64,000 bases of DNA, taken from the NCBI RefSeq assembly GCF_007860075.1, contig NZ_SJPP01000001.1, forward strand, positions 868,001 through 932,000, written 5' to 3'. A program made the position numbers and the translations under genes. How positions within the stretch are numbered: the stretch's first letter is position 1; the number at the start of each line of letters is the position of its first letter. This stretch comes from Symmachiella macrocystis. GTDB lineage: Bacteria; Planctomycetota; Planctomycetia; Planctomycetales; Planctomycetaceae. The notes under the pieces were generated by a model. The model saw only the letters and a program-made list of their open reading frames with translations, was not told where the DNA came from and ran no database searches. This document shows positions 1 to 64,000 of the stretch, piece by piece.

Positions 1-309
1 CTCCGCACCTAACGCAGCTGCCAAGTCGATATAGGCCCGGCCGATCTCCAGTTGCTGTTCACGCTGCGCGGGATCGGGATCGTCGAATCGTACCGATGAG
101 GCCAGTCCGCACACCTGAAACTCGGCCGCTGCCAATTCCGCGCGCCGCACCGGCAACTGCTCCGACTGAAATTCCGCGCGGGCCAACAAGTCGGTCTCCC
201 CCTCCAACAGACGAATCTCCACACCGGAATACCCATAGGCCTTGCCCCGCTCGAGCAATTGCTCCCAACTCCATTGCGGTGTCCCCAATGTCGAAAATGC
301 GATCTTCAT
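1..309 (-). CDS. Sugar phosphate isomerase/epimerase, 5' part only
   Basis: The reverse strand reads an open frame from an ATG at 307-309 to the window edge. It begins MKIAFSTLGTPQWSWEQLLE and continues with GYSGVEIRLLEGE. The MKIAFSTLG start and the G-Y-x-G-V-E-I-R strand are typical of the xylose-isomerase-like TIM barrels (AP endonuclease family 2), which act on sugars or sugar phosphates or serve as isomerases. Only about 103 residues lie in the window, so the metal ligands and the substrate cannot be judged. It is divergent from the flavoprotein gene that follows. The family call is fairly safe; the reaction is unknown. Confidence 0.75.
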   Translation of the reverse strand, partial: MKIAFSTLGTPQWSWEQLLERGKAYGYSGVEIRLLEGETDLLARAEFQSEQLPVRRAELAAAEFQVCGLASSVRFDDPDPAQREQQLEIGRAYIDLAAALGAE

Positions 310-330
310 CTGTCTGCTGCCTTGAATCTA

Positions 331-403
331 TTTCAAAATCCGGTTGTGCTTGTCTCAGAAACATACTTATAAGTTTTGGCGGGACGCATCAGAGGGTTTT
401 GAA
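331..403. repeat. Dispersed ~75-bp inverted-repeat element, copy 1
   Basis: This stretch begins TTTCAAAATCCGGTTG and ends GACGCATCAGAGGGTTTTGAA, so its ends are rough inverted repeats. A related copy lies at 33884-33960 with the same order of blocks (CCGGTTG, GCTTGTC, GAAAC, GGACGC, AGGGTTTTGAA). Both copies sit just upstream of a gene start in non-coding DNA. This suggests a small non-autonomous mobile repeat. Confidence 0.55.
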
Positions 404-520
404 TTTTCCTCGAATAGTTTTCAATTCGCTACGGACTGCCATTGCCCGCATCCAACGGTTACCTTGACTATAGACCGCCATATTCCGAATTGCGAGACGT
501 TCACACTAGAACCCACGCCC

Positions 521-1777
521 ATGTCTGAAACCACCTCACCGCACCTATTGCCCGAACACCCCGTCGTGGATGCTGCCCTGCGGGATACGATCGCGCGGGA
601 CTATCAAATATTTGCCAAGCAAGGGCTGCCGACGAATCTTGAAGCGTATCTAGCGGAGCGGTATCACCTCGATGTCTCCACGACCTATGCGGGCTTGCCG
701 ATCACCAATCCGTTCGGCAAAGCCTCCGGCCAATTGTCGATGACTGCGCGGCAAGTCGAAGAAGACGTTCAAGCCGGGCTCGGTTTTGTGGTGCTCAAAA
801 CGGTGATTGCCCAAGACGAAACCGGCGCGCAGACCATGGGGGAATGGGCCGTTAAGGAATCGCGTATGGTCGTCGAGCCGATCACCGGGCAATCAGGCGA
901 GACGGGCTGGACCGTGAGTTGGAAAGGCCGCGGCTGGTGGGGGACGTTTGACGAATACCTACAACTGATCCGCGCTGCCCGCCAAATCGCCGCTGACAGA
1001 AACACGTTAATCGTCCCCTCCTGCAAATACCATCTCCCAACGCCTACAGAGGTTGTGTGGAAGGAGAGCGAATACCGTTACACAACCGCCAAGATCTTAG
1101 AAGCCTGGCAAGCCGGCGCTGCGACCGATGCACCGATGCCGTTGGAAAAAGATTTCAGCCCCACCCTCGCCGGCAGCGACCACGCGGCCCAACAGGCAAA
1201 AATCCTCGAATGGTTAAGAACCGTCCCGCGCTTAATTCGCGAGGGACTGGCCGACGCGGCCCAGATTCGCGTGGGACTTAAACTCTTCAATGCCCTGTTC
1301 GATGATGACTTCCAACTGGCCATGCTGCGGGCCATTCACGACGGCGAGCATCGCCCCGAATTTTTCATCTACGGCAATCGCCTATTCGATCCCAAGCGCG
1401 AATTCGACGGCAAGCGAGGCATCGCATACGGCGGCCCGGATCTAAGCGACCGCAACCTCCGCATCATGTCCCGCTTCCCCACCGAATGCGACACCCCCCT
1501 CCCCTGGTCCGCCACCGGCGATATCCATAGCGGAAAAATGGCCCTCGAATACGCCCTCCGCGGCGCCGGTAGTTTCCAACTGCACACCTTCTTCCAAATG
1601 CCCAATGCCCACTACACAGCCACGGTCGGCAACAAAACGCAAAAGGCGCTACACGAATTGTATTTTCATCCCCAGCAGGGGTTGATCGTGTGGATTTTGC
1701 ATTTAGCCGGCGTGTTGGATTTGCCGCGGGAATGTGTGCGATTGGCGGACGTGATTGGGCGCGGCGAATATATTTAA
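521..1777 (+). CDS. Dihydroorotate dehydrogenase-like flavoprotein
   Basis: This 418-residue protein is chosen to start at ATG 521 (MSETTSPHLLPEHPVV). The upstream extension of the frame runs through a dispersed repeat and is unlikely to be translated. The segment AGLPITNPFGKASGQLSM followed by GFVVLKTVI matches the N-terminal FMN-binding strand and loop of the DHODH/dihydropyrimidine dehydrogenase TIM barrel. Near the C terminus, WSATGDIHSGKMALEYALRG followed by AGSFQLHTF matches the late phosphate-binding strands where FMN is held. The family oxidises dihydroorotate or reduces pyrimidines. The central region differs from classical PyrD, so the substrate is uncertain. It stands alone with no pyrimidine genes nearby. 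Confidence 0.7.
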   Translation: MSETTSPHLLPEHPVVDAALRDTIARDYQIFAKQGLPTNLEAYLAERYHLDVSTTYAGLPITNPFGKASGQLSMTARQVEEDVQAGLGFVVLKTVIAQDETGAQTMGEWAVKESRMVVEPITGQSGETGWTVSWKGRGWWGTFDEYLQLIRAARQIAADRNTLIVPSCKYHLPTPTEVVWKESEYRYTTAKILEAWQAGAATDAPMPLEKDFSPTLAGSDHAAQQAKILEWLRTVPRLIREGLADAAQIRVGLKLFNALFDDDFQLAMLRAIHDGEHRPEFFIYGNRLFDPKREFDGKRGIAYGGPDLSDRNLRIMSRFPTECDTPLPWSATGDIHSGKMALEYALRGAGSFQLHTFFQMPNAHYTATVGNKTQKALHELYFHPQQGLIVWILHLAGVLDLPRECVRLADVIGRGEYI

Positions 1778-1798
1778 GGGATGTTTGCGCCGTTGGTG

Positions 1799-1894
1799 AA
1801 TATGGCCTTTGGTCAAGGCGTATTCGATGTTACACGGATCCCTGGGGCAACGCCCCGGGAAATCGACGACCAATTTGGCTGAAGGCCAAACACA
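1799..1894. repeat. Dispersed palindromic element
   Basis: Short palindromes cluster between two convergent genes: GGCCTTTGGTCAAGGC, CCTGGGGCAACGCCCCGGG and TTTGGCTGAAGGCCAAA. The same three blocks recur in another order at 3623-3760. This is a small dispersed repeat family in non-coding DNA and may also help end transcription between the convergent genes. Confidence 0.5.
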
Positions 1895-1930
1895 ATGCCA
1901 CCGGTTACAATGAATCCCCCACGCCAAATC

Positions 1931-3511
1931 TCACCAATTTGCAATCTGATAATCCTTCAAAAAATTCCCCCACAGATGTTCGCCGCTGAGCATTCCGGCA
2001 AAAATGGGGTCGCAGATGCGGGCGGCTGCGTCGATGGTGTCCAGCGGGGGGTGGAAGCCGAGTTCCTCGCGTTTGCGCTCGGCAATGTCGGCCGGGTCTT
2101 CGTCGGTGATCCAACCGGTATCGACGCTGTTCATATGAATGCCGTCGGCGACGTAATCCTGGGCGGAGGTCCGCGTCATCATGTTCAACGCTGCTTTGGC
2201 CATGTTCGTGTGCGGATGTTTGTCGGTCTTATAGGCCCGGTAAAAAATCCCCTCCATGGCCGAGACGTTGACGATGTGTTTGTCACGCGTCGGGACGCGG
2301 AGCATCAGTGGTTTCAGGCGGGCATTGAGAATGAACGGAGCGACTGCATTCACCAAATGGACTTCCAGCAATTCGACCGTCGGCACATCGGCCAACGGCA
2401 ACCGCCAACTGTTGATCGATCGTAGATCGACTTGCTGCAGATCATGATCGTATTGCCCGGTGGGAAAAACCTCCGCTCCGCTGGCATGATCACCGGGAGC
2501 CAACGGAATTTGCGATAACTCCGCCGCACGTTGAATGCCGGCTAGACTATCGCGGACCTGTGCGGGCAGCGTCTTGCCGTTGGTGGGGCTGATCAGACCT
2601 TGGCCCCGCAATTGCTCATATGAAGCTAACAACGGTTCTGCTGCGGCCGGCAGTGCTTCCAACGACCGAGTTTCCCCCTCCATCAGGTGCGCATAAAATC
2701 CCGGCGGACGGCGGACGGTTTGGCAGGCGTTGTTCAATAGAAAATCGAGTCGCGGTAACGTAGCGACTAGATGTTCGGCCAGCAACTCGACGCTCGGCGT
2801 GTGCCGCAAGTCGATGCCGTACAATTGCAGCCGGTCCTTCCAGTCCCCGCTATCCGCTTCGTCAAGAAATCGTTGCGAGGCATCACGGGGAAAACGGGTC
2901 GTGACGACCACATAAGCCCCGGCGCGGAGCAACTTCAGAGCAGCCTGAAAACCGATTTTCACGCGTCCGCCGGTGAGCAGTGCATACCGCCCTGACAAAT
3001 CCGCTGTTTGGTTTCGTTTGGTCCAGTTGAGCGAGGCGCAATCGGGGCACATCGAGTCGTAGAACTGATGCACACGGTCGTAGTCCCGCTTGCAGATGTA
3101 ACAACTGCGGGGGACCTGCAGGCGGGGACCGAATTGGTCGTCGGGTTGCGTGTTGGCCGGAGGCAGCTCCGGTTCGAAGGGGGCCGGGGCGCAGGCCTGT
3201 TTGATGCGTTTGGGGGCAAATTGCTTGCGAATTCCGGTCTGGGCCAGCAGCGATTCGTCCGCCGCCTTCTGCTCAGCCAGTGCTGCTTTTTCCCGTTTTT
3301 GGATCGCTCGTCGCAGTTTCATGCGGGAAACACGATCCGGCACCGCCACGCCCTCAGCCGCCCGCATCAAGCGATGCATCTCCTCCTGGGACAAACGTTC
3401 CAGCAAGCCACGATCGGCCGCCAATTGTTCGAGGACCGCAATGGCCTCAACCATCGCGTCATGGGTGGGTTCAGGGTCAGCTGCGGATTCCGCATCGTCT
3501 GCCAAGGTCAT
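1931..3511 (-). CDS. SDR-family oxidoreductase with N-terminal zinc ribbon
   Basis: This is a 526-residue protein. Residues 1-130 are charged and partly helical. A zinc-ribbon-like unit follows with CxxC at 137/140 and CxxC at 155/158. From about 172 there is a Rossmann fold with the glycine motif TGGRVKIG at 180-187, then D-F-L-L-N-N-A-C, the typical NNA motif of short-chain dehydrogenases. The C-terminal part contains HTNMAKAALNMMTRTSAQDY, which is the usual cofactor-side helix region. Length is about twice that of a plain SDR because of the N-terminal part and an insert after NNAC. Substrate is unknown; NAD(P) dependence is inferred from the family. It is convergent with the upstream flavoprotein gene. 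Confidence 0.7.
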   Translation of the reverse strand: MTLADDAESAADPEPTHDAMVEAIAVLEQLAADRGLLERLSQEEMHRLMRAAEGVAVPDRVSRMKLRRAIQKREKAALAEQKAADESLLAQTGIRKQFAPKRIKQACAPAPFEPELPPANTQPDDQFGPRLQVPRSCYICKRDYDRVHQFYDSMCPDCASLNWTKRNQTADLSGRYALLTGGRVKIGFQAALKLLRAGAYVVVTTRFPRDASQRFLDEADSGDWKDRLQLYGIDLRHTPSVELLAEHLVATLPRLDFLLNNACQTVRRPPGFYAHLMEGETRSLEALPAAAEPLLASYEQLRGQGLISPTNGKTLPAQVRDSLAGIQRAAELSQIPLAPGDHASGAEVFPTGQYDHDLQQVDLRSINSWRLPLADVPTVELLEVHLVNAVAPFILNARLKPLMLRVPTRDKHIVNVSAMEGIFYRAYKTDKHPHTNMAKAALNMMTRTSAQDYVADGIHMNSVDTGWITDEDPADIAERKREELGFHPPLDTIDAAARICDPIFAGMLSGEHLWGNFLKDYQIANW

Positions 3512-3983
3512 TGGGGATATCGTTTAGATAAAATCAGGTGTCAGTTTCAGAGGACCGCAGCGCATATTAGCGAATCGCCACACAAGCATCCAATGCCCGC
3601 CGCGCTAAGGCTTAATTCAGCGCACATATTGGCTGAAAGCCAATAAACAACATAGCCCAGGGCAACGCCCTGGGGATACGGTCCGCCCCCCAAATCCATT
3701 GGCCGAAGGCCATATTCACCTGGCAAAATGACTATGGCCTTCGGCCAAAAATTGACTTCAACGCCGATTTCCCAACACACACCCATTGCGACTGCCAATG
3801 ATCCTCGACCTACCGCATGCGACTATCGCCGTAACATTCGATGCTGCAAGCACCTCCGTGCTCTCCGTGGCTCCGTGGTGAATCCCCGCCGAACGGACCT
3901 CGTCTTGAAGCAACCCGCAGGCTGTGTTATCGTTTCCAGCCAAGGAAACCGGCGAAACATGACGAAAATCAAGGAGGACGTCA
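3512..3983. other. Non-coding gap with dispersed repeats
   Basis: No convincing gene is seen. The gap holds palindromic blocks (GGCAACGCCCTGGGG, TTGGCCGAAGGCCATA and its inverse) at 3623-3760, related to the element at 1799-1894. It also has a CTCCGTG-type sequence (CTCCGTGCTCTCCGTGGCTC) at about 3855-3874. That second motif recurs inverted or direct near 27185-27210 and 58482-58510. Confidence 0.5.
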
Positions 3984-4183
3984 TGGAGTTATGGCAATTG
4001 GGCCTGTATGCTGTTGCTTCGGTGTTGGCACTGAGATCGTTGACCACGTTGATGGCCAATCACCGCAGTCGTGCGCGGCGCGATGCCGCCATTCAAGCGC
4101 GATTGCGAATCAATCAAGGTTTGACTCAGCAAGCGGCACCACCAGCGGGCGGAAAACAGCAAGCAACGGCCAAAACGGCATAA
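3984..4183 (+). CDS. Small single-pass membrane protein, unknown function
   Basis: This is a 66-residue frame starting MELWQLGLYAVASVLALRSL. A strong ribosome binding site AAGGAGG at 3972-3978 sits 5 nt before the ATG and decides the start. Residues 3-24 form one hydrophobic segment. Two Arg-rich clusters follow (NHRSRARRD), and the tail is rich in Gln, Ala and Lys. The positive residues after the helix suggest an N-out or signal-anchor topology with a cytoplasmic tail. It lies 106 bp before miaB and may share its transcript. No family is recognised. Confidence 0.6.
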
Positions 4184-4289
4184 TCCGTTTCGGACGCCCG
4201 TACATCAGCCAGGAAGGCGCCCCGACTAAAATTCCGTCAGGCCGCTGCCTGACTCACGTGAGAAATACCGACAACGGCGCGAAGAATCT

Positions 4290-5753
4290 ATGACCACATC
4301 GGCCGAAACAGCCGTGCACAACGGCAAACTGTTTATCCACACCGTCGGCTGCCAGATGAACGAACTGGACAGCGAACTGGTTGTCGCCGCCCTGCGCAAA
4401 CATGGTTATGAACTGACCGCCGATGTGGCCGACGCCGACACGGTGCTGTTTAACACCTGCAGCGTCCGCGAACATGCCGAGCACAAAATCTATTCCGCCC
4501 TGGGCCGGTTGAAATACAGCAAACGCAAGCGGCCCGATCAAGTCATCGGCGTGATGGGCTGTATGGCTCAGAAGGATCAAAAACTGATCTTTCAAAAAGC
4601 GCCGCACGTCGACCTAGTCGTGGGGACCGGACAGTTATCCGAAATCCCGCTGTTGATCGACAACGCCCGCGAGAACCGCGAACGGCAGATGGCGATCAGC
4701 CTCGCCCGTCGCGACGCCACGCGTCAAAAGGTCGCCGACAGTTTTGAAAGTTACGATCCACTGCGCGATCCGGAAATGCGGCCCTCGGCATTTCAAGCCT
4801 ACGTGCGGATCATGATTGGTTGCGACAAGTTTTGCACCTACTGCGTGGTCCCCATGACGCGCGGTCCGGAACAAAGCCGTTCCCCCAAACACATCGTGCA
4901 AGAAGTCCAGCAACTCGCCGCCGAAGGGGTCAAGGAAGTCACCCTGCTCGGGCAAACGGTCAATAGCTACCGGCACACCGAGGATGGTCGCGAATATCGG
5001 TTGTCTGATTTGATCGCCAGTTTTCACGACACCCCCGGCCTGGAGCGGATCAAGTTCGTGACGAACTATCCTCGCGACATGACCGATGATCTTCTGCAAG
5101 CGGTGCGAGATCTGCCGAAGGTCGCGCATTACTTGCACGTGCCGGCGCAGTCGGGTTGTGATGAAATGCTCAAGCGGATGAAGCGGGGTTACACCGTTGA
5201 GCATTACCGCGAAATGATGCACCGCATTCATGAAACCGTGCCGGATTGTTCTGTCTCCAGCGACTTCATTGTCGGCTTTTGCGGCGAGACCGATGCCGCG
5301 CATGAAAAGAGCATGGAGCTGATTCGCGAGTTCCGCTTCAAGAACAGCTTTATCTTTAAGTACAGCGCCCGCACCGGCACCAAGGCCGATGCGATCATGT
5401 TGGACGATGTGCCCGAAGAGACCAAGCGTCGCCGCAACAACGAGATGCTCGATTTGCAGAACGAAATCAGCGAAGAGGACAACGCCGCCCGCATCGGCCG
5501 CGAATATGACATTCTCGTCGAAGGCCCCAGCAAAAACGCCGTTAAAGCGGGCGACGATGACAGCATCCCCAAAACCCAGCTTTCCGGCCGCACCCGTTGC
5601 GACCGCATCGTCGTCTTCGACGGCAACCGCCGCCTCACCGGCAGCACCACCCGCGTACGAATCGACGACTGCACAGCGACGACCTTGATCGGCACGATCG
5701 TGACGCGTGAGTTACAACACACCGCCGATGGGGGTTTGCCGATCTTGGGGTAA
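4290..5753 (+). CDS. miaB: tRNA-2-methylthio-N6-dimethylallyladenosine synthase
   Basis: The 487-residue product adds a methylthio group to i6A37 of tRNAs reading codons that start with U. The N-terminal UPF0004 domain carries the three auxiliary-cluster cysteines C21 (VGCQMNE), C57 (FNTCSVRE) and C91 (MGCMAQ). The radical-SAM motif CDKFCTYC supplies C178, C182 and C185. A TRAM domain with DILVEGPSK and GRTRCDRIVVF closes the protein. Length and motif spacing match MiaB rather than RimO or MtaB. The enzyme acts in the cytoplasm and uses two [4Fe-4S] clusters. A second methylthiotransferase lies at 46842-48140. Confidence 0.93.
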   Translation: MTTSAETAVHNGKLFIHTVGCQMNELDSELVVAALRKHGYELTADVADADTVLFNTCSVREHAEHKIYSALGRLKYSKRKRPDQVIGVMGCMAQKDQKLIFQKAPHVDLVVGTGQLSEIPLLIDNARENRERQMAISLARRDATRQKVADSFESYDPLRDPEMRPSAFQAYVRIMIGCDKFCTYCVVPMTRGPEQSRSPKHIVQEVQQLAAEGVKEVTLLGQTVNSYRHTEDGREYRLSDLIASFHDTPGLERIKFVTNYPRDMTDDLLQAVRDLPKVAHYLHVPAQSGCDEMLKRMKRGYTVEHYREMMHRIHETVPDCSVSSDFIVGFCGETDAAHEKSMELIREFRFKNSFIFKYSARTGTKADAIMLDDVPEETKRRRNNEMLDLQNEISEEDNAARIGREYDILVEGPSKNAVKAGDDDSIPKTQLSGRTRCDRIVVFDGNRRLTGSTTRVRIDDCTATTLIGTIVTRELQHTADGGLPILG

Positions 5754-5872
5754 GCCCGCCAGACGGAATGGGTAGCCGTGATTGCGCAGCAATCAGGGCG
5801 GGCGCAGCCCGCAAGAAGCCGCAGTTGTTGCGTTGCATGAGGAGTGAGGAAAGGGGATGGGTAGCCGTGCGG

Positions 5873-6100
5873 TTACGGTTGATTGTTCATATCGAAATCA
5901 CCGACTGCCTGCTCAAGTTCTTCAAGCAACTCGCATCGAATCCTGTTAACGGGGACGTCGTTCGGGTATGCACGGAAAACCGAAATGCCGGTGGGCAGAT
6001 GCGTAAACCGCGTCGATCCCAGATTTGATTCCGGCGAGAACCAATGCTCGTGTTTGAGTTCGTTGTCGCTGAGCATATCGATTCTAACCAAGTCCGACAT
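5873..6100 (-). CDS. Small hypothetical protein
   Basis: This is a 75-residue frame starting MSDLVRIDMLSDNELKHEHW. GGGAG stands 5 nt before the ATG at 6100, which favours this start over the longer frame. The protein is acidic and soluble, with no signal or membrane segment. It is the first of a run of small minus-strand genes in an accessory region. No family is recognised. Confidence 0.5.
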   Translation of the reverse strand: MSDLVRIDMLSDNELKHEHWFSPESNLGSTRFTHLPTGISVFRAYPNDVPVNRIRCELLEELEQAVGDFDMNNQP

Positions 6101-6129
6101 AATATCTCCCTTCGCACGGAGTGCCACTG

Positions 6130-6579
6130 TTACATCCCGGATTCATCATCGGAACCGCTGCCAAGTGGAAAGTATTCGGCCTGCGACAAGCGGTACTGGA
6201 TGACCCACTCGTTTTTCGGATCGTGTTCAATGAATCCGACCACACGACATTCTTCTTCTGGTTCCGGTGACCAGTCGATACCGCCCAGCTTATGCAAAAA
6301 TCGGATCGGCTTGTCGTCAAGATAGACAAGTTGAAACGCCTTATACTCCCGGAGGTTCACAATCGTCGTGAATGTGACGCGCTTGCCTACGTATGTTTCG
6401 AGTTGATCGTAGCGTGTTATTGGTCGAGAATAGACAAACAGGGTGTAGTACCAGCTGATTCCGATCGCCGTCAGGATGAGCACAGCAGCGAGAATACGTC
6501 GCAGGATCCGAGCAATTTGCGTGCGCGGGATGGCAGCGTCGCCACAGGTTCGCGAGTCGGCAGGAAGTGGTTGTATCAT
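6130..6579 (-). CDS. Membrane-anchored hypothetical protein
   Basis: This is a 149-residue protein. Residues 24-49 (ARILRRILAAVLILTAIGIS and onward) form one membrane segment preceded by arginines. About 95 residues follow, likely outside the cytoplasm, with patterns such as YVGKRVTFTTIVNLREYK. An AAGGAG site lies 7 nt before ATG 6579. It lies 29 bp upstream of the small gene at 5873-6100 and is probably cotranscribed with it. Function is unknown. Confidence 0.55.
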   Translation of the reverse strand: MIQPLPADSRTCGDAAIPRTQIARILRRILAAVLILTAIGISWYYTLFVYSRPITRYDQLETYVGKRVTFTTIVNLREYKAFQLVYLDDKPIRFLHKLGGIDWSPEPEEECRVVGFIEHDPKNEWVIQYRLSQAEYFPLGSGSDDESGM

Positions 6580-6621
6580 CGAGCACTCCTTACTGCATAA
6601 CGACCATGTTCTCTAGCGCAC

Positions 6622-6730
6622 GGGTGCCACTGGCTTCGCCAGTGCTTTTGAAATGCATGCCAAACCACATTCTAAGCGTGCGTCATTCTTCGTGTCCAAT
6701 CGAAAAACACTGGCAGAGCCAGTGGCACCC
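6622..6730. repeat. 109-bp inverted-repeat element, copy 1 (BIME-like)
   Basis: The ends are GGGTGCCACTGGCTTCGCCA and its near-exact inverse ending GGCAGAGCCAGTGGCACCC. Each end is itself a hairpin (CACTGGC-TTC-GCCAGTG), so the whole is two inverted REP-like palindromes around a ~60-bp core with AAATGCATGCCAAACCACAT. Four more copies lie at 7311, 9567, 12098 and 15114, all in the same accessory region. The 280 bp that follow (6731-7010) hold only a small hairpin AGTACCTTTTAGGGTACT and no gene. Confidence 0.9.
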
Positions 6731-7010
6731 TGGCGTTTCGACAAGACGGCAAAAAACTACAGCGGCTTCATCAAAATGGCCTTTGTCGAACGTTACTTCA
6801 GAATCATGGGAATTTGACGTTTTCCGACAGAGCCTAGTAAGTACCTTTTAGGGTACTATTCGCTCTGCCAGTGATACTCAAGCCCGAAACCCAAATTTCC
6901 CGTCAATGCAACCCTGCTGTCATTCGCTTGATGGATTGGTTTACATCGGTCATTGTTTTTGGTCCGCGCGCCGGGGGCTACTGCAACAGATAAACGCACG
7001 TCCATCAAAA

Positions 7011-7253
7011 TTAATCCGTAGAACATAATCGATTTAGAAAAGCTCTCTCTTCTTGCGAAAGAGTTTCGCTAAAGTCTTCCAATTCTGTCAGTAGGGCATA
7101 ATTGTCGAGATTATGGAGACACGCACAAAACAGGGCCATCATCCCAGCTGCGTCATATACGGTATCATCCGCAAAAGAACGCCAGTTTAATAATCCTGAT
7201 TCTAACTGCTCGAAAGATTCCAGCGTTACTCCTTCCAAAGGATTCTGTTGCAT
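7011..7253 (-). CDS. Small hypothetical protein
   Basis: This is an 80-residue frame. The longer reading upstream is translated from the adjacent repeat, so the start is placed at MQQNPLEGVTLESFEQLESG, where GAGG precedes ATG 7253 by 5 nt. The content is acidic and helical (DNYALLTELEDFSETLSQEE), with no membrane segment. No family is recognised. Its promoter side is occupied by repeat copy 2. Confidence 0.5.
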   Translation of the reverse strand: MQQNPLEGVTLESFEQLESGLLNWRSFADDTVYDAAGMMALFCACLHNLDNYALLTELEDFSETLSQEERAFLNRLCSTD

Positions 7254-7310
7254 TTTTCCTCGATCCTCTCTTGATGTAATTGTTGATGCAACGCTCCGCA
7301 CCATGCGCGC

Positions 7311-7419
7311 GGGTGCCACTGGCTTCGCCAGTGCTTCTGAAATGCATGCCAAACCACATTCTAAGCGTGCGACATTTTTTGTGTCCAATCGAAAAACACT
7401 GGCAGAGCCAGTGGCACCC
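7311..7419. repeat. 109-bp inverted-repeat element, copy 2
   Basis: This is nearly identical to copy 1 over its full length, including the core AAATGCATGCCAAACCACAT. A separate perfect hairpin (TGGCCCC...GGGGCCA) follows at about 7426-7451. A related hairpin (GCCCCGAA...TTCGGGGC) occurs at 60912-60934. Confidence 0.9.
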
Positions 7420-7475
7420 TGGCGTGTGGCCCCGTAAGATTCTTTTGGGGCCATACACTTCGCTACATCGCTTTC

Positions 7476-8258
7476 TCACCCTTCCCTGTCTTGGACAACC
7501 AGGAAGACGCGAACACTGTAAAAGTCTTCGCCTTGGGGCCAGTTTACCTGTAACATTTCGGACCGGACTGTACCCCAATCACCGTTATCAAGTAGTACTT
7601 CAAGGGCAGTTGGATGGTTTTGCATTTGGGAATAGTAGCAACGGACCCAGTGTGTACCAGGCGGCAGCGAGGATGCCTTAATTAGGGATTCGAGGGCCTT
7701 AAACCATGCGATTGGTGGTTCATCAGGATTTGGCACCGTGCCACGGATACCCATGTTTCCGATAGTCACGCGCCTCGATTGGCCATTGATGTCCCATTGT
7801 TCTGTTTCGACCTGATCATCATCGCCATCGCGATAAAACGCCGCCAGAAGAACATGGAATGAGTTCGCCACAAAGTTCTGAATGCCGTCGGTAATGGCTT
7901 CATCTTTTGTCAGGCCGATTCCAGCGAATGATTCCATGAGAATACGGTCCGGGTCGACTCGCAAATAGAAGTCGATTTGAATGCTCGTCACGTTCGAGGA
8001 TGGTTGCATTTCTCGGACAATAGCGCCGCAAATGGATGGACGATTATCAACAAGAATCCAGCCATCGCGACTCGTGGCATCCAATCCGTGATCGCGCAGC
8101 AGTTTCACAAGGAGAGGATTGATGGTCGAATCACCGCGCACATCTGTTGTTGGCTGTGATGCTGCGTTAAACGGCCCTGGCATTGGCGGCGGCGATTCAG
8201 AGCAGCCGGTCAGTGTGGCCAGTAGAATCATCGCGAAATGGCGTAGTGTATTGAACAA
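7476..8258 (-). CDS. Putative lipoprotein, unknown function
   Basis: The 260-residue frame begins MFNTLRHFAMILLATLTGCS. LLATLTGC is a plausible lipobox with Cys19, so the product would be exported and lipid-anchored. The first codon is TTG; an ATG at 8231 would leave a very short signal, so the TTG is preferred with reserve. The mature part has a mixed alpha/beta pattern with IQIDFYLRVDPDRI and THWVRCYYSQM. No family is recognised with confidence. It is separate from neighbours and lies next to repeat copy 2. Confidence 0.55.
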   Translation of the reverse strand: MFNTLRHFAMILLATLTGCSESPPPMPGPFNAASQPTTDVRGDSTINPLLVKLLRDHGLDATSRDGWILVDNRPSICGAIVREMQPSSNVTSIQIDFYLRVDPDRILMESFAGIGLTKDEAITDGIQNFVANSFHVLLAAFYRDGDDDQVETEQWDINGQSRRVTIGNMGIRGTVPNPDEPPIAWFKALESLIKASSLPPGTHWVRCYYSQMQNHPTALEVLLDNGDWGTVRSEMLQVNWPQGEDFYSVRVFLVVQDREG

Positions 8259-8432
8259 TTTTGACCTATATTTAAAGAAATACGCAGCCGCTGGAGTAAT
8301 TTGTATCGTGCCGGCAAATTTGCGGGCTGACCACCTGCCGACTTCGTGGTTTCAGATGGAAACGATCTGGGCTACCCGTGAAGGTTCTTCCATTTTATCA
8401 CCTGATCTATGATCTCTTTTTCGTCTCAACAC

Positions 8433-8810
8433 TTACTCATTTTTTGCTGCGACGATCTGTTGTTGGTCAATCCAGATTAGATACTCCCCCAAGTCTGATT
8501 GCCGCACCCACCCTGAATCAGACATCGCAGAGGGCTCGAAACCATAGCGAGAACTAATCCGATCCACGAGATCCGAGATTTCAGCTAATTCCGGTATGTC
8601 CTGTTGACGGATTCGATCACCCAAGCCGTCCAGCAGATTGAATATCTCAACGTCCATTAAGCGACCTTCTGCGAAGCAATACTCAATAGCATTGAAAACA
8701 AAGTCCATTCGTTCGTAGGCATCAATGACCGTGAGGTCACCGCTAGGATTCGCAGCGAATCGCTCTTGACCGTCCAGGTAAATTGGAAGGCGAAGCCAAG
8801 TTTCACTCAT
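8433..8810 (-). CDS. Hypothetical protein
   Basis: This is a 125-residue acidic protein, started at MSETWLRLPIYLDGQERFAA (ATG 8810). The upstream extension of the frame is read from a repeat remnant (GCGCGGGTGCCACT at 8841-8854). The predicted fold is mainly helical with NAIEYCFAEGRLMDVEIFNL. No signal or membrane part is seen. It may be cotranscribed with the gene at 8855-9499, although the repeat remnant separates them. Confidence 0.5.
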   Translation of the reverse strand: MSETWLRLPIYLDGQERFAANPSGDLTVIDAYERMDFVFNAIEYCFAEGRLMDVEIFNLLDGLGDRIRQQDIPELAEISDLVDRISSRYGFEPSAMSDSGWVRQSDLGEYLIWIDQQQIVAAKNE

Positions 8811-8854
8811 AGAACTGTCAACTCCTGAACTCACCGGGTGGCGCGCGGGTGCCA

Positions 8855-9499
8855 CTATCGGTTCTTAGCTCCATTGGCTAAGAGCACCGATTCTATCGCT
8901 TCGGCAAACCGGACATCACCTGCACAGTGCTGCCGCCGAGATAGATCACGTCTGCCCCACAGACCGACGGGACTATTTCCGGACTTTTCTCCGATAACGT
9001 TTGCTGAGATGGATGCATTTCCGCAAGAGAAGTGAACGACTTGAAAGAACTCATTTCGATCTTCATTCGGTGGTTCTGATCGTTCCACCTCGGCCGATAT
9101 TGATTCGAGCACTAGTTCAAGCCGATCGAATAGGTCGCGTGGGCAGCAAAGCAAGAACCCATTCGTGCCTTTTATCAGCGAGCCAGGGTCAGTTCCGATC
9201 AACCAGCAACCAATCGAATTGTCGACCGGTCCAATCGTCAGCCAGTCGGGAATTGAGTCGACTTGGACGACCGCAACATCTGATTGCGCTGTCTCGTTTA
9301 ATGTCAAACCATGTTGTGAAAGGTGGCCTGCCAGATTGTGTGCTTCCCCGGTACTCATGAACCCAACACGCACAAGAGTGTCATCTTCGATGTAGTTGGG
9401 GAGATCACTCTCTGCAAACCCATCGAGGCCACCGGGGTACTTCGCCTCAATTGCCGACTTTCGAATAATCACGTTGGCAAATTCAATTTCAACGGCCAC
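8855..9499 (-). CDS. Hypothetical protein
   Basis: This is about 214 residues. The open frame reaches a TTG at 9520, but a GTG at 9499 (MAVEIEFANVIIRKSAIEAK) fits the protein better; an AAGGG lies 12 nt before it. The first 60 residues contain beta-strand patterns and KYPGGLDGF. The middle has VDSIPDWLTIGPVDNSIGCW. No family is recognised. The mixed soluble fold, small size and orphan setting resemble accessory or immunity-type genes, but that is only a guess. Confidence 0.45.
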   Translation of the reverse strand: MAVEIEFANVIIRKSAIEAKYPGGLDGFAESDLPNYIEDDTLVRVGFMSTGEAHNLAGHLSQHGLTLNETAQSDVAVVQVDSIPDWLTIGPVDNSIGCWLIGTDPGSLIKGTNGFLLCCPRDLFDRLELVLESISAEVERSEPPNEDRNEFFQVVHFSCGNASISANVIGEKSGNSPVGLWGRRDLSRRQHCAGDVRFAEAIESVLLANGAKNR

Positions 9500-9566
9500 G
9501 ATATTTTCAGCCCTTAACAATCAACGAAACCGGGCCACGACGTTACGCGCGTTGCGACCATCGCAC

Positions 9567-9671
9567 GGGTGCCACTGGCTTTGTAAGTGCTCATGGGTTG
9601 CGTGTCCAACCATATTCCATTCAGGTGTATTTTATGGCCAATTAAAAACACTGGCAGAGCCAGTGGCACCC
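9567..9671. repeat. Inverted-repeat element, copy 3 (diverged)
   Basis: This has the same terminal blocks as copies 1 and 2. The inner arm is changed (GGCTTTGTAAGTGCTCATGG) and the core is rewritten, so it is an older or distinct subtype of about 105 bp. It lies between genes that diverge. Confidence 0.8.
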
Positions 9672-9757
9672 CGGCGGTTTGCCGAATCGTACCGTGTACT
9701 TCTGGGACCTGATTCAGTCCTTTTTCTGAAGAACGAAGTGAATAGAGGATATCATCG

Positions 9758-10294
9758 ATGCAATGGCTGAATGAACCTGGAGAATGGAATGCTCGGAGCA
9801 ACGGCCTCTCCGTTAGGTCGGAACCGGAAACGGACTTCTGGAGAAAAACGCATGACGACGGGATTCGTCACAGCGGTCATTTTTACTTCGATTCCGTGGT
9901 CGGCGATTTCTCCGCACGAGTCAAAATGGCTGGTGAATATAACTCCCAATACGACCAGGCCGGACTCATGGTGCGAATCGACGAACGGACTTGGCTCAAA
10001 TGTGGAATCGAGTTTCTAAACGGAAAGCAATACGCCAGTGCTGTGGTCACTCGTGAATACTCAGACTGGTCGATCGTTCCGCTGCCAAATCCGCCCGCGA
10101 TCTGGATTCAATGCAAACGCAAAGAAATGACCTTTACCATCAGTTATTCGCTCGACGGCATCGAATTCGAAATGATTCGCCAACTGTTCTTGACGGATGA
10201 GCGCGAACAGCAGGTTGGAATGATGTTGGCCGCCCCTAAAGGCAACGGCTTCGCCGTTCTTTTCGATGACTACCTTGTAGATGGTGGAAGATAG
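9758..10294 (+). CDS. DUF1349 domain protein (YesU-like jelly roll)
   Basis: The 178-residue protein has the hallmarks of DUF1349: LSVRSEPETDFWRKTHDDGI near the N terminus, then GDFSARVKMAGEYNSQYDQA and GLMVRIDERTWLKCGIEFLN. The family adopts a concanavalin-like beta sandwich and is often found with carbohydrate metabolism genes. No signal peptide is seen, so a cytoplasmic place is likely. It is the only plus-strand gene in the accessory stretch. The family call is good; the substrate is unknown. Confidence 0.8.
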   Translation: MQWLNEPGEWNARSNGLSVRSEPETDFWRKTHDDGIRHSGHFYFDSVVGDFSARVKMAGEYNSQYDQAGLMVRIDERTWLKCGIEFLNGKQYASAVVTREYSDWSIVPLPNPPAIWIQCKRKEMTFTISYSLDGIEFEMIRQLFLTDEREQQVGMMLAAPKGNGFAVLFDDYLVDGGR

Positions 10295-10397
10295 GAGTGC
10301 AGGCCATCCGTGATTCCCCCACCGGGATAACGCAGTAAAACTCAGAGCAAGGCACACTGGCGGTGATCGTGTGGAAGAAAACTGAATTCGGCCAAAT

Positions 10398-11642
10398 CTA
10401 CAAAACTTTCTTCAACCACGGCACAACGCGCATCGGGCGGAAGACGTGCTTGGGGGCATCGACATTGGCGTATTGGAAGTATTCCTCGACGGTTAACCCT
10501 TCAGGGATCGGTTTGAAATCGAAGGGGCGGTCGGCTGGGGTACTGTATTTTTTGTAGTAGTAAATCTTCAGTTTGTCCTCAGCACCGTTGAGTCGGTAGG
10601 CGGCTTCGATTTTCGCAAGCTGATTGGCTCGGCCTCCTTCGGTGAATAGCAACGGTCTGGGAGCCAGCGAAGCCTCCCAGTCGGTCGCGTCGAACCATTG
10701 GTACATTCCTGGAATGACGTGATGATCGGAGACCGGTTCGCCATTCATGACGATTGTTCGTTCAATCCAGTTGCAACAGAAATCGTTATGGACGACGGCC
10801 TTTACTAAGTCAGGATAAAGAACCCCTAAAACATCTGCCGGCTCGGATCCGAGAGAATGTCCGCAAACTCCCATCCGGTTTTTATCAACGAATGGCTGTC
10901 GACTCGCCCATTCCATGATATGTGCTTTTTGAAAAGCGGAGATGCCCAGATAACAACGTCCCAGCAAGATTGCGTTGATTGAGGTTTGCGCACGCCCCCG
11001 CAGCGGGCTGTCGGTATCGTTCGTGGCAGGGTTGGCAACGGCAATACTCACCATCCCCTGTTGGGCGATGTGTAATGCCATCCGGTTGTCTTGCCATTTC
11101 CAGTCAGTACGGTTTTTGACGTTGTCTTTTGCCTTTTTCCCAATTTCTGGTTCGCCCACCAGGCTTTCTAGACTCCAAGTCGAACCGGGGAAACACATGA
11201 CGGTTGCAGCGGGAGTACTTTGCGTGATCCCGTCTGGAATCAGAACCATAAAGGGAACGACACAACCCGGTTCGGGATACGCTTCCCATTTTTGAAGTTG
11301 GTACCCTTCCCGGTGGCGGATCCAGAGTCGTTTCGGTTCAGGCTGTGTGGGAACCTCGGGGAATGCGAGCAGGTCCCGCAGTTTTTTTCGAACCGCTTCC
11401 TGCCAGGCAGGAAACTCCGTCTTTTTCATGTGGGGATTGAACGCCAACTTCGGCGGGTTTATTTTCATCTGATTTTGCAGGAACCCGGCAGTGTCCTGAA
11501 ATCGCCCATCTTCGCGGTTGGTCGTAAAAGTCTTCCTTTTTATTGCTTCAGCGGAATGAGCCCGTGATATAGAAAGATTTTCGCCGAAAGCTGCTGCTGT
11601 CATGCCCAAACCGAGAGAGCCTAAAAACGTTCGTCGTTGCAT
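10398..11642 (-). CDS. Exported alpha/beta hydrolase (acetyl xylan esterase-like)
   Basis: The 414-residue protein begins MQRRTFLGSLGLGMTAAAFG, a Tat signal with RRTFLG. The mature part has a late nucleophile elbow GHSLG in NRMGVCGHSLGSEPADV, then HNDFCCNWIERTI and APRPLLFTEGG, where the acid region of the dienelactone hydrolase/acetyl xylan esterase fold usually lies. It probably hydrolyses an ester or peptide outside the cytoplasm. The planctomycete habit of exporting such esterases with carbohydrate sulfatases fits, but no sulfatase is adjacent. Confidence 0.75.
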   Translation of the reverse strand: MQRRTFLGSLGLGMTAAAFGENLSISRAHSAEAIKRKTFTTNREDGRFQDTAGFLQNQMKINPPKLAFNPHMKKTEFPAWQEAVRKKLRDLLAFPEVPTQPEPKRLWIRHREGYQLQKWEAYPEPGCVVPFMVLIPDGITQSTPAATVMCFPGSTWSLESLVGEPEIGKKAKDNVKNRTDWKWQDNRMALHIAQQGMVSIAVANPATNDTDSPLRGRAQTSINAILLGRCYLGISAFQKAHIMEWASRQPFVDKNRMGVCGHSLGSEPADVLGVLYPDLVKAVVHNDFCCNWIERTIVMNGEPVSDHHVIPGMYQWFDATDWEASLAPRPLLFTEGGRANQLAKIEAAYRLNGAEDKLKIYYYKKYSTPADRPFDFKPIPEGLTVEEYFQYANVDAPKHVFRPMRVVPWLKKVL

Positions 11643-12265
11643 GATTCGATTTCCCTTACGTGAGTGAGAAACGCTTTGCTCTGTTATGCACGTTCTGCAA
11701 AACGGCCGGATTGGTGCCGTGGGGTCGGTCTTTCGACGAAAGCGGCACTTCGGGCAATGACATGTCGAAAAAGGATTCCAGATTGGCGCCGAAGAGCTCC
11801 GGGTCGCATGTTACCACATTCCGCGAGAACAGGTCGAGCGGCCAGAGTGATTCGCGTGACCTGAGACTGAAACACGGTGTACAGGCTCTCTTGCTTTTTA
11901 AAGGTCGTCTCGCAACATTGTCGGCATCGCTGTTAAATCTGGAGCACTTAATGCGCTCATCCGTGTTGCAGTCATGCTTGGGCTTATGAGTGGAGAGATT
12001 CGACACCTGGGATAAGTTTGTCCAGAGGGTGTCTCAGCGGGATTGGCGAACAGCCCATGCCAACCAACAAAAAAGTCCCGCGAATCAGCAGGCGCACGGG
12101 TGCCACTGGCTTCGCCAGTGCTCTTGAAGTGCATGCCGAACCACATTCTAAGCGTGCGACATTTTTTGTGTCCAATCGAAAAACACTGGCGTAGCCAGTG
12201 GCACCCTGGGCCAGGGAAAGTTTATCCTGTCCACCCACGAACGGCAAATCACGGTTCTATGAAAG
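11643..12265. other. Gene-poor gap
   Basis: This stretch of about 620 bp has no frame with a believable start, ribosome binding site and composition. It contains repeat copy 4 at 12098-12206. The DNA before the repeat gives short overlapping frames in several phases, with no winner. It may be a decayed gene. Confidence 0.4.
12098..12206. repeat. 109-bp inverted-repeat element, copy 4
   Basis: This is a full-length copy with the same ends as copy 1 and the core AAGTGCATGCCGAACCACAT. One arm has GGCGTAGCC in place of GGCAGAGCC. A terminal remnant of the same family (GGGTGCCACTGGC) lies at 12523-12535, between the next two genes. Confidence 0.9.
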
Positions 12266-12508
12266 TCATTGGAACGTGTAGTGATCGCCCAAGAATACAA
12301 AGTCGCCCAAATCGTCGAAGAAAAAGCCAGCGGTCAAGCCGAGTCGGGACTCGAATGCATAGGTTTCTCGAAAGCCTGAACTAACGGTGCGAATCGTGCC
12401 GTGCGCTGCGATCCATTCCAACTTAGCAGCGGTATCAAAATCATGCAGGTATTTGCGAACCGCATGTCGCTGTGAGACCAAGTCGATTAACGTGAAGTTG
12501 GATTGCAT
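12266..12508 (-). CDS. Small hypothetical protein
   Basis: This is an 80-residue frame starting MQSNFTLIDLVSQRHAVRKY. GGAGG lies 6 nt before ATG 12508, which is good support. The C-terminal half is strand-rich and aromatic (GLTAGFFFDDLGDFVFLGDH). No signal or membrane segment is seen. Family not recognised. The upstream side carries a repeat terminus. Confidence 0.5.
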   Translation of the reverse strand: MQSNFTLIDLVSQRHAVRKYLHDFDTAAKLEWIAAHGTIRTVSSGFRETYAFESRLGLTAGFFFDDLGDFVFLGDHYTFQ

Positions 12509-12541
12509 TTCGGCCTCCGCACGGGTGCCACTGGCAATTGA

Positions 12542-12874
12542 TCATGTTGCTTCAGTTGCAAGTTCAAACTGATCTTGGCGGTACGTGATCCGGAACGGTT
12601 TTCCGGATTCGTGCGACTGCCACCCGGCAGTCACTGCGAATTGTATGGCAGATCGTACAAAGCTGGGAGTCACACAATGCGGATCGAAAGGTCGTGCATC
12701 TCTGTATTCAGGTTCTAACCAATCGACCCAACCCCAGTCAGCAACAAGTGCTTGGCCGCGGCGACTTGATTCGCTGTCACTGTAGACCACGAGCACGCCC
12801 TCAAATTGCCATTGATACGTCACATCATCGACGACAATTGACCGAAAGCGACGTTTCTTTATGGGGCGTGCCAT
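12542..12874 (-). CDS. Small hypothetical protein
   Basis: This is a 110-residue protein starting MARPIKKRRFRSIVVDDVTY. Its basic N terminus is followed by alternating strands and a helix (VRSAIQFAVTAGWQSHESGK). It ends with ITYRQDQFELA. The pattern is that of a compact soluble alpha/beta protein. No family is recognised. It shares strand and spacing with its neighbours. Confidence 0.5.
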   Translation of the reverse strand: MARPIKKRRFRSIVVDDVTYQWQFEGVLVVYSDSESSRRGQALVADWGWVDWLEPEYRDARPFDPHCVTPSFVRSAIQFAVTAGWQSHESGKPFRITYRQDQFELATEAT

Positions 12875-12967
12875 TTCGCTGACTTCACTTGATTATTTCG
12901 TTCGCGGTTATGGATTCATGCATGCTACAGTGTATGGCGATTTCTTTCGTGACGCACCTAGCGCTTA

Positions 12968-13519
12968 TCACGCCAAATCTCGTCGATAGATAATCACTTC
13001 TCCGGACGTTGCGACCACAAATGAACGTCCTGTTGGTGAAAATCCAGCAGCTCGAAATTCGCACGGTTCATCATTGCATAGTTTTGTGACGTTTGCGACA
13101 TCCTGGGAAACGTATTGATATTCCGATGTCAGAAATACAACGTGAATTGGCCATGGCAATTGGAGGACATGGAGCACCCAACCGTCATTGGTGGATGCCG
13201 CAAGACCGCCGCCCGACAAACCTGCCATTCTGAAAATCGTCGACTCATGTTTTCCAATTCCGGGAGCCGTCAAGCGGGAAGCATCCGGATTGTGAAACAT
13301 TCCCTCAGGATCTCGCGCAATCCGTGTCCCAGTGAGGCAATCAAAAACGCCTCGGCCTTGCGAGGAAACGACCAGAAGATCGTCAGTACCATCCGCGTAC
13401 CCCACCTCAGTGAGCCCACCAATCGATGAGCCCCCTGCAAGACGCCACGGAGCGGGTGCGTCGGAGTATGGAAGTTGCTCCAACTTTTCGCGTAGTTGAC
13501 GTTGGTAGGCATCGCTCAT
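12968..13519 (-). CDS. Hypothetical protein
   Basis: This is a 183-residue protein. The frame is open further upstream but overlaps the preceding gene, so the start is placed at MSDAYQRQLREKLEQLPYSD (ATG 13519), 10 nt after that gene's end. The body shows strands suggestive of a beta-propeller fragment: LLVVSSQGRGVFDCLTGTRI and GFSPTGRSFVVATSGEVIIY. The last segment looks like one WD40/YVTN-type blade. It may be a small knowledge-base-free propeller-like protein; function is unknown. Confidence 0.5.
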   Translation of the reverse strand: MSDAYQRQLREKLEQLPYSDAPAPWRLAGGSSIGGLTEVGYADGTDDLLVVSSQGRGVFDCLTGTRIARDPEGMFHNPDASRLTAPGIGKHESTIFRMAGLSGGGLAASTNDGWVLHVLQLPWPIHVVFLTSEYQYVSQDVANVTKLCNDEPCEFRAAGFSPTGRSFVVATSGEVIIYRRDLA

Positions 13520-13529
13520 GGGTGATTGG

Positions 13530-13871
13530 CTATACGGTCCTAGGCGGGCCCCAGAACTCGACGAAACACTTTCGTAGAATTCGTAGCGACCACTCATTGG
13601 AAAAGACGTTCGGTTTCTTCTCGTCATACCTGCCGCGACTAACGAAGTAGTTCGGATGTTCTTCGGGGAACAAGTGGCCCTGCTTATTTTCTGTTTGGAA
13701 TTCCCAACCACCATGCTTAGCACGAAAGTAAAAGTCGATTCCGTCAAACACACCAAACGCTTGCGCCATTGGCCACGAGGTAGTCAGTTCGTATCCGCCA
13801 CCGACTTCCGGGAATGACGCGCGATGGAAACCCGGACGACTCTCAATAATCTCCTCTTGCAGTCTGATCAA
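13530..13871 (-). CDS. Small hypothetical protein, start uncertain
   Basis: This is a 113-residue frame opening with TTG at 13871. No ATG is available before MAQAFGVFDGIDFYF and no clear ribosome site is seen. The content is aromatic and soluble (IDFYFRAKHGGWEFQTENKQ). It ends 10 nt before the next gene, so the pair is probably translated together. It may be the C-terminal remnant of a longer gene. Confidence 0.4.
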   Translation of the reverse strand: MIRLQEEIIESRPGFHRASFPEVGGGYELTTSWPMAQAFGVFDGIDFYFRAKHGGWEFQTENKQGHLFPEEHPNYFVSRGRYDEKKPNVFSNEWSLRILRKCFVEFWGPPRTV

Positions 13872-13940
13872 CTTTATTGTCTCGCAAAACTTGTGAATTC
13901 AAAGTTCTCTGACAATCCCTTTAGCACGCACGGGTGCGGC

Positions 13941-14270
13941 TCAAATATGGACTCCGTCAAAACCAGTGAAGAAAATAATGTCGATCAGGACAGCCGTAAT
14001 TTCTAATACAAAAATAATGATGGGCGTCAAAATAAACAGACCGATTTTCCACGACCACCTGAGGTTGAGAAAAAGCGGAATGAGACATGCAATTGCTGGC
14101 AATGCCAAATGTAACGAGCCGAATCGGTATTCTGGTTGGGATTGGGTGCGATAATGCTCATAGGATGAGGTCACCGGAAGTCCAAGTATCGCGATCATCC
14201 AAATAATGGCTAGGATATTGTTGCGGACAGGCCATCGATTCGAACCTGTATCTGTCGAGTCATGCTGCAT
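13941..14270 (-). CDS. Small membrane protein
   Basis: The 109-residue protein starts MQHDSTDTGSNRWPVRNNIL. Three hydrophobic segments lie at about 18-35, 52-69 and 75-103. The C-terminal pair (IGLFILTPIIIFVLEITAVL onward) is very rich in Ile. No charged motif points to a function. It lies 9 nt downstream of the gene at 14280-14834 and is probably in one transcript with it. Confidence 0.5.
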   Translation of the reverse strand: MQHDSTDTGSNRWPVRNNILAIIWMIAILGLPVTSSYEHYRTQSQPEYRFGSLHLALPAIACLIPLFLNLRWSWKIGLFILTPIIIFVLEITAVLIDIIFFTGFDGVHI

Positions 14271-14279
14271 TTCCAGTGA

Positions 14280-14834
14280 TTAGTCTCCCACGACTTCACG
14301 TGCAACGGTCAGTACACGGTTCACAAATGCTGAATCGCAAGTGACAACGATAGTGTTCTCACCGCTCGAAACATACGATATTGGATCCAGATGATCCATG
14401 CTCGCCCAGAATTGTCGCTGCAAAGGGATTAGCCAATCGTAATTCGTTCGGTCCCAAGTCGGATCTTGCGACGCAGCCAATGCATGCGGATCGGCGAGTG
14501 TGAATCCGCAGTAACCTAAATAGTGATCCATGATGTCGATCGATGGCGGAATGGATGGCAACACATACCACTCCATTCCATCAGCAGTGTCACAAGGGAT
14601 TTCTAATTGCGGCGAAATCAGTGGACTGACCATAACGCCGTTTATTCGTGTCCATCTGTTCGCTTGCGTTCCAGAGTCTGGGGTGATCGGAGCCGAGTCT
14701 GATGCAGTGAAGCAAAGACGTTGCCCAACGTGGTACTCTTTAATCAGGGTAGAAATTTCGCGAATCTCTTCGCGCACGACAATCCATGACCATTTCCCAC
14801 GTGTTCCAGTAAAGATTCGGTCATCCCAGCGCAT
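14280..14834 (-). CDS. Hypothetical protein
   Basis: This is a 184-residue soluble protein starting MRWDDRIFTGTRGKWSWIVV. It contains DSAPITPDSGTQANRWTRIN and a late segment ENTIVVTCDSAFVNRVLTVA. It is rich in Trp and Asp. There is no signal peptide or membrane segment. The family is not recognised. It heads a two-gene unit with the membrane protein that follows. Its upstream side is the first copy of the 230-bp direct repeat. Confidence 0.5.
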   Translation of the reverse strand: MRWDDRIFTGTRGKWSWIVVREEIREISTLIKEYHVGQRLCFTASDSAPITPDSGTQANRWTRINGVMVSPLISPQLEIPCDTADGMEWYVLPSIPPSIDIMDHYLGYCGFTLADPHALAASQDPTWDRTNYDWLIPLQRQFWASMDHLDPISYVSSGENTIVVTCDSAFVNRVLTVAREVVGD

Positions 14835-14880
14835 TGATCTCAGTGGGCTAACGTGTTGGTCTCACAACAATCTGCTTTCG

Positions 14881-15110
14881 AAAGTACCCCCGGTCCGCGT
14901 GAGCGTCAATCTCAACGTCGGCTGTGCTTCACAACGAAGCCGCATTAGGAGATAAACGTGCCGTCATAGCACCACACGTTGAAAAAAGACTCTGATCGAG
15001 CGGTCCGGCTGCGGCCGCTCTCGAATTCCCCCCAGAAGACCGTGACGCCACGGCTGCCGGGAGGTATAGTATGCGGTGAATCGCAAACCAGAATCTACCA
15101 AGCCGCTCCG
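14881..15110. repeat. 230-bp direct repeat, copy A
   Basis: This 230-bp block matches 16871-17100 base for base in length, with scattered substitutions. Both begin AAAGTACCCCCGGTCCGC and end ATCTACCAAGCCGCTCCG. Copy A includes the same promoter-like GTGACG-17-TATAGT (TATAGT at 15065-15070). It ends where repeat copy 5 begins, so its promoter now fires into a repeat rather than a gene. It looks like a duplicated promoter region. Confidence 0.9.
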
Positions 15111-15113
15111 CAC

Positions 15114-15221
15114 GGGTGCCACTGGCTTCGCCAGTGCTCTTGAATTGCTCGCCCAACCGAACTTCAAGCAGGCGCATTTTTTGTGGCTAAACGAAAAACA
15201 CTGGCAGAGCCAGTGGCACCC
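15114..15221. repeat. Inverted-repeat element, copy 5 (diverged)
   Basis: This has ends identical to copies 1-4, with a changed core (TTGAATTGCTCGCCCAACCG). It is inserted exactly at the end of direct repeat A: the sequence CCGCTCCG is followed here by CACGGGTGCC, while in copy B it continues into the moaD-like gene. Confidence 0.88.
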
Positions 15222-15242
15222 CAGTAATGCAACGATTGGCCC

Positions 15243-15653
15243 TCAATCTCCAAAGTCGAAGAGATCAAAACCCTCACCCCAATCACCCCCACCGGAGAAG
15301 GCGGACGCCATACCACCTAAGATCATTATTCCAACCACAACCGAGATGGCAATTTCGTAAGCGATGGCACAACAGGCGATGGTGAAGACGATTCGGTACC
15401 ACCATTTTCCGATTGCATATTTTCGGGTAACGGGGCGAGCCCAGAGTGAACCAACCAACGCCAAGATGCCACACAAGACAGCGATAATGCGTAACACCCA
15501 ACCGATCGTGGTGTAATCAATCGACAGCAGCGTTGGCTCGCGGTGCATGAAAAAGTCTCGAGCAACCGCGACCAGCAAGATGCCGGTTAGGCCCGCTAAA
15601 CCGCCCAGCACAGAAGTCAGCAACCTGAGTTTTGGATAACCAACTGTTGTCAT
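15243..15653 (-). CDS. Multi-pass membrane protein
   Basis: This is a 136-residue protein starting MTTVGYPKLRLLTSVLGGLA. Four hydrophobic segments lie at about 10-30, 47-68, 86-102 and 103-117. The tail is Gly- and Asp-rich and ends FDLFDFGD. The pattern suggests a small integral membrane protein with an acidic cytoplasmic tail. No family is recognised. It lies inside the segment bounded by the two direct repeats. Confidence 0.5.
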   Translation of the reverse strand: MTTVGYPKLRLLTSVLGGLAGLTGILLVAVARDFFMHREPTLLSIDYTTIGWVLRIIAVLCGILALVGSLWARPVTRKYAIGKWWYRIVFTIACCAIAYEIAISVVVGIMILGGMASAFSGGGDWGEGFDLFDFGD

Positions 15654-15857
15654 TGCGGGCTCCCGAGGAAAAATTCTTCTGTCGGCGAAAGCTTCAAATC
15701 ACTAAACTCTAGCTGGGGGGTGTGCATTTGCAATTTGGCCGGACACCTGCGTTCTGGTACATATGTTCGTTATGCGACAGCACAGGTGCATTGAGCACTC
15801 GCCGGATATTCGACGCCCTGCTCTTTGTCGGCACTTCGTCAGCACTTCGAATCACGG

Positions 15858-16334
15858 TCAAATTTCCCGATAGTTTGACCAAGCGATACGCGTTACGTCT
15901 TCACCGTCGACCCGACTCACGACTAAAGTTGTTGAGGATTTGGCTTCATTGATTGCGATGACGTACAGTTTGGAGGGGCGATCGTCTGAAACGTCTTGAA
16001 TCAAAATCGATCGTTCCGTCTTGACCTGTTCGCCTTTCTTTCCGCCCAAGTTGTTGCCCTCGGCGTCAACGTTCAGTTTTTTGCGATAGAAGTCCATCAC
16101 TTTTTCTGCTGAGTCCGGTGTTGTGAGAATCGCTTTGCTCTTGATTGCGGTGACTCCTTGAATGGCGGCACCAGAGCCTTCGGCGCCATTGAATTTTGAT
16201 TCGGGGTATTGCCATTCAAGAAGCATGCCCAGCAGCGTTACTTTCTCCTCAGGCGGTGCTTCATCGGCAACACCCCTAATGCAAACGAGTGGGACAAGGA
16301 TGAGCGTTGAAAGAATTATCATGTGCTTAAGCAT
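15858..16334 (-). CDS. Secreted hypothetical protein
   Basis: The 158-residue protein starts MLKHMIILSTLILVPLVCIR, a signal peptide with likely cleavage after VADEA. The mature domain has TPDSAEKVMDFYRKKLNV, a pattern seen in small exported proteins that measure score-like values. It then has ERSILIQDVSDDRPSKLYVI and TTLVVSRVDGEDVTRIAW. The fold looks like a small alpha/beta sandwich. Function is unknown. Confidence 0.5.
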   Translation of the reverse strand: MLKHMIILSTLILVPLVCIRGVADEAPPEEKVTLLGMLLEWQYPESKFNGAEGSGAAIQGVTAIKSKAILTTPDSAEKVMDFYRKKLNVDAEGNNLGGKKGEQVKTERSILIQDVSDDRPSKLYVIAINEAKSSTTLVVSRVDGEDVTRIAWSNYREI

Positions 16335-16420
16335 TGCATTCGGTCCTATTAGAAGATAGTTCGCGAATCATCTACCGCCGGCATTCACGGAATTGCGACG
16401 TGCACGGGCACTCCAGCGGA

Positions 16421-16828
16421 TTACTTATCCGGTTGGTGAGTTGCCGCGACTGCTGTTTGTTTGATGTAATGTGCACCAACGACAGAAAACGGTAACCCTA
16501 CGATAGTAACGAGATAATCTGGTCCAATCTGAGTCCAGTTCCAATCCCAGTAAGCAGCGATGACGATCGGTGGCACGAGAAGGGCAACAGCACCGGAGAC
16601 CATTGAGACAGTCCGAGGAAAATGCACACCGCGATGGGCAATGTACATGCCGGCACACGTGAACGGGACAATCACGCACATAATGAGACCGGTCACCCCT
16701 TCATCCGGTTTACCAAAACAGATCATCGCCACAATAACGCCAGCCAGCATCAGGATGAAGTGAGCAGCAGCGCCCGCGATGACGTCGTATGTAAATTGAA
16801 GAATCGTCCGCATACGTGGTCCGAACAT
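16421..16828 (-). CDS. Multi-pass membrane protein
   Basis: This is a 135-residue protein starting MFGPRMRTILQFTYDVIAGA. Four hydrophobic segments are seen: about 13-35, 44-64, 72-92 and 100-118. Short loops join them. It resembles other small planctomycete membrane proteins of unknown role. Direct repeat B lies 42 bp upstream of its start and faces away. Confidence 0.5.
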   Translation of the reverse strand: MFGPRMRTILQFTYDVIAGAAAHFILMLAGVIVAMICFGKPDEGVTGLIMCVIVPFTCAGMYIAHRGVHFPRTVSMVSGAVALLVPPIVIAAYWDWNWTQIGPDYLVTIVGLPFSVVGAHYIKQTAVAATHQPDK

Positions 16829-16870
16829 TTGTGCCGCAGAATTTGTGTTTCTCTCAATAGTCCGTATTGA

Positions 16871-17100
16871 AAAGTACCCCCGGTCCGCATGAGCGTCAAT
16901 CTCAACGTCGGCTGTACGTCACAACGAAACCGCTTCAGGAGATAAACGTGCCGTCGTAGCTCGGCACATCAAAAGACTGACTCTGCTCAAGCGATCCGAC
17001 TGCGGCCGCTAATAAAAAGCCCAAAAAGACCGTGACGCCACGGCCGCCGGGAGGTATAGTATGCGGTGAATCGCAAACCAGGATCTACCAAGCCGCTCCG
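16871..17100. repeat. 230-bp direct repeat, copy B
   Basis: This is the second copy of the block at 14881-15110. Here it leads straight into the moaD-like gene, so it is likely the original promoter region of that operon. The two copies bracket a 1.76-kb segment with one inverted repeat and three small genes. Confidence 0.9.
17032..17060 (+). promoter_or_regulatory. Putative housekeeping promoter
   Basis: GTGACG, a 17-bp spacer and TATAGT form a reasonable sigma-70-type promoter that would start RNA near 17067, about 50 nt before the moaD-like ATG. The same arrangement is preserved in direct repeat A, which argues for selection or recent duplication. Confidence 0.5.
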
Positions 17101-17117
17101 CTAAAGGTCACACTCAA

Positions 17118-17387
17118 ATGCCCCGCGTGAATTTCACTGCCAACCTCAATCGGCATCTTGACTGTCCGGTTGTTGATGTCGAAGCGGTGACGCTCCGGGA
17201 GGCGCTTGAGGCGGTGTTTCGCGACAATCCGCGGTTGCGGGGTTATGTGTTGGACGATCAAAATCGTGTGCGGCAGCACATTACGATTTTTGTGGACAGC
17301 CGGCCGATTTGCGATCACAATGATCTGAGCGATTCGCTCGAACCGTCCAGCGAGGTGTTCGTCATGCAGGCCTTGTCGGGCGGCTAA
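17118..17387 (+). CDS. MoaD/ThiS-family ubiquitin-like protein
   Basis: This is an 89-residue beta-grasp protein starting MPRVNFTANLNRHLDCPVVD. It ends in Gly-Gly (VMQALSGG), the carboxyl tail that MoaD and ThiS activate by adenylation and use to carry sulfur. The spacing of VEAVTLREALEAVFRDNPRL and the late strand matches the family. No moaE, thiG or E1-like moeB gene is nearby, so the molybdopterin or thiazole role cannot be assigned. It heads an operon with a secreted protein and a beta-propeller, 31 bp apart each. Confidence 0.82.
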   Translation: MPRVNFTANLNRHLDCPVVDVEAVTLREALEAVFRDNPRLRGYVLDDQNRVRQHITIFVDSRPICDHNDLSDSLEPSSEVFVMQALSGG

Positions 17388-17418
17388 CGCAACAGTTCTA
17401 GCATAGGCAAGGTGACCG

Positions 17419-18309
17419 ATGAACGTTTTGCTCAAAACAGACCCCGCGATGTTGAATCGGCGACTCGATTCGCTCGTTGGACTTGCCGCAGCCTTCATCC
17501 TTTGCGGACTCCCCGCCTTGTTGGCTGCTGACGAAACACAACCAGCGTCTGCCGACAAAGCTGCATGGGGTTCGGTGACCGGTCGCGTGGTATTTGAGGG
17601 TGACATGGCCAATCCACTGTTGGATCGTTTTCGCGGGGAGCTTCCGGTGTACGCGGGAAGGAGGACACAACGGGCGGCAGCGGGATTGGAGCCAGATAAT
17701 CCCAACGCTGTGCGGCAAGTCGGCGTGGAGATCAATCGCACCTTAATGATCGACGAATCGACACGCGGAATTAAAAACGCGTTTGTTTATCTCCGGAAAG
17801 CTCCGGACGCGATTCATCCAAGGTACAGCGAGAAAGAGTTGGAGGATGTCAAAATCGTCTCCCGCCACACGCGGTTTATTCCTCGTGCCTCTGTCGTGCG
17901 ACTCGGGCAAACGGTGGAACTCAAAAACTTATCGCCGAATCAAATAACGAATTTCAACGTCAGTCCGGTTCGTAGTGTGGCCGTCAATTATTTGCTCAAG
18001 CCATTGAAGCAGTCGGAGTGGAACCCGCAACGTACGGAGAGGTTTCCGATCCGCATCCAAAATGATTTTCAGCCGATGGCCAAAGCCTGGCTACTGATTT
18101 TGGATCACCCCTACGCGGTTGTTACGGCGGCAGATGGGACCTTTACGATCCCGGACCTGCCGGTCGGTGAACATCGCTTGAGGGTCTGGCACGAAACGAT
18201 GGGATACGTCGAGAAATTTGTGAATGTCACTGTCGAGGCGGGCAAAACGACAAACTTACCCAACTGCAAATTGACGTTAGAAAAGCTTCGTAAAAAACAT
18301 CAACGTTGA
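17419..18309 (+). CDS. Exported carboxypeptidase-regulatory-like/cupredoxin-like protein
   Basis: The 296-residue protein has a signal sequence around residues 15-36 (LVGLAAAFILCGLPALLAAD). The mature part starts with a strand pair GSVTGRVVFEGD typical of carboxypeptidase-regulatory-like domains. The centre, including FIPRASVVRLGQTVELKNLS, resembles cupredoxin-like folds in so-called methylamine utilisation proteins, but no copper ligand set is clear. The C-terminal DGTFTIPDLPVGEHRLRVWH is a second Cna-B-like strand motif. Planctomycetes carry many such proteins on the cell surface. AAGGTG precedes the ATG. Role unknown. Confidence 0.65.
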   Translation: MNVLLKTDPAMLNRRLDSLVGLAAAFILCGLPALLAADETQPASADKAAWGSVTGRVVFEGDMANPLLDRFRGELPVYAGRRTQRAAAGLEPDNPNAVRQVGVEINRTLMIDESTRGIKNAFVYLRKAPDAIHPRYSEKELEDVKIVSRHTRFIPRASVVRLGQTVELKNLSPNQITNFNVSPVRSVAVNYLLKPLKQSEWNPQRTERFPIRIQNDFQPMAKAWLLILDHPYAVVTAADGTFTIPDLPVGEHRLRVWHETMGYVEKFVNVTVEAGKTTNLPNCKLTLEKLRKKHQR

Positions 18310-18340
18310 ATCGCCACTTAATCTCTGACGAGAATAGATC

Positions 18341-19462
18341 ATGAGTGATTGCCTGCACGTGGGAACGAAGAAAGGGTTATTCACCCTCCGCCGGAATAGC
18401 GCGGCGGACAAATGGACGATCACGCGCCGCGATTTTCTTGGCGAACCGGTCTCCATGCTGTTTCATGATACGCGCGATGGGAGTTTGTATTGCGCTTTGA
18501 ACCACGGGCACTTCGGTGTGAAATTGCATCGCCAGGAGCAAGGTGAAGAGACGTGGACCGAAATCGCAGCTCCGCAATTCCCCGAGCAGACGCCTGCGGA
18601 AAAACAGCAGGAGGAAGAGAAAGAAGGACGGCCCAACTCGTGGAGTCTGTCGCAGATTTGGGCGCTGGAGTCGGGCGGCGAGGATCAACCTGGGGTACTG
18701 TGGGCGGGAACGATCCCCGGCGGATTGTTTCGTTCTCCCGACCGGGGTGAGTCGTGGCAACTACTGCGCTCCTTGTGGGACCGTCCGGAACGTCTGCAGT
18801 GGTTTGGCGGCGGGTACGACGATCCGGGCATCCACTCGGTCTGTGTCGACCCGCGTGATTCCGCGCATGTCACCGTGGGTGTCTCCTGCGGCGGCGTGTG
18901 GGCCACGCGTGATGGCGGCGAAACGTGGGCCCTTTGCGCCGACGGCATGCGGGCTGAATACATGCCTCCCGAACTGGCCGGCGCGGGCAATGTTCAGGAT
19001 CCGCACCGGTTGGTCAATTGCCCCGCTGATCCGGATACGTTTTGGGTGCAACACCACAACGGGATCTTTCGCACCACCGACGACTGTCAGTCTTGGCAAG
19101 AATTGGATCGCGTGCAGCCATCCGGTTTCGGTTTTGCCGTCGCAGTGCATCCACAAAATCCCGACACCGCTTGGTTCGTCCCTGCAGTCAAAGACGAATG
19201 CCGCATTCCGGTGGCCGGTAAAATGGTCGTGACGCGAACCGATGACGGCGGACAATCCTTCATCATCATGAGCGACGGTCTGCCGGCAACCGATGCCTAT
19301 GACCTGGTCTACCGGCACGCCCTGGACATCGACGCCACCGGTCGCAATCTGGTGATGGGCTCCACCACCGGTTCGCTGTGGGTGTCGAGCGATGCGGGAG
19401 AGTCATGGCAAACGGTGTCGCAGCATCTCCCCCCGGTGCATGTAACGCGGTTTGCGGGTTAA
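18341..19462 (+). CDS. BNR/sialidase-like beta-propeller protein
   Basis: The 373-residue protein has no signal peptide. It contains repeated Asp-box (BNR) motifs: SPDRGESWQLL, TRDGGETWALC, TTDDCQSWQEL, TDDGGQSF and SSDAGESWQTV. These motifs mark the blades of sialidase-type and VPS10-type propellers. Acid and Arg residues of a true sialidase active site are not evident, so enzymatic action is doubtful. A charged insert (PAEKQQEEEKEGRPN) sits between the first blades. It is third in the operon with the moaD-like gene; this pairing occurs in many bacteria according to general knowledge of the families, though its meaning is unknown. Confidence 0.75.
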   Translation: MSDCLHVGTKKGLFTLRRNSAADKWTITRRDFLGEPVSMLFHDTRDGSLYCALNHGHFGVKLHRQEQGEETWTEIAAPQFPEQTPAEKQQEEEKEGRPNSWSLSQIWALESGGEDQPGVLWAGTIPGGLFRSPDRGESWQLLRSLWDRPERLQWFGGGYDDPGIHSVCVDPRDSAHVTVGVSCGGVWATRDGGETWALCADGMRAEYMPPELAGAGNVQDPHRLVNCPADPDTFWVQHHNGIFRTTDDCQSWQELDRVQPSGFGFAVAVHPQNPDTAWFVPAVKDECRIPVAGKMVVTRTDDGGQSFIIMSDGLPATDAYDLVYRHALDIDATGRNLVMGSTTGSLWVSSDAGESWQTVSQHLPPVHVTRFAG

Positions 19463-19575
19463 TGCGTAACGAGCAATCACCCGTCGATTCAAAAAATCGT
19501 TGACCCAGAGGCGAACTTCACTTCTCTCCAGATTGGCGGTCACGTAGCCCAAATCCCCTGAAAAACCAGCCTGGA

Positions 19576-19604
19576 TTGACTCATCTCCCAAATCGGGCTA
19601 TAGT
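19576..19604 (+). promoter_or_regulatory. Strong sigma-70-like promoter
   Basis: TTGACT (19576-19581), a 17-bp spacer and TATAGT (19599-19604) match the consensus almost fully. The start of transcription would be near 19611, about 485 nt upstream of the helicase start. No gene lies between. Confidence 0.6.
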
Positions 19605-20095
19605 ATCAGCACCGATTGATGTATGGCAGAGATTGCTTGATTCTCGGGTGGGCGGGGCAGCCCTAGATGCTTTCTCTAGAATCAGTGGCTGTGTTCTTCT
19701 GAACATGGCACCATGCGGTGAGTTTTTCGCCGAAGCTCTTACCTGCCATACCCTTACGTGTTTTGTCTTTTCGGAACTACGTCGACGTGCTTTCGTGTCA
19801 CCTGCGGCTTTGAACGCGGCGTTTCGTACGAGGGCGGACCGAGTCTTGTTCGTTGCTAAACCGGCGAATGACGGTCATGGTGACGGATGCGGGGAAATCC
19901 TGCGATCCGATGCCCTACGAAGGAATGGATTCGAAAAGTTTAATTTTGTCAGTGAACTGACGCGAAGCCGGAAATTGATGGCCGGCAAAAATTCAAAATG
20001 AGCTTCCAGCCCCGCAGGCAGATCTTGCATCCTTCGATTTTTTCGGGGAGATATTGCGCGCCGACGGATCGTGAAGCCACAACCAGGAGAATTCA
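19605..20095 (+). other. Long 5' leader of the helicase gene
   Basis: About 490 nt of non-coding DNA separate the promoter from the DEAD-box gene. The 141-residue frame inside has no ribosome site and a poor composition. A tiny frame starts ATGTATGGCAGAGATTGC at 19620 and stops after 15 codons. Long leaders are known for cold-shock DEAD-box mRNAs in other bacteria, so regulation through this leader is possible. It is an inference only. Confidence 0.4.
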
Positions 20096-21364
20096 TTGTC
20101 CAACGAAACGGAGAAGCCAGAAAAAGGCTTCGCAGACTTCGGTCTCAGCGAGACGACCCTCAAAGCTCTAAAGAAGGTCAATTACGAAACCCCCAGTCCC
20201 ATTCAAGCAGCGTTCATTCCCATTGCCGTGACCGGCAAGGACTGTATGGGACAGGCCCAAACGGGCACTGGCAAGACAGCCTCTTTTGTATTGCCGTCGC
20301 TACAAGCCATCGATGATCGCATTCCCGCTACGCAAGTGCTCGTGCTCACGCCGACACGCGAATTGAGCGATCAAGTCAATGCGGAAGCCCAGCGGCTTTG
20401 CCACGGTACCAGATGTCGCACCACCAGTTGCGTGGGGGGCAAGGATATCCGCAAGCAGATCTCTGACCTCAAACGTGGGGCACAAATCGCGGTCGGAACA
20501 CCCGGACGGGTGTTGGATTTAATTTCCCGTGGCGTGCTGGATCTCTCAACACTCAAAATCGTGATTTTGGACGAAGCGGATCGGATGCTCGACATCGGAT
20601 TTCGTCCTGACATCGAAAAAATCCTCCGCAGCTGTCCCGAGAAACGGCAAACATTGTTGCTCTCCGCCACGATGCCGCCGCCGGTCGAACGATTGGCGCG
20701 ACGGTTCATGAACGAACCGGAGCGGGTCGATCTGTCGACGAAGGGAATCGCCGCAACCACCGTTGAGCAGTTCTGCGTGACGGTCGATCGCAATCGCAAA
20801 TTTGAATTGCTGACGCGCGTTTTGTTTCAAGAAAAACCGCGACAAGCGATCGTGTTTACGCGGACCAAGCGTGGCGCGGATGCGTTGCTGAAACGGTTGT
20901 CGCGAAAACTGACCAATCAGATCGCGGTGATTCACGGCGACTTGCAACAGCGGCAGCGGGACCGCGTGCTGAATGGTTTTCGCGAAGGCAACATTCGGTT
21001 GTTGATCGCCACCGACGTGATGGGACGCGGCATCGACGTCAGCGGCGTCTCACACATCATCAACTACGACATCCCGGAATTTTGCGATGACTACGTACAT
21101 CGCATCGGCCGGACCGGACGCATGAACGGCGAACGAGGTCGCGGATTTACATTCGTCACCCCCGAGGAAGGGGAACAGTTGACCAACATCGAGATCCGCA
21201 TCAACGGACTGCTGCAGCCGTATTCGGTACCCAATTTCGATGCCTTTGAGCCCCGCAAACCGTACGATCCGGAAAAGGCGGCTGAAGAACGCGAAAAATC
21301 GCCGCCTCCGCCGACGCGGAACGGCCGTTTCCGCCGCACCGCGCTCTCCGCCCGGGTGGTCTAA
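20096..21364 (+). CDS. DEAD-box ATP-dependent RNA helicase (RhlE-type)
   Basis: The 422-residue protein starts at TTG 20096 with AGGAG 7 nt upstream; there is no nearby ATG. All helicase motifs are visible in order: Q motif (FADFGLSETTLKALKKV then TPSPIQ), AQTGTGKT, PTRELSDQ, GTPGR, VILDEADRML, SATMPP, and in the second domain RPRQAIVFTRTKRGAD-like sequence, IATDVMGRGIDV and HRIGRTGR. The C-terminal tail is short, basic and Pro-rich. It unwinds short RNA duplexes, likely in ribosome assembly or mRNA decay. A terminator follows. Confidence 0.92.
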   Translation: MSNETEKPEKGFADFGLSETTLKALKKVNYETPSPIQAAFIPIAVTGKDCMGQAQTGTGKTASFVLPSLQAIDDRIPATQVLVLTPTRELSDQVNAEAQRLCHGTRCRTTSCVGGKDIRKQISDLKRGAQIAVGTPGRVLDLISRGVLDLSTLKIVILDEADRMLDIGFRPDIEKILRSCPEKRQTLLLSATMPPPVERLARRFMNEPERVDLSTKGIAATTVEQFCVTVDRNRKFELLTRVLFQEKPRQAIVFTRTKRGADALLKRLSRKLTNQIAVIHGDLQQRQRDRVLNGFREGNIRLLIATDVMGRGIDVSGVSHIINYDIPEFCDDYVHRIGRTGRMNGERGRGFTFVTPEEGEQLTNIEIRINGLLQPYSVPNFDAFEPRKPYDPEKAAEEREKSPPPPTRNGRFRRTALSARVV

Positions 21365-21443
21365 TACTTCCCGGGGAATACCCAGGAATAGGAGGAAAAA
21401 CCCCAGGTTTTTCCACCGTTTATGTGACATGTTGCGTAAAATG

Positions 21444-21482
21444 AATGGCAGAGCCGTATAGCGCCAGGCTCTGCCATTTTTT
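21444..21482. terminator. Rho-independent terminator
   Basis: A 12-bp perfect stem, AATGGCAGAGCC with GGCTCTGCCATT, ends in six T residues (21477-21482). It lies 80 bp after the helicase stop and before the next gene. Confidence 0.85.
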
Positions 21483-21528
21483 CGTATCCGCGACAAGTTC
21501 GTTCACATTCACAAGGGGAGCCAGCGAG

Positions 21529-22155
21529 ATGATTAAGAAGGTTTGTGGGTTGTTCACAGCGGTCTGTGTGTCGATGTCAGCAACGGTGGCCATGGCGCAA
21601 GACCTGTCCGAATTGGACGGGGACACCACCGCCGAGTATGCGCAACATCTGACCGAACAGTTCAACAAGATTGAAGACCACCAGGTCAAGGTTGAGGTCG
21701 ATCCGGAAAAGGCGGTCGGATTGAGTGACGAAATGGAAGGCATCATCGTCGTCCCGGCGAAGGATCTCAAAGAAGGGGAACCGAACGAAGCGGTGCACAC
21801 GGAACAGGGCGCGGGGTTGGCCTATCTGTTCTGCTCGCCCCGTTTCGATCCGATCATCGACGGAAAGAAAATCGATGCCAAGAAACTGCGGACTTTCAAA
21901 TATATGGATGACAGTGGCATCGAAAAGACTGCCACTTGCATGATTTTGGCAGTGCGGAACGTGGAAGGAGACGACTGGAGGTTATACGCGTATGGCGCCG
22001 AAAAGAAACCGGTGATCGATGCGAAATTCGCCGATGCCGCCGAAGCACCCGAGGGCAACCTGACGATCGCGGTTAAAGATGCTAAGGGCAAAAAACAAAT
22101 GTTGGTCGTGACGCTGTTTGGAAAATATGCAGCGGAGTTCGCCATAGGCCACTAA
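21529..22155 (+). CDS. Secreted protein of unknown function
   Basis: This is a 208-residue protein starting MIKKVCGLFTAVCVSMSATV, a signal peptide with probable cleavage after AMAQ. The start at ATG 21529 is preferred over the longer frame, which runs through the terminator. The mature part is acidic and has strands such as KTATCMILAVRNVEGDDWRL and GNLTIAVKDAKGKKQMLVVT. It is followed by its own terminator, so it is a single-gene unit. Family not recognised. Confidence 0.65.
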   Translation: MIKKVCGLFTAVCVSMSATVAMAQDLSELDGDTTAEYAQHLTEQFNKIEDHQVKVEVDPEKAVGLSDEMEGIIVVPAKDLKEGEPNEAVHTEQGAGLAYLFCSPRFDPIIDGKKIDAKKLRTFKYMDDSGIEKTATCMILAVRNVEGDDWRLYAYGAEKKPVIDAKFADAAEAPEGNLTIAVKDAKGKKQMLVVTLFGKYAAEFAIGH

Positions 22156-22175
22156 AAAAACGACAGAATCTCCAG

Positions 22176-22219
22176 GCCCCGGGTTCGACTGAAGCGTTCA
22201 GTGGAAACCGGGGCTTTTT
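22176..22219. terminator. Rho-independent terminator
   Basis: GCCCCGG-GTT pairs with AACCGGGGC around a 20-nt loop, followed by TTTTT at 22215-22219. It ends the secreted-protein gene. Confidence 0.75.
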
Positions 22220-22346
22220 CGTTGGGTGTTGAGTCTGCCCGCCGCCGATCGCAGCGGAGTGGTGGACTATTCGTGTTGGGTCCCTTACGATCAAACGAAC
22301 CATCCCTCCGATTCCCAGTCTTTACTGCCACCACCGTCTCCTCAGC

Positions 22347-23099
22347 ATGCTCAATTTCAGCGGCGTTTCTAAATCGTATGGCAAAAAACAGGTACTGGCG
22401 CCGACGGACCTGCACGTCGAATCGGGCAAGATCACCGTATTGATCGGGCCGAGTGGCTGTGGCAAATCGACGCTGCTGCGATTGATGATCGGCTTGATCG
22501 CGCCGGATGCGGGACGGATTGAATTCGAGGGAATCGATCTGGGCCATGCCGACATTGAGTCCCTACGACACAAAATGGGCTACGTGATCCAAGACGGCGG
22601 CCTGTTTCCGCATTTAACGGCGGCGCAAAATGTGGGCCTCTTGGCACGGCACTTGAATTGGAAAGAGGAGACCGTTCGCGCACGGATGGCCGAGTTGGCG
22701 GAATTGACACATTTTCCCATGGAGGGTTTGGATCGCTATCCGGTACAACTGTCCGGCGGACAGCGACAGCGCGTCAGTTTGATGCGGGCTTTGATGCTCG
22801 ATCCCGATTTGTTGCTCTTGGACGAACCGTTGGGCGCACTCGACCCGCTGATCCGCACCGACTTGCAAGTCGAACTACGGGAGATCTTTGCCGCCTTAAA
22901 AAAAACCGTGGTGCTGGTCACGCACGATATCGGGGAGGCAGGCTTCTTCGGCGATCGCATTATTCTGATGCGCGAAGGAAACATCATCCAATCCGGCACG
23001 CTGGACGAACTCGTCAATCAACCAGCCGATCCGTTTGTGACACGATTCATCAACGCACAACGTTCTCCGCTCGCCGCCCTGTCGGGAGGGGATCGATGA
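22347..23099 (+). CDS. ABC transporter ATPase, osmoprotectant type
   Basis: This 250-residue ATPase has Walker A GPSGCGKST (34-42), a Q-loop (GYVIQDGGLFPHLT), signature LSGGQRQR, Walker B LLLLDEPLGALDP and the H-loop VTHDIGEAG. The order and the phrase GALDPLIRTDLQ are typical of the OpuCA/ProV branch that powers quaternary-amine uptake. No C-terminal CBS domains are present, so it is shorter than ProV. Its stop overlaps the start of the next gene (ATGA), showing translational coupling with the fused receptor/permease. Confidence 0.88.
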   Translation: MLNFSGVSKSYGKKQVLAPTDLHVESGKITVLIGPSGCGKSTLLRLMIGLIAPDAGRIEFEGIDLGHADIESLRHKMGYVIQDGGLFPHLTAAQNVGLLARHLNWKEETVRARMAELAELTHFPMEGLDRYPVQLSGGQRQRVSLMRALMLDPDLLLLDEPLGALDPLIRTDLQVELREIFAALKKTVVLVTHDIGEAGFFGDRIILMREGNIIQSGTLDELVNQPADPFVTRFINAQRSPLAALSGGDR

Positions 23100-24688
23100 A
23101 ACGGACCATCGCGATCCTGTCACGTGTCAGCTGCATTGATCCAATTCGCCGACGGATTTGCAGATGCGCCCTGATACTCCTCGCTGGATTATTGGTTTTG
23201 GCAGCTAACAAAAATCGACTCGTGGCTGAGGAACCGCCGCAAGTGCGAATTGCTTCCAAGGCATTTACCGAGTCTGTCGTGTTGGGCGAAATGCTGCGAG
23301 CCTTGGCGGACTCAACTGGCGCGAACGCCGAGCATATCGCCGGACTGGGCGGTACACAACAAGCCTGGACAGCGATGGTTTCCGGTGAGATTGATATCTA
23401 TCCCGATTACACCGGAACGATCACGCAAGAGATCCTGGCCAAATTGAAACTCAACGACACGACTGAAACCCGCGCCGCATTGGCCGAACAAGGGATCGTG
23501 ATGAGCCGCCCGTTGGGGTTCAATAACACCTATGTCCTGGGCATGCCTGAAGCATTGGCCCAGGAATTGGACATCCGCACGATTTCGGACTTGGCCGCTC
23601 ACCCACAACTCAAAATGGGGTTTAGCAGCGAGTTCATAGACCGCGCCGACGGTTGGCCGGGGTTGCGCGCCGCTTACGGACTGCCCCAAAAAGACGTCCG
23701 CGGCTTGAATCATGACCTGGCATACCGCGGCATCGAAAGCGGCGCGCTCGAAGTGACCGACATGTATCAGACCGACGCGGAGATCGAACAGTATCAACTC
23801 CGCGCGCTCATCGATGATCGGAATTACTTTCCCAACTACGATGCCGTTTTACTGTATCGCAACGACCTAGCTGATAAGGCGCCGGAGGCCTTGGCGGCAA
23901 TGCTAAAGCTGGAAGACCAGATCTCGGCTGAACAGATGCGGAAACTCAATGCGCAGGTCAAACTACATAATCAGACCGAAGCGCGGGTGGCGGCGGACTT
24001 TGTGCGTGATCAGTTGGGCGTCGCAGCCCACCCGGTCACTGACGACTCGGAAAGTTCCTTTCAACGCATCGCGCGCTCGATTTGGAAACATACGCTACAG
24101 CATTTGTTTTTAACGGGTATGTCGCTGTTTTCGGCGATCATCGTGGCGATTCCGCTGGGGATTTTTTGCGCCAAACAAAAACTGTTCGGCCAGTTGATTT
24201 TGGGAACCGTCGGGATCGTGCAAACCGTACCATCATTGGCGCTGTTTGTGTTTTTGATTCCACTCTTCGGCATCGGTCCCGTACCCGCGATCATTGCACT
24301 GTTTCTCTATAGCTTGCTCGGGATAGTGCGCAACACCTATAGCGGTCTGCACGACATTCCCCAACCGCTGCGTGAATCGGCCACGGCGTTGGGATTGCCG
24401 GGCATGGCGCAGTTGCGATTGATTGAGTTACCGTTGGCCGCGCGATCGATCCTGGCCGGTATTAAGACTGCGACCGTGATCAACGTGGGAACCGCTACGT
24501 TGGGAGGTTTCATCGGCGCGGGCGGTTACGGCGAACCGATTTTCACTGGCATGCGGCGCGGCGATACGTCGATGGTCCTGCAAGGAGCCATCCCCGCCGC
24601 CGTCATGGCCTTACTGGCCCAAGGTTTCTTTGAACTGGCCGAACGTCGACTAGTCCCCAAGGGACTGCGGCTCAGTCCGCACGAATGA
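23096..24688 (+). CDS. Fused substrate-binding protein and permease, osmoprotectant/ergothioneine ABC type
   Basis: The 530-residue protein starts at ATG 23096 inside the ATPase stop. A hydrophobic segment near residues 22-40 exports the receptor part. Residues about 45-310 are an OpuAC-like binding domain (VRIASKAFTESVVLGEMLRA; EIDIYPDYTGTITQEIL). Residues about 325-525 are the permease, with several membrane helices and the coupling segment ESATALGLPGMAQLRLIELP. Known fusions of this class usually place the permease first; here the receptor comes first. Ligand could be a betaine, choline or ergothioneine; the sequence does not decide. Confidence 0.85.
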   Translation: MKRTIAILSRVSCIDPIRRRICRCALILLAGLLVLAANKNRLVAEEPPQVRIASKAFTESVVLGEMLRALADSTGANAEHIAGLGGTQQAWTAMVSGEIDIYPDYTGTITQEILAKLKLNDTTETRAALAEQGIVMSRPLGFNNTYVLGMPEALAQELDIRTISDLAAHPQLKMGFSSEFIDRADGWPGLRAAYGLPQKDVRGLNHDLAYRGIESGALEVTDMYQTDAEIEQYQLRALIDDRNYFPNYDAVLLYRNDLADKAPEALAAMLKLEDQISAEQMRKLNAQVKLHNQTEARVAADFVRDQLGVAAHPVTDDSESSFQRIARSIWKHTLQHLFLTGMSLFSAIIVAIPLGIFCAKQKLFGQLILGTVGIVQTVPSLALFVFLIPLFGIGPVPAIIALFLYSLLGIVRNTYSGLHDIPQPLRESATALGLPGMAQLRLIELPLAARSILAGIKTATVINVGTATLGGFIGAGGYGEPIFTGMRRGDTSMVLQGAIPAAVMALLAQGFFELAERRLVPKGLRLSPHE

Positions 24689-24734
24689 CGCGTCGCACAC
24701 GCCCTGGCCCCGCAAATTGGGCACACAGCGATGC

Positions 24735-26963
24735 TTATGCTCGCCAATATTTATAGACGGCGACGACTGCCAAAGGTGGAAAAAGTAGCCACAGGCCGTA
24801 GCGGAATTGCCAGGCCATGAGCAGTTCGACGAATACCAGAAACAGCACGACGTATAACAGGCCGCGGGAAAGTCCGCCCCGTTCGGCGACCGTTCCGGAT
24901 TCGCTTGTGATGTTCTGTTCGAGATCGGTTTGATAATCAAAATCGATGCCGGGCAATAACTCAGCCGCTAACTCATCGCGAGAGAGTGACGTGAGATTGC
25001 TTTCGGCGGTATCCACATTGACGGCAAATAACTCGGTGTCTGAAAGGGGCGGACCGAAATTGACTTCGTAGATCCCCGAGGTTTGTGTGTCGGCAAATTG
25101 GAATTCGCTGATGGATTCGGACTGTGTGATCCGCGCCGGGGTGGTCCCGCCGCCGGGACGGACGACGGTGATATCGACATCAAACGCCCGCGCCGGCAAG
25201 ACCCGTTCGATGGGCTGTCCGACGGAAAAGTCGCGTTGCCCGGTCCGCCCGCTACAGGCCAGCTGCGCCATCTCGCGGATCATGGGCAAATAGCTGGGCC
25301 ACAATGCCCAATTCCCCCAACTATCATCAAGCGAAGTCGCCACGACCAATGCAGGACCGCCATCGATCTTACCGTCAATAATCGCCGGATCCCCGGTGTT
25401 GAAGCGCAATGCCACGCGAAACGAACTGCGGGGCGGAAGGGTTAATTGATAATATTCGTACGTCAGCGTATTCCCCAATCCGGCCTGAGGATTGCCTTGA
25501 AAATCAGCGACGATCGGATGCGCATAATCGCCCGGATCGAAATAAAACGCTTCGCTACGCTTAGCGGCGTCGCCGCGACGCTTCCCAATTTTCACCGGCA
25601 AGATGCCCTTACCATCTCGGTACAATGTCGCGTTGTAGTTCTCGACATCGACTCGATCCCCCAAACTCCAGACCACGCCGCCGCCGCTCTTAAGAAAGGA
25701 TTCCAACAGATTCGCTTCGGCCGGCGTGACGAGGGCGACGTTGCACATGAAAATGCAATCGTAGTCCTGCAAGTCCTGGCCAACGAGGTCGCCGCTGCCG
25801 ATGACCCGCGGCGAAAAGGGGCTGGTCGACCCGGTTGACGGTTCGGTGGGTTGCAATGCCAAAGCCAGAAAGTCGGTCGCATTGCCCATCTCGCGCCCCG
25901 AGCGACTGCCATTGACGCACAGCACGTTCAGCCGATCACGAACCGGCACCGACAGCCAGCGACGATTATCGACGTCGAGCGCGTCCCCCTGCAGGCGAAC
26001 TTCCACGCGATGTTCTCCTCCGGCAGAAAACGTATGCGTAAAGATTTCACTAGCAGCCGTTCCGGGCACCAAATTCACGCGGCGTGTGGCTTGCAGTTTG
26101 TTATCGACAAGAAATTCCAGCAGCTGACTATCTTGTGGGATCCGCCCGAAGTTTTGCACCGTCGCTTCGAATTGCACAGGACGACCCATCGCCACGTGCG
26201 ACTGCAATGTCCGCAACGACGTCACCGCCGTATTTTCCTGGCTCTGCTTACCCAGATCAATCAGCACCAGTTGGGCATCCTGTCCAAGCTGTTTCATGGA
26301 ATTGCGAAACTCGGTCAATTGCGAATTCGAACGCGGTAACCATCCGGCGCTTTGAAAGTCGCTAATAAAATAGACCTCTTTGCGCTCAGGGACTCCGCTT
26401 TTCTCTTCCAGCAGTTCTTTGATGCTCTCCAAAATCGGAGCCACGTCTCCCCGTCCGTGGGGTAACTCGAGCACCGATATTTCTTCAACCAAATCCTCTT
26501 TGCGAAACGAGGGCGTCGCTACAATCACCTGCGGCGCCGCTTCGGCAATGCGTAATAAATTAAACGCATCCCCCTGCCCCGACTGGTCAATAATTTGACG
26601 GGCGACTTCTTGGGCCTGATGAAACCGGCTTTGGTTCTCCTGTTGAAAGCCCATGCTGAATGTTGAATCGATGACCACAATTCGGTGCGTTGGTGCATCG
26701 GCGGGAAACGTGAGACCAAGACTCCGGAAGTGCGGCTCTGCCAGTGCAAGCGCCAACAGAATCATAATCAACGCGCGAATCGCCAGCAAAATCAACTGCT
26801 CCAGCCGGATCCGACGCGACTTTTTTTGCACCGCCTGAATCAAAAACCGCATCGCCGCCCATTCCGATTCGCGGAACTTACGCTTGTTGAGCAAATGGAT
26901 GATGATCGGCGCAGCACCAAGCGCCGCTCCCCACAACATCCAAGGACTCAAAAAGAATTCCAT
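24735..26963 (-). CDS. BatA/VWA domain membrane protein
   Basis: The 742-residue protein starts MEFFLSPWMLWGAALGAAPI. Its first 85 residues are the BatA N-terminal domain with two membrane segments and the HLLNKRKFRESEWAAMRFL block. A von Willebrand A domain follows (residues about 93-240) with a MIDAS-like DSTFSMGF (position of the DxSxS motif). A long beta-rich region and a glutamine-amidotransferase-like segment follow (DYDCIFMCNVALVTPAEANL). A last membrane helix is near 700-735. Such proteins belong to the aerotolerance-like MoxR-DUF58-Bat sets, with both partners just upstream. Confidence 0.85.
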   Translation of the reverse strand: MEFFLSPWMLWGAALGAAPIIIHLLNKRKFRESEWAAMRFLIQAVQKKSRRIRLEQLILLAIRALIMILLALALAEPHFRSLGLTFPADAPTHRIVVIDSTFSMGFQQENQSRFHQAQEVARQIIDQSGQGDAFNLLRIAEAAPQVIVATPSFRKEDLVEEISVLELPHGRGDVAPILESIKELLEEKSGVPERKEVYFISDFQSAGWLPRSNSQLTEFRNSMKQLGQDAQLVLIDLGKQSQENTAVTSLRTLQSHVAMGRPVQFEATVQNFGRIPQDSQLLEFLVDNKLQATRRVNLVPGTAASEIFTHTFSAGGEHRVEVRLQGDALDVDNRRWLSVPVRDRLNVLCVNGSRSGREMGNATDFLALALQPTEPSTGSTSPFSPRVIGSGDLVGQDLQDYDCIFMCNVALVTPAEANLLESFLKSGGGVVWSLGDRVDVENYNATLYRDGKGILPVKIGKRRGDAAKRSEAFYFDPGDYAHPIVADFQGNPQAGLGNTLTYEYYQLTLPPRSSFRVALRFNTGDPAIIDGKIDGGPALVVATSLDDSWGNWALWPSYLPMIREMAQLACSGRTGQRDFSVGQPIERVLPARAFDVDITVVRPGGGTTPARITQSESISEFQFADTQTSGIYEVNFGPPLSDTELFAVNVDTAESNLTSLSRDELAAELLPGIDFDYQTDLEQNITSESGTVAERGGLSRGLLYVVLFLVFVELLMAWQFRYGLWLLFPPLAVVAVYKYWRA

Positions 26964-26990
26964 GAGCGATTTCTGGTTTTTATTATTCTC

Positions 26991-27136
26991 TGGTTCCCAA
27001 ACTCTGTTTGGGAACCCACTTTCCCGAAGCTCTGCTTCGGTGAATTTGGTTATCTACTTGATTTGGTCACAGTCAAATGTACAACGTGCGAATCGGAGCT
27101 TCGCTGAAATGCGTTCCCAAACGGAATTTGGGAACG
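26991..27136. repeat. ~146-bp dispersed repeat with inner palindromes
   Basis: The block starts TGGTTCCCAAACTCTGTTTG and ends TTTGGGAACGAGTG, with palindromes TTCCCAAAC...GTTTGGGAA and CGAAGCTCTGCTTCG. A diverged copy of similar length lies at 42452-42595. This copy interrupts the spacing between the BatA-like and DUF58 genes. A CTCCGTGCCTCCGTGGTG-type sequence follows at about 27190-27208. Confidence 0.7.
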
Positions 27137-27217
27137 AGTGAAACCTTTTCTAACGCCTACAGCCTAAAGCCTCTTCCCGTCTCTGTGTCCTCCGTGCCTC
27201 CGTGGTGAACTTCAAGT

Positions 27218-28129
27218 TTACGTCTTATGCATATGCTGCGACCGACCCGACAGGTACGCCGACAGGGCCATGTTGAGTGGTTGGTCGGTTCTGAGCAGCA
27301 TGTAATCCATATGCATGTCGCGGCAGCCTTTGCGGACTTCGCGGAGGAATTGTTCGAACTCCTCTTGGTAGGCGGCGCGCAACACACGGGGTTCGGTTAA
27401 TTGTTCGGGCAAACCTTCCAGTCCTTTAAACAACGTGGGGTCCTCGAAGGGAAAATCCTGCTCTGCCGGATCGATGGTGTGCAGCACAATCACTTCGTGG
27501 CGGCGATAGCGCAGATGTTTTAATCCGTGCATCAACGAGGTGATGTCGTCGAACAGGTCGCTGAGGATTATTACCAACCCCCGTTTATTGATCCGTTCGG
27601 CGATCTCATGAAAAATCGGCCCCATCGCCGATTCGCCAGCTGCTGGGTTCTGCTCCATCACGTGGCAGAGTTGTTTGATCTGCGAAGGATGGCTGGAAGC
27701 GCGGATGAAATTGTGCAAGGCATTGTCGTAGGTCGCCAAACCGACCGCGTCGCGCTGTTGCAGCACCAAATATGAAATAGCCGCGGCGACGTGCTGGGCA
27801 TATTCCAACTTGGACATCGCTGCCTGATCGCTGCGATACCGCATCGATTCGCTGGTATCGAGCAGGATGTGGCAAGCGAAGTTGGTCTCTTCTTCGTACT
27901 GCTTGAGATAAAAGCGGTCGCTGCGGCCGAAGACCTTCCAATCGACGTGCCGCAAGTCGTCCCCTGGTACGTACTCTCGGTGCTCGGCGAACTCGATTGA
28001 GAAGCCGTGATAGGGACTTTTATGCAATCCAGAAACGAACCCCTCGACGATCAGTCGAGCTTTGATTTCCAAGCCCTGCAGCTTAGACAGCGTTCGCGGA
28101 TCTAAAAATTTCCGATAGTTTTCCGCCAC
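27218..28129 (-). CDS. DUF58 domain protein
   Basis: The 303-residue protein starts with GTG 28129 ([20 protein letters not shown]) and overlaps the end of the MoxR gene by 47 bp. The hallmark [20 protein letters not shown] followed by [20 protein letters not shown] is the DUF58 signature. A VWA-like fold with [11 protein letters not shown] follows. No membrane segment is present. It works with MoxR and the BatA-like protein in an unresolved chaperone or maturation role. Confidence 0.9.
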
Positions 28130-29165
28130 CGGCCAATTGCTCCGGGTCTTGGGGAATCAACTCCGTCAGTCGCCGCACGATTTCGTCGGGCGAAACCCCT
28201 TCGGCTTCGGCATTGAAGTTGGTGATAATACGATGCCGCATCACCGGATAGGCGACGGCGGCGACATCTTCGGTACTGACATAGGCGCGGCCATGCAGCA
28301 TAGCGCGGGCTTTGGCACCCCAGATCAAACATTGACTGGCACGTGGGCCGGCGCCCCAATTGACAAATTCGTCGACAAAATCAGGAACGTTCCCTTTTTG
28401 TTTGCGAGTCAAACGCGCGAACTGCATCGCATACCGAATGACGTGATCGGCAACGGGTACTTTGAGCACGATGTCCTGCAGCACAGCGACATCCTCGGCG
28501 GAAAGGACTTTTTCCACTTTCGACTGCTCTAGCGCCGTGGTTTGACGGACGATCTGAAACTCTTCCTCTTCGTCGGGATAGTCGACGTAGATGTTGAACA
28601 TGAATCGATCGAGCTGCGCTTCGGGTAACGGATAGGTCCCTTCCTGCTCGATCGGGTTTTGTGTCGCCAGCACAAAAAACGGTTCCGGCAATGCACGCCG
28701 CTTGCCGCCGGTGGTGACTTGATGTTCCTGCATCGCTTCCAAAAGCGCCGCTTGCGTTTTTGGGGGGGTACGGTTGATCTCGTCGGCGAGGATTACATTC
28801 GCAAAGATCGGTCCGGGCAAAAATTTGAAATCGCGGTCGCCGGTCGACTTATTTTCCTGAATGACTTCGGTACCGGTGATGTCCGAAGGCATTAAGTCGG
28901 GCGTGAACTGAATGCGATTGAACGACAGGCTCAGCGTTTCGGCCAGTGTGTGGATGATCAACGTTTTGGCCAAGCCGGGCACACCAACCAAAAGGCAGTG
29001 TCCGCGTGCAAAAATCGCGATCAACAACTGCTCGATGACTTCGTCCTGCCCGACAATGACTTTGCCGAGTTCGTCTTTGACTTTTTGGTAGCCTTCGCGG
29101 AGCCGCGCGACCGCTTGATGGTCGGATTCGGGAAATTCCGCGAGGGGTGCTGGGTCGCCGTCCAC
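28083..29165 (-). CDS. MoxR-family AAA+ ATPase
   Basis: This is a 360-residue protein. No ATG fits, and GTG 29165 ([20 protein letters not shown]) is preceded 8 nt upstream by AGGAG, so it is chosen over the longer frame. Walker A is GVPGLAKT, Walker B is [12 protein letters not shown], sensor 1 is [20 protein letters not shown] and the arginine-finger region follows. The C-terminal lid ends [12 protein letters not shown]. These ATPases remodel proteins together with VWA partners. It begins the moxR-DUF58-bat operon. Confidence 0.93.
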
Positions 29166-29358
29166 GGGGGGTGCTCCTTGTGAATCATGGTGTTGCTGCG
29201 CGCACGTCCAGCGCAGGACCAATGTATTATAGGCGGCCCGCCCGGGGAAGTCGCCTGCCACGCCCCAGAAATCGTGCAGCAGCATCCCCTCGGGCTAAAA
29301 AGTTGGTTATGATGAACCGACCGACAATTTGCGTCATCCCCCCATTTTGGAGAAGAAC

Positions 29359-30213
29359 ATGTCCTCAACCGTTGATTCGCCCGCCTCGCGCCGACAATTT
29401 ATGAAGACGACCGCCGTCGCAGCTGCCGCTACCCTGGTCCCCGGCGTCGCCTCCCCGCTATTCGCCGCCGAGAAAGATCCTTATGCCGGTTTCCGCATGG
29501 GAATTCAAAGTTATTCGCTCCGCGGCTTCGACGTGACCAAAGCGCTGGATACGACGGACAAACTGGGACTGCACTACTGGGAAGCGTATCCCAATCACAT
29601 TCCGGTTAGCACGGTCCCCGCCCAGGTGGCCAAATACAAAAAGATGCTCGACGCTGCCAATGTCAAGTTGATTGCCTTCGGCGTACTGCCGTTTAGCAAA
29701 GATGAGACGCAGGCCCGTGCGTTTTTTGATTTTGCCAAAGCCATCGGCGTCGAAACACTCAGCGCCAACCCGGAAAAGAACAAAGCAACATTCGATTTGC
29801 TGGACAAGTTGGTTGAAGAATACGCCATCAACATCGCCATCCACAACCACGGTCCCGGTGCAAAATACGACAAGATCGACGACGTGGTGGAGATCGTCAA
29901 AGGGCGGAATCCCCGCGTGGGAGCCTGCGTCGACACAGGGCATTTCCTGCGGAGCAATGAAGACCCCGTAGAAGCCATCGATCGCCTGAGCGACCGTCTG
30001 TACGGCGTGCATCTGAAGGACGTCAAGGATGCCAAAATCATGACAATCCTCGGCGAAGGAGACTTGGACGTGGTCGGCTGCCTCAAACTGCTCAAAAAGA
30101 ATGACTACAAGCATTCATTGGCAGTGGAGTACGAAGAAAACCACGAGAACCCAGTCTCGGACATCGAAGTCTGCCTCTCAAACGTCCGCAAAGCCGTTAA
30201 GCAGATTGGGTGA
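29359..30213 (+). CDS. Tat-exported sugar phosphate isomerase/epimerase
   Basis: This is a 284-residue protein. The start at MSSTVDSPASRRQFMKTTAV puts a Tat signal (SRRQFMK) at the N terminus, with cleavage likely after PLFAAE. The barrel has MGIQSYSLRGFD, HYWEAYPNHIPV, IAIHNHGPG, GACVDTGHFLRSNEDP, GVHLKDVKDA and SLAVEYEENHENP, which match the metal ligands Glu, His, Asp and Glu of xylose-isomerase-like enzymes. Export of this fold is common in Planctomycetota. The sugar substrate is unknown. Confidence 0.85.
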   Translation: MSSTVDSPASRRQFMKTTAVAAAATLVPGVASPLFAAEKDPYAGFRMGIQSYSLRGFDVTKALDTTDKLGLHYWEAYPNHIPVSTVPAQVAKYKKMLDAANVKLIAFGVLPFSKDETQARAFFDFAKAIGVETLSANPEKNKATFDLLDKLVEEYAINIAIHNHGPGAKYDKIDDVVEIVKGRNPRVGACVDTGHFLRSNEDPVEAIDRLSDRLYGVHLKDVKDAKIMTILGEGDLDVVGCLKLLKKNDYKHSLAVEYEENHENPVSDIEVCLSNVRKAVKQIG

Positions 30214-30346
30214 CGTAGAAACTAGTGGCCGGTGGCCAGTGGCCAGAATGGGGGGCGACCGGACTGGATGGCGTGGACCGAATCTTGGCCTGTGCCATTT
30301 GGTTCTCACCGACCAACCCTCAAGCCTGTCACCTCAAGCCTCACGC

Positions 30347-30481
30347 CTACTTCGACGTACTCTTCATCATCAGATAACCGATGATGCCGATCGTCACTAG
30401 GACGTAACCGTATTCTGCTGGTCCCATGGTGCGCCAGCTGTGCATGAGCGTTTTGTAGTAATATTCCGGCCATTCACTCAT
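30347..30481 (-). CDS. 44-residue membrane protein
   Basis: The reverse strand encodes MSEWPEYYYKTLMHSWRTMG and then PAEYGYVLVTIGIIGYLMMK with a short STSK tail. One membrane segment fills residues 25-40. The aromatic N terminus and the single helix make it a credible microprotein despite its size. A weak GAGAA lies before the ATG. It is convergent with the epimerase gene. Function unknown. Confidence 0.55.
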   Translation of the reverse strand: MSEWPEYYYKTLMHSWRTMGPAEYGYVLVTIGIIGYLMMKSTSK

Positions 30482-30651
30482 CGGAATTCTCGCTTCTGTC
30501 ACGACAGAGAGGGGGGTTGGTCCGCATACCGAAATTCGGTTCTGACAAACCTAGCTCACGAAATCCCATTAGGCAAATTTTGGCCCCGGTCCGTGAGTCG
30601 GGTGCCTCTGCTGGCTGCGACAGCAGTGTTTTCCCGGTATTCAACCGGCGA

Positions 30652-31182
30652 TTAGTCGTTGTTCGAGTCCGTTTTATGCGTCGCTTGAACTTCGATGATC
30701 TGCTCATTGTGCCGGTTTTGCGAATTTTGCGTCCCGGCCCAAAACTGCGCCGCCCCCTGCCCTGACATCATCACGCTGCCGCGAAACTTGACGGACAACC
30801 ACTTCTTAATCACGGCCCGCGCGGGGGGAATCAGCAGGCTGAAACCGACCGCATCGGTCAAGATTCCCGGCGTCAGTAACAGCGCCCCAGCAACGAAAAT
30901 CAACAGCGCATCGACCAGCGTCCCGGCGGGCGCTTCGCCGCTGGAGAGTTGTCGCTGAATCTTTTGCCAAGTCTGCCACCCCTGCAGCCGCGTCAACCAA
31001 GCGCCGACTACACCAGTCACCAGCACCAACAGCACCGTAAACTGCCAACTCGTGACGTCGCTGAGCCACAGCAACAACACCAGCTCGGCGAACGGCACGA
31101 TCGTAAACAACAACATCAAACGAAATAACACGCGGGTTGGTTTCCTTATGGGGGCGGTATAATTAGCCTCAGATTGAACCAT
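30652..31182 (-). CDS. fxsA: FxsA family membrane protein
   Basis: The 176-residue protein is started at ATG 31182, 5 nt after GGAG and overlapping the stop of the preceding gene; a GTG at 31188 is the alternative. Three membrane segments lie around 20-45, 47-65 and 90-115. The family pattern PFAELVLLLWLSDVTSWQFT, ... GAWLTRLQGWQTWQKIQRQL and VAGALLLTPGILTDAVGFSL is clear. FxsA was named for relieving F-plasmid exclusion of phage T7 in Escherichia coli; its normal role is unknown. The C-terminal tail is polar and Asn/Gln-rich. Confidence 0.88.
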   Translation of the reverse strand: MVQSEANYTAPIRKPTRVLFRLMLLFTIVPFAELVLLLWLSDVTSWQFTVLLVLVTGVVGAWLTRLQGWQTWQKIQRQLSSGEAPAGTLVDALLIFVAGALLLTPGILTDAVGFSLLIPPARAVIKKWLSVKFRGSVMMSGQGAAQFWAGTQNSQNRHNEQIIEVQATHKTDSNND

Positions 31183-31184
31183 AA

Positions 31185-33854
31185 TCACTCCGATTTCGCA
31201 CTCTGCGCGTCGGAGTCCTGTGCTGGAGATTCGTCGGCGGGCGGTTTTTCTTGGGGCTGTTCTTTTGCCTGATACAGTTGCGGCGGTTTTCTCGCGAGGG
31301 GTGCTGAATAGGCGGAGTGTGAACCGACCGGTAATGTAAAGACTTGGTAACTGCCGTTGACTTGGCGGCGGTACATTAACGGATATGTGATGGCGAAATA
31401 GTGAGACTCGCCCGACGGCAACGTAAAGGGCGCGCTCCAGTCGCTATAGGGACCTTTCGTTTCATAGACGAGCGGTTGGTCGAAGTTGTTTGTGATCTTC
31501 ACGCCGGGAGCGCCGAAGGTCGTGACGATTTGCGGCGGAGCCCAGGTGATGTCGTTGACGCGCAGCTTGCTGTAACCGAGATCGAAATCTGCGATGTCCA
31601 CTCGCGAAGCGGTTCCCCCTTCGGTCAACTCCGCCCAACCAGCCAACAACACTTCGCGAATTCGCGGCAAATCAATCGTGTTGTCTTCCGGCTTCAAGTC
31701 GGGAGCGAATCGCGCTTGCAGATTCAATTCCGGTTGCCCCTGCCATTGCAGCGCCAACGCCCGCGTGAGTGACGTCGGTTTTTGTAAGGTGGGAATCACC
31801 CGTTGTGATGCGGAGAATTCTAGTTCCGCGTACGGTGTCCATGTCTCGCTGGTCGCATCGGTTTTGATTGCCAGCGAAATCAACAATCGGGGAAGCTGCA
31901 AGCGCATTGTCGATTGGGCGACATCCTCTTCGCCACCGGACTTTGCGGGGGCATCGACGATCTGCAGCGGTTCGGTCATGATCAACTCCGACCAAATCTG
32001 CACGTCGGGTCCGTAATGCTTTAAGTCGGGAATCACCTCGGACAAAAACTGGCGGTCCGCCAACTTTTTGAAATTTTCAATCGGCGTATCCAGCAAATGA
32101 ATACGGGCTGCATCGTCATCAATCAGCATTTGTGTCAACGGGCCGAGCATGTTCGGCGCCAGGCCAAATTGAAATTCCTCGGTTTGTGGGACCTGCTCGG
32201 CATCGGGCCCCACTGCGGCAATCACACGGGGCCGCGGTGGCGCTTGACGCGCATCAATGGCGGCCGCCGTTGCGCCCAAGACGATCGAGATCCCTTTGTC
32301 GTCGGTACTGACCGATTGGGGCCAAACCCGCACGCGCGGCTTGTAGACCGGCAACGGCCACAATCCGGTGACCAGTTTTCCGGCGGGTGAGAGATCAATC
32401 TTCTTTTCCAACTCCGCCACCATCGGCGGAATCGCCGTCAGAATTTCGTTTTCGATGCGACTCTTACTACCGTACAACCCGCTGCGCAAACTGCTGGCAA
32501 TACGGCCTTCATCCATACCTAAGCCGCTCGCGGAAATCCCATTGGGACCGCTCACCGACCAGTTGTCGTTGGGAATGCGGAAGTAGGTGCCGCGCAAGCG
32601 AAGTTTCAATTGCTGATTCACAATATAAGGCGTCACGTCAAAGCTGATCCAAATCGGCCGACGATATCCCAGCGCGATACTCATCGGTCCGGCTTGTGCA
32701 TAACGCCCGCCTCCCAGCGGTCCGGGCGAACCTGAAATCGAGGCTCCGCTGATGTTGATCCGCACGTCGCTCAGCCCGACTTGCACGTTCACCTTGTCTT
32801 TGGTGTACGCTTTCACCCGCGCTCGCACGAGCCGGCCTGAATAGTTGATGCCATACAACGTTGTACTGAACGAGACGCCTTGTACCGACGAGCCTTGCCC
32901 AATGTTGGCAATGACGCCCCGCGTCACATCCGGGGGCGTCACTTGCGGAATTGTCTCGGCCATCGCCTTGAGCAGGTCGTTCCCCAGGCGCACACTGATT
33001 GCGCTTGGGATCTCCAAAGCCGGAACAAACGGTTCCGCATCGCGACTCTTCTGTTCGTCGATTGAGCGATCGCGCGGTTTGGCCAGCAGCGGCGCTGTCG
33101 ATTTCACAGGGGCCGCGGGATCGAGCATCCAGGTATACAAGCGAGGATCCCGATAAGCGAGTTTCCAGGCATCGTGTTCAGCATCGGGATAAACGGTGAA
33201 ATACGGATCCGCCCCCAATTTGCGCAGGGCGTCAATGACCTGTTGGTCGTCCGCGATTTTAACGACCGGATCCTTCGCGCCGTGAAAGCACCAGACAGGA
33301 ATGTCTTGGATCGTTTTAGCAATTGCCGGATCGCCACCGCCGGAGATCGGTACCAAGGCAGCCCAGAAATCGGGCTTCGCCGCTCCCATCAACCACGTTC
33401 CATAACCCCCCATCGACCAGCCGGTCACGATTCGCTGTTGCGGATCAACGCGGAAATCCTTTTCGACCGTCTCCAAAATCTTCAACGCCCGCGCCCCATC
33501 GGGCGAATCGGGCGACCATGCGGTGAGAATCCGCCCCTTAGTATCCTCGGCTTGCGGAAAAACGGCAATAAAGGGAAAGCTGTCCGCCTGCTCTTTGATT
33601 GCCGGTCCCAAACCTTGCTCGACCTGCGCCTGGCCGTCGTTGCCGCGCTGGTCCGCACTATGCAGGAACAAAATCACCGGCCACTGTTTGGCCGCGTCAT
33701 AATTCTGGGGTACGAAGACCTTATATTTATGATCGCCAGCGTCGTCGGTATAAACCCGATCCAAAAACCCAGTGTCAGCGGCCGTGGCAATCGCGACTGG
33801 CGCGACTAATGCCGTAATCATCAAGGCTACAATGCGGATCCGTCGGCGAAGCAT
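31185..33854 (-). CDS. Large secreted alpha/beta hydrolase with C-terminal beta-rich region
   Basis: This is an 889-residue protein. The start at MLRRRIRIVALMITALVAPV (GGAGAGA 6 nt before ATG 33854) gives a signal peptide. Residues about 30-260 are a PHB-depolymerase/phospholipase-like esterase domain with the elbow GWSMGGYGTW, then VWCFHGAKDPVV and a late DAEHDAW for the catalytic His. The remaining ~600 residues are beta-rich with no known family and include GPLGGGRYAQAGPMSIALGY and YEPKFG-like strands. It ends in a Pro/Gln/Ser tail. The stop overlaps the FxsA start. Confidence 0.75.
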   Translation of the reverse strand: MLRRRIRIVALMITALVAPVAIATAADTGFLDRVYTDDAGDHKYKVFVPQNYDAAKQWPVILFLHSADQRGNDGQAQVEQGLGPAIKEQADSFPFIAVFPQAEDTKGRILTAWSPDSPDGARALKILETVEKDFRVDPQQRIVTGWSMGGYGTWLMGAAKPDFWAALVPISGGGDPAIAKTIQDIPVWCFHGAKDPVVKIADDQQVIDALRKLGADPYFTVYPDAEHDAWKLAYRDPRLYTWMLDPAAPVKSTAPLLAKPRDRSIDEQKSRDAEPFVPALEIPSAISVRLGNDLLKAMAETIPQVTPPDVTRGVIANIGQGSSVQGVSFSTTLYGINYSGRLVRARVKAYTKDKVNVQVGLSDVRINISGASISGSPGPLGGGRYAQAGPMSIALGYRRPIWISFDVTPYIVNQQLKLRLRGTYFRIPNDNWSVSGPNGISASGLGMDEGRIASSLRSGLYGSKSRIENEILTAIPPMVAELEKKIDLSPAGKLVTGLWPLPVYKPRVRVWPQSVSTDDKGISIVLGATAAAIDARQAPPRPRVIAAVGPDAEQVPQTEEFQFGLAPNMLGPLTQMLIDDDAARIHLLDTPIENFKKLADRQFLSEVIPDLKHYGPDVQIWSELIMTEPLQIVDAPAKSGGEEDVAQSTMRLQLPRLLISLAIKTDATSETWTPYAELEFSASQRVIPTLQKPTSLTRALALQWQGQPELNLQARFAPDLKPEDNTIDLPRIREVLLAGWAELTEGGTASRVDIADFDLGYSKLRVNDITWAPPQIVTTFGAPGVKITNNFDQPLVYETKGPYSDWSAPFTLPSGESHYFAITYPLMYRRQVNGSYQVFTLPVGSHSAYSAPLARKPPQLYQAKEQPQEKPPADESPAQDSDAQSAKSE

Positions 33855-33883
33855 GACTGTCTCTCCATAAAAAACTGGTACTC

Positions 33884-33960
33884 GTTTCATAAACCCGGTT
33901 GCGCTTGTCCTCGAAACTTGCAGATCAGTATCCGCAGGACGCGTCAAAGGGTTTTGAAAC
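33884..33960. repeat. Dispersed ~75-bp inverted-repeat element, copy 2
   Basis: It begins GTTTCATAAACCCGGTTGCG and ends GTCAAAGGGTTTTGAAAC, so the ends are inverted repeats (GTTTCA...TGAAAC). It shares its blocks with 331-403. Confidence 0.6.
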
Positions 33961-34369
33961 GACTTGTCAGGAAGATTTCCTCCGTGCTGTGCCGCCATGA
34001 AACAGCCGCGGGCGATTGAATCAGAAAGGCTTAAGCCCTCCCACGTTTATTGTTGCCGACGCGGTTATCGAATCAAGTCGGAATGCAAAAATTCGACGCC
34101 ATCTGCTGCAAGGTTGCCGCGGTGTCGGTTTTGGACACTCGGCCGATTCAAAATACTCCTAATAGACCATCTTAACTCAGTTTTTCGGGTACGAACAACG
34201 AACAGGAAAGCGACATCGGAGCGGCGATTGTGAACAACAGACCCGAAAACCAAGCTGCCGTGCAGCACTGGCGGCGATAGTGTTCAAGTGTTACCGTTCA
34301 CGATACACTGCTAGTCCGCCGACAATGGGAAAACATTCGTTTGACTCGATAAACCTAGCTGATTTCGCA
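33961..34369. other. Non-coding gap before xseA
   Basis: About 400 bp between divergent genes. No good open frame or RNA gene was found. Promoters for both divergent units must lie here, but no consensus hexamer pair stands out. Confidence 0.4.
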
Positions 34370-35596
34370 ATGCCCGACGTCCCCTTGAAGACCGTCTCCC
34401 AGCTGACGCAGGAGATCAAAAACTGCCTGGAAACCGAATTCCCCTTCGTGTGGGTCTCGGGGGAAATCTCGAACCTCTCACGCGCCGCCTCCGGGCATTG
34501 TTACCTCACGCTCAAGGACGACTCCGCACAGTTGCGGGCGATCATGTGGCGGGGAACCGCCAATCGCTTGAAATTCGACCTGCACGACGGTTTGGAAGTC
34601 GTCGCCGCTGGACGCGTGGAAGTTTACGAAGCCCGCGGCTCGTATCAATTGATCATTGAACAGTGCGAACCGCAGGGGCTGGGCGCTCTGGAACTGGCGT
34701 TTCGCCAATTGCATGAAAAACTAGCAGGCGAGGGTCTGTTTGACCCGGAACACAAACAACCGTTGCCGGCAATTCCGCAACGTATCGCGCTGGTGACCAG
34801 CCCCACCAGCGCTGCTGTCCGGGATATGCTGCAGGTCCTCACAAGGCGCTGGCCGGCAGCGGAGATTTTGATTCTGCCGGTCCTGGTTCAGGGGCCGGGT
34901 GCTGCGGCGGAAATTGCGGCGGCACTGCGGTCCGTGCCGCAGATACCGGGCGTCGATGTCGTGATCACCGGTCGGGGCGGCGGCAGCTTGGAGGATCTCT
35001 GGGCGTTCAACGAAGAGATCGTCGCACGGGCGATTTATGATTGCCCGATCCCCGTTGTCAGCGCCGTGGGGCACGAAATCGACGTGACGATCGCCGACCT
35101 CGTGGCCGACCGCCGGGCCTTAACCCCCAGCGAAGCGGCCGAATTGGTCGTTCCCGACGTGCGTGACATCCGCGCAGGCATCGCTCAAATGCGCAATCGG
35201 CTGATTGGCGGACTGAAACAACAGGCGGTCACTGCACGGGGACAACTCGACGCTCTCGCCTCGCGACGCGTCTTCACACAACCGGCCGAACGGGTTCACG
35301 ATTTGCAACAACTCCTCGACGAACTCGAGGCCCGCAACCGCCGTGCTGTGCAGCGGATTGTGGAAACCGCAAAGCAACAACTCGCGTCATCATCCGCATC
35401 GCTGGATGCCCTCAGCCCGTTAGCCGTCCTGGGCCGTGGATATTCGCTCAGCAAAATCGCAGGCGGCACGGAATTCCTTAAAACGATCGACGATGCACCG
35501 GCGGGAGCGACGTTGCAGACGCTACTCGCAGATGGTCGGGTTACCAGTAAAATCGAATCGACAGACGCGGGCCAACCGCAAGACTTTTTGGAGTAA
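34370..35596 (+). CDS. xseA: Exodeoxyribonuclease VII large subunit
   Basis: This is a 408-residue protein. The start at ATG 34370 (MPDVPLKTVSQLTQEIKNCL) matches family length better than upstream starts. The N-terminal OB fold contains GEISNLSRAASGHCYLTLKD. The catalytic domain has ALVTSPTSAAVRDMLQVLTR, VITGRGGGSLEDLWAFNEE and SAVGHEIDVTIADLVADRRA, the family signature. A coiled region near 280-350 would bind XseB. It cleaves single-stranded DNA to oligonucleotides. xseB follows after 7 bp. Confidence 0.95.
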   Translation: MPDVPLKTVSQLTQEIKNCLETEFPFVWVSGEISNLSRAASGHCYLTLKDDSAQLRAIMWRGTANRLKFDLHDGLEVVAAGRVEVYEARGSYQLIIEQCEPQGLGALELAFRQLHEKLAGEGLFDPEHKQPLPAIPQRIALVTSPTSAAVRDMLQVLTRRWPAAEILILPVLVQGPGAAAEIAAALRSVPQIPGVDVVITGRGGGSLEDLWAFNEEIVARAIYDCPIPVVSAVGHEIDVTIADLVADRRALTPSEAAELVVPDVRDIRAGIAQMRNRLIGGLKQQAVTARGQLDALASRRVFTQPAERVHDLQQLLDELEARNRRAVQRIVETAKQQLASSSASLDALSPLAVLGRGYSLSKIAGGTEFLKTIDDAPAGATLQTLLADGRVTSKIESTDAGQPQDFLE

Positions 35597-35603
35597 ACCC
35601 AAC

Positions 35604-35930
35604 ATGGCCAAACGCGCCAAAAAAGAAAACGCAGCCCCGAAGTTTGAAGAAGCTCTTGAGCAATTGCAGCAGATCGTTGGCGAACTCGAAGAGAGTTCCG
35701 GCGGATTGGAGCATTCGCTCAAACGCTTCGAAGAAGGCATCGATTTGTTGCGAACCTGTTATCAAACCTTGGAGCAAGCGGAGCAAAAAATCGAATTGCT
35801 CACCGCTGTCGACGAACAGGGCAACCTCACCACCGCCCCCTTCGATGCCACATCAACCGTGGAACAAAAAACTCGCAAGTCAGCGAAAAAGAAACCAGCC
35901 GAAGACGAAGATGGCGGCAGTCTGTTCTAA
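35604..35930 (+). CDS. xseB: Exodeoxyribonuclease VII small subunit
   Basis: The 108-residue protein has the XseB core FEEALEQLQQIVGELEESSG then GLEHSLKRFEEGIDLLRTC and LEQAEQKIELL. The tail after residue 75 is Lys/Glu-rich and longer than in Escherichia coli. Several copies wrap the XseA stalk. ATG 35604 lies 7 bp after xseA, so the two are cotranslated. Confidence 0.95.
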   Translation: MAKRAKKENAAPKFEEALEQLQQIVGELEESSGGLEHSLKRFEEGIDLLRTCYQTLEQAEQKIELLTAVDEQGNLTTAPFDATSTVEQKTRKSAKKKPAEDEDGGSLF

Positions 35931-35961
35931 TCTCCGGATACGTCGGCCAAAGAACAACCGC

Positions 35962-35994
35962 GGGCGGCGCGAAACGTGTTGGTTCGCGCCGCCC
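35962..35994. terminator. Strong hairpin between convergent genes
   Basis: A perfect 12-bp stem, GGGCGGCGCGAA with TTCGCGCCGCCC around a 9-nt loop, separates xseB from the convergent Hsp20 gene. There is no T-run, so it may stop transcription only partly or from both sides with help from Rho. Confidence 0.55.
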
Positions 35995-36034
35995 TGCAGT
36001 TACCGGCATATTCCCTTTGTCCTAGACGTGGGGC

Positions 36035-36439
36035 TTACGCCGTCATCACTTTAATCTTCTGCGCCGCTTCGGCTTTCACCTTTGGCAACGTCAAACGCAA
36101 CACGCCATCCTTGAGCGTTGCGTCGATGCCGTCGCGATCGACCTCTTCGGTGAGTTTGAACCGCCGCTGGTAAAGGCCGGCGGAGTGCTCGACGTAGTAG
36201 GGGTTGACCCCCTCGTGTGTGCATTCCGTTTTCTTCGCTTCGATCGTCAACACCTGTTTGTGCAAGGTGATGTCGACATCTTCTTCAGCGACGCCGGGCA
36301 TATCGACGGTCAGAATCAACGCCTCGTTGGTTTCCGAAATATCTACGCGCGGATTCAATACCTCTTCGGTAGTTTTTTCCGTTGTGGTTTGGTCCGTCGT
36401 GCAACAACTCTTGGTCAAACCCTCTTGTGTTTGAGTCAT
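36035..36439 (-). CDS. Small heat shock protein (Hsp20)
   Basis: The 134-residue protein is started at MTQTQEGLTKSCCTTDQTTT, where GGGAGGATGTC precedes the ATG. An alpha-crystallin domain spans about 28-130, with VDISETNEALILTVDMPGVA and DGIDATLKDGVLRLTLPKVK. The C-terminal I-x-I-type tail is replaced by KIKVMTA. The N-terminal arm is Thr-rich with a CC pair and unlike its neighbour. It is an ATP-independent holdase. Second of a tandem pair. Confidence 0.9.
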   Translation of the reverse strand: MTQTQEGLTKSCCTTDQTTTEKTTEEVLNPRVDISETNEALILTVDMPGVAEEDVDITLHKQVLTIEAKKTECTHEGVNPYYVEHSAGLYQRRFKLTEEVDRDGIDATLKDGVLRLTLPKVKAEAAQKIKVMTA

Positions 36440-36515
36440 GACATCCTCCCTTTCTTCTATCTGTTGCGTCGTATCATCAGACGCGAATGACAATTCCAAT
36501 GTAGGTCGTGGCGCT

Positions 36516-36962
36516 TTACGAAGCGCGTTTGACCGTGATCTTCTTGGGCTTGCTCGCTTCCGGTTTGTGCAGGACAACCGTCAATACGCCTTGAGTGTAT
36601 TCCGCTTCGGTCTGTGCTGCATCGACCTCGAACGGCAATCGCAACGTACGCGAAAATTCGCCCGTGCCCCGTTCACGACGATGGTACTTCTCGTCCTCGC
36701 CCAACGTATCGACCGGGCGGTTTCCTTTGATCGTCAGCATGTCACCTTCGACAGTGATGTCAATGTCGTCAGCATTGACTCCAGCAACCTCGGCGGTGAC
36801 GACCAAACGGTCTTCACCCGACAAGACGTTCATGGCTGGAAAAGCTTGTGCTCCGGTCCGCACCGCGTCGGAAAGTCCGGAAAAAATTCGATTCATATCC
36901 ACCGGCAAACGATTCAACTCTTGCCACGGATCCCAATGTTTTCGAAATGAAGTGTTCAGCAT
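36516..36962 (-). CDS. Small heat shock protein (Hsp20)
   Basis: The 148-residue protein starts MLNTSFRKHWDPWQELNRLP, a class-A-type N-terminal arm. The alpha-crystallin domain contains VTAEVAGVNADDIDITVEGD, RERGTGEFSRTLRLPFEVDA and YTQGVLTVVLHKPEASKPKK, ending ITVKRAS with an I-x-V-like tail. It lies 76 bp upstream of the second Hsp20 gene and both probably form one heat-induced unit. No CIRCE element was found upstream. Confidence 0.93.
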   Translation of the reverse strand: MLNTSFRKHWDPWQELNRLPVDMNRIFSGLSDAVRTGAQAFPAMNVLSGEDRLVVTAEVAGVNADDIDITVEGDMLTIKGNRPVDTLGEDEKYHRRERGTGEFSRTLRLPFEVDAAQTEAEYTQGVLTVVLHKPEASKPKKITVKRAS

Positions 36963-37564
36963 GATTTCACTTTCCTTTCACTCGTAATGATGAATTCGTC
37001 GAACATCTGTCTCCGCACAGGAACTGGCGGGGACTTGTGACTTTCAAATGTCCGATGGCAACCTTGAATGCAACCTCCATGCCGATCTGTTATCGCCGCA
37101 ACGATTTGCCAGAAAATTCCAGCAGAAGCTTGTCCAACCAAGTCAAACCGAGCAGAACTAATCTCCATATCCCAATATTGAATAGACACTTACAGCGACA
37201 CTCCGCAGTCCATTCCAATCATACCCCCTCTCAGCAAAATCCCCCAAAACCCATTTATGGCAGTTGAGTAAACCGGCCCGCAGACTGCCATATCGGCAGC
37301 CACCACCCAAGGCGACAGGCAGTGCCATTGTGGCAGCCTCAGGCGTGCGGCAGGCATGCCAGTCTGGCGGATAGTCCGTAATCCACTTGTGACTGTTAGG
37401 CAAGATTTGCATGCTCAATTTCACTGAGATGCCCGCAGCAACGTCGTAAAACGGCATTCGTTCGCCGCGCGTCCCCAAGGACTCCGATGAATAGAACCCG
37501 TAGTGATTGGTGCGGGGCAGGTCCGCTCTCTTAAAAATATGCGATAACGAACGAGGCTGGTTGC
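36963..37564. other. Non-coding gap
   Basis: About 600 bp between divergent genes. Frames here are short and lack ribosome sites. The DNA has repeated GGCAG/TGCCA words (37300-37375) but no clear repeat unit. Nothing further is seen. Confidence 0.4.
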
Positions 37565-38938
37565 GTGACAGGGTTTGCCGGGTCTCAACATTCTGATGAA
37601 CGGCGGCGGCGGCGTTTGGCAGTCGAGCAGGATGGCGCGCAGTCCGAATCGTTTACGTCGACCAGAGAAGCAAACAAAGAGTTGGACGCGATCGCGCTCG
37701 TCGAACTGGCGATCCAGGCCCTCATTCCCCGCTCCATTTGGCCGCACCTCGGCGTCGCCCTGGTTTTGGCGATGTTGGTTTTCGGCAGCCACGCTGCTCT
37801 GGATGCCCTGCCGCCAAATGACATTGCCGACATCTCACAACTGCGGCAGGTTGTTGATGAGTCGCAGCGTGTGGTGGCCGGGTTGTGCTTGTTCGTCACC
37901 ATGCAAATTTGTGTCGTCATCCGACAAGTCCGCGGACGCAGCCGCAATGACTTCGACGGCCGCTATCGCCTCTGGAATTGGGCGGTCGTTGCCAGCGGAT
38001 TCTTTTGTGCGGCGATATTTCTCAACCTACATCGCGTCGCGGGCGGAATTGTGGCGGCACTGCTGAATCGGCCCGACTTAACAACTTCCCCAATCACCTG
38101 GCAGGTCCCCGTGTTGACCATCGGCGGGCTGCTGTTGTTGGAACTGGGACGGGAGATGCGCGAACATCGTCCGACGAGCGTATTACTGTATCTCAGCTGT
38201 TTGTGTTATATGGTCCCCCTGCTCTCTTCCTTGAAACCGGTCTCCGGATCCCTGGATATGCTCCCCCCGCTGGTCGCGGGCATGCCGATCGAGATGCTGG
38301 CGTTCTCTGCAGCAAACATTTTGCTGTTCACCACGATGTCGTTACATGCCCGGTATGTCGTCCATTTCAATCCGGAGCCACCCACGTCGGTCGTACGTCA
38401 ATTCCGCTTGCCGCTACCCCGCTTGCGTCGCCCGCGGTTCCGCCGACCACGGTTCTTGCGTTTGCCGAAATTTCTGCACTGGAAGTTACCCACATTTCAG
38501 AAACCGACGTTCAAGCTTCCGCAGTTCAAATTCCCGGCACTTAAGTTCCCGGCTTTCAAATTGAAGTTCCCCACCTTCAAGTTGAAATTGCCCAAACGGA
38601 AACCGCGTGCAGCGGCCCCTGTCGCACAAGCAGCGACGGAAGCGGTCAAACCGGCTCCGAAGAAAAAAAAGGCAGCGACGCCACGTCGCACGCGGACCGA
38701 ACCGGCGCACATCGAACCCCCTGCTCCACAATCGGCAACAACAGAAGCCTTCGCGGAACAAATGCCGCCCCGCTCGAAGCGTCGCACCCCACCCAAAAAA
38801 GCAAAAACCCGCGCATCGCAAAGGCCGATCGAAGATCAAATCGATGAAGTGACCGCCGATGAGCTCAAAGGGCTGTCAAAAAAACAAAAACGCGAGCTCC
38901 GCAAAAAACGCCGCGAAGCACAACGCGCCGCCCAATAA
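37565..38938 (+). CDS. Membrane protein with Phe-Lys-Leu-Pro repeats
   Basis: This is a 457-residue protein, GTG start with GAGG upstream. Residues 60-270 hold about six membrane segments. From about 275 comes a remarkable repetitive part: short units such as FRRPRFLRLPKF, KLPTFQKPTFKLPQFKFP and FPTFKLKLPKRK, alternating Phe, Lys/Arg and Pro. It is followed by a Lys/Ala/Pro-rich linker and a basic C terminus (SKKQKRELRKKRREAQRAAQ). The tail would be cytoplasmic and strongly positive, suited to bind acidic surfaces, DNA or membrane lipids. No family is recognised. Confidence 0.65.
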   Translation: MTGFAGSQHSDERRRRRLAVEQDGAQSESFTSTREANKELDAIALVELAIQALIPRSIWPHLGVALVLAMLVFGSHAALDALPPNDIADISQLRQVVDESQRVVAGLCLFVTMQICVVIRQVRGRSRNDFDGRYRLWNWAVVASGFFCAAIFLNLHRVAGGIVAALLNRPDLTTSPITWQVPVLTIGGLLLLELGREMREHRPTSVLLYLSCLCYMVPLLSSLKPVSGSLDMLPPLVAGMPIEMLAFSAANILLFTTMSLHARYVVHFNPEPPTSVVRQFRLPLPRLRRPRFRRPRFLRLPKFLHWKLPTFQKPTFKLPQFKFPALKFPAFKLKFPTFKLKLPKRKPRAAAPVAQAATEAVKPAPKKKKAATPRRTRTEPAHIEPPAPQSATTEAFAEQMPPRSKRRTPPKKAKTRASQRPIEDQIDEVTADELKGLSKKQKRELRKKRREAQRAAQ

Positions 38939-39275
38939 GGCGGCACAGCCGCTAGGTTCGAGCTTCCGGCGGCACAGCCGCTTTGTGCGAGCTTCCGCTC
39001 GGTGGTTGGTGGGGCGCTTCCGTTGGGCGCTTTGCTTTGTGAATGGGGGTAGCGCTGCGGCTCGGTGGGTGCTTTGCCGTTCCGGGATACTGTTTTTTGC
39101 TCCGTTGCCCCTATTGCTGCTTGGGTTGTGACGACTTGCTGACTGGTGTGATTGGCAAATCTGCTCGTGTCGAGTACCTTATGGTGAGCGCCTCTTGAAG
39201 TTGGCGAAACCAGGAGTCAATCGGCATGGACCGGGACGTGTGGTCATCCACGGCCCCCGGCAAGGCGAGTTATCT
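38939..39275. other. Non-coding gap with short direct repeat
   Basis: Near the start, GGCGGCACAGCCGCT is repeated at about 38939 and 38970 with a following GAGCTTCCG. The rest is GC-rich with no gene. Confidence 0.4.
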
Positions 39276-41198
39276 ATGAGTAAAACGGATCAGTCGGGAT
39301 CGGCCGCCACTGCGGTCGTGGCGTTCGGACGTAGCATGGGCGAAGTCGCGGACCTCTCCGACCAAGCATTTTTGCAGTCCATCCAGTGGCGAAAATCAGC
39401 CGATGCGGATCTGGCCCGCGCCGCTCGAAAGGGCGACGTCACGGCGTTTACTGCGCGATTGCTGCAATGCTTCCCTGCAGGGAGTCCTCCCACCAAATTC
39501 TCCAAAAAACGTCCCGCCATTCAAAGCGGTTTGGCGGCAGCGGAGTATTTACCGACGCCCCCTGCCAAGCCGTTGCGAGAGTTGTTGCACACATCCAACG
39601 GTCACTCCACACAGAAGAACGGGAAGTCGACAGCTGCGGATGCTGCCAGCTTGGCAGAGGTTCTCGATAGCGTGGCGCAGAAAAATTTCAAAACCTCGCC
39701 CGCTGACCTGCACGCGTTGACGGAGTTGATCGCTTGCGACGGCGCTTCGCTGGAACAGGCGACTCTGTTTTCATTGTGGCGGACGACGTTGTCTGCTGCT
39801 TGTGAATTCACAAAGGTTTCCACAACCACCGACGAAGGGGATCCGGCGCAAACAGCTGATGAACAGTTGTTGCAGGCGGGTGAGTTGCCTTGGCGGGTGG
39901 GATTGCTGTTCGCTGACGTGAAAGGCTCAACCAAGATTCGCCGGCGCGGCCGCAAGGTGATTCGACGGGAACTGGAAGACCGCACCGATGGCGACGGCAC
40001 GCCGCACGCTACGTTGTTGCCTCGCTTGGGATATTGGTTAGCAGCACTGGTTCGCAGCGGACAATGGGCCAACCGTTTTCAGGCGACGTTGTGGGACGAC
40101 GATTTGTCGATGCTGTTTAATGACCTATTGGAACAAGCCATCCGCCTGTTTCGTCCCTCCGATTCCTGGGCGATGAGCAACGGGTTCTCGGCGTCGCCGC
40201 GTTCCTTGTTTCGGGCTGCGTCGCAATTGGCGGGAAGCGAATTCAAAATTGCCGATTTGGCCTTCGCATGGGATAAGGCTCAGACGAACACGCGGAAGCG
40301 AAAAGCCAAATCCAAAAAATCAGCATCAGTTACGACCAAACCGCGATTGAAGAAACTGGCGCCTTCGTTGCAGTCGGACTGGGCCAATTTGGCTTGTCTG
40401 CGCAGTGATTGGGATACGGAATGCGATAGCGTGGTGATCGACCACAATGGGCAGTTTCCACAAATCGACATGACTGTCTTAGGCCGCGCCCTGATCAACG
40501 GAAACTGGGATTTGCAGATTAAAGTTGATGGCAAACCGATTCCAGTCAAACGACAATGGACGGCAATCTGTTGGAGCACCGACGAGGATGGCGATTATTT
40601 AGAGCTGCAACAGACGTTCGAAGCAGGCGGTCGTGTGGAGCGACAAATTTGGTTATCGCGCTCAACGCATTCCGCTATGTTCGCCGACTCCTTAACGGGA
40701 TTTTCCGGCAAACAGATCGAATACACATCCCGCCTGCCGTTGAGCGACGCTTTGGATACGCAATCCGACTCTGGCGATCGCGAAACGCGGCTGAAGGACG
40801 GTCCGATCTTGACGCGTGTCTTTCCGCTCTTTTTGCCACAGGATCGCGTACACGGCACGCCGGGCGGGTGTGGCATTTTTGGTGGCGATTTAGTGCTCAA
40901 GCACGTTGCAACCGGACAGGGTTTGTATGCCCCGGTCGTCTTGGATTGGCATCCCGACCGCCGCCGCAAGCCGGTGCAGTGGCGCAAATTGACGGTGACC
41001 GAGGATGGTCGTATTTTGCCGGGCGACGTTTCCGCCGGGTACCGCGTGAGGCTCGGCGAGCAACATTTGCTGGCCTATCGCAAACTTCAAAAATCGGATC
41101 TCCCGCAAACAGTGCTCGGCTTTCAGACGTTTGATGAAACGGTGTTGGGACAGTTTGACAAAAATGGCGATGTGACTCCCTTGCTGCTCGTCGAGTAG
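39276..41198 (+). CDS. Conserved protein of unknown function
   Basis: This is a 640-residue protein, started at MSKTDQSGSAATAVVAFGRS. Residues 1-340 are mainly helical with many Trp and Leu (LGYWLAALVRSGQWANRFQA). A basic linker at about 345-380 (TRKRKAKSKKSASV) separates a beta-rich second half with WTAICWSTDEDGDYLELQQT, YTSRLPLSDALDTQS and LPQDRVHGTPGGCGIFGGDL. The two-part layout slightly recalls the helical and sandwich parts of heparinase-like proteins, but no catalytic set can be seen. No signal peptide. Unknown. Confidence 0.6.
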   Translation: MSKTDQSGSAATAVVAFGRSMGEVADLSDQAFLQSIQWRKSADADLARAARKGDVTAFTARLLQCFPAGSPPTKFSKKRPAIQSGLAAAEYLPTPPAKPLRELLHTSNGHSTQKNGKSTAADAASLAEVLDSVAQKNFKTSPADLHALTELIACDGASLEQATLFSLWRTTLSAACEFTKVSTTTDEGDPAQTADEQLLQAGELPWRVGLLFADVKGSTKIRRRGRKVIRRELEDRTDGDGTPHATLLPRLGYWLAALVRSGQWANRFQATLWDDDLSMLFNDLLEQAIRLFRPSDSWAMSNGFSASPRSLFRAASQLAGSEFKIADLAFAWDKAQTNTRKRKAKSKKSASVTTKPRLKKLAPSLQSDWANLACLRSDWDTECDSVVIDHNGQFPQIDMTVLGRALINGNWDLQIKVDGKPIPVKRQWTAICWSTDEDGDYLELQQTFEAGGRVERQIWLSRSTHSAMFADSLTGFSGKQIEYTSRLPLSDALDTQSDSGDRETRLKDGPILTRVFPLFLPQDRVHGTPGGCGIFGGDLVLKHVATGQGLYAPVVLDWHPDRRRKPVQWRKLTVTEDGRILPGDVSAGYRVRLGEQHLLAYRKLQKSDLPQTVLGFQTFDETVLGQFDKNGDVTPLLLVE

Positions 41199-41265
41199 AC
41201 GATGCAAAGCGGGTTGGAATTTTTTCTTTAAGAAATCTACAGAACGTGGACGGTTGGGCGGCGCA

Positions 41266-42420
41266 ATGAACGAAGATACGTACAACAAAATGAATCAACT
41301 CCACGAATCGGGGGGCGCGGTCGCCACCGTGGATCAACTCATTCAAACGCTCCGCGACGACAAGAATTACGACCGACTGTTTGACGCGCTGCTGTTGAAA
41401 AAGCGGCTCGAGATGGGTGTGCCGGTTGTGCGTCCCACATCGTTTGACAACTTGCCCGAAGACCGCCGCGCGGAATTCGAAGAGCATTACGTCAATGCTG
41501 CCCGCGAAATCGGGGCACTGCACTTGGAAGCAGGTTCGATTCCCCGTGCATGGATTTACCTGCGGACAATTCGCGAACCCGAACCCATCGTCGCCGCCAT
41601 CAACGCGCTGGATGTTACGCAGGACGTCGACGAAGAACTTGTCGACATCGCGCTCTACCAAGGGGTCGCGCCGGCCAAGGGTTTGGAAATGCTGCTTTGC
41701 AGCCACGGGACGTGCAATTCCATTACGGTGCTCGACCAACAGTTCATGCAGTTAGAACCGCGTGTACGTCAGGAATGTGCGGCGCTGTTAGCACAGACGA
41801 TTTATCGAGATTTGACGGCGACGATCAAATACGAAGTCGAACGCAAACAAGGCTCCGCCCCCACTGAGGAAACGCTCCGCGAATTGATCACCGGACGAGA
41901 GTGGTTGTTCGCCGAAGACAACTATCACATTGACGTTTCGCATTTGCATGCGGTCATCCGCTTTTGCCGCAGCCTGGATGCCGACCGTGACGAAGTCCGG
42001 CTCGCCACGGAGTTGACCGAATACGGCGCACAATTGTCGCCGCAATATCGCTACGCAGGAGATCCGCCGTTTGAAGATTATTACACGGCGCATCACAACT
42101 TCTTCAATGCGTTGACCGACACCGATCGTGATGCAGCACTGGATTTCTTTCGCGATCAACTCGCGGGAGATGCCCCCGATTCGGACAAACAGTTGACCGC
42201 TTATCATCTCGTGGATCTGCTGAGACGCATCGACCGCACCGAGGATGCATTGGACATCGCTGCGAAATACTTGTTGAGCGTCGAGGATCAACTCGAATTC
42301 TCGTTTGCCGAACTGTGCGCCGAAACAGGCCGATACGACAAATTGATGGAAGTCAGCCGCGCACAACACGATCCCGTCGGATATGCCGCCGCACTCGTGG
42401 AACAAGCCAGAACTCCCTGA
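41266..42420 (+). CDS. Conserved protein with helical repeats, unknown function
   Basis: This is a 384-residue soluble protein starting at ATG 41266 (MNEDTYNKMNQLHESGGAVA). It is helical and acidic throughout, with short TPR-like helix pairs (RAWIYLRTIREPEPIVAAIN; DALDIAAKYLLSVEDQLEFS). A cysteine pair lies in LLCSHGTC. It follows the 640-residue unknown by 67 bp and may be cotranscribed. Function unknown. Confidence 0.6.
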   Translation: MNEDTYNKMNQLHESGGAVATVDQLIQTLRDDKNYDRLFDALLLKKRLEMGVPVVRPTSFDNLPEDRRAEFEEHYVNAAREIGALHLEAGSIPRAWIYLRTIREPEPIVAAINALDVTQDVDEELVDIALYQGVAPAKGLEMLLCSHGTCNSITVLDQQFMQLEPRVRQECAALLAQTIYRDLTATIKYEVERKQGSAPTEETLRELITGREWLFAEDNYHIDVSHLHAVIRFCRSLDADRDEVRLATELTEYGAQLSPQYRYAGDPPFEDYYTAHHNFFNALTDTDRDAALDFFRDQLAGDAPDSDKQLTAYHLVDLLRRIDRTEDALDIAAKYLLSVEDQLEFSFAELCAETGRYDKLMEVSRAQHDPVGYAAALVEQARTP

Positions 42421-42451
42421 AACCGCACCCGCCCCAAGGTCGAACCTTCCC

Positions 42452-42595
42452 TGGTTCCCAAACTCCAGTATGGGAACCCAATTTCTCGAAGCTCCGCTTC
42501 GAGTGAGTCAAGCGACGTCCCTTCGCCAATTGCCTCAATCAGCGAAGTAAAACCTCTCGAAAGTGCGTTCCTCAGCCGGAGCTGGGGAATGAGTG
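42452..42595. repeat. ~144-bp dispersed repeat, second copy
   Basis: It begins TGGTTCCCAAACTCCAGTAT and ends GGGGAATGAGTG, with the inner hairpin CGAAGCTCCGCTTCG. It is related to the block at 26991-27136 in order and length. Both copies lie in intergenic spaces. Confidence 0.7.
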
Positions 42596-42625
42596 AAATC
42601 CACCTTCTAGTCCCACCGTAGTTCG

Positions 42626-43426
42626 ATGTCATTTGTCCAACGCAACCGTGCGGCCTGGGATCGCCTCGTGCGAGACGGTAGTCAATTCGCCAAGGTCGCC
42701 ACCGACGAGCAATGCCGCGATCCGCTGCAGGCTTTGGATGGGCGGGGTTGGTTGCCGGACAGCGTCCGGGGCTTGGATGTGCTTTGTTTGGCCGCTGGCG
42801 GTGGATGGCAATCGATTCTCTACGCTGCCGCTGGAGCCAACGTTACGGTCGTCGACCTCAGTCCAGAGATGCTCAAAAAAGACGAACAGGAAGCGAACCG
42901 CCGCAATTACAAAGTTCGCGTTGTCGAAGCTTCGATGGACAATCTGCAGATGTTTGCCGACGAAAGTTTCGACATCGTCCATCAACCGGTCAGCACCTGT
43001 TACGTCTCCGATGTGTCTGCTGTCTATCGCGAAATTGCCCGTGTGCTACGCGACGACGGCCTGTACATTAGTCAACACAAACAACCGACCAGCCTGCAAA
43101 TCACTGAGCGCGACGAACGGCACCGCTATGTGTTGGGGCTGCGGTATTATCAGGATGGTTCGTTGCCGCTGGTGGAAGACGAATCGTATCGCGAAAGTGG
43201 CACGGTGGAATTTCTACACCGCTGGGAGGAATTGGTCGGCGGACTCTGCCGTTCTGGGTTTGTGATCGAGGATTTGACCGAGCCTTATCGGGGTGACCCG
43301 CAGGCCCCACTGGGCAGCTGGCGGCATCGGGGATTGTTCGTCGCCCCCTATTTGCGGATGAAATCGCGTCGAATTCCACGTGTCACCGGGGAAAATTCGC
43401 GGAAACCATTGTGGACACCCCCCTAA
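42626..43426 (+). CDS. Class I SAM-dependent methyltransferase
   Basis: This is a 266-residue protein. The SAM-binding motif I is LDVLCLAAGGGWQSILYAAA, motif II region VTVVDLSPEMLKKDE and a later DIVHQPVSTCYVSDVSAVYR segment. This matches the Methyltransf_11/25 group of small-molecule methyltransferases. The first 40 residues (MSFVQRNRAAWDRLVRDGSQ) are a common cap in this subgroup. Substrate unknown. It stands alone between a repeat and the next gene. Confidence 0.85.
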   Translation: MSFVQRNRAAWDRLVRDGSQFAKVATDEQCRDPLQALDGRGWLPDSVRGLDVLCLAAGGGWQSILYAAAGANVTVVDLSPEMLKKDEQEANRRNYKVRVVEASMDNLQMFADESFDIVHQPVSTCYVSDVSAVYREIARVLRDDGLYISQHKQPTSLQITERDERHRYVLGLRYYQDGSLPLVEDESYRESGTVEFLHRWEELVGGLCRSGFVIEDLTEPYRGDPQAPLGSWRHRGLFVAPYLRMKSRRIPRVTGENSRKPLWTPP

Positions 43427-43511
43427 CCTGACTACTGAAGACGATTTGTGGCGACTGAGGCAAATTGCCGCTGCTCTTGTCAATCGGTGCGGCGTGCGTT
43501 AATTTTTGGGC

Positions 43512-44744
43512 ATGAATATAGACGCAAAACTGTCAAACGACGACGACGACGATTGGGGCGCCTTAGCCGAGAACCTGCTAGGACTGCCGCCCGAGCCGAA
43601 ACCCGATGCGCCGCAAGAGGTTGAGTCTCCTAGCGTCGATTCTACGGAGTCGCTGGAAGCGGTCGACGCTGAGGATGACGTCGAAGAGCCCCCCGAGATG
43701 GTGGAGGCTGCCGACGAAACGCCGGACGATGACTTCGGGATTATTGCCGAAGACGATTCGGACGAAGAAGACGACGCTGACGACGACCTCGAAGAGGCCG
43801 ATGTGGAAGATGAAGTCGACGATCCGTTCTGGAATGCATTAGCGGACTGGGACTGGGAAAGCGATGAGAAATCAACGTCACCCGCCAAATCAGAATCCAA
43901 AAGCAAGCCCCGTCGCTCGGAACGTAAACCGAAACCGAAGACCGAAGCCGAGCGCACCAAAGTGCTTACCGAGTTGGTGCCGGACGAAAAGCCGAGCAAC
44001 GTCTCCGACGATTCGGATTTTGCCGCTGATCTGTTTGACGAGCCTGCGGACAAGTCTAAAGACGAGAAGCCAGCCGCGGTTGAATCCGTGAAAGAGGCCA
44101 CGGACGAAGAAACTCCAGAACCAGCCGAGGAAGAACGTCGCCCGCGCCGCCGACGCCGTCGTCGACGACGGTCGGTAGAGGAACAGGCTGCGGAAACCGC
44201 CCAAGCTGAAGAATCGGTAAACGAGGAGACGGAGACAGCCGACGAAGAAGAACCATCCGTCGCCGACGAGACTGCGGCTGCCGCCGATACGGAGTCGGAA
44301 GAGTCTGACGTAGAACCCGCCCCCAAAAAACGCCGACGCCGCAAACGGGGCGGACGGCGACGTGGCAAATCTTCGGTCGAAGCCAGCGACGAGACCAAGA
44401 AGGTTGTCGCTAAGGACGATGCCGTCGAAGACGATGACATCGAGGTCAATGACGCCGACCTGGACGACGACGATGATGAGGACGACGACGAAACTTCGTA
44501 CGGAAAACCACCGAAAAAGTCGGACGAGAAGAAGTATCAAGACGTTCCGACCTGGGAAGATGCGATCTCCTTCGTGCTCAATCCGGTGAAGAAAACAACC
44601 GCAGCGGATGCACCGACAGCAGCGCCGACCAAAACGAAAGCGCAGAAGAAAACATCGTCATCGAGTGACAGTTCCTCAAGTTCGACGACGACCAAAAAAC
44701 CGTCATCGAAGCGGTCCGGCGGTGGACGGAAGCGGCGGTCATAA
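43512..44744 (+). CDS. Low-complexity protein with alternating acidic and basic blocks
   Basis: The 410-residue protein starts MNIDAKLSNDDDDDWGALAE. Asp/Glu-rich runs alternate with basic runs such as RPRRRRRRRRRS and KKRRRRKRGGRRRGK. One conserved-looking stretch near residue 338 (KYQDVPTWEDAISFVLNPVK) stands out from the disordered rest. The C terminus is Ser/Thr/Lys-rich. It is probably largely unfolded and may bind RNA or ribosomes, as RNase E-like acidic/basic linkers do, but this is inference. Confidence 0.6.
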   Translation: MNIDAKLSNDDDDDWGALAENLLGLPPEPKPDAPQEVESPSVDSTESLEAVDAEDDVEEPPEMVEAADETPDDDFGIIAEDDSDEEDDADDDLEEADVEDEVDDPFWNALADWDWESDEKSTSPAKSESKSKPRRSERKPKPKTEAERTKVLTELVPDEKPSNVSDDSDFAADLFDEPADKSKDEKPAAVESVKEATDEETPEPAEEERRPRRRRRRRRRSVEEQAAETAQAEESVNEETETADEEEPSVADETAAAADTESEESDVEPAPKKRRRRKRGGRRRGKSSVEASDETKKVVAKDDAVEDDDIEVNDADLDDDDDEDDDETSYGKPPKKSDEKKYQDVPTWEDAISFVLNPVKKTTAADAPTAAPTKTKAQKKTSSSSDSSSSSTTTKKPSSKRSGGGRKRRS

Positions 44745-44766
44745 TCCGCCGTCATTATCCACACAG

Positions 44767-46494
44767 TCATTCGCCAGCCGGTTGTCCCCCCTTGCGGGGG
44801 TCGCTAGCGGCTCGCAATCCCGTTTTATCGCGTGTGGCCGCCTGCACGGCGGCGATCGTGCTTTGCAAACGGACCGAGTGCCCCAACGCTTTTAAGTCGC
44901 CTGCTAATTTCTTTTGCAGCGGCTCTTCGACAAACAGCGCGTTGGGCATCCACTGGTGGTGAAATCGCGGCGCAGCAACCGCGTCTTGTGCATTCTGACC
45001 ATGCCGCATCATGTTCAGCAAGACCTGCAAGGTCGCGCTGATAATCCTCGGTCCCCCCGATCCTCCTAGCGCATACGCGGCTTTACCGTCGCGTACCACG
45101 ATCGTGGGAGTCATGCTCGAAAGCGGCCGTTTGCCGGGAGCGACCGCATTGGCTTCGCTTTGAATGAGCCCAAACGCATTCGGTTTTCCCGGCACTGCAG
45201 CAAAATCGTCCATTTCGTTATTCAGCACGATTCCGAACTTCGGTTCGACCACCAAACTGCCAAACGTGGTGTTGATCGTTTCCGTGCAAGAGACGGCGTT
45301 CCCCTCTGCATCAATCACACAAAAATGGCTCGTTCCGCTATCGTTTTTCCCCTCGAACCGGCCGTACGCTTCGGGCGGTTGGGTTTGCGACGGGTCGACC
45401 TTTTCTGCCAACTTGTCGGCGTATTTCCGGCTGGTTAAGCGGGCGATGGGCACGGATACAAAATCGGTGTCCCCCAGATACTCCGCCCGGTCGGCAAAGG
45501 CGTGTTTGAGAGCCTCGGTAACCAGATGCACGGCGGACACATTGTGCGGACCATCGCCTAGCCATTTTTTTTGCGGATGATCTCTTTCGAAGGCCTCAAT
45601 AATGTTTAACGATTCCAGCAGCGCCACTCCGCCACTGGAGGGAGGCGGCATGGTCAAAACCGTATTCTTGCCAAATTCCTCCGACAGCGGTTGTCGCTGC
45701 ACGGCATGCATTTGTTCAAGATCCTCACGCTGCCAGATACCACCTTGTGCGGCAACGACTGCCAGCAAGGCATCAGCCACCGGTCCACGATAAAACCCGT
45801 CACGCCCTTGGGCGGCGATCCGTTTGAGCACGTCGGTTTGGGGTGAGATTATGCGATCCTGTTTGGTCCACATCCGGCCAGAGTTCAGGTATTGCTTGTA
45901 CAGGGCCGCAAAACGTTCTTTCCCATTGCGCTGCAGGGCTATTAACAACAGCGCCGTACGCTGCGCGCTGATGGCGTGTTCATCGGCCATAACGCCTTGC
46001 TCGCTCAAACGAATGGCTGGAGCCAGCACAGCGGCCAAGGGGAGTTTGCCGAATTTTTCGTGAGCGTGACACAGGCCGGCAACCGTGCCGGGAATTCCCG
46101 CCGCAGCCCCTCCGACCCGACTGGAGAGTTTTCGGCCGTTCTTGTTTTTGGTGACAAACATATCCCGAGTCGCGGCCAACGGTGCCCGCTCGCGATAATC
46201 GATGGCAACGGCCGACTTGGTTTCGGCATTCCAAATCACCATAAATCCCCCGCCGCCGATGCCGCAACTGTCCGGACGCACCACCGACAACGCAAACGAA
46301 GTCGCCACGGCGGCATCCACCACATTTCCCCCCTGCTGCAGGACTTCTAATCCGGCCCCGCTGGCGGCGGGATGATCGGCAGCGACGACGTATTTTTGAT
46401 AATTTTTGACCGATTCCTCTTCAGCGGCACGCACGTCCGCCGCTGCCAGGGCGACACAAATCATCAGGGCCAGACATCGTCGCAAAGTCGTCAT
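44767..46494 (-). CDS. ggt: Gamma-glutamyltransferase
   Basis: The 575-residue protein has a signal peptide (MTTLRRCLALMICVALAAAD). It then has the large-subunit pattern DHPAASGAGLEVLQQGGNVV, CGIGGGGFMVIW and YRERAP. The autocleavage and nucleophile Thr388 lies in the motif GTSHFCVID. The small subunit contains SCTETINTTFGS, LNNEMDDF, PLSSMTPTIV and GGSGGPRI. It hydrolyses or transfers gamma-glutamyl groups, for example from glutathione, outside the cytoplasm. Monocistronic. Confidence 0.95.
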   Translation of the reverse strand: MTTLRRCLALMICVALAAADVRAAEEESVKNYQKYVVAADHPAASGAGLEVLQQGGNVVDAAVATSFALSVVRPDSCGIGGGGFMVIWNAETKSAVAIDYRERAPLAATRDMFVTKNKNGRKLSSRVGGAAAGIPGTVAGLCHAHEKFGKLPLAAVLAPAIRLSEQGVMADEHAISAQRTALLLIALQRNGKERFAALYKQYLNSGRMWTKQDRIISPQTDVLKRIAAQGRDGFYRGPVADALLAVVAAQGGIWQREDLEQMHAVQRQPLSEEFGKNTVLTMPPPSSGGVALLESLNIIEAFERDHPQKKWLGDGPHNVSAVHLVTEALKHAFADRAEYLGDTDFVSVPIARLTSRKYADKLAEKVDPSQTQPPEAYGRFEGKNDSGTSHFCVIDAEGNAVSCTETINTTFGSLVVEPKFGIVLNNEMDDFAAVPGKPNAFGLIQSEANAVAPGKRPLSSMTPTIVVRDGKAAYALGGSGGPRIISATLQVLLNMMRHGQNAQDAVAAPRFHHQWMPNALFVEEPLQKKLAGDLKALGHSVRLQSTIAAVQAATRDKTGLRAASDPRKGGQPAGE

Positions 46495-46841
46495 ATCAAT
46501 TGATTTCCCGTATTAGCCGAGACTCGACTGGGACTGAGGTTCTAGTTCTGCTGTGTCGATAGAGGGGGACGTGTGAACAAGCCCGTTTCCAACGGACTCG
46601 CCGTGGGGAGCTAAGACTATTATACTGTGCGATCCTCATCGTCGCAGGAGTTGTCGAGCGAATTGGGCCGATCGTGCGGGTTTTTCTGGCGGACGTTCAC
46701 TCGCTGGTTCTGCTGCAGACATGGGGCCAACGGTTTGATCAGCGACCCTCACCCTACCCTCTCCCAGAGGGAGAGGGGACTGATCATTGACTGATGGGGC
46801 AGTTATTAGACAGTTTGAATTTCTACAAAGCGTATTTCGTT
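46495..46841. other. Non-coding gap with inverted repeat
   Basis: No gene is seen. Near 46754-46781 a CCCTCTCCCAGAGGGAGAGGG-type hairpin (10 bp with little loop) occurs, a motif dispersed in many bacterial genomes. Promoters for the divergent ggt and mtaB genes should lie here. Confidence 0.45.
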
Positions 46842-48140
46842 ATGTCACAGCCAACTTGCCGTTTGGTGACCTTGGGTTGCAAGGTCAATCAATACGAAAC
46901 CGAATTGGTCAAAGAAGCGCTGGTTCGCGGCGGTTATCGCGAAGCGGCTGAGGAGGAAAATGCCGACCTGTGTGTGGTGAATACCTGCACGGTAACCGCC
47001 ACCGGAGATTCTAAGGGTCGGCAATTGATTCGTCAGTTGGCCCGCAAAAACCCAGGCTCGCGAACAATCGTGATGGGCTGTTACGCCACCCGCGAACCGG
47101 AGACGTTGGCCCAACTTCCCAATGTCTTGGAAGTCGTCGAAGATAAACGCGAACTGCCCGACGTGCTGGCACGAGTGGGCGTGAATGATTTCCCGACCGG
47201 CATCAGTACATTTGAAGGGCGGCGGCGCGCCTACGTCAAAGTCCAAGATGGTTGTATTCTGAATTGCACCTACTGCATCATCCCCCAAGTCCGCCCCGGA
47301 CTGCGGAGCCGTCCCCCGCAAGACATCGATGAGGAAGTTCGCCGGCTGATCGAAAATGGGCACAAGGAAATTGTGCTTTGCGGAATTCATCTCGGACACT
47401 ATGGCGTCGATGCCACGCGCGGCCGCAGCGGCAAAGCTCCGTTTCGATTAGCGCACCTGATCGAAAAGCTGGACCGCATTCCCGGCGACTGGCGAATGCG
47501 GTTGTCGAGTATTGAAGCGGCGGAAGTCTCCCCCGATTTTGTGGATGTCGTCACCTCCACAGAGAAACTCTGCCCGCATTTCCATCCTTCATTGCAAAGC
47601 GGTTCACGAAATGTGTTGTTGCGGATGAAGCGGCGGTACAGCCTTGAAATGTTTTTGGGCAAGATGGAATTGCTCCGCAACCGGCTCGACAATCCGGCGT
47701 TCAGCACCGATGTGATTGTCGGCTTTCCCGGTGAAACCGAGGCCGAGTTTCAGGAGACGCTCGATGTTTGTGAACAAGCGGGCTTCATGAAGATTCACGT
47801 CTTCCCCTTCAGCGCCCGCGCGGGCACGCCGGCGGCTGACCTGCCGGATCAGATTTCTCCCGAAGTCAAAAAAGAGCGTGGGCAACGCTTGGCCGCGCTG
47901 GGCGACCGTTTGGCCCGCCGGTATTATGAATCGCTCGTCGGACGCGAGCTTCAAGTCTTGGTCGAACGGGAATCCCGTGATCGCCCCGGCTGGGTCAGCG
48001 GCACCGCTTGTCGCTATGCCCCGGTCGATATTCCGGGTGATGCCAAGTCCATCGGACAAATCCTCAACGTGCGGGGAACCGCCGCCACAGACCACGGAGT
48101 CAATGCCCTAGGGTGCGTCGCGACGCACCTTCCTATGTAG
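46842..48140 (+). CDS. mtaB: tRNA t6A37 methylthiotransferase
   Basis: This is a 432-residue protein started at MSQPTCRLVTLGCKVNQYET. The N-terminal cysteines are C13, C49 and C80 (LGCKVNQ, VNTCTV, MGCYA), and the radical SAM motif is CILNCTYC (C138, C142, C145). LGCKVNQ is the hallmark of MtaB rather than MiaB (GCQMN) or RimO. It converts t6A37 to ms2t6A37 in tRNAs reading ANN codons. A C-terminal TRAM-like segment ends the enzyme. A short palindrome overlaps the stop. Confidence 0.93.
   Translation: MSQPTCRLVTLGCKVNQYETELVKEALVRGGYREAAEEENADLCVVNTCTVTATGDSKGRQLIRQLARKNPGSRTIVMGCYATREPETLAQLPNVLEVVEDKRELPDVLARVGVNDFPTGISTFEGRRRAYVKVQDGCILNCTYCIIPQVRPGLRSRPPQDIDEEVRRLIENGHKEIVLCGIHLGHYGVDATRGRSGKAPFRLAHLIEKLDRIPGDWRMRLSSIEAAEVSPDFVDVVTSTEKLCPHFHPSLQSGSRNVLLRMKRRYSLEMFLGKMELLRNRLDNPAFSTDVIVGFPGETEAEFQETLDVCEQAGFMKIHVFPFSARAGTPAADLPDQISPEVKKERGQRLAALGDRLARRYYESLVGRELQVLVERESRDRPGWVSGTACRYAPVDIPGDAKSIGQILNVRGTAATDHGVNALGCVATHLPM
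48112..48129. repeat. Palindrome GGTGCGTCGCGACGCACC
   Basis: This perfect 18-bp palindrome overlaps the end of mtaB and recurs at 53675-53692. A weaker version (GGTGCGTCATGACGCAACC) lies at 48238-48256. It may act as a terminator hairpin or be a dispersed repeat. Confidence 0.75.
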
Positions 48141-48294
48141 TACGAACAACGCGCCCAAGCGAATTCAACAAAGCTAACAAACACGTCAATCAAACAAGAA
48201 CAACAAGACAGCAACGCGTGATTCGGAACGTAGACAGGTGCGTCATGACGCAACCTACGACAACATGCGTAGTGTGGATGGGGAGTGATTTATT

Positions 48295-48966
48295 TTGGCG
48301 TTGTTGGTGAACATTGAAGGAATCGATGGATCGGGCAAGGGGACGCAGGCACAATTGTTGTGCGAACGTTTGCGCGCTACGGGGGCGACGGTTCAACTGT
48401 TTAGCTTTCCCCGTTACGACGACACGTTATTTGGCAAATCGATCGGCGATTTTCTCAATGGGCGATTCGGCGCGCTCGACCAAGTCAGCCCGTTCCTGGC
48501 GGCGCTGCTGTATGCCGGCGACCGTTTTGAATCGCGCGAACTGCTGTTAGCGGCGCAGCGCGACAACGATTACGTGGTGCTGGACCGTTACGTGGCCTCA
48601 AACATCGGCCACCAAGCGTCGAAGGTCACCGGTGAAGAACGGCAAGAAATCATCGCCTGGATCAACAAGATCGAATACGAAATTTACGCGCTGCCGCGGC
48701 CCGATGTCACAATTCTCTTAAACCTGCCCCCCGCCCGCGCGCAGGAATTGATCGCCCGCAAAGCTCCTCGCAGCTACACCGACGATGCCGCCGACATTCA
48801 AGAAGCCGATGCGGATTATCTGGCCAAAGTGCACGAGGTCTATCTCGACGTCGCCCGGAGCGATGAAGGTTGGCAGATCATCGACGGGATCGCCGACGGC
48901 GAGATTCGACCTGTTGATGCGATTGCGGACAAGGTTTGGCAAATCGTCACCTCCACAAAACAGTGA
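48295..48966 (+). CDS. tmk: dTMP kinase
   Basis: The 223-residue protein starts with TTG 48295 (MALLVNIEGIDGSGKGTQAQ), with GGGGAG about 10 nt upstream. The P loop is GIDGSGKG at 9-16. The DRY-type motif appears as VLDRYVASNIGHQASK, where the family has D-R-Y and Arg/Gln for dTMP. The LID region is IARKAPRSYTDDAADIQEAD. It phosphorylates dTMP to dTDP with ATP in the cytoplasm. The sequence is divergent from enteric Tmk, so a related NMP kinase role cannot be fully excluded. Confidence 0.88.
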   Translation: MALLVNIEGIDGSGKGTQAQLLCERLRATGATVQLFSFPRYDDTLFGKSIGDFLNGRFGALDQVSPFLAALLYAGDRFESRELLLAAQRDNDYVVLDRYVASNIGHQASKVTGEERQEIIAWINKIEYEIYALPRPDVTILLNLPPARAQELIARKAPRSYTDDAADIQEADADYLAKVHEVYLDVARSDEGWQIIDGIADGEIRPVDAIADKVWQIVTSTKQ

Positions 48967-48996
48967 CGCGCGCCGCCCATTTTCACGCAAACCGAA

Positions 48997-49794
48997 TCAG
49001 TTCGCTTCCAGTTGCCGCAACCGCTCGCGGAGGATCAGATGAAACGCTGTGTAACGCTCCAAATCCTGGTCAGAGCTAAATTGAACGTGCCGCAACGAGC
49101 CATGCCCTAGGAACGTGTGCGTGGCGGGCGTTAAGAACGCCGACGTGGATCGAGCGGCAATTTCCTGCACGAACAGGTGAAAATTTGCCGAAGCGGAGGC
49201 GGTCATCCGCGCCCCTAACTCACTGAAATTCATATGCGTTTTCTCGATGCGGAATCCTTGGCGGCACTTGTCGCAAAGGAGCCACAGAACCATTGTCGCT
49301 GTCCCGGCGACCTCATCTGGCGCGATATACCTTCTACGCGAAGCTGTAAAGGTGACATCGTTATCAAAGAAATAGTGCCGCGTGAGTTCTCCCGGAATTT
49401 GGCCGACGCTGATCATCTCCACGTCATTCCACGAAATCAGCGCACTCTGCTGGCCGCTAGGCCCTAGAATTGACAGTCCCTCATCCCCCAAATGGACATT
49501 GTGGACCTGGGGGGCGCGAGTAAAATCGGGAATATCCGACGTTGAAATCACTTCAGCGGCGATGCCCATCTTTTCAATCGCAGCCACCAACTGCTCCGCC
49601 TGTTCTCGATCCAAATGCTCTGGAAGAATGCCGGGAGTGCTATGCACGAGGATCATGGCGTCCGTGGGATGCATCGATAGCTGTTGGACAAGCAGATCGC
49701 GAAACTGATGGGGGTCATCGGCGGTGGCAAATACGACCACCCGAAAATCTCCCCCGTTATCCACCGGTGTCATGTCTTCGGATGTATTGGCCAT
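48997..49794 (-). CDS. Conserved hypothetical protein
   Basis: This is a 265-residue soluble protein starting MANTSEDMTPVDNGGDFRVV. The first ~90 residues form an alpha/beta domain (VVFATADDPHQFRDLLVQQL; TDAMILVHSTPGILPEHLDR) resembling the ribosomal-L7/L12 or ACT-like ferredoxin folds seen in planctomycete unknowns. The rest has LILRERLRQLEAN at the end and CDKCRQGFRI, a CxxC motif near residue 174. Function unknown. Confidence 0.6.
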   Translation of the reverse strand: MANTSEDMTPVDNGGDFRVVVFATADDPHQFRDLLVQQLSMHPTDAMILVHSTPGILPEHLDREQAEQLVAAIEKMGIAAEVISTSDIPDFTRAPQVHNVHLGDEGLSILGPSGQQSALISWNDVEMISVGQIPGELTRHYFFDNDVTFTASRRRYIAPDEVAGTATMVLWLLCDKCRQGFRIEKTHMNFSELGARMTASASANFHLFVQEIAARSTSAFLTPATHTFLGHGSLRHVQFSSDQDLERYTAFHLILRERLRQLEAN

Positions 49795-49938
49795 TTGTCA
49801 GCATTGCTCCTCAGCGAAATTCCAGACCTGCTGGTATTCTAACTCAGGCAAGTCGCTCTGACAAACGCCGCCTCGTGTTGGACTGATTGGACGCATCAAT
49901 CACGCCACACGAAGGGGACAGACGGAGCACGAAATTTG

Positions 49939-50010
49939 TCAAGCGGATGGCTGTTCAAGCGGATGGCTGTTCAAGCGGATGGCTGTTCAAGCGGATGGCT
50001 GTTCAAGCGA
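49939..50010. repeat. 16-bp tandem repeat, about 4.5 copies
   Basis: The unit TCAAGCGGATGGCTGT is repeated four times exactly from 49939 to 50002, followed by a partial TCAAGCGA. It sits right at the 3' end of scpB (reverse strand), touching its stop codon. It is probably a replication-slippage repeat and may vary in number among strains. Confidence 0.9.
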
Positions 50011-50767
50011 TTCGCTGAACGTCGCTTTCACTCGAATCATCGCTATCGACTGGCTGAATACTGCCGGCGATTTCGGGCTCCGCTTCCGGTTCTTCGCTCA
50101 CATCGGCGGCAGCCGGTTTCGTGACTCGCAAGCGATCGGCCATCGGCAGGCTCTCCAGATTTTGCAGTCCAAAGAGTTCCAGAAACAGTCGCGTGGTGCC
50201 GTATAAAAATGGTCGGCCGAGCGTCTCTTCGTTGCCGGCGATGCGGACGAGATTGCGCTCCATCAATTGTTTGAGCATCTCGGTGCTCTGGACGCCGCGG
50301 ACAGCTTCGATATTGGCTCGCGTGACCGGTTGGCGATAGGCGACGATGGCCAACGTTTCCATAGCTGAGGGCGAGAGTTTCAACTCCGCCTGCCGATGAT
50401 GCAATTTCCCCAGCCATAAGGCGAATTCCGGCCGGGTGAGCAACTGGTAACCGGCGGCGACCCGTTCCACCCGAAAGGCGGTCTCCGATGCGTCGTAGAA
50501 TTCGTTGATGCGTTTGATCAACGTTCGAACTTCGGTCGCATCGGCCAACGTGGCGACATGTGCCAACCGCCGGGCGGGCAACGCATCTTGCGAGACGAAC
50601 AAAGCCGCTTCCAGCCGCGCCATTTTATCGTCACGCAGAAAATGTCCCGGCGTGAGTGGCTCAAGCGATTCCGCTTCTCGGCGGATACGAAAATTCCAAC
50701 CAAAGCCCCCGGCAGCAGTCGCCTGCAGTCGTCCTGGCTTTAAGAATGTAGGATTACTGTTGCGCAC
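50003..50767 (-). CDS. scpB: Segregation and condensation protein B
   Basis: The 254-residue protein has the ScpB double winged-helix: MARLEAALFVSQDALPARRL, then LQLLTRPEF-like YQLLTRPEFALWL, AMETLAIVAYRQPVTRANIE and the phrase GTTRLFLELFGLQNLESLPM. It binds ScpA and the SMC ATPase for chromosome condensation. The frame starts with GTG 50767, 14 bp into the upstream gene; MARLEAA at 50623 is an alternative start. The acidic C-terminal tail (EEPEAEPEIAGSIQPVDSDD) is an extension. ScpA is not in the window. Confidence 0.9.
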   Translation of the reverse strand: MRNSNPTFLKPGRLQATAAGGFGWNFRIRREAESLEPLTPGHFLRDDKMARLEAALFVSQDALPARRLAHVATLADATEVRTLIKRINEFYDASETAFRVERVAAGYQLLTRPEFALWLGKLHHRQAELKLSPSAMETLAIVAYRQPVTRANIEAVRGVQSTEMLKQLMERNLVRIAGNEETLGRPFLYGTTRLFLELFGLQNLESLPMADRLRVTKPAAADVSEEPEAEPEIAGSIQPVDSDDSSESDVQRIA

Positions 50768-51773
50768 GCCAGTCCTCGATTTGTCGCAACACCTTGCGGA
50801 CCGCCGCTAATGGCTCCTCTCCTGAGGCGACAAACAATCTGCGAATGCTTGGATTATGGATGTCGGTCACGCCGCACAAAAACCGAAACTCAGCACCATC
50901 CGCAGTCGCTTCGAGTTTGAATTTTCGAATCCCCCACGAGCGAAGAATTTTGGTGGCTTCCTTCAAGTTGCGGGGATCGCGATAGACCGGCGGACTAGCA
51001 GCGGGCAGTTCCTGTGAGCTTTCAGCGGGAGCATCAAACTGCGCAAAACCCTCATCAAAATCAGCCGGCTCCGTGGCCGAGGCCCTTTGCACGTCACGTT
51101 GCGGCGATGTGTGAGATGTCGACTCGGGTCCGTCCAACAGATCGTCAGTCCTAGAAGCTGAGATCAATTGATCAGCCGGGTTGCGCTGTCGGCTGCGTTG
51201 GGCGAATTCGTTTCGTCGCGCATCGATGGCAGCTTGCAGGCGGCTTTCGTGGGCGTCCGCAGGGGGACGCTCATCGAATGCTTCGTCCCACTGAGCATCG
51301 AGGTCATTGGCTTGTGTAGCAGTGGTTTCCGCAAAGATCGGTGCCTCGTCGCCGTCAGCCGACTCCGGATCTTCGGCAACCTGCCAACCTTTCATGGCGG
51401 CAGAGGGATAAGACCGGGGGCGACGATTTTTGGTAGGGCTTGGCCGACGTTGACGCTCGGTTTCCGGGGCCGGCTCTTCGGAGATGACCGTAATATCGGG
51501 ATTCCGACCATACTCGGCGGCCTCCGCTTGCGGGGCATCCGTGGTTGCCGGACCGCTGGGGAAAAGTTCGTCGACGCCCAGTTGGGGAGCGGCGTTGTTA
51601 TCGTCGCCGAGCATGACGATATCGCCACCAAAATCTTCTTCTGCAGAGGGCGCAGTCTGTGAAGCGGCAAGTGTATGGTAATGATATCCTCCCAAGTACG
51701 CTAAACCTGCAACGGCTAGCATCGGGAAGATCATCATCAATGTCCGAAACGGACCGTGAGACGATGCGCGCAT
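50754..51773 (-). CDS. Membrane-anchored unknown protein
   Basis: This is a 339-residue protein. GGAGG 8 nt before ATG 51773 favours MRASSHGPFRTLMMIFPMLA over the slightly longer frame. Residues 9-28 form the single membrane helix. The middle 200 residues are acidic, Pro/Ala/Ser-rich and probably disordered. The last ~70 residues are folded: ATKILRSWGIRKFKLEATAD and EFRFLCGVTDIHNPSIRRLF. It overlaps scpB and shares its operon; the link is unknown. Confidence 0.6.
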   Translation of the reverse strand: MRASSHGPFRTLMMIFPMLAVAGLAYLGGYHYHTLAASQTAPSAEEDFGGDIVMLGDDNNAAPQLGVDELFPSGPATTDAPQAEAAEYGRNPDITVISEEPAPETERQRRPSPTKNRRPRSYPSAAMKGWQVAEDPESADGDEAPIFAETTATQANDLDAQWDEAFDERPPADAHESRLQAAIDARRNEFAQRSRQRNPADQLISASRTDDLLDGPESTSHTSPQRDVQRASATEPADFDEGFAQFDAPAESSQELPAASPPVYRDPRNLKEATKILRSWGIRKFKLEATADGAEFRFLCGVTDIHNPSIRRLFVASGEEPLAAVRKVLRQIEDWRAQQ

Positions 51774-52052
51774 CGGTGAAACCTCCATGTTTCGTGCGGC
51801 GGCCTTGGGGTCGAGGCTGCCATCCTGGGCCTAAACGGTTGCCCTGGGGGACACGGGAATCTCCATTTCATCTCAATTTCGATGCGGAAAATCCCGCGAG
51901 GGAGACAAGCTGGCCGGACGCATCTCTCAGCCGCCTTGTCACGGGCGGCGGATATTAACCGAATCGCCCGATCTCGACAATCTCGGTTAAATGGATTTTT
52001 CGCTGCAAAACGGCGGATGCATGAATGCGTGCGAGCGTAGAGAATCGCTGAC

Positions 52053-52292
52053 TCAAACGCGCTGTTCGTACAACCGTTCTAGATCGTTGACTGTCACGGT
52101 GATGATCCGCGTGAATCCGGTGTGCGTCCGCTCGTATTCGACTTGCTCAGCCAATTCCGGCGAGCGGTGAATGGCGGTGGCGATCAGCGCTTTGTCTTCC
52201 TCAGACAGCTCCTTGGCGATATCCTCAGACCAGAAGGTTTTGGTTTCCATCACCAATTGATCGCGGCGAGCATCGTAGTTTTTGAGGGCCAT
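52053..52292 (-). CDS. Small conserved hypothetical protein
   Basis: The 79-residue protein is started at MALKNYDARRDQLVMETKTF. It is highly charged and helical (WSEDIAKELSEEDKALIATA) and ends ITVTVNDLERLYEQRV. No signal or membrane segment. It may be a small regulator or subunit, but no family is recognised. Flanks of about 260-280 bp on each side hold no gene. Confidence 0.55.
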   Translation of the reverse strand: MALKNYDARRDQLVMETKTFWSEDIAKELSEEDKALIATAIHRSPELAEQVEYERTHTGFTRIITVTVNDLERLYEQRV

Positions 52293-52574
52293 GATTTTTG
52301 TGCGTCTGTTTTTGATCTGGGAAAACTGGGGGGAAGAACTCAGCGGCTGCATTTTCGCTGAGAGAGTCAATTTTCCCGTATTCGTCGCGAAATACAACTC
52401 TGCGGCCGTTTTTCCACAAAAATTCGTGTCGCTGCTGCCATAGCGACGAATTCTCAGGAAAATGAGGCCGGCTGGGAAAGTTTATGGAACGGGATTTCGC
52501 TACACTGGTCCTCGATTCGTGATGTTTTTTGAGATAATAATTCAGTTGCCTGCTGGCGTGAATGAGGATTTGAG

Positions 52575-53420
52575 ATGGCGTTGCGTTTTGGCTTGCTGAC
52601 CACGTTTGTCGTCGCGATATTGACCGGTCTGCCTATTTTGGCCAGCGGTCAACAACCACCCCAACCAGCGGGCGAGGAGCTTTCTGGGGGGCTGGTACTG
52701 CCGGGCATGGTCGCTGGCGAGATCGAAAAAGCTCAGGTGGCATTAGACACCAACAACCCACAGCGCGCGATTGAGATCCTCAGACCGTTGGTCGAATTGG
52801 CCCCCGATTCGGACGAGGCACGGGGCTTATTGGGGATTGCTCTGATGATGAATGGCGACCTCAACGAAGGACGCGCGCTGGTCGATGCCTTGCCTGAACA
52901 TCCCAACTCATTTCATACACTAGGCCGCACCGTCTCGGTTTTGGAAGAGACAGACATCGACCGAGCAGTGCTCGCCCCTTACCGCGACCGCGCCATGAAG
53001 TTGGCACTGCTCGCTGCCGAACAAAAGGTGGATGATCCCACGCCCTACCTCTACATTGCCACCATCGCAGCGCGCGAGAACGACATCCCGGAAATGCGAC
53101 GCGCAACAGAAGTGTTGCTCGAGAAATTTCCCAATGAAGAACAGGGCCATTTTCTTGCAGCATTGGTCGCCGGCAGTGAAGGAGATTGGGCAACGCACGA
53201 TGCCCAACTTGCCGAAGCGGAACGTCTCGGCATGCCGCAAGACATCATCGAGGAAGCCCGAACGGAAGCCGCCCGCGCACAAGCCGTTCGGCAGAATAAC
53301 CAGCAACTCAAATGGCTCATCGGCGGCGGCATACTGCTGCTAATCATCGCACTACTCGTCTACCGCAAAGCCACACGCCGCAACCTTCCTCCCGCGCCTT
53401 CTGAGAACGGACCAGGGTGA
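52575..53420 (+). CDS. Secreted TPR-repeat protein with C-terminal membrane anchor
   Basis: The 281-residue protein has a signal peptide (MALRFGLLTTFVVAILTGLP) and TPR-like helix pairs from about 45 to 230 (AQVALDTNNPQRAIEILRPL; EARGLLGIALMMNGDLNEGR; TPYLYIATIAARENDIPEMR). The end has a membrane helix LIGGGILLLIIALLVYR and a short cytoplasmic tail. GAGG precedes the start. It may scaffold a protein complex at the membrane. Single gene. Confidence 0.75.
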   Translation: MALRFGLLTTFVVAILTGLPILASGQQPPQPAGEELSGGLVLPGMVAGEIEKAQVALDTNNPQRAIEILRPLVELAPDSDEARGLLGIALMMNGDLNEGRALVDALPEHPNSFHTLGRTVSVLEETDIDRAVLAPYRDRAMKLALLAAEQKVDDPTPYLYIATIAARENDIPEMRRATEVLLEKFPNEEQGHFLAALVAGSEGDWATHDAQLAEAERLGMPQDIIEEARTEAARAQAVRQNNQQLKWLIGGGILLLIIALLVYRKATRRNLPPAPSENGPG

Positions 53421-53705
53421 GGGGTTTCGTAACATGGGCGATACTCCCATCAACGAAACACCTTACAAAAAAAAGGCTGCGCGCGAAGCCGCTAAGACGC
53501 AGAGAGTTTTTTTGCAATATACAATCTGTTACGTGACGCGCAGCTTGGTTGGGAACGGGCAATACTGATTAACCAACGTGGGTTTCCAACAGTTTTCCTC
53601 TTTTTCTTCTTTGCGACTTTGCGTCTTTGCTCGCGGCCTTTTTTCAGAGGCGCGTCGCTCGTCCTACCTAGAAAGGTGCGTCGCGACGCACCCTACATTT
53701 GTGGT
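53421..53705. other. Gap with repeats
   Basis: Contains the palindrome GGTGCGTCGCGACGCACC at 53675-53692 and a GAAGCCGCTAAGACGCAGAG-type dispersed sequence at about 53486-53505. No gene is seen. Confidence 0.5.
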
Positions 53706-54155
53706 TTAACTGGCGGCGGCGCGGGCGGAAGTGGGTTGTAGGTCCATGCGCATATTGCAGACCCATTGCCGGAAGCCTTCGCGTTCGTAGTAAGGCAACA
53801 GTTCGGGCGTGCATTGCAGCAAGATTTTATAACAGCCCAGATCCTGACAATGCTGAATGAGATGTTGCACGAGCGCGTTGCCGATTCCCTCGCCATGTCG
53901 CTCCGGGTCGACAGCGACATCTTCGATGTGCCCGACCAGTCCGCCGCCATGGATGAATTTCGGCTCAATGAACACCGAGGCAGTGCCCACAATTTCGCCA
54001 TCCTTTTCGGCAACGTAGGTATGCATTCCAGAATTCAGCCGTCGTTGAAAGACCGGCACAGCTTGTTCGAAGGTCAAATTGACGTCCGATAAAGCACAGA
54101 GCGCTTTGACAAAACCGCGTTTGAGGTCGGGGGCGACCATCTGTCGAATCTGCAT
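53706..54155 (-). CDS. GNAT-family N-acetyltransferase
   Basis: The 149-residue protein is started at MQIRQMVAPDLKRGFVKALC. It has HIEDVAVDPERHGEGIGNAL, motif A of GNAT enzymes with the Q/R-x-x-G-x-G/A acetyl-CoA loop here RHGEGIG, and motif B KILLQCTPELLPYYEREGFR. Length and the two motifs resemble glucosamine-6-phosphate acetyltransferase (GNA1) and kin. Acceptor unknown. Confidence 0.85.
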   Translation of the reverse strand: MQIRQMVAPDLKRGFVKALCALSDVNLTFEQAVPVFQRRLNSGMHTYVAEKDGEIVGTASVFIEPKFIHGGGLVGHIEDVAVDPERHGEGIGNALVQHLIQHCQDLGCYKILLQCTPELLPYYEREGFRQWVCNMRMDLQPTSARAAAS

Positions 54156-54367
54156 GTTTGTCCCCGGAAGAGCTTGGCAGCGCGGGCTGAGGAAATCGAA
54201 CCACGGCAACTGCGGACATCGGCAATTTGAGATGACTTGGCCGCCGAGGCACTGACGACCAACCCTATTATGATCGACCGGGGACCCTATGGGGGTTGGG
54301 ACTTTCCCCTAATTGAGACACGTTTAAGCCGCTTATGAATCGACGGCAATTGGGAATGTTTGCCGAA

Positions 54368-55789
54368 TCACACCAATTTGCGTGGGGCGATCAATAGCGT
54401 GAGGGCGAAGGCGAGCACAAATGCTCCGCCGCCCGCAATCGCACTCTTCGTGTAAACCGCCGTGTAAATTTTGGATTCGGGCTTTTCGGCCAATTGCGCA
54501 ATATTAATCCGTCCCGGACCGTGATGTTCGATTTTCAGCGTGTCGATGCGGTCCTCAATTTCCTGCCAATGTTTTTCAAGCCGTTCAAGCTCTGATTGAA
54601 GTTTTTTCACTTCAAAGGAATCGACGCTTAAGGACTTTACGCGAATCTTCCGGCGATCGAGTTCTTGCTCCAATGCGGCAAGCGATTCATTCAACGCTTC
54701 AACACGCGCCGCTTGCGTTGCTTGGTGTTGCTCGCGAACCGCCACCTGATAGTCGCGGATAGTTGCTTCCAGTGTCGGTTTTAACTGCGCATTCAATTCC
54801 GCAATTTTGGTTTCTTGTTTTGCCAAGTCTGCGCGGAGCTGCACGAGTTTGGGGTGCTCGTTGTCGTCGAGCGTTTCCTCCAAAAGTTTGATATCCGCAC
54901 GCATACGGTCGGCAGCAACCTCCTGGGCGGCAATCTTCAATTCCTCTTTGATCATTGTGCGAATCAGTTCTTTGGTCTCTGGATTCGTCTTGATCGCGTC
55001 GTCATTCAAGGAGGATTTTTGGAACTGCTGTGCTTGAAGATTAAGCGTATTGCGTTCCAGATATTGCTCAAACCATCTGGATTGGAGTTCGTGAGTCAAT
55101 TCCTGCTCGGCCACGGCCAACAAAGTTTGCGGTTCGTCCTCGTTTACCCCCAGCCGCCGTTTCAGTTTTTTGATCTGGTCACGTTTTAACTTGGTTTCTT
55201 GCTCGTACTGGTCGGACAACTCCACCAACTTGGTAATCCGCCTTTTGTCATTGAGCTTCGATTCGTTAGCGATGTCGCGATAATAGACTTGCGTGATGGC
55301 GTTGACGATCTCCGCCAACTCCTCCGGTTTTTCGCGATACTCCATCTGGATCTCAAAGAATTCCTCGTGCTTCTCCACGGCAGAGAGCTTCGTTTCTAAC
55401 CAATCAATCGGGAAGGCTTGAGTCTTGATCAGTGACAGGTCGCCGATTCTCTTGAATCCCTCGCTCTTGAGCTCGCTGTTACGGACCGGTTCATTCAAAG
55501 CGGTGTCCAACACCACCCGAGACAACGCCCGAAACATTTGCGTGCGTTTGAAGGTCTCATAATCTGCGTTCTCGTGTACTCCGGCATTCATTAGGACATC
55601 TGGGGACGCATCGATGTAGATCACCGAGGAGGCCATGTAATTGGGAGGAGCCAAAATGTAGACCGCAGCGATTGCGGCGGTGGCACAAACCAGCCCCATC
55701 ACCAAGGCCCACCCCCAACGTCGGCGCCGCCGCGGGATGGGACTGTATGAGGTTTCATGAACAGGTTGCGCATGCTGGCTGTTGGTCAT
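54368..55789 (-). CDS. Wzz/GNVR-type polysaccharide chain-length protein
   Basis: The 473-residue protein has a cytoplasmic Arg-rich start, a first membrane helix at about 26-49 (WALVMGLVCATAAIAAVYIL), a large periplasmic coiled-coil from about 150 to 420 with many Lys/Glu/Gln heptads, and a last helix near 450-467. This is the polysaccharide copolymerase (Wzz) layout that sets glycan chain length. The kinase domain found in some is absent. No polymer genes flank it. Single gene. Confidence 0.82.
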   Translation of the reverse strand: MTNSQHAQPVHETSYSPIPRRRRRWGWALVMGLVCATAAIAAVYILAPPNYMASSVIYIDASPDVLMNAGVHENADYETFKRTQMFRALSRVVLDTALNEPVRNSELKSEGFKRIGDLSLIKTQAFPIDWLETKLSAVEKHEEFFEIQMEYREKPEELAEIVNAITQVYYRDIANESKLNDKRRITKLVELSDQYEQETKLKRDQIKKLKRRLGVNEDEPQTLLAVAEQELTHELQSRWFEQYLERNTLNLQAQQFQKSSLNDDAIKTNPETKELIRTMIKEELKIAAQEVAADRMRADIKLLEETLDDNEHPKLVQLRADLAKQETKIAELNAQLKPTLEATIRDYQVAVREQHQATQAARVEALNESLAALEQELDRRKIRVKSLSVDSFEVKKLQSELERLEKHWQEIEDRIDTLKIEHHGPGRINIAQLAEKPESKIYTAVYTKSAIAGGGAFVLAFALTLLIAPRKLV

Positions 55790-56153
55790 TATTTGACTCC
55801 GAGAACGTAAACACCGCCGGAAAGCTAGGTCGTGATTCCCCGCGTGGAGGATTGCAGTTTACCACCCCGCTCCAGGGAATAATCAAGGATTTTTTCCAGT
55901 GATTTCGACAGAGTGAGGGTTATTCAGCAGACTCAAGGCACGAGAGGACCAGTTTGAGTGGCATCCGTTTCAAATCGATAGCCGGAGGGAAGCCAGCTGG
56001 GAACAAGCACAAGCTCGCTCTCCTCAGACGTTTAACATCCCAACGCCCCAGCCACCCATCGCGACTTGCTCCCGCGCAACCCCCTTCTCGCCACCGGCCA
56101 CCTCCTCTCTGCCTACCGCCTACTGCCAGTGGCCTGCAAGCTACGCGGCCGTT
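55790..56153. other. Non-coding gap
   Basis: About 360 bp between divergent genes. GC-rich, with a CACCTCC-type stretch near 56100 and no believable gene or RNA. Promoter sites are not evident. Confidence 0.35.
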
Positions 56154-56681
56154 ATGATGCTCGTTTTCGAAATCCTCCCGTCCTCAGCGCGCCACAAAGC
56201 GGCGCAGGAACTCATTTTGCCGACCACTGTGGAAAAAATTGTCTCCGGCGGCCAGACGGGCGTTGACCGAGCCGCTTTGGATATGGCCATTGTGGCGGGT
56301 ATCGCTTGCGGCGGTTGGTGTCCGTTGGGGCGGAAAGCCGAAGATGGGCCGCTGCCGCTACATTATCCGCTCACCGAAACCGAGTCGGGGGACTACGTTG
56401 TCCGCACCGAATGGAATGTCCGCGATAGCGACGGCACGCTGATCCTCGCCGGACGGCCGCTGACCGGCGGCACAGCACTCACCGAACGATTGGCAAAGCG
56501 ACAGCAACGCCCCTGCCGAGTCGCTTTTCCGTATAGCGACAGAGATGTCGCCTCGGTTGCGGAATGGCTGGCGACGAATAGAATTCGCACAGTGAACATC
56601 GCCGGCCCCCGCGAAAGCCAACAACCAGGCATCTACGCCGCCGCGGTGGCATTTCTGGGACAACTATTCAGCGACACATAA
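56154..56681 (+). CDS. YpsA-like SLOG protein (putative molybdenum carrier family)
   Basis: This is a 175-residue protein starting [20 protein letters not shown]. The core is [35 protein letters not shown] and [20 protein letters not shown], the signatures of the circularly permuted YpsA group of the SLOG superfamily. These Rossmannoid proteins bind nucleotides or nucleotide-derived ligands and often occur with defence or NAD/ribose genes. Members have been labelled molybdenum carriers. EttA follows; no partner enzyme is adjacent. Confidence 0.82.
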
Positions 56682-56805
56682 CACAGGCACCGCTGTCTGG
56701 AATGTCGTTCCACACGGTTCTCAGGCGTTGCGAATTCAATACACACTCCTCAACCCCTGGGACTGCCGGGGGATTCACAACATAATTAACGGAACATGCA
56801 ACACA

Positions 56806-58476
<1,671 letters not shown>

Positions 58477-58660
58477 GGTTCACCACGGAGGCACGGAGGA
58501 CACGGAGAGATAGGGACGGGTTGATTGTCAGGTCCCAAGCCGACCGCTTGCGGTCGTGTGCGGCGTGGGTTTTGTGCATCGTCCTGAATGTGGTAGGTCA
58601 TGCTGTGCATGACGAAACGCTAATGAATGCCATTCATCCAAGAATCTTAGGACGACTAAA

Positions 58661-59026
58661 ATGGCCTACATGATCGGATTTCAAATTCCCTCCGCCCCCA
58701 CTGATAATCAGCAGGCATTTGAACAATTCGATGCACTGGCGGAATCGGTCACGATAGAGGAAGAGCCGCATCCTATTTTTATAAAAGTTCATTCTGAGCT
58801 TACGAATAAATATCCTTGTCTTTGTGACCTGCCCGAGGATCAAATCGATGACGGAATTTGGTCCGATGGTCCGTTAATCAATAATTTTGGCCAGCAAGCC
58901 GCAGTGCTGGAAATTATGTTTTCTAAGGTGGAAGCCTCTGTGCCTTATGTCATCGATGTCGGCCTCAAACATGGCGTCACCATGTTCGATTGGCAAACGG
59001 GAATTGTGCACCGACCAGATTCTTAG
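58661..59026 (+). CDS. Small hypothetical protein
   Basis: This is a 121-residue soluble protein starting MAYMIGFQIPSAPTDNQQAF. It has lower GC than its neighbours, which hints at transfer. It contains KYPCLCDLPEDQIDDGIWSD then GPLINNFGQQAAVLEI, and ends MFDWQTGIVHRP. The FDWQTG-like end recalls small proteins with an F-D-P-Q end that occur as orphan or immunity-type genes, but this is uncertain. It stands alone between repeats. Confidence 0.55.
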   Translation: MAYMIGFQIPSAPTDNQQAFEQFDALAESVTIEEEPHPIFIKVHSELTNKYPCLCDLPEDQIDDGIWSDGPLINNFGQQAAVLEIMFSKVEASVPYVIDVGLKHGVTMFDWQTGIVHRPDS

Positions 59027-59142
59027 CAAGTCGGGTCCACTGTGCGGACCGCAGTCACATACGTATCGCACTTCGTGGATAGCATTTTGGATTAACCGGT
59101 CCGCACAGCGGACCCTTGGACATAAAAAAAACAACATTCCAC

Positions 59143-60348
59143 ATGCAAAAAATCCTCCCCCTCATTGTCCTCACCCTCATTGTCCTCACCCTCCTCGTAA
59201 TACCCTTTACAACCTCCGCGGACGAAATCCAATTCACCCTCCGCGAACCGTACGGCATTATGCGGCATGGGATTCCGGTGGGGGAGCTGGTGACTTTTCC
59301 CGTAGCGGTGCCGGAGGGAACTCCGTTTCGACTCGTGCGTGATGGCAAGCCGGTGCGGGCGCAGTTTCGTAATGCGACGCCGGGGCAGGAGTCCGACAAA
59401 TGGTGGTTGGATTTTGCTGGGGTGTTGGATCCTTTCGAAACGGCAGCGTTTACGATTCAGTACGGTCCCGAGACTCAACCGGGGCCGGAGCGTGAACGGG
59501 GGCATGTGCTGAGCGAAAATGAGAATGTGTATTCAATTGCCAATGCACCCTACATTGAATGGAAAGTTCCTCGCGACCTGAGCGGGTTGCTGGCATCGGT
59601 TAGTTATCCGCCGCTGGAACACCTGCAACCGGCCGAGGGGTTGTTGCTGCGCGATGCGCAAGGGAATCAACATCGTTTGGGAGGCGCGGGAACCAAGTCG
59701 CGTGTTCTGCGGCAGGGGCCGATGGCCGTGGGATTGCGGTTTGAAAAAACAGAAACCGCGCCGGAATTGGCGGGGGTGAGTTGGACCGTCGATCTGATCT
59801 TCCCCGCACGCGTCAGTTGGATGGAGGTCGACGTGCGAGTCGACGATCCTCAACAGCAAGTCGCTGCGTTGGGATGGCAGTTGCATCTGAATCTCGATCC
59901 GCCAACCGCTAAGGAGCCGACATTGGTTGATTTCGGAGCGTCGCGCACTGTGTATGGATCACTGCGGCCGGAATGGCAAATGGAACTGCGGGCACGGCCG
60001 TCGCTGGAGATTCCGTGGCAGGTGTGGCGCGGCAAGGCGGGCGAGTTGCGATTGATGGAAGCCGCCCCGTTGAAATCAGCTGCGCTCGCTGAAGGATGGG
60101 CCCACGTGATGGACCGCCGTCGTTGTTTGGCATTGGCCATTAGCGAGTTTTCGAAACAGGGTGACGAACAACTCACCGTCGATGCGGACGGCACGCTCTC
60201 CGCTTGGCGAACATTTACCGCTGAGGGGGGTCAAGAAAAAACGATGCGGAGTTGGTTTCACTTCGTCACCTTCCCCCACCAGTTGGGCGCAGCGACCAGT
60301 CCGCAATCGATGCAAAACCCGCCGGTGGTGCGTTGGGGCCAACCGTAG
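59143..60348 (+). CDS. Secreted protein of unknown function
   Basis: This is a 401-residue protein, started at MQKILPLIVLTLIVLTLLVI, a signal peptide whose DNA contains a short tandem repeat (CTCATTGTCCTCACC). The mature part is all-beta with EIQFTLREPYGIMRHGIPVG and YGPETQPGPERERG, then VDVRVDDPQQQVAALGWQLH. The fold resembles carbohydrate-binding or glycoside hydrolase-associated sandwiches (for example the N-terminal parts of RIFT-type lyases), but no catalytic residues are recognised. Confidence 0.6.
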   Translation: MQKILPLIVLTLIVLTLLVIPFTTSADEIQFTLREPYGIMRHGIPVGELVTFPVAVPEGTPFRLVRDGKPVRAQFRNATPGQESDKWWLDFAGVLDPFETAAFTIQYGPETQPGPERERGHVLSENENVYSIANAPYIEWKVPRDLSGLLASVSYPPLEHLQPAEGLLLRDAQGNQHRLGGAGTKSRVLRQGPMAVGLRFEKTETAPELAGVSWTVDLIFPARVSWMEVDVRVDDPQQQVAALGWQLHLNLDPPTAKEPTLVDFGASRTVYGSLRPEWQMELRARPSLEIPWQVWRGKAGELRLMEAAPLKSAALAEGWAHVMDRRRCLALAISEFSKQGDEQLTVDADGTLSAWRTFTAEGGQEKTMRSWFHFVTFPHQLGAATSPQSMQNPPVVRWGQP

Positions 60349-60357
60349 CGCCACCAA

Positions 60358-60433
60358 TTCCCCCCCGGCAAAGCCGGAGGCTGGGATTAAAACGCCGCAA
60401 TGATTCCATCAGCCCCCGGCTCCGCCGGGGGGG
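60358..60433. repeat. Paired inverted hairpins (BIME-like)
   Basis: Two palindromes, CCCCCCGGCAAAGCCGGAGG and its inverse ending CCGGCTCCGCCGGGGGGG, face each other over ~35 bp. They resemble REP pairs and lie just before the tRNA array. Confidence 0.6.
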
Positions 60434-60495
60434 CGAGCTACAATCGATTTCCCACGCGAACCATTTTGCGTCGACCGCATCTCTATGTGGTAGAG

Positions 60496-60571
60496 GGCCG
60501 AGTACGCAAATGGGAAAAGCGGCCAGGTCGAGAGCCTGGTGAAGTTGTGGGTTCGACTCCCACCTTGGTCA
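60496..60571 (+). tRNA. tRNA-like RNA, anticodon position GAG, C33
   Basis: Acceptor GGCCGAG pairs with CTTGGTC (two G-T pairs), with A73 and CC following. D arm is CGC...GCG with a loop containing GGG. The anticodon stem CCAGG/CCTGG holds loop TCGAGAG, so the anticodon would be GAG (Leu), but position 33 is C instead of the usual U, and the variable loop is 7 nt rather than a long arm expected of tRNA-Leu. T arm GTGGG-TTCGACT-CCCAC is canonical. A divergent or non-decoding tRNA is likely. Confidence 0.65.
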
Positions 60572-60582
60572 CCTTAAAGAAT

Positions 60583-60673
60583 GGAAGGTAGCCGGATACG
60601 GTTGGCCGGGCCGGTTTGCTAAACCGGTTTCCTGAATATCAAAGGAATGCGAGTTCGAATCTCGCACCTTCCG
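60583..60673 (+). tRNA. tRNA-Ser(GCU)
   Basis: Acceptor GGAAGGT/ACCTTCC with G73, as in tRNA-Ser. D stem CCGG/CCGG, anticodon arm CCGGT-TTGCTAA-ACCGG giving anticodon GCT (reads AGC/AGU). A long variable arm (TTCCT/AGGAA) fits a class II tRNA. T arm GCGAG-TTCGAAT-CTCGC. CCA is not encoded. The D arm is unusual for a host tRNA-Ser. Confidence 0.85.
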
Positions 60674-60738
60674 CTCATCACTGGGTGGCTGGCGGACGGA
60701 CGAAGTCCGCCCCCGGGCTGGCATCCTCAACACCTACA

Positions 60739-60811
60739 GTCCTCGGAGTGTGTTGGATTCGCACGCGACTCTGCGAAGGTCGAAGACCAGGTTCGATTCC
60801 TGGCGGGGGCA
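60739..60811 (+). tRNA. tRNA-Arg(GCG)
   Basis: Acceptor GTCCTCG/CGGGGGC pairs over 7 bp with G-T pairs and A73. D stem GTG/CAC with GG in the loop. Anticodon arm CGACT-CTGCGAA-GGTCG gives anticodon GCG (reads CGC). T arm CCAGG-TTCGATT-CCTGG. Bacteria normally read CGC with the ACG (inosine) tRNA, so this isoacceptor is unusual. A GGCGGAC/GTCCGCC hairpin lies at about 60691-60711, upstream. Confidence 0.8.
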
Positions 60812-60839
60812 CTGATTACTTTGTTTCCAAACCCTCTGA

Positions 60840-60904
60840 TGCTTGGCGATCAAGGTAGTTTAAACGCGTGTTTGACAAGCACAACCGGGTTCGGAAACGT
60901 CGAA
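60840..60904 (+). pseudogene. Degenerate tRNA-like element, anticodon position GAC
   Basis: A stretch with GATCAAGGTAGTTTAAACGC followed by GTGTTTGACAAGCAC resembles a D arm and an anticodon arm with loop TTGACAA (GAC, Val). GGGTTCGGAA resembles a T loop but no proper T stem forms, and the acceptor CTTGGCG/CGTCGAAG has a bulge. It is most likely a decayed member of the array. Confidence 0.3.
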
Positions 60905-61004
60905 GGGGTGGCCCCGAAAGATTCATTCGGGGCGGCGTAGCCGCTGGAGGCGCTTCCACGACATTGACAGCATTAGGATAAACTCCTGCCGTGTTTTTTA
61001 AAAA

Positions 61005-61113
61005 GGGAGGGCGAGGCTCCCGCCGAGCCGCGCTGAACTATAACGCTTACCAAACCCATTGGGTCGCTCCACGCTGAGTGGAAAAAGCGGCTCAGCAGGA
61101 GCTTCGCCCTCCC
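61005..61113. repeat. 109-bp inverted-repeat element, second family
   Basis: GGGAGGGCGAGGCTCCCGCC at the left end and GGAGCTTCGCCCTCCC at the right end are 27-bp imperfect inverted repeats that also include CGAGCCGC and GCGGCTCAG. The core has no gene. It is inserted between the tRNA-like elements and tRNA-Cys, so the array has been invaded. Confidence 0.85.
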
Positions 61114-61142
61114 GCGACGCTGAAAGACAATTAATACAAAAA

Positions 61143-61215
61143 GACACCGAGGCTCGATGGCCGGGCGACTGTCTGCAACACAGTTTTCTAGTGAGTTCGA
61201 TTCTCACCGGTGTCT
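61143..61215 (+). tRNA. tRNA-Cys(GCA)
   Basis: Acceptor GACACCG/CGGTGTC is a perfect 7-bp stem with U73, the cysteine identity base. D stem GCTC/GGGC, anticodon arm ACTGT-CTGCAAC-ACAGT giving GCA, T arm GTGAG-TTCGATT-CTCAC. CCA is not encoded. It ends 3-4 nt before the first Y-like RNA. Confidence 0.9.
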
Positions 61216-61218
61216 CTC

Positions 61219-61287
61219 ACCGCTCGACTGCACGTTCGGAATACATCTTTGTGAAAGACCATCTGAACAAATCCTTCGTCGAGCGGT
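61219..61287 (+). ncRNA. Y RNA-like element 1 (minimal form)
   Basis: A 10-bp perfect helix, ACCGCTCGAC with GTCGAGCGGT, closes a 69-nt element. The strand ends carry the array motifs: CGACTG and GGAATACAT on the 5' side, ATCTGAACAAATC and CTTCGTCG on the 3' side. The inside has only a tiny hairpin (CTTTGTGAAAG) where elements 2 and 3 hold a tRNA-like module. It is probably the Ro60-binding part alone. No T-run follows. Confidence 0.7.
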
Positions 61288-61295
61288 ACCTACAA

Positions 61296-61446
61296 TTTGA
61301 CCGACTGCCGAATCGGAGTACATGGCACATAACCCGCGAGTTGTAGGTTCGAGTCCTACCACCTCTACTTTGTTTTCTACGGAGGTGTAGCTCAATGGCA
61401 GAGCAGCGTACGTCTCTGGCTCAACACTTCGTCGGTCAAGTTTTTT
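61296..61446 (+). ncRNA. Y RNA-like element 2 with permuted tRNA module
   Basis: TTTGACCGAC pairs with GTCGGTCAAG (10 bp, one G-T) and is followed by six T residues, forming a terminator-like end. Inside, in order: GGAGTACAT, a T arm GTAGG-TTCGAGT-CCTAC (61343-61359), 3' acceptor strand CACCTCT plus A (61360-61367), a 13-nt linker, 5' acceptor strand GGAGGTG (61381-61387), D arm GCTC-AATGGCA-GAGC, then CTCTGGCTCAACACTTCGTCG. The acceptor strands pair 7 of 7 (one G-T). This is a circularly permuted tRNA module opened at the anticodon end, as in the YrlA class. Confidence 0.8.
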
Positions 61447-61454
61447 ATACATAG

Positions 61455-61605
61455 ACGTTTCGACTGACCGATTGGAATACATCGGATCATGAAATTGTGG
61501 GTTCGAATCCCACCGGCACAACCGTGTGCCGTGGCGTAATTAGATAACGCACATGAGTCCCCGCAAGGGGATGCCTTCTGATCAACAACTTCGTCGGAAC
61601 GTTTT
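61455..61605 (+). ncRNA. Y RNA-like element 3 with permuted tRNA module
   Basis: ACGTTTCGAC pairs with GTCGGAACGT (10 bp, one G-T), followed by a short T-run. The inner module is very tRNA-like. T arm is GTGGG-TTCGAAT-CCCAC and 3' acceptor CGGCACA with A. Only three bases (CCG) link it to 5' acceptor TGTGCCG (perfect 7 bp). D arm is GCG/CGC. The anticodon-side stem is CATGA (61552-61556) with TCATG (61487-61491), 5 bp. An extra CCCC-GCAA-GGGG tetraloop hairpin sits in the anticodon-side loop. Conserved ends CGACTG/GGAATACAT and TTCTGATCAACAACTTCGTCG flank it. Confidence 0.82.
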
Positions 61606-61606
61606 C

Positions 61607-61721
61607 CATTCGACTGCGTGAGTGGAGTCCATGGCTTAGCTGGTTCGATTCCTGCCCGGCCCCCTTTTGATTTTTGGCACGGGGCCGGAGCTCTGCCCAA
61701 TACTTCGTCGAATGCTTTTTT
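61607..61721 (+). ncRNA. Y RNA-like element 4, module lacking the D arm
   Basis: CATTCGAC pairs with GTCGAATG (8 bp), followed by C and six T residues (61716-61721), a terminator-like end. Inside are CGACTG, GGAGTCCAT, an imperfect T arm GCTGG-TTCGATT-CCTGC, 3' acceptor strand CCGGCCC, a linker, and 5' acceptor strand GGGCCGG (7-8 bp). Then AGCTCTGCCCAATACTTCGTCG follows directly, so no D arm exists. It ends 68 nt before the Ro60 start. Confidence 0.7.
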
Positions 61722-61788
61722 GTCCGCATCCCGCCCAATGGCGCTCGTCATTTCGCAGGGGATGTTATTTTTTGTCACGGAGGTCATG

Positions 61789-63426
61789 ATGGCCAACAAC
61801 ACACTCTTCTCAAGCTTGAAAAGCAAATTCCCACGCGCGTTCGCAAAGAACGAAGCTGGTGGTCGCGCCTATCAGCTGACGCCGAAACAGGCGTTGGCGC
61901 AAATGGCAGCGACCGGTACGTTCGGCGGCGCGTACTACGCGAGCGCGCAAAATCAACTGGATACGGTGCGTACGTTGATCGACAAAATCGACGACAACCA
62001 GTATCTGGCGAGGTTGGCTGTTTATGCGCGCGAGCGAGCCTATATGAAAGACATGCCGGCGGCGCTGCTGCTCGCGTTGTCGAATCGTGATACGGAGTTG
62101 ATGCACCGCGTTTTCAATCGCGTTGTCGATAACGGACGCGTACTGCGGACGATGTTTCAGATGATTCGTTCGGGACAGTTCGGCCGCAACAGCTTGTCGT
62201 CTTCATTGCAACGCGCATTTGCGCGATGGTTGAACGAGGCTTCCGTAGGTAAGTTGTTGTCGGCTTCGATCGGTCACGATCCCAGCTTGCGCGACGTATT
62301 GCGGTTGGCGCGACCGAAGCCGCTGGACAATCAGCGGCGCGCGTTGTTCGGGTGGTTGACGGACAAGGAGCTCGACAAGTGGGCTCCGGCCTCCGCAGAC
62401 GACCTGCCGGAGACGGTGCGGAAGTTAATCGCCTATCGCGCAGCAGATTCGGTTGAGGCGCAGATTGAACTGCTCGACGGAGACGGTCTGTCGGTGCGGT
62501 GGGATCTGTTGGCTGATGCGGCTCTCGGTCCAGCCGTCTGGAAGGCAATTGCCCGTCAGATGGGACCGCAGGCGCTGCGAATGAACCTCAACACGTTGTT
62601 GCGTCATCACGTTTTCGGCAAAGGTTGGCGGAACAACGAGATGGTGGATTACGTAGCCAATCGCTTGAGCGACGTGGACGAAATTCGCCGCTCGCGTCAG
62701 TTTCCGTACCAATACTTGGCGGCCTACTTGAACGCCTCGGAAGAGGTTCCGCACAAGATCAAAGCAGCACTACACCAAGCAGCAGAGATCTCTTGCGGAA
62801 ACGTGCCGGAATTGCCGGGACCGGTTGTGATCGGATTGGATACGTCCGGTTCGATGTCGATGGCCGTTACGGGACGCCGCGGACGGGGTGCGATAAGTAC
62901 GATGCGCTGTGTCGATGTGGCGGCCTTGTTCGCCGCAGCGATGCTGCGTCGCAACCCGGACAGTGTGTTGATTCCATTTGACACGCAGGCGTATAGCGCA
63001 CAGTTCGATCCGGCCGACTCGATTTTGAGTCTGTCGAAGCGGCTGGCGAAGTTTGGTGGGGGCGGAACGGATTGTTCGATTCCGCTCTATTTTGCAAACA
63101 CCATGTATCGCGACCGGCGTTTTGCTGGAGCGATTCTGGTAAGCGACAATGAGAGTTGGGTGGGCACGGGCCGATATGGTTCGACGGGTGTGATCACCGA
63201 GTGGCAGGCGTTCATCAAGAACCAAATGCGACTGGGGGGTCACGACATCGCCACACCAAAATTGGTGTGTGTCGACATTCAACCTTATGGAACGACGCAG
63301 GCTCCGGAACGGGGCGACATTTTGAACATCGGTGGTTTTTCGGACGCCGTGTTCAACGTTGTTGCCGCGTTTATCAGCGACGATACCCAACGGTTCGTTG
63401 CCGAAGTGGAGTCGATCGTGTTGTGA
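61789..63426 (+). CDS. Ro60/TROVE domain protein
   Basis: The 545-residue protein starts at ATG 61789 (GGAGG 5 nt upstream); upstream in-frame codons belong to the Y RNA region. The TROVE ring of HEAT-like repeats covers about 10-330 ([40 protein letters not shown]). A von Willebrand A domain follows with the metal-site residues D351-x-S353-x-S355 (DTSGSMS), T427 (GGGGTD) and D453 (VSDNES). Ro60 binds Y RNAs on its outer face and misfolded RNA 3' ends in its ring; bacterial forms work with PNPase or RtcB. The adjacent Y RNA array supports this. No rtcB or pnp gene is in the window. Confidence 0.95.
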
Positions 63427-63431
63427 TTCCG

Positions 63432-63470
63432 CACCCCCGGTTCTAGCAATAGGACCGGGGGTGTTTTTTT
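63432..63470. terminator. Rho-independent terminator after the Ro60 gene
   Basis: CACCCCCGGTTCT pairs with AGGACCGGGGGTG around a 6-nt loop, followed by seven T residues. It begins 6 nt after the stop codon. Confidence 0.93.
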
Positions 63471-63583
63471 CCGCATGCGTTCGTCGTCCCATGTAAATTG
63501 CTCGGTCCCCCTGACTGGCGTACAATGGCCCTTCAACTCATCGATGGTCGCTAGTGCTGTTCAGGGGAGTGGGGACGTCTCGT

Positions 63584-64000
63584 ATGTTACGTTTGTTGAT
63601 AGCTGTCGGGGCCATTCTCGTTGTGGGATCGCCGTTATCTGCAGCCCAGCGGCCGAATATCATTATGATCGTTGCCGACGACCACGCGCCATGGGCGTTT
63701 GGAGCAGCGGGACATCCTGATGCGCGGACGCCGAATATGGACCGGCTCAGTCGTGAAGGCGCCCGGTTGACGAATTGCTTTGTCGCCACGCCGGTCTGCA
63801 GTGCCTCGCGGGCAGCACTCATGACGAGTCGTTATCCGACCGAGACCGGCATCACCGATTATCTCAGCCCCGAGAGAATGCCCGACCTGGGACTCGATCC
63901 GGCGCTGCCCGTTTGGCCGCGGCTGTTGTCGGCGGCGGGGTATCGGACGGCTCTGATTGGCAAGTGGCATTTGGGGGAGACCGACCGCTGTCATCCTACA
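63584..64000 (+). CDS. Secreted sulfatase, 5' part only
   Basis: The frame runs from ATG 63584 to the window edge. It starts with a signal peptide (MLRLLIAVGAILVVGSPLSA), then RPNIIMIVADDHAPWAFGAA with the metal-binding Asp pair. The catalytic motif is PVCSASRAALMTSRYPTETG: Cys to be converted to formylglycine, then S-A-S-R. GKWHLGE follows, with Lys and His of the active site. It is a formylglycine-dependent arylsulfatase-type enzyme, likely for algal or host polysaccharides. About 139 residues are seen. Confidence 0.93.
   Translation, partial: MLRLLIAVGAILVVGSPLSAAQRPNIIMIVADDHAPWAFGAAGHPDARTPNMDRLSREGARLTNCFVATPVCSASRAALMTSRYPTETGITDYLSPERMPDLGLDPALPVWPRLLSAAGYRTALIGKWHLGETDRCHPT

Follow-up and report, generated by a model that had tools for sequence, protein, structure and literature searches.

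Putative tandem YrlA-like Y RNA elements with one handle and different heads upstream of a planctomycete Ro60 gene

The closest described counterparts of the elements discussed here are the bacterial Y RNAs of the YrlA family (RF02553), known from Salmonella and Deinococcus, which likewise adjoin Ro60, end in a closing stem and contain a circularly permuted tRNA-like domain. The Salmonella rsr-yrlBA-rtcBA operon, as described in PMC7790460, further resembles our locus in pairing Ro60 with multiple Y RNAs. Long accessory tRNA arrays, another feature of the locus and its relatives, are on record in three contexts. In archaea a TROVE gene is linked to 20 of 29 tRNA clusters (PMC6333295); many Planctomycetes have degenerate tRNA gene clusters, interpreted as possibly dispensable (PMC4807772); and in Anabaena an accessory tRNA operon is induced by stress and shares its repressor with rtcB (PMC10272220). 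The main text of the planctomycete report makes no mention of TROVE or Ro60, and that of the Anabaena report none of TROVE, rsr or Y RNA. Beyond the papers cited, no literature on an rRNA-mimicking Y RNA or a Ro60-linked tRNA array was present among the matches listed.

The locus belongs to Symmachiella macrocystis and lies in a stretch of 64,000 nucleotides (contig NZ_SJPP01000001.1, positions 868,001 to 932,000), analysed as a whole and called here the window, to which the coordinates below refer. A first, sequence-only reading of this DNA had proposed a tandem of Y RNA-like elements with different modules directly upstream of a Ro60 gene, and this proposal is supported. Identity of the gene is borne out by two Pfam domains above their cut-offs, TROVE (PF05731, 32.5 bits, cut-off 23) and vWA_Ro60 (PF25045, 47.6 bits, cut-off 27.7), and by likeness to Rsr (PDB 2nvo, E 1.6e-18); the equivalog cut-off of NCBIfam NF041674 for Rsr was missed (90.9 vs 900 bits). 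The gene is the single match in its genome, and the interval 61219-63470 includes it together with the four elements, Y1 to Y4, placed between tRNA-Cys and Ro60. The parts are listed with the evidence for each, R1 being a covariance model described further on.

60496..60573, + strand: tRNA-Leu(GAG), a tRNA-array remnant (ARAGORN; Rfam tRNA 45 bits)
60583..60674, + strand: tRNA-Ser(GCT), a tRNA-array remnant (ARAGORN; Rfam tRNA 43.7 bits)
60739..60812, + strand: tRNA-Arg(GCG), a tRNA-array remnant (ARAGORN; Rfam tRNA 40.4 bits)
61143..61216, + strand: tRNA-Cys(GCA), final gene in that array, 2 nt 5' of Y1 (ARAGORN; Rfam tRNA 42.3 bits)
61219..61287, + strand: putative Y1, 69-nt bare hairpin, closing helix 10 bp (R1; folding z-score)
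61294..61442, + strand: putative Y2, permuted tRNA head, closing helix 12 bp (R1; Rfam YrlA; alignment)
61453..61604, + strand: putative Y3, permuted tRNA head, closing helix 12 bp (R1; Rfam YrlA; folding z-score)
61607..61714, + strand: putative Y4, T-arm/acceptor head, closing helix 8 bp (R1; same type in relatives)
61786..63426, + strand: Ro60/Rsr gene, TROVE and vWA domains, start ATG at 61786 or 61789 (Pfam; PDB 2nvo)

The four elements are all found within 570 nt upstream of the Ro60 start codon, in the orientation of the gene, and this codon comes 71-74 nt past the end of Y4; the four tRNA genes at 60496-61216 are part of the same island. Y1 starts 2 nt after tRNA-Cys, and the elements are probably cut from one precursor beginning in the tRNA array. 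Neither a sigma-70-type promoter nor a terminator-like site on the + strand was found in 60340-61800. The Rfam YrlA model matched Y2 (41.5 bits, E 1.4e-7) and Y3 (33.0 bits, E 3.9e-5), both below its gathering score of 69, while its match to Y4 (19.9 bits, E 0.23) was not significant and Y1 gave none; in eight related loci every element was again below gathering, with a best score of 45.8 bits. Besides these scores, the arrays differ from YrlA in having up to seven elements per locus and heads that are not tRNA-like, a 23S rRNA segment among them. The stem consensus is CGACTG..CTTCGTCG in the window as against CgaAUGC..UuGucG in RF02553. The gene context differs too, since the array stands upstream of ro60 beside tRNA genes whereas YrlA is in the rtc operon: unlike in the Salmonella operon (PMC7790460), the two RtcB matches of the window genome (C1:1194823 and C1:3828325) are away from Ro60 (C1:929789).

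It is very probable, judging from comparison of genomes, that Y1-Y4 form a set of Y RNAs linked to Ro60, and the explanation that we favour for the whole, with some reserve, is a tandem of YrlA-type Y RNAs bearing different heads on one handle. The 5' and 3' ends are paired over 8-12 bp in all four elements, which, as first claimed, enter with CGACTG and return with CTTCGTCG. The closing helix, initially given as 8-10 bp, measures 10 bp in Y1, 12 bp in Y2 and Y3, and 8 bp in Y4. The inner motifs GGA(A/G)T(A/C)CAT and TCTG..CAA are indeed common to the four, with the reservation that three bases instead of two separate TCTG from CAA in Y2. The claim that the closing helices covary was carried to 94 elements from 32 related loci, picked by their inner motifs and a unique TTCGT, the outer helix playing no part in the choice (33 5' motifs without an exact TTCGT partner and 10 with more than one were left out). 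All five outer positions are paired in 77 of these elements and four in 13 more, counts that overstate the independent evidence because the elements are related by descent. Position by position, pairs were seen in 93, 92, 93, 86 and 82 elements for shuffled means of 75, 89, 65, 39 and 51, four positions exceeding all 200 shuffles and the second remaining within the shuffled range. Covariation, the absence of which in relatives had been named beforehand as speaking against the reading, is strong there.

The heads carried by this handle, which the first reading did not name, are of several kinds. Y2 and Y3 display the order T-arm, acceptor, D-arm that is the hallmark of YrlA. In Y2 the T-arm (about 61343-61359) is followed by the acceptor 3' strand (61360-61366), its 5' strand (61381-61387) and the D-arm (about 61387-61405); in Y3 the T-arm (61497-61513), acceptor (61514-61520/61525-61531) and D-arm (61532-61551) precede an additional GCAA hairpin (about 61557-61572). 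Y4 has a T-arm-like hairpin (61639-61655) and an acceptor-like stem (61656-61663/61681-61688), no D-arm, and, after its closing helix, a C and six T. Y1 is a bare hairpin without a tRNA-like domain. Short elements, incidentally, occupy the first position in several related arrays. Folding z-scores against shuffles are -3.5 for Y1, -0.6 for Y2, -3.1 for Y3 and -1.9 for Y4: Y2, no better than its shuffles, does not adopt the tRNA fold as its structure of minimum energy. Its putative tRNA fold comes from comparison, 804 of 819 pair cells being canonical in 28 aligned Y2-type elements, with at least two canonical pair types in 21 of the 30 pairs; in this group the handle stands where the anticodon loop would be. 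Comparison of the tRNA heads of Y2-Y4 with 60 tRNA genes of the window genome led us to reject a particular amino-acid identity, since the two halves differed in their best matches.

The covariance model R1 was trained on 17 Y2-type sequences, the window's Y2 among them, that come from 12 genomes. Within the window Y2, a training member, scores 129.6 bits by construction, while Y3 (66.1 bits, E 3.5e-15), Y4 (35.6 bits, E 1.9e-7) and, weakly, Y1 (23.3 bits, E 2.6e-4) were detected untrained; over the whole genome, with stricter filters and E<=0.001, only Y2-Y4 matched. In 170 genomes of the order, R1 matches at E<=1e-8 track Ro60, being present in 47 of the 53 genomes that have it (35 of 41 once the 12 training genomes are removed) vs 2 of the 117 that do not (Fisher p 1e-32, with related genomes counted as independent); at the loose threshold of E<=0.001, matches extend to 83 of the 170. 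Of these two, G014 encodes a divergent Ro60 (22.8%) about 1 kb or less from its matches, and G162 has a 30-tRNA array with Y elements and no Ro60 match. The best R1 matches of G075, G163 and G166 are away from Ro60; that of G072 is on a different contig, a second match being beside Ro60.

Relatives widen the range of heads. About half of the related loci have a Y element with a segment of 23S rRNA domain IV (H69-H71): the exact string CTAAGGTAGC identifies it in 16 of 33 loci at 60% Ro60 identity or more, and L072 adds one with a single change. This head is absent from the window genome and present in both congeners, and the ancestral set probably included it. Identity to the 23S rRNA of a family member, G033, is 19-25 of 25 positions in 22 elements, a figure in which the selection motif itself accounts for 10 positions; the 23S sequences compared were this one and that of E. 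coli. An H71-like hairpin is fully pairable in 17 of 18 elements, with seven stem variants, as the best of several offsets and without a shuffle control. Local alignment of 112 candidate elements to E. coli 16S, 23S and 5S rRNA placed ten beyond shuffles at 23S ~1908-1942; other rRNA was rejected as a source of unclassified heads, only the 23S type standing out. A circular permutation at the H69 loop is suggestive only: 4 of 18 3' segments align to 23S 1894-1914, none scoring above the best of 30 shuffles, and pairing like that of H69 attains p<0.1 for 6 of the 22 elements, several 3' segments having been cut so that the site was missed. In the stretches scanned with Rfam the 23S-type elements matched no rRNA family, and L177 7400-8300, which covers part of the G285 array, had only chance-level matches, YrlA absent. 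The pattern ACGGNCCTAAGGTAGC was discarded as a marker on its own, 126 of 392 phylum genomes matching it, many presumably through real 23S rRNA, and was used only where beside R1 matches. A 27-base stretch taken from one 23S head had no exact counterpart in viral contigs. Masking of rRNA in the genome copies was considered and lost weight, the probe misfitting the family's sarcin-ricin loop; eight of ten copies still lacked another conserved part of 23S when one mismatch was allowed.

Short elements of the relatives add loops resembling anticodon arms. Ten of 12 class-B elements have a 4-bp hairpin whose 7-nt loop has T as its second base (shuffles expect 0.3), and these loops carry six different triplets; the corresponding counts are 7 of 15 class-A elements (0.36 expected) and 2 of the remaining six (0.15 expected). 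The 7-nt loop is not in every case the minimum-energy fold.

At the level of sequence, comparison establishes a shared covarying handle, a permuted tRNA fold, a 23S segment in relatives and a link of the elements both to Ro60 and to a tRNA array whose gene order is shared. It seems somewhat probable that the heads mimic RNAs of translation. A single tandem precursor starting within the tRNA array would yield separate Y RNAs, each with a common Ro60 handle made of the closing helix and an internal loop, and with its own head, hairpin (Y1), permuted tRNA (Y2, Y3) or T-arm/acceptor (Y4). Ro60 is predicted to bind the handles, and each head to be read by proteins recognizing that part of tRNA or of the ribosome; candidate readers would be enzymes modifying the T-loop or D-loop, PNPase or another nuclease, anticodon nucleases and ribosome factors. 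One ring protein might thereby be tethered to several partners in the translation apparatus, or shield them, much as the first reading suggested that one Ro60 may address several partners.

The strongest competitor, though an unlikely one, would make the heads decoys for toxins that act on tRNA or 23S rRNA by cleavage or modification, with Ro60 protecting or disposing of the complex in a defence role rather than as a tether. Anticodon nucleases and VapC/MazF-type RNases are candidate toxins. The anticodon-arm-like loops and the 23S segment of relatives would fit such a role, as would the 337 phage records with Ro60 relatives, the TROVE-linked archaeal tRNA arrays (PMC6333295) and the proposal, in Salmonella, that YrlA is a competitor of an anticodon nuclease (PMC7790460). 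Yet YrlA itself is uncut in that account, the 7-nt loop is not always the preferred fold and is missing from Y1 of the window, and the locus has no known target among toxins or nucleases; the domain search of the array flanks covered Ro60 only.

Elements precede Ro60 in 31 of 32 related loci, with at least two in 24 and at least four in 18, so that a four-unit array, at first thought unusual, is not so in itself, multi-Y arrays being common in the group; what is unusual is the variety of heads. In a second Ro60 clade (14 loci, 38-42% identity), R1 matches lie downstream of Ro60 in all 14, and four of the five loci scanned with Rfam have one element above the YrlA gathering score (69.3-73.4 bits). 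One locus of this clade, G091, has the order ro60, Y array, rtcB; another, G146, looks alike by eye. The downstream position argues against reading the elements as Ro60-binding sites in the 5' leader of ro60 mRNA, serving mainly autoregulation, an improbable account to which the placing of the four elements, oriented like the gene and no more than 570 nt from its start codon, and the simplicity of a feedback by which Ro60 would bind its own leader lend some appeal, but which also has to accommodate elements starting more than 1 kb upstream in five loci (L065, L070, L079, L080, L081) and a handle kept while heads vary.

Y arrays in relatives are often preceded by tRNA arrays of up to 43 genes, which share their gene order; in the window genome the corresponding tRNA set is spread over three loci without overlap, and the array tRNAs of the window are low-scoring (median 43 bits vs 67.4 for tRNAs outside the array). 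That the elements would be mere relics of a degenerate tRNA cluster gained by horizontal transfer, its tRNA genes decaying or permuted and without any role specific to Ro60, is very improbable: degenerate clusters in many Planctomycetes (PMC4807772), the low-scoring tRNAs ahead of the elements and the obvious permuted tRNA modules speak for it, but closing helices covary across 94 elements, the same handle bears non-tRNA heads (bare hairpin, 23S segment) and replaces the anticodon loop in the Y2 group, and element presence follows Ro60.

If the tandem Y RNAs are taken together with their tRNA arrays, they might, tentatively, constitute a translational-stress kit, which would combine spare tRNAs and RNA quality control. 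More speculatively still, the heads of such a kit may between them represent the machinery of decoding, with whole tRNAs, the T-arm/acceptor, the anticodon arm and 23S H69-H71; its Y RNAs would mimic both rRNA and tRNA, and the kit, inherited together with a near-complete second tRNA set, would be a ribonucleoprotein system against translational stress or ribotoxins across Planctomycetota. Mimicry by Y RNAs would then reach beyond tRNA to rRNA, and a partner would be suggested for the planctomycete tRNA clusters called 'degenerate'. A natural series on one handle also provides ready variants for asking which protein each head recruits.

As for the gene itself, neither a phage nor a plasmid origin was retained: the best full-length phage match, in Myxococcus phage Mx1, has 38.9% identity and the best plasmid match 43.6%. 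The Mx1 stretch contains a single partial R1 match (24.7 bits), and a phage record of 1.7 kb has 43% identity over 54% of the Ro60 protein.

The end of the window holds a compact island in which four tRNA genes, four elements resembling the bacterial Y RNA YrlA (Y1-Y4) and a Ro60 gene follow one another on the same strand:

60496-63426, +, island, in the order tRNA-Leu, tRNA-Ser, tRNA-Arg, tRNA-Cys, Y1-Y4, Ro60
61219-61714, +, Y1-Y4, between tRNA-Cys and Ro60
61786 or 61789 to 63426, +, Ro60 gene, with Pfam TROVE and vWA_Ro60 above cut-off

The motifs listed by the sequence-only reading are present there, and its Y RNA-like tandem directly upstream of Ro60 stands, four elements preceding a gene with both expected domains, whose nearest solved structure in sequence is 2nvo (Rsr). 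Only 2 nt separate tRNA-Cys from Y1, and the spacers Y1/Y2, Y2/Y3 and Y3/Y4 measure 6, 10 and 2 nt by the assigned helix ends.

Covariation of the closing helix, claimed for the four elements, extends to relatives. In 32 related loci, elements were picked solely by inner motifs, leaving five outer positions unused in selection; among 137 5' motifs, the 94 with a single TTCGT partner were used, while 10 with several and 33 without the exact form were excluded. All five outer positions are paired in 77 of the 94 elements and four in 13 others. Position by position, pairing is found in 82-93 of the 94, against shuffled-partner means of 39-89, so that four positions exceed the shuffles and one does not.

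A covariance model, R1, trained on 17 Y2-type sequences from 12 genomes, also recovers Y3, Y4 and, weakly, Y1, and in the window genome its matches at E<=0.001 are confined to the Y locus. Within the order, Ro60 is present in 53 of 170 genomes, and the locus was examined in 49 of these (all but G021, G067, G148 and G159). By hand count at E<=1e-8, R1 matches 49 of the 170, of which 47 have Ro60; six Ro60 genomes lack such a match. Of the two other positive genomes, G014 and G162, the former has a divergent Ro60 (22.8% identity) near its matches. At the loose E<=0.001, 83 of the 170 are matched, 34 with weaker matches only, many of which may be T-arm matches. In a phylum sample of 392 genomes R1 matches 52 at E<=1e-6, and among eight positive genomes inspected outside the family Ro60 lies in the fetched stretch in seven and is absent there in G421. 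Nine of 13 named-contig Ro60 loci from Pirellulaceae or Planctomycetes have R1 elements (L111, L112, L114-L118, L121, L122), the contigs of the other four (L113, L119, L120, L123) starting at or inside Ro60 and hence missing the upstream sequence. In G162, a 30-tRNA array is followed by Y elements in a genome with no Ro60 match, and the 3' partner of the final 5' motif is missing, as though a deletion had removed Ro60.

A four-unit array had been thought unusual, which does not hold: at least four elements occur in 18 of the 32 loci with Ro60 of at least 60% identity and its start present, at least two in 24 and at least one in 31, giving 109 elements with a maximum of seven per locus, as counted by a helix-based finder covering 1.8 kb upstream of Ro60. 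A second Ro60 clade (14 loci, L092-L105, 38-42% identity) has R1 matches downstream of Ro60 in all 14; four of the five loci tested against Rfam contain an element over the YrlA gathering score, and of the two arrays inspected at sequence level (G091, G146) that of G091 is followed by rtcB. The most divergent loci (G003, G004, G014) have R1 matches upstream. By these counts, several predicted Y RNAs per Ro60 are usual in this group.

The inner modules, or heads, differ. Across 28 aligned Y2-type sequences the fold comprises the closing helix, a second helix, a T-arm, an acceptor closed in the reverse sense and a D-arm, which we read as a tRNA that is circularly permuted, with its opening at the anticodon. 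Canonical pairs fill 804 of 819 cells and 21 of 30 pairs vary among canonical pairs, counts that favour this structure since RNAalifold picked it on the same alignment; folded alone, window Y2 has a different minimum-energy fold. Y3 likewise contains a permuted tRNA, to which a further hairpin is added, and clusters with five relatives' elements through a GTGG(C/T) stretch. Y4 has T-arm and acceptor without a D-arm, and Y1 is without any tRNA portion. Rfam YrlA matches Y2 and Y3, both under the gathering score.

Some relatives carry a further head, resembling 23S rRNA. The sequence CTAAGGTAGC lies within a 23S-matching stretch of an upstream element in 16 of 33 loci with Ro60 of at least 60% identity (the truncated locus L090 included), and L072 has it with one change. 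The match spans about 1909-1937 of E. coli 23S; against the 23S of G033, 22 elements are identical at 19-25 of 25 positions around the site, 10 of which are the selection motif, and the two reaching 25 include one from G033 itself. A hairpin resembling H71 (a domain IV helix) can extend the match; its stem can pair completely in 17 of 18 elements, and seven versions of this stem occur. Inspection by eye, but not the tests, suggests that the whole head may be circularly permuted with its opening at the H69 loop, as a counterpart of the tRNA heads. Rfam returned no rRNA match for these elements. A conserved 23S stretch probed in 10 genome copies was not found in eight. The sarcin-ricin loop region has the sequence AGTACGAGAGGATTT in the 23S genes of G033 and G007. 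The 23S-like segment also adjoins the Y arrays of two genomes from other families of the class, G285 and G514, where the 14 kb fetched include 16 and 19 tRNAs, and that of G379 (same phylum), where they include 24. It is absent from the window genome and, as the congeners G151 and G152 carry it, was probably lost there between Y1 and Y2.

Short elements, in classes assigned by motif and length and sharing descent, often contain a hairpin of 4 bp whose 7-nt loop has T as its second base, reminiscent of an anticodon arm: 10 of 12 in class B (0.3 expected from shuffles), seven of 15 in class A (0.36 expected) and two of the remaining six. The class-B loops have six different middle triplets; the hairpin partly competes with an adjacent one, and no such loop was found in window Y1. 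Another class (L066 -124, L075 -365, L079 -560, L083 -353, L089 -594 from Ro60) mostly has a GAAGCGGGAGCTTC-like hairpin and GGACCGGC, a head that matched no known RNA. Ro60-proximal elements at L079 -309, L081 -164 and L086 -240 have a pyrimidine-rich strand, with CCTCC in two of the three, by eye a putative anti-Shine-Dalgarno likeness.

In Deinococcus and Salmonella, the Y RNA binds Rsr through its stem and can tether PNPase, while DusA and TruB modify the head of YrlA (PMC8394870, in excerpt). The architecture of Y1-Y4 would be the same, but with several heads. These may tether partner proteins to Ro60 or may serve as decoys. Precedents exist for tRNA-headed Y RNAs, for a two-Y-RNA locus (Salmonella) and for tRNA clusters that include TROVE genes; the 23S head, a head series on one handle (the shared closing helix) and the Planctomycetota unit of Y array, tRNA array and Ro60 appear in none of the literature matches listed, subscription papers lying outside that scope. 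In Anabaena an accessory tRNA operon and rtcB are under one repressor and induced by translation inhibitors (PMC10272220, in excerpt); this precedent and the link of the sister clade to rtcB would favour a role in translational stress.

The tRNA genes belong to a wider array. Such genes lie within 7 kb upstream in 24 of 33 loci at 60% Ro60 identity or more, reaching 43 genes, and in two of 17 lower-identity loci, several contigs being short; gene order is largely common to relatives. The window genome has its accessory set in three places on contig C1:

4071933-4077519 (4.07 Mb), 20 genes
2474901-2475614 (2.475 Mb), 5 genes (with the preceding, L128 and L129)
window 60496-61216, 4 genes

Isoacceptors are never duplicated among the pieces, a zero overlap with a chance of 0.0006 for random subsets of 42 types (L079 without repeats plus tRNA-His from relatives), and order is retained in 17/19, 4/4 and 3/3 neighbouring steps. 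The split resembles the outcome of a duplication followed by reciprocal loss, and would imply that there is value in keeping the complete set. Array tRNAs score a median of 52.3 (n=27) against the tRNA model, versus 67.4 (n=48) for the other tRNAs of this genome. Inside the array of G094 (L081, -3423 to -2761 from Ro60) lies an ORF for what is, by eye, a putative HNH endonuclease.
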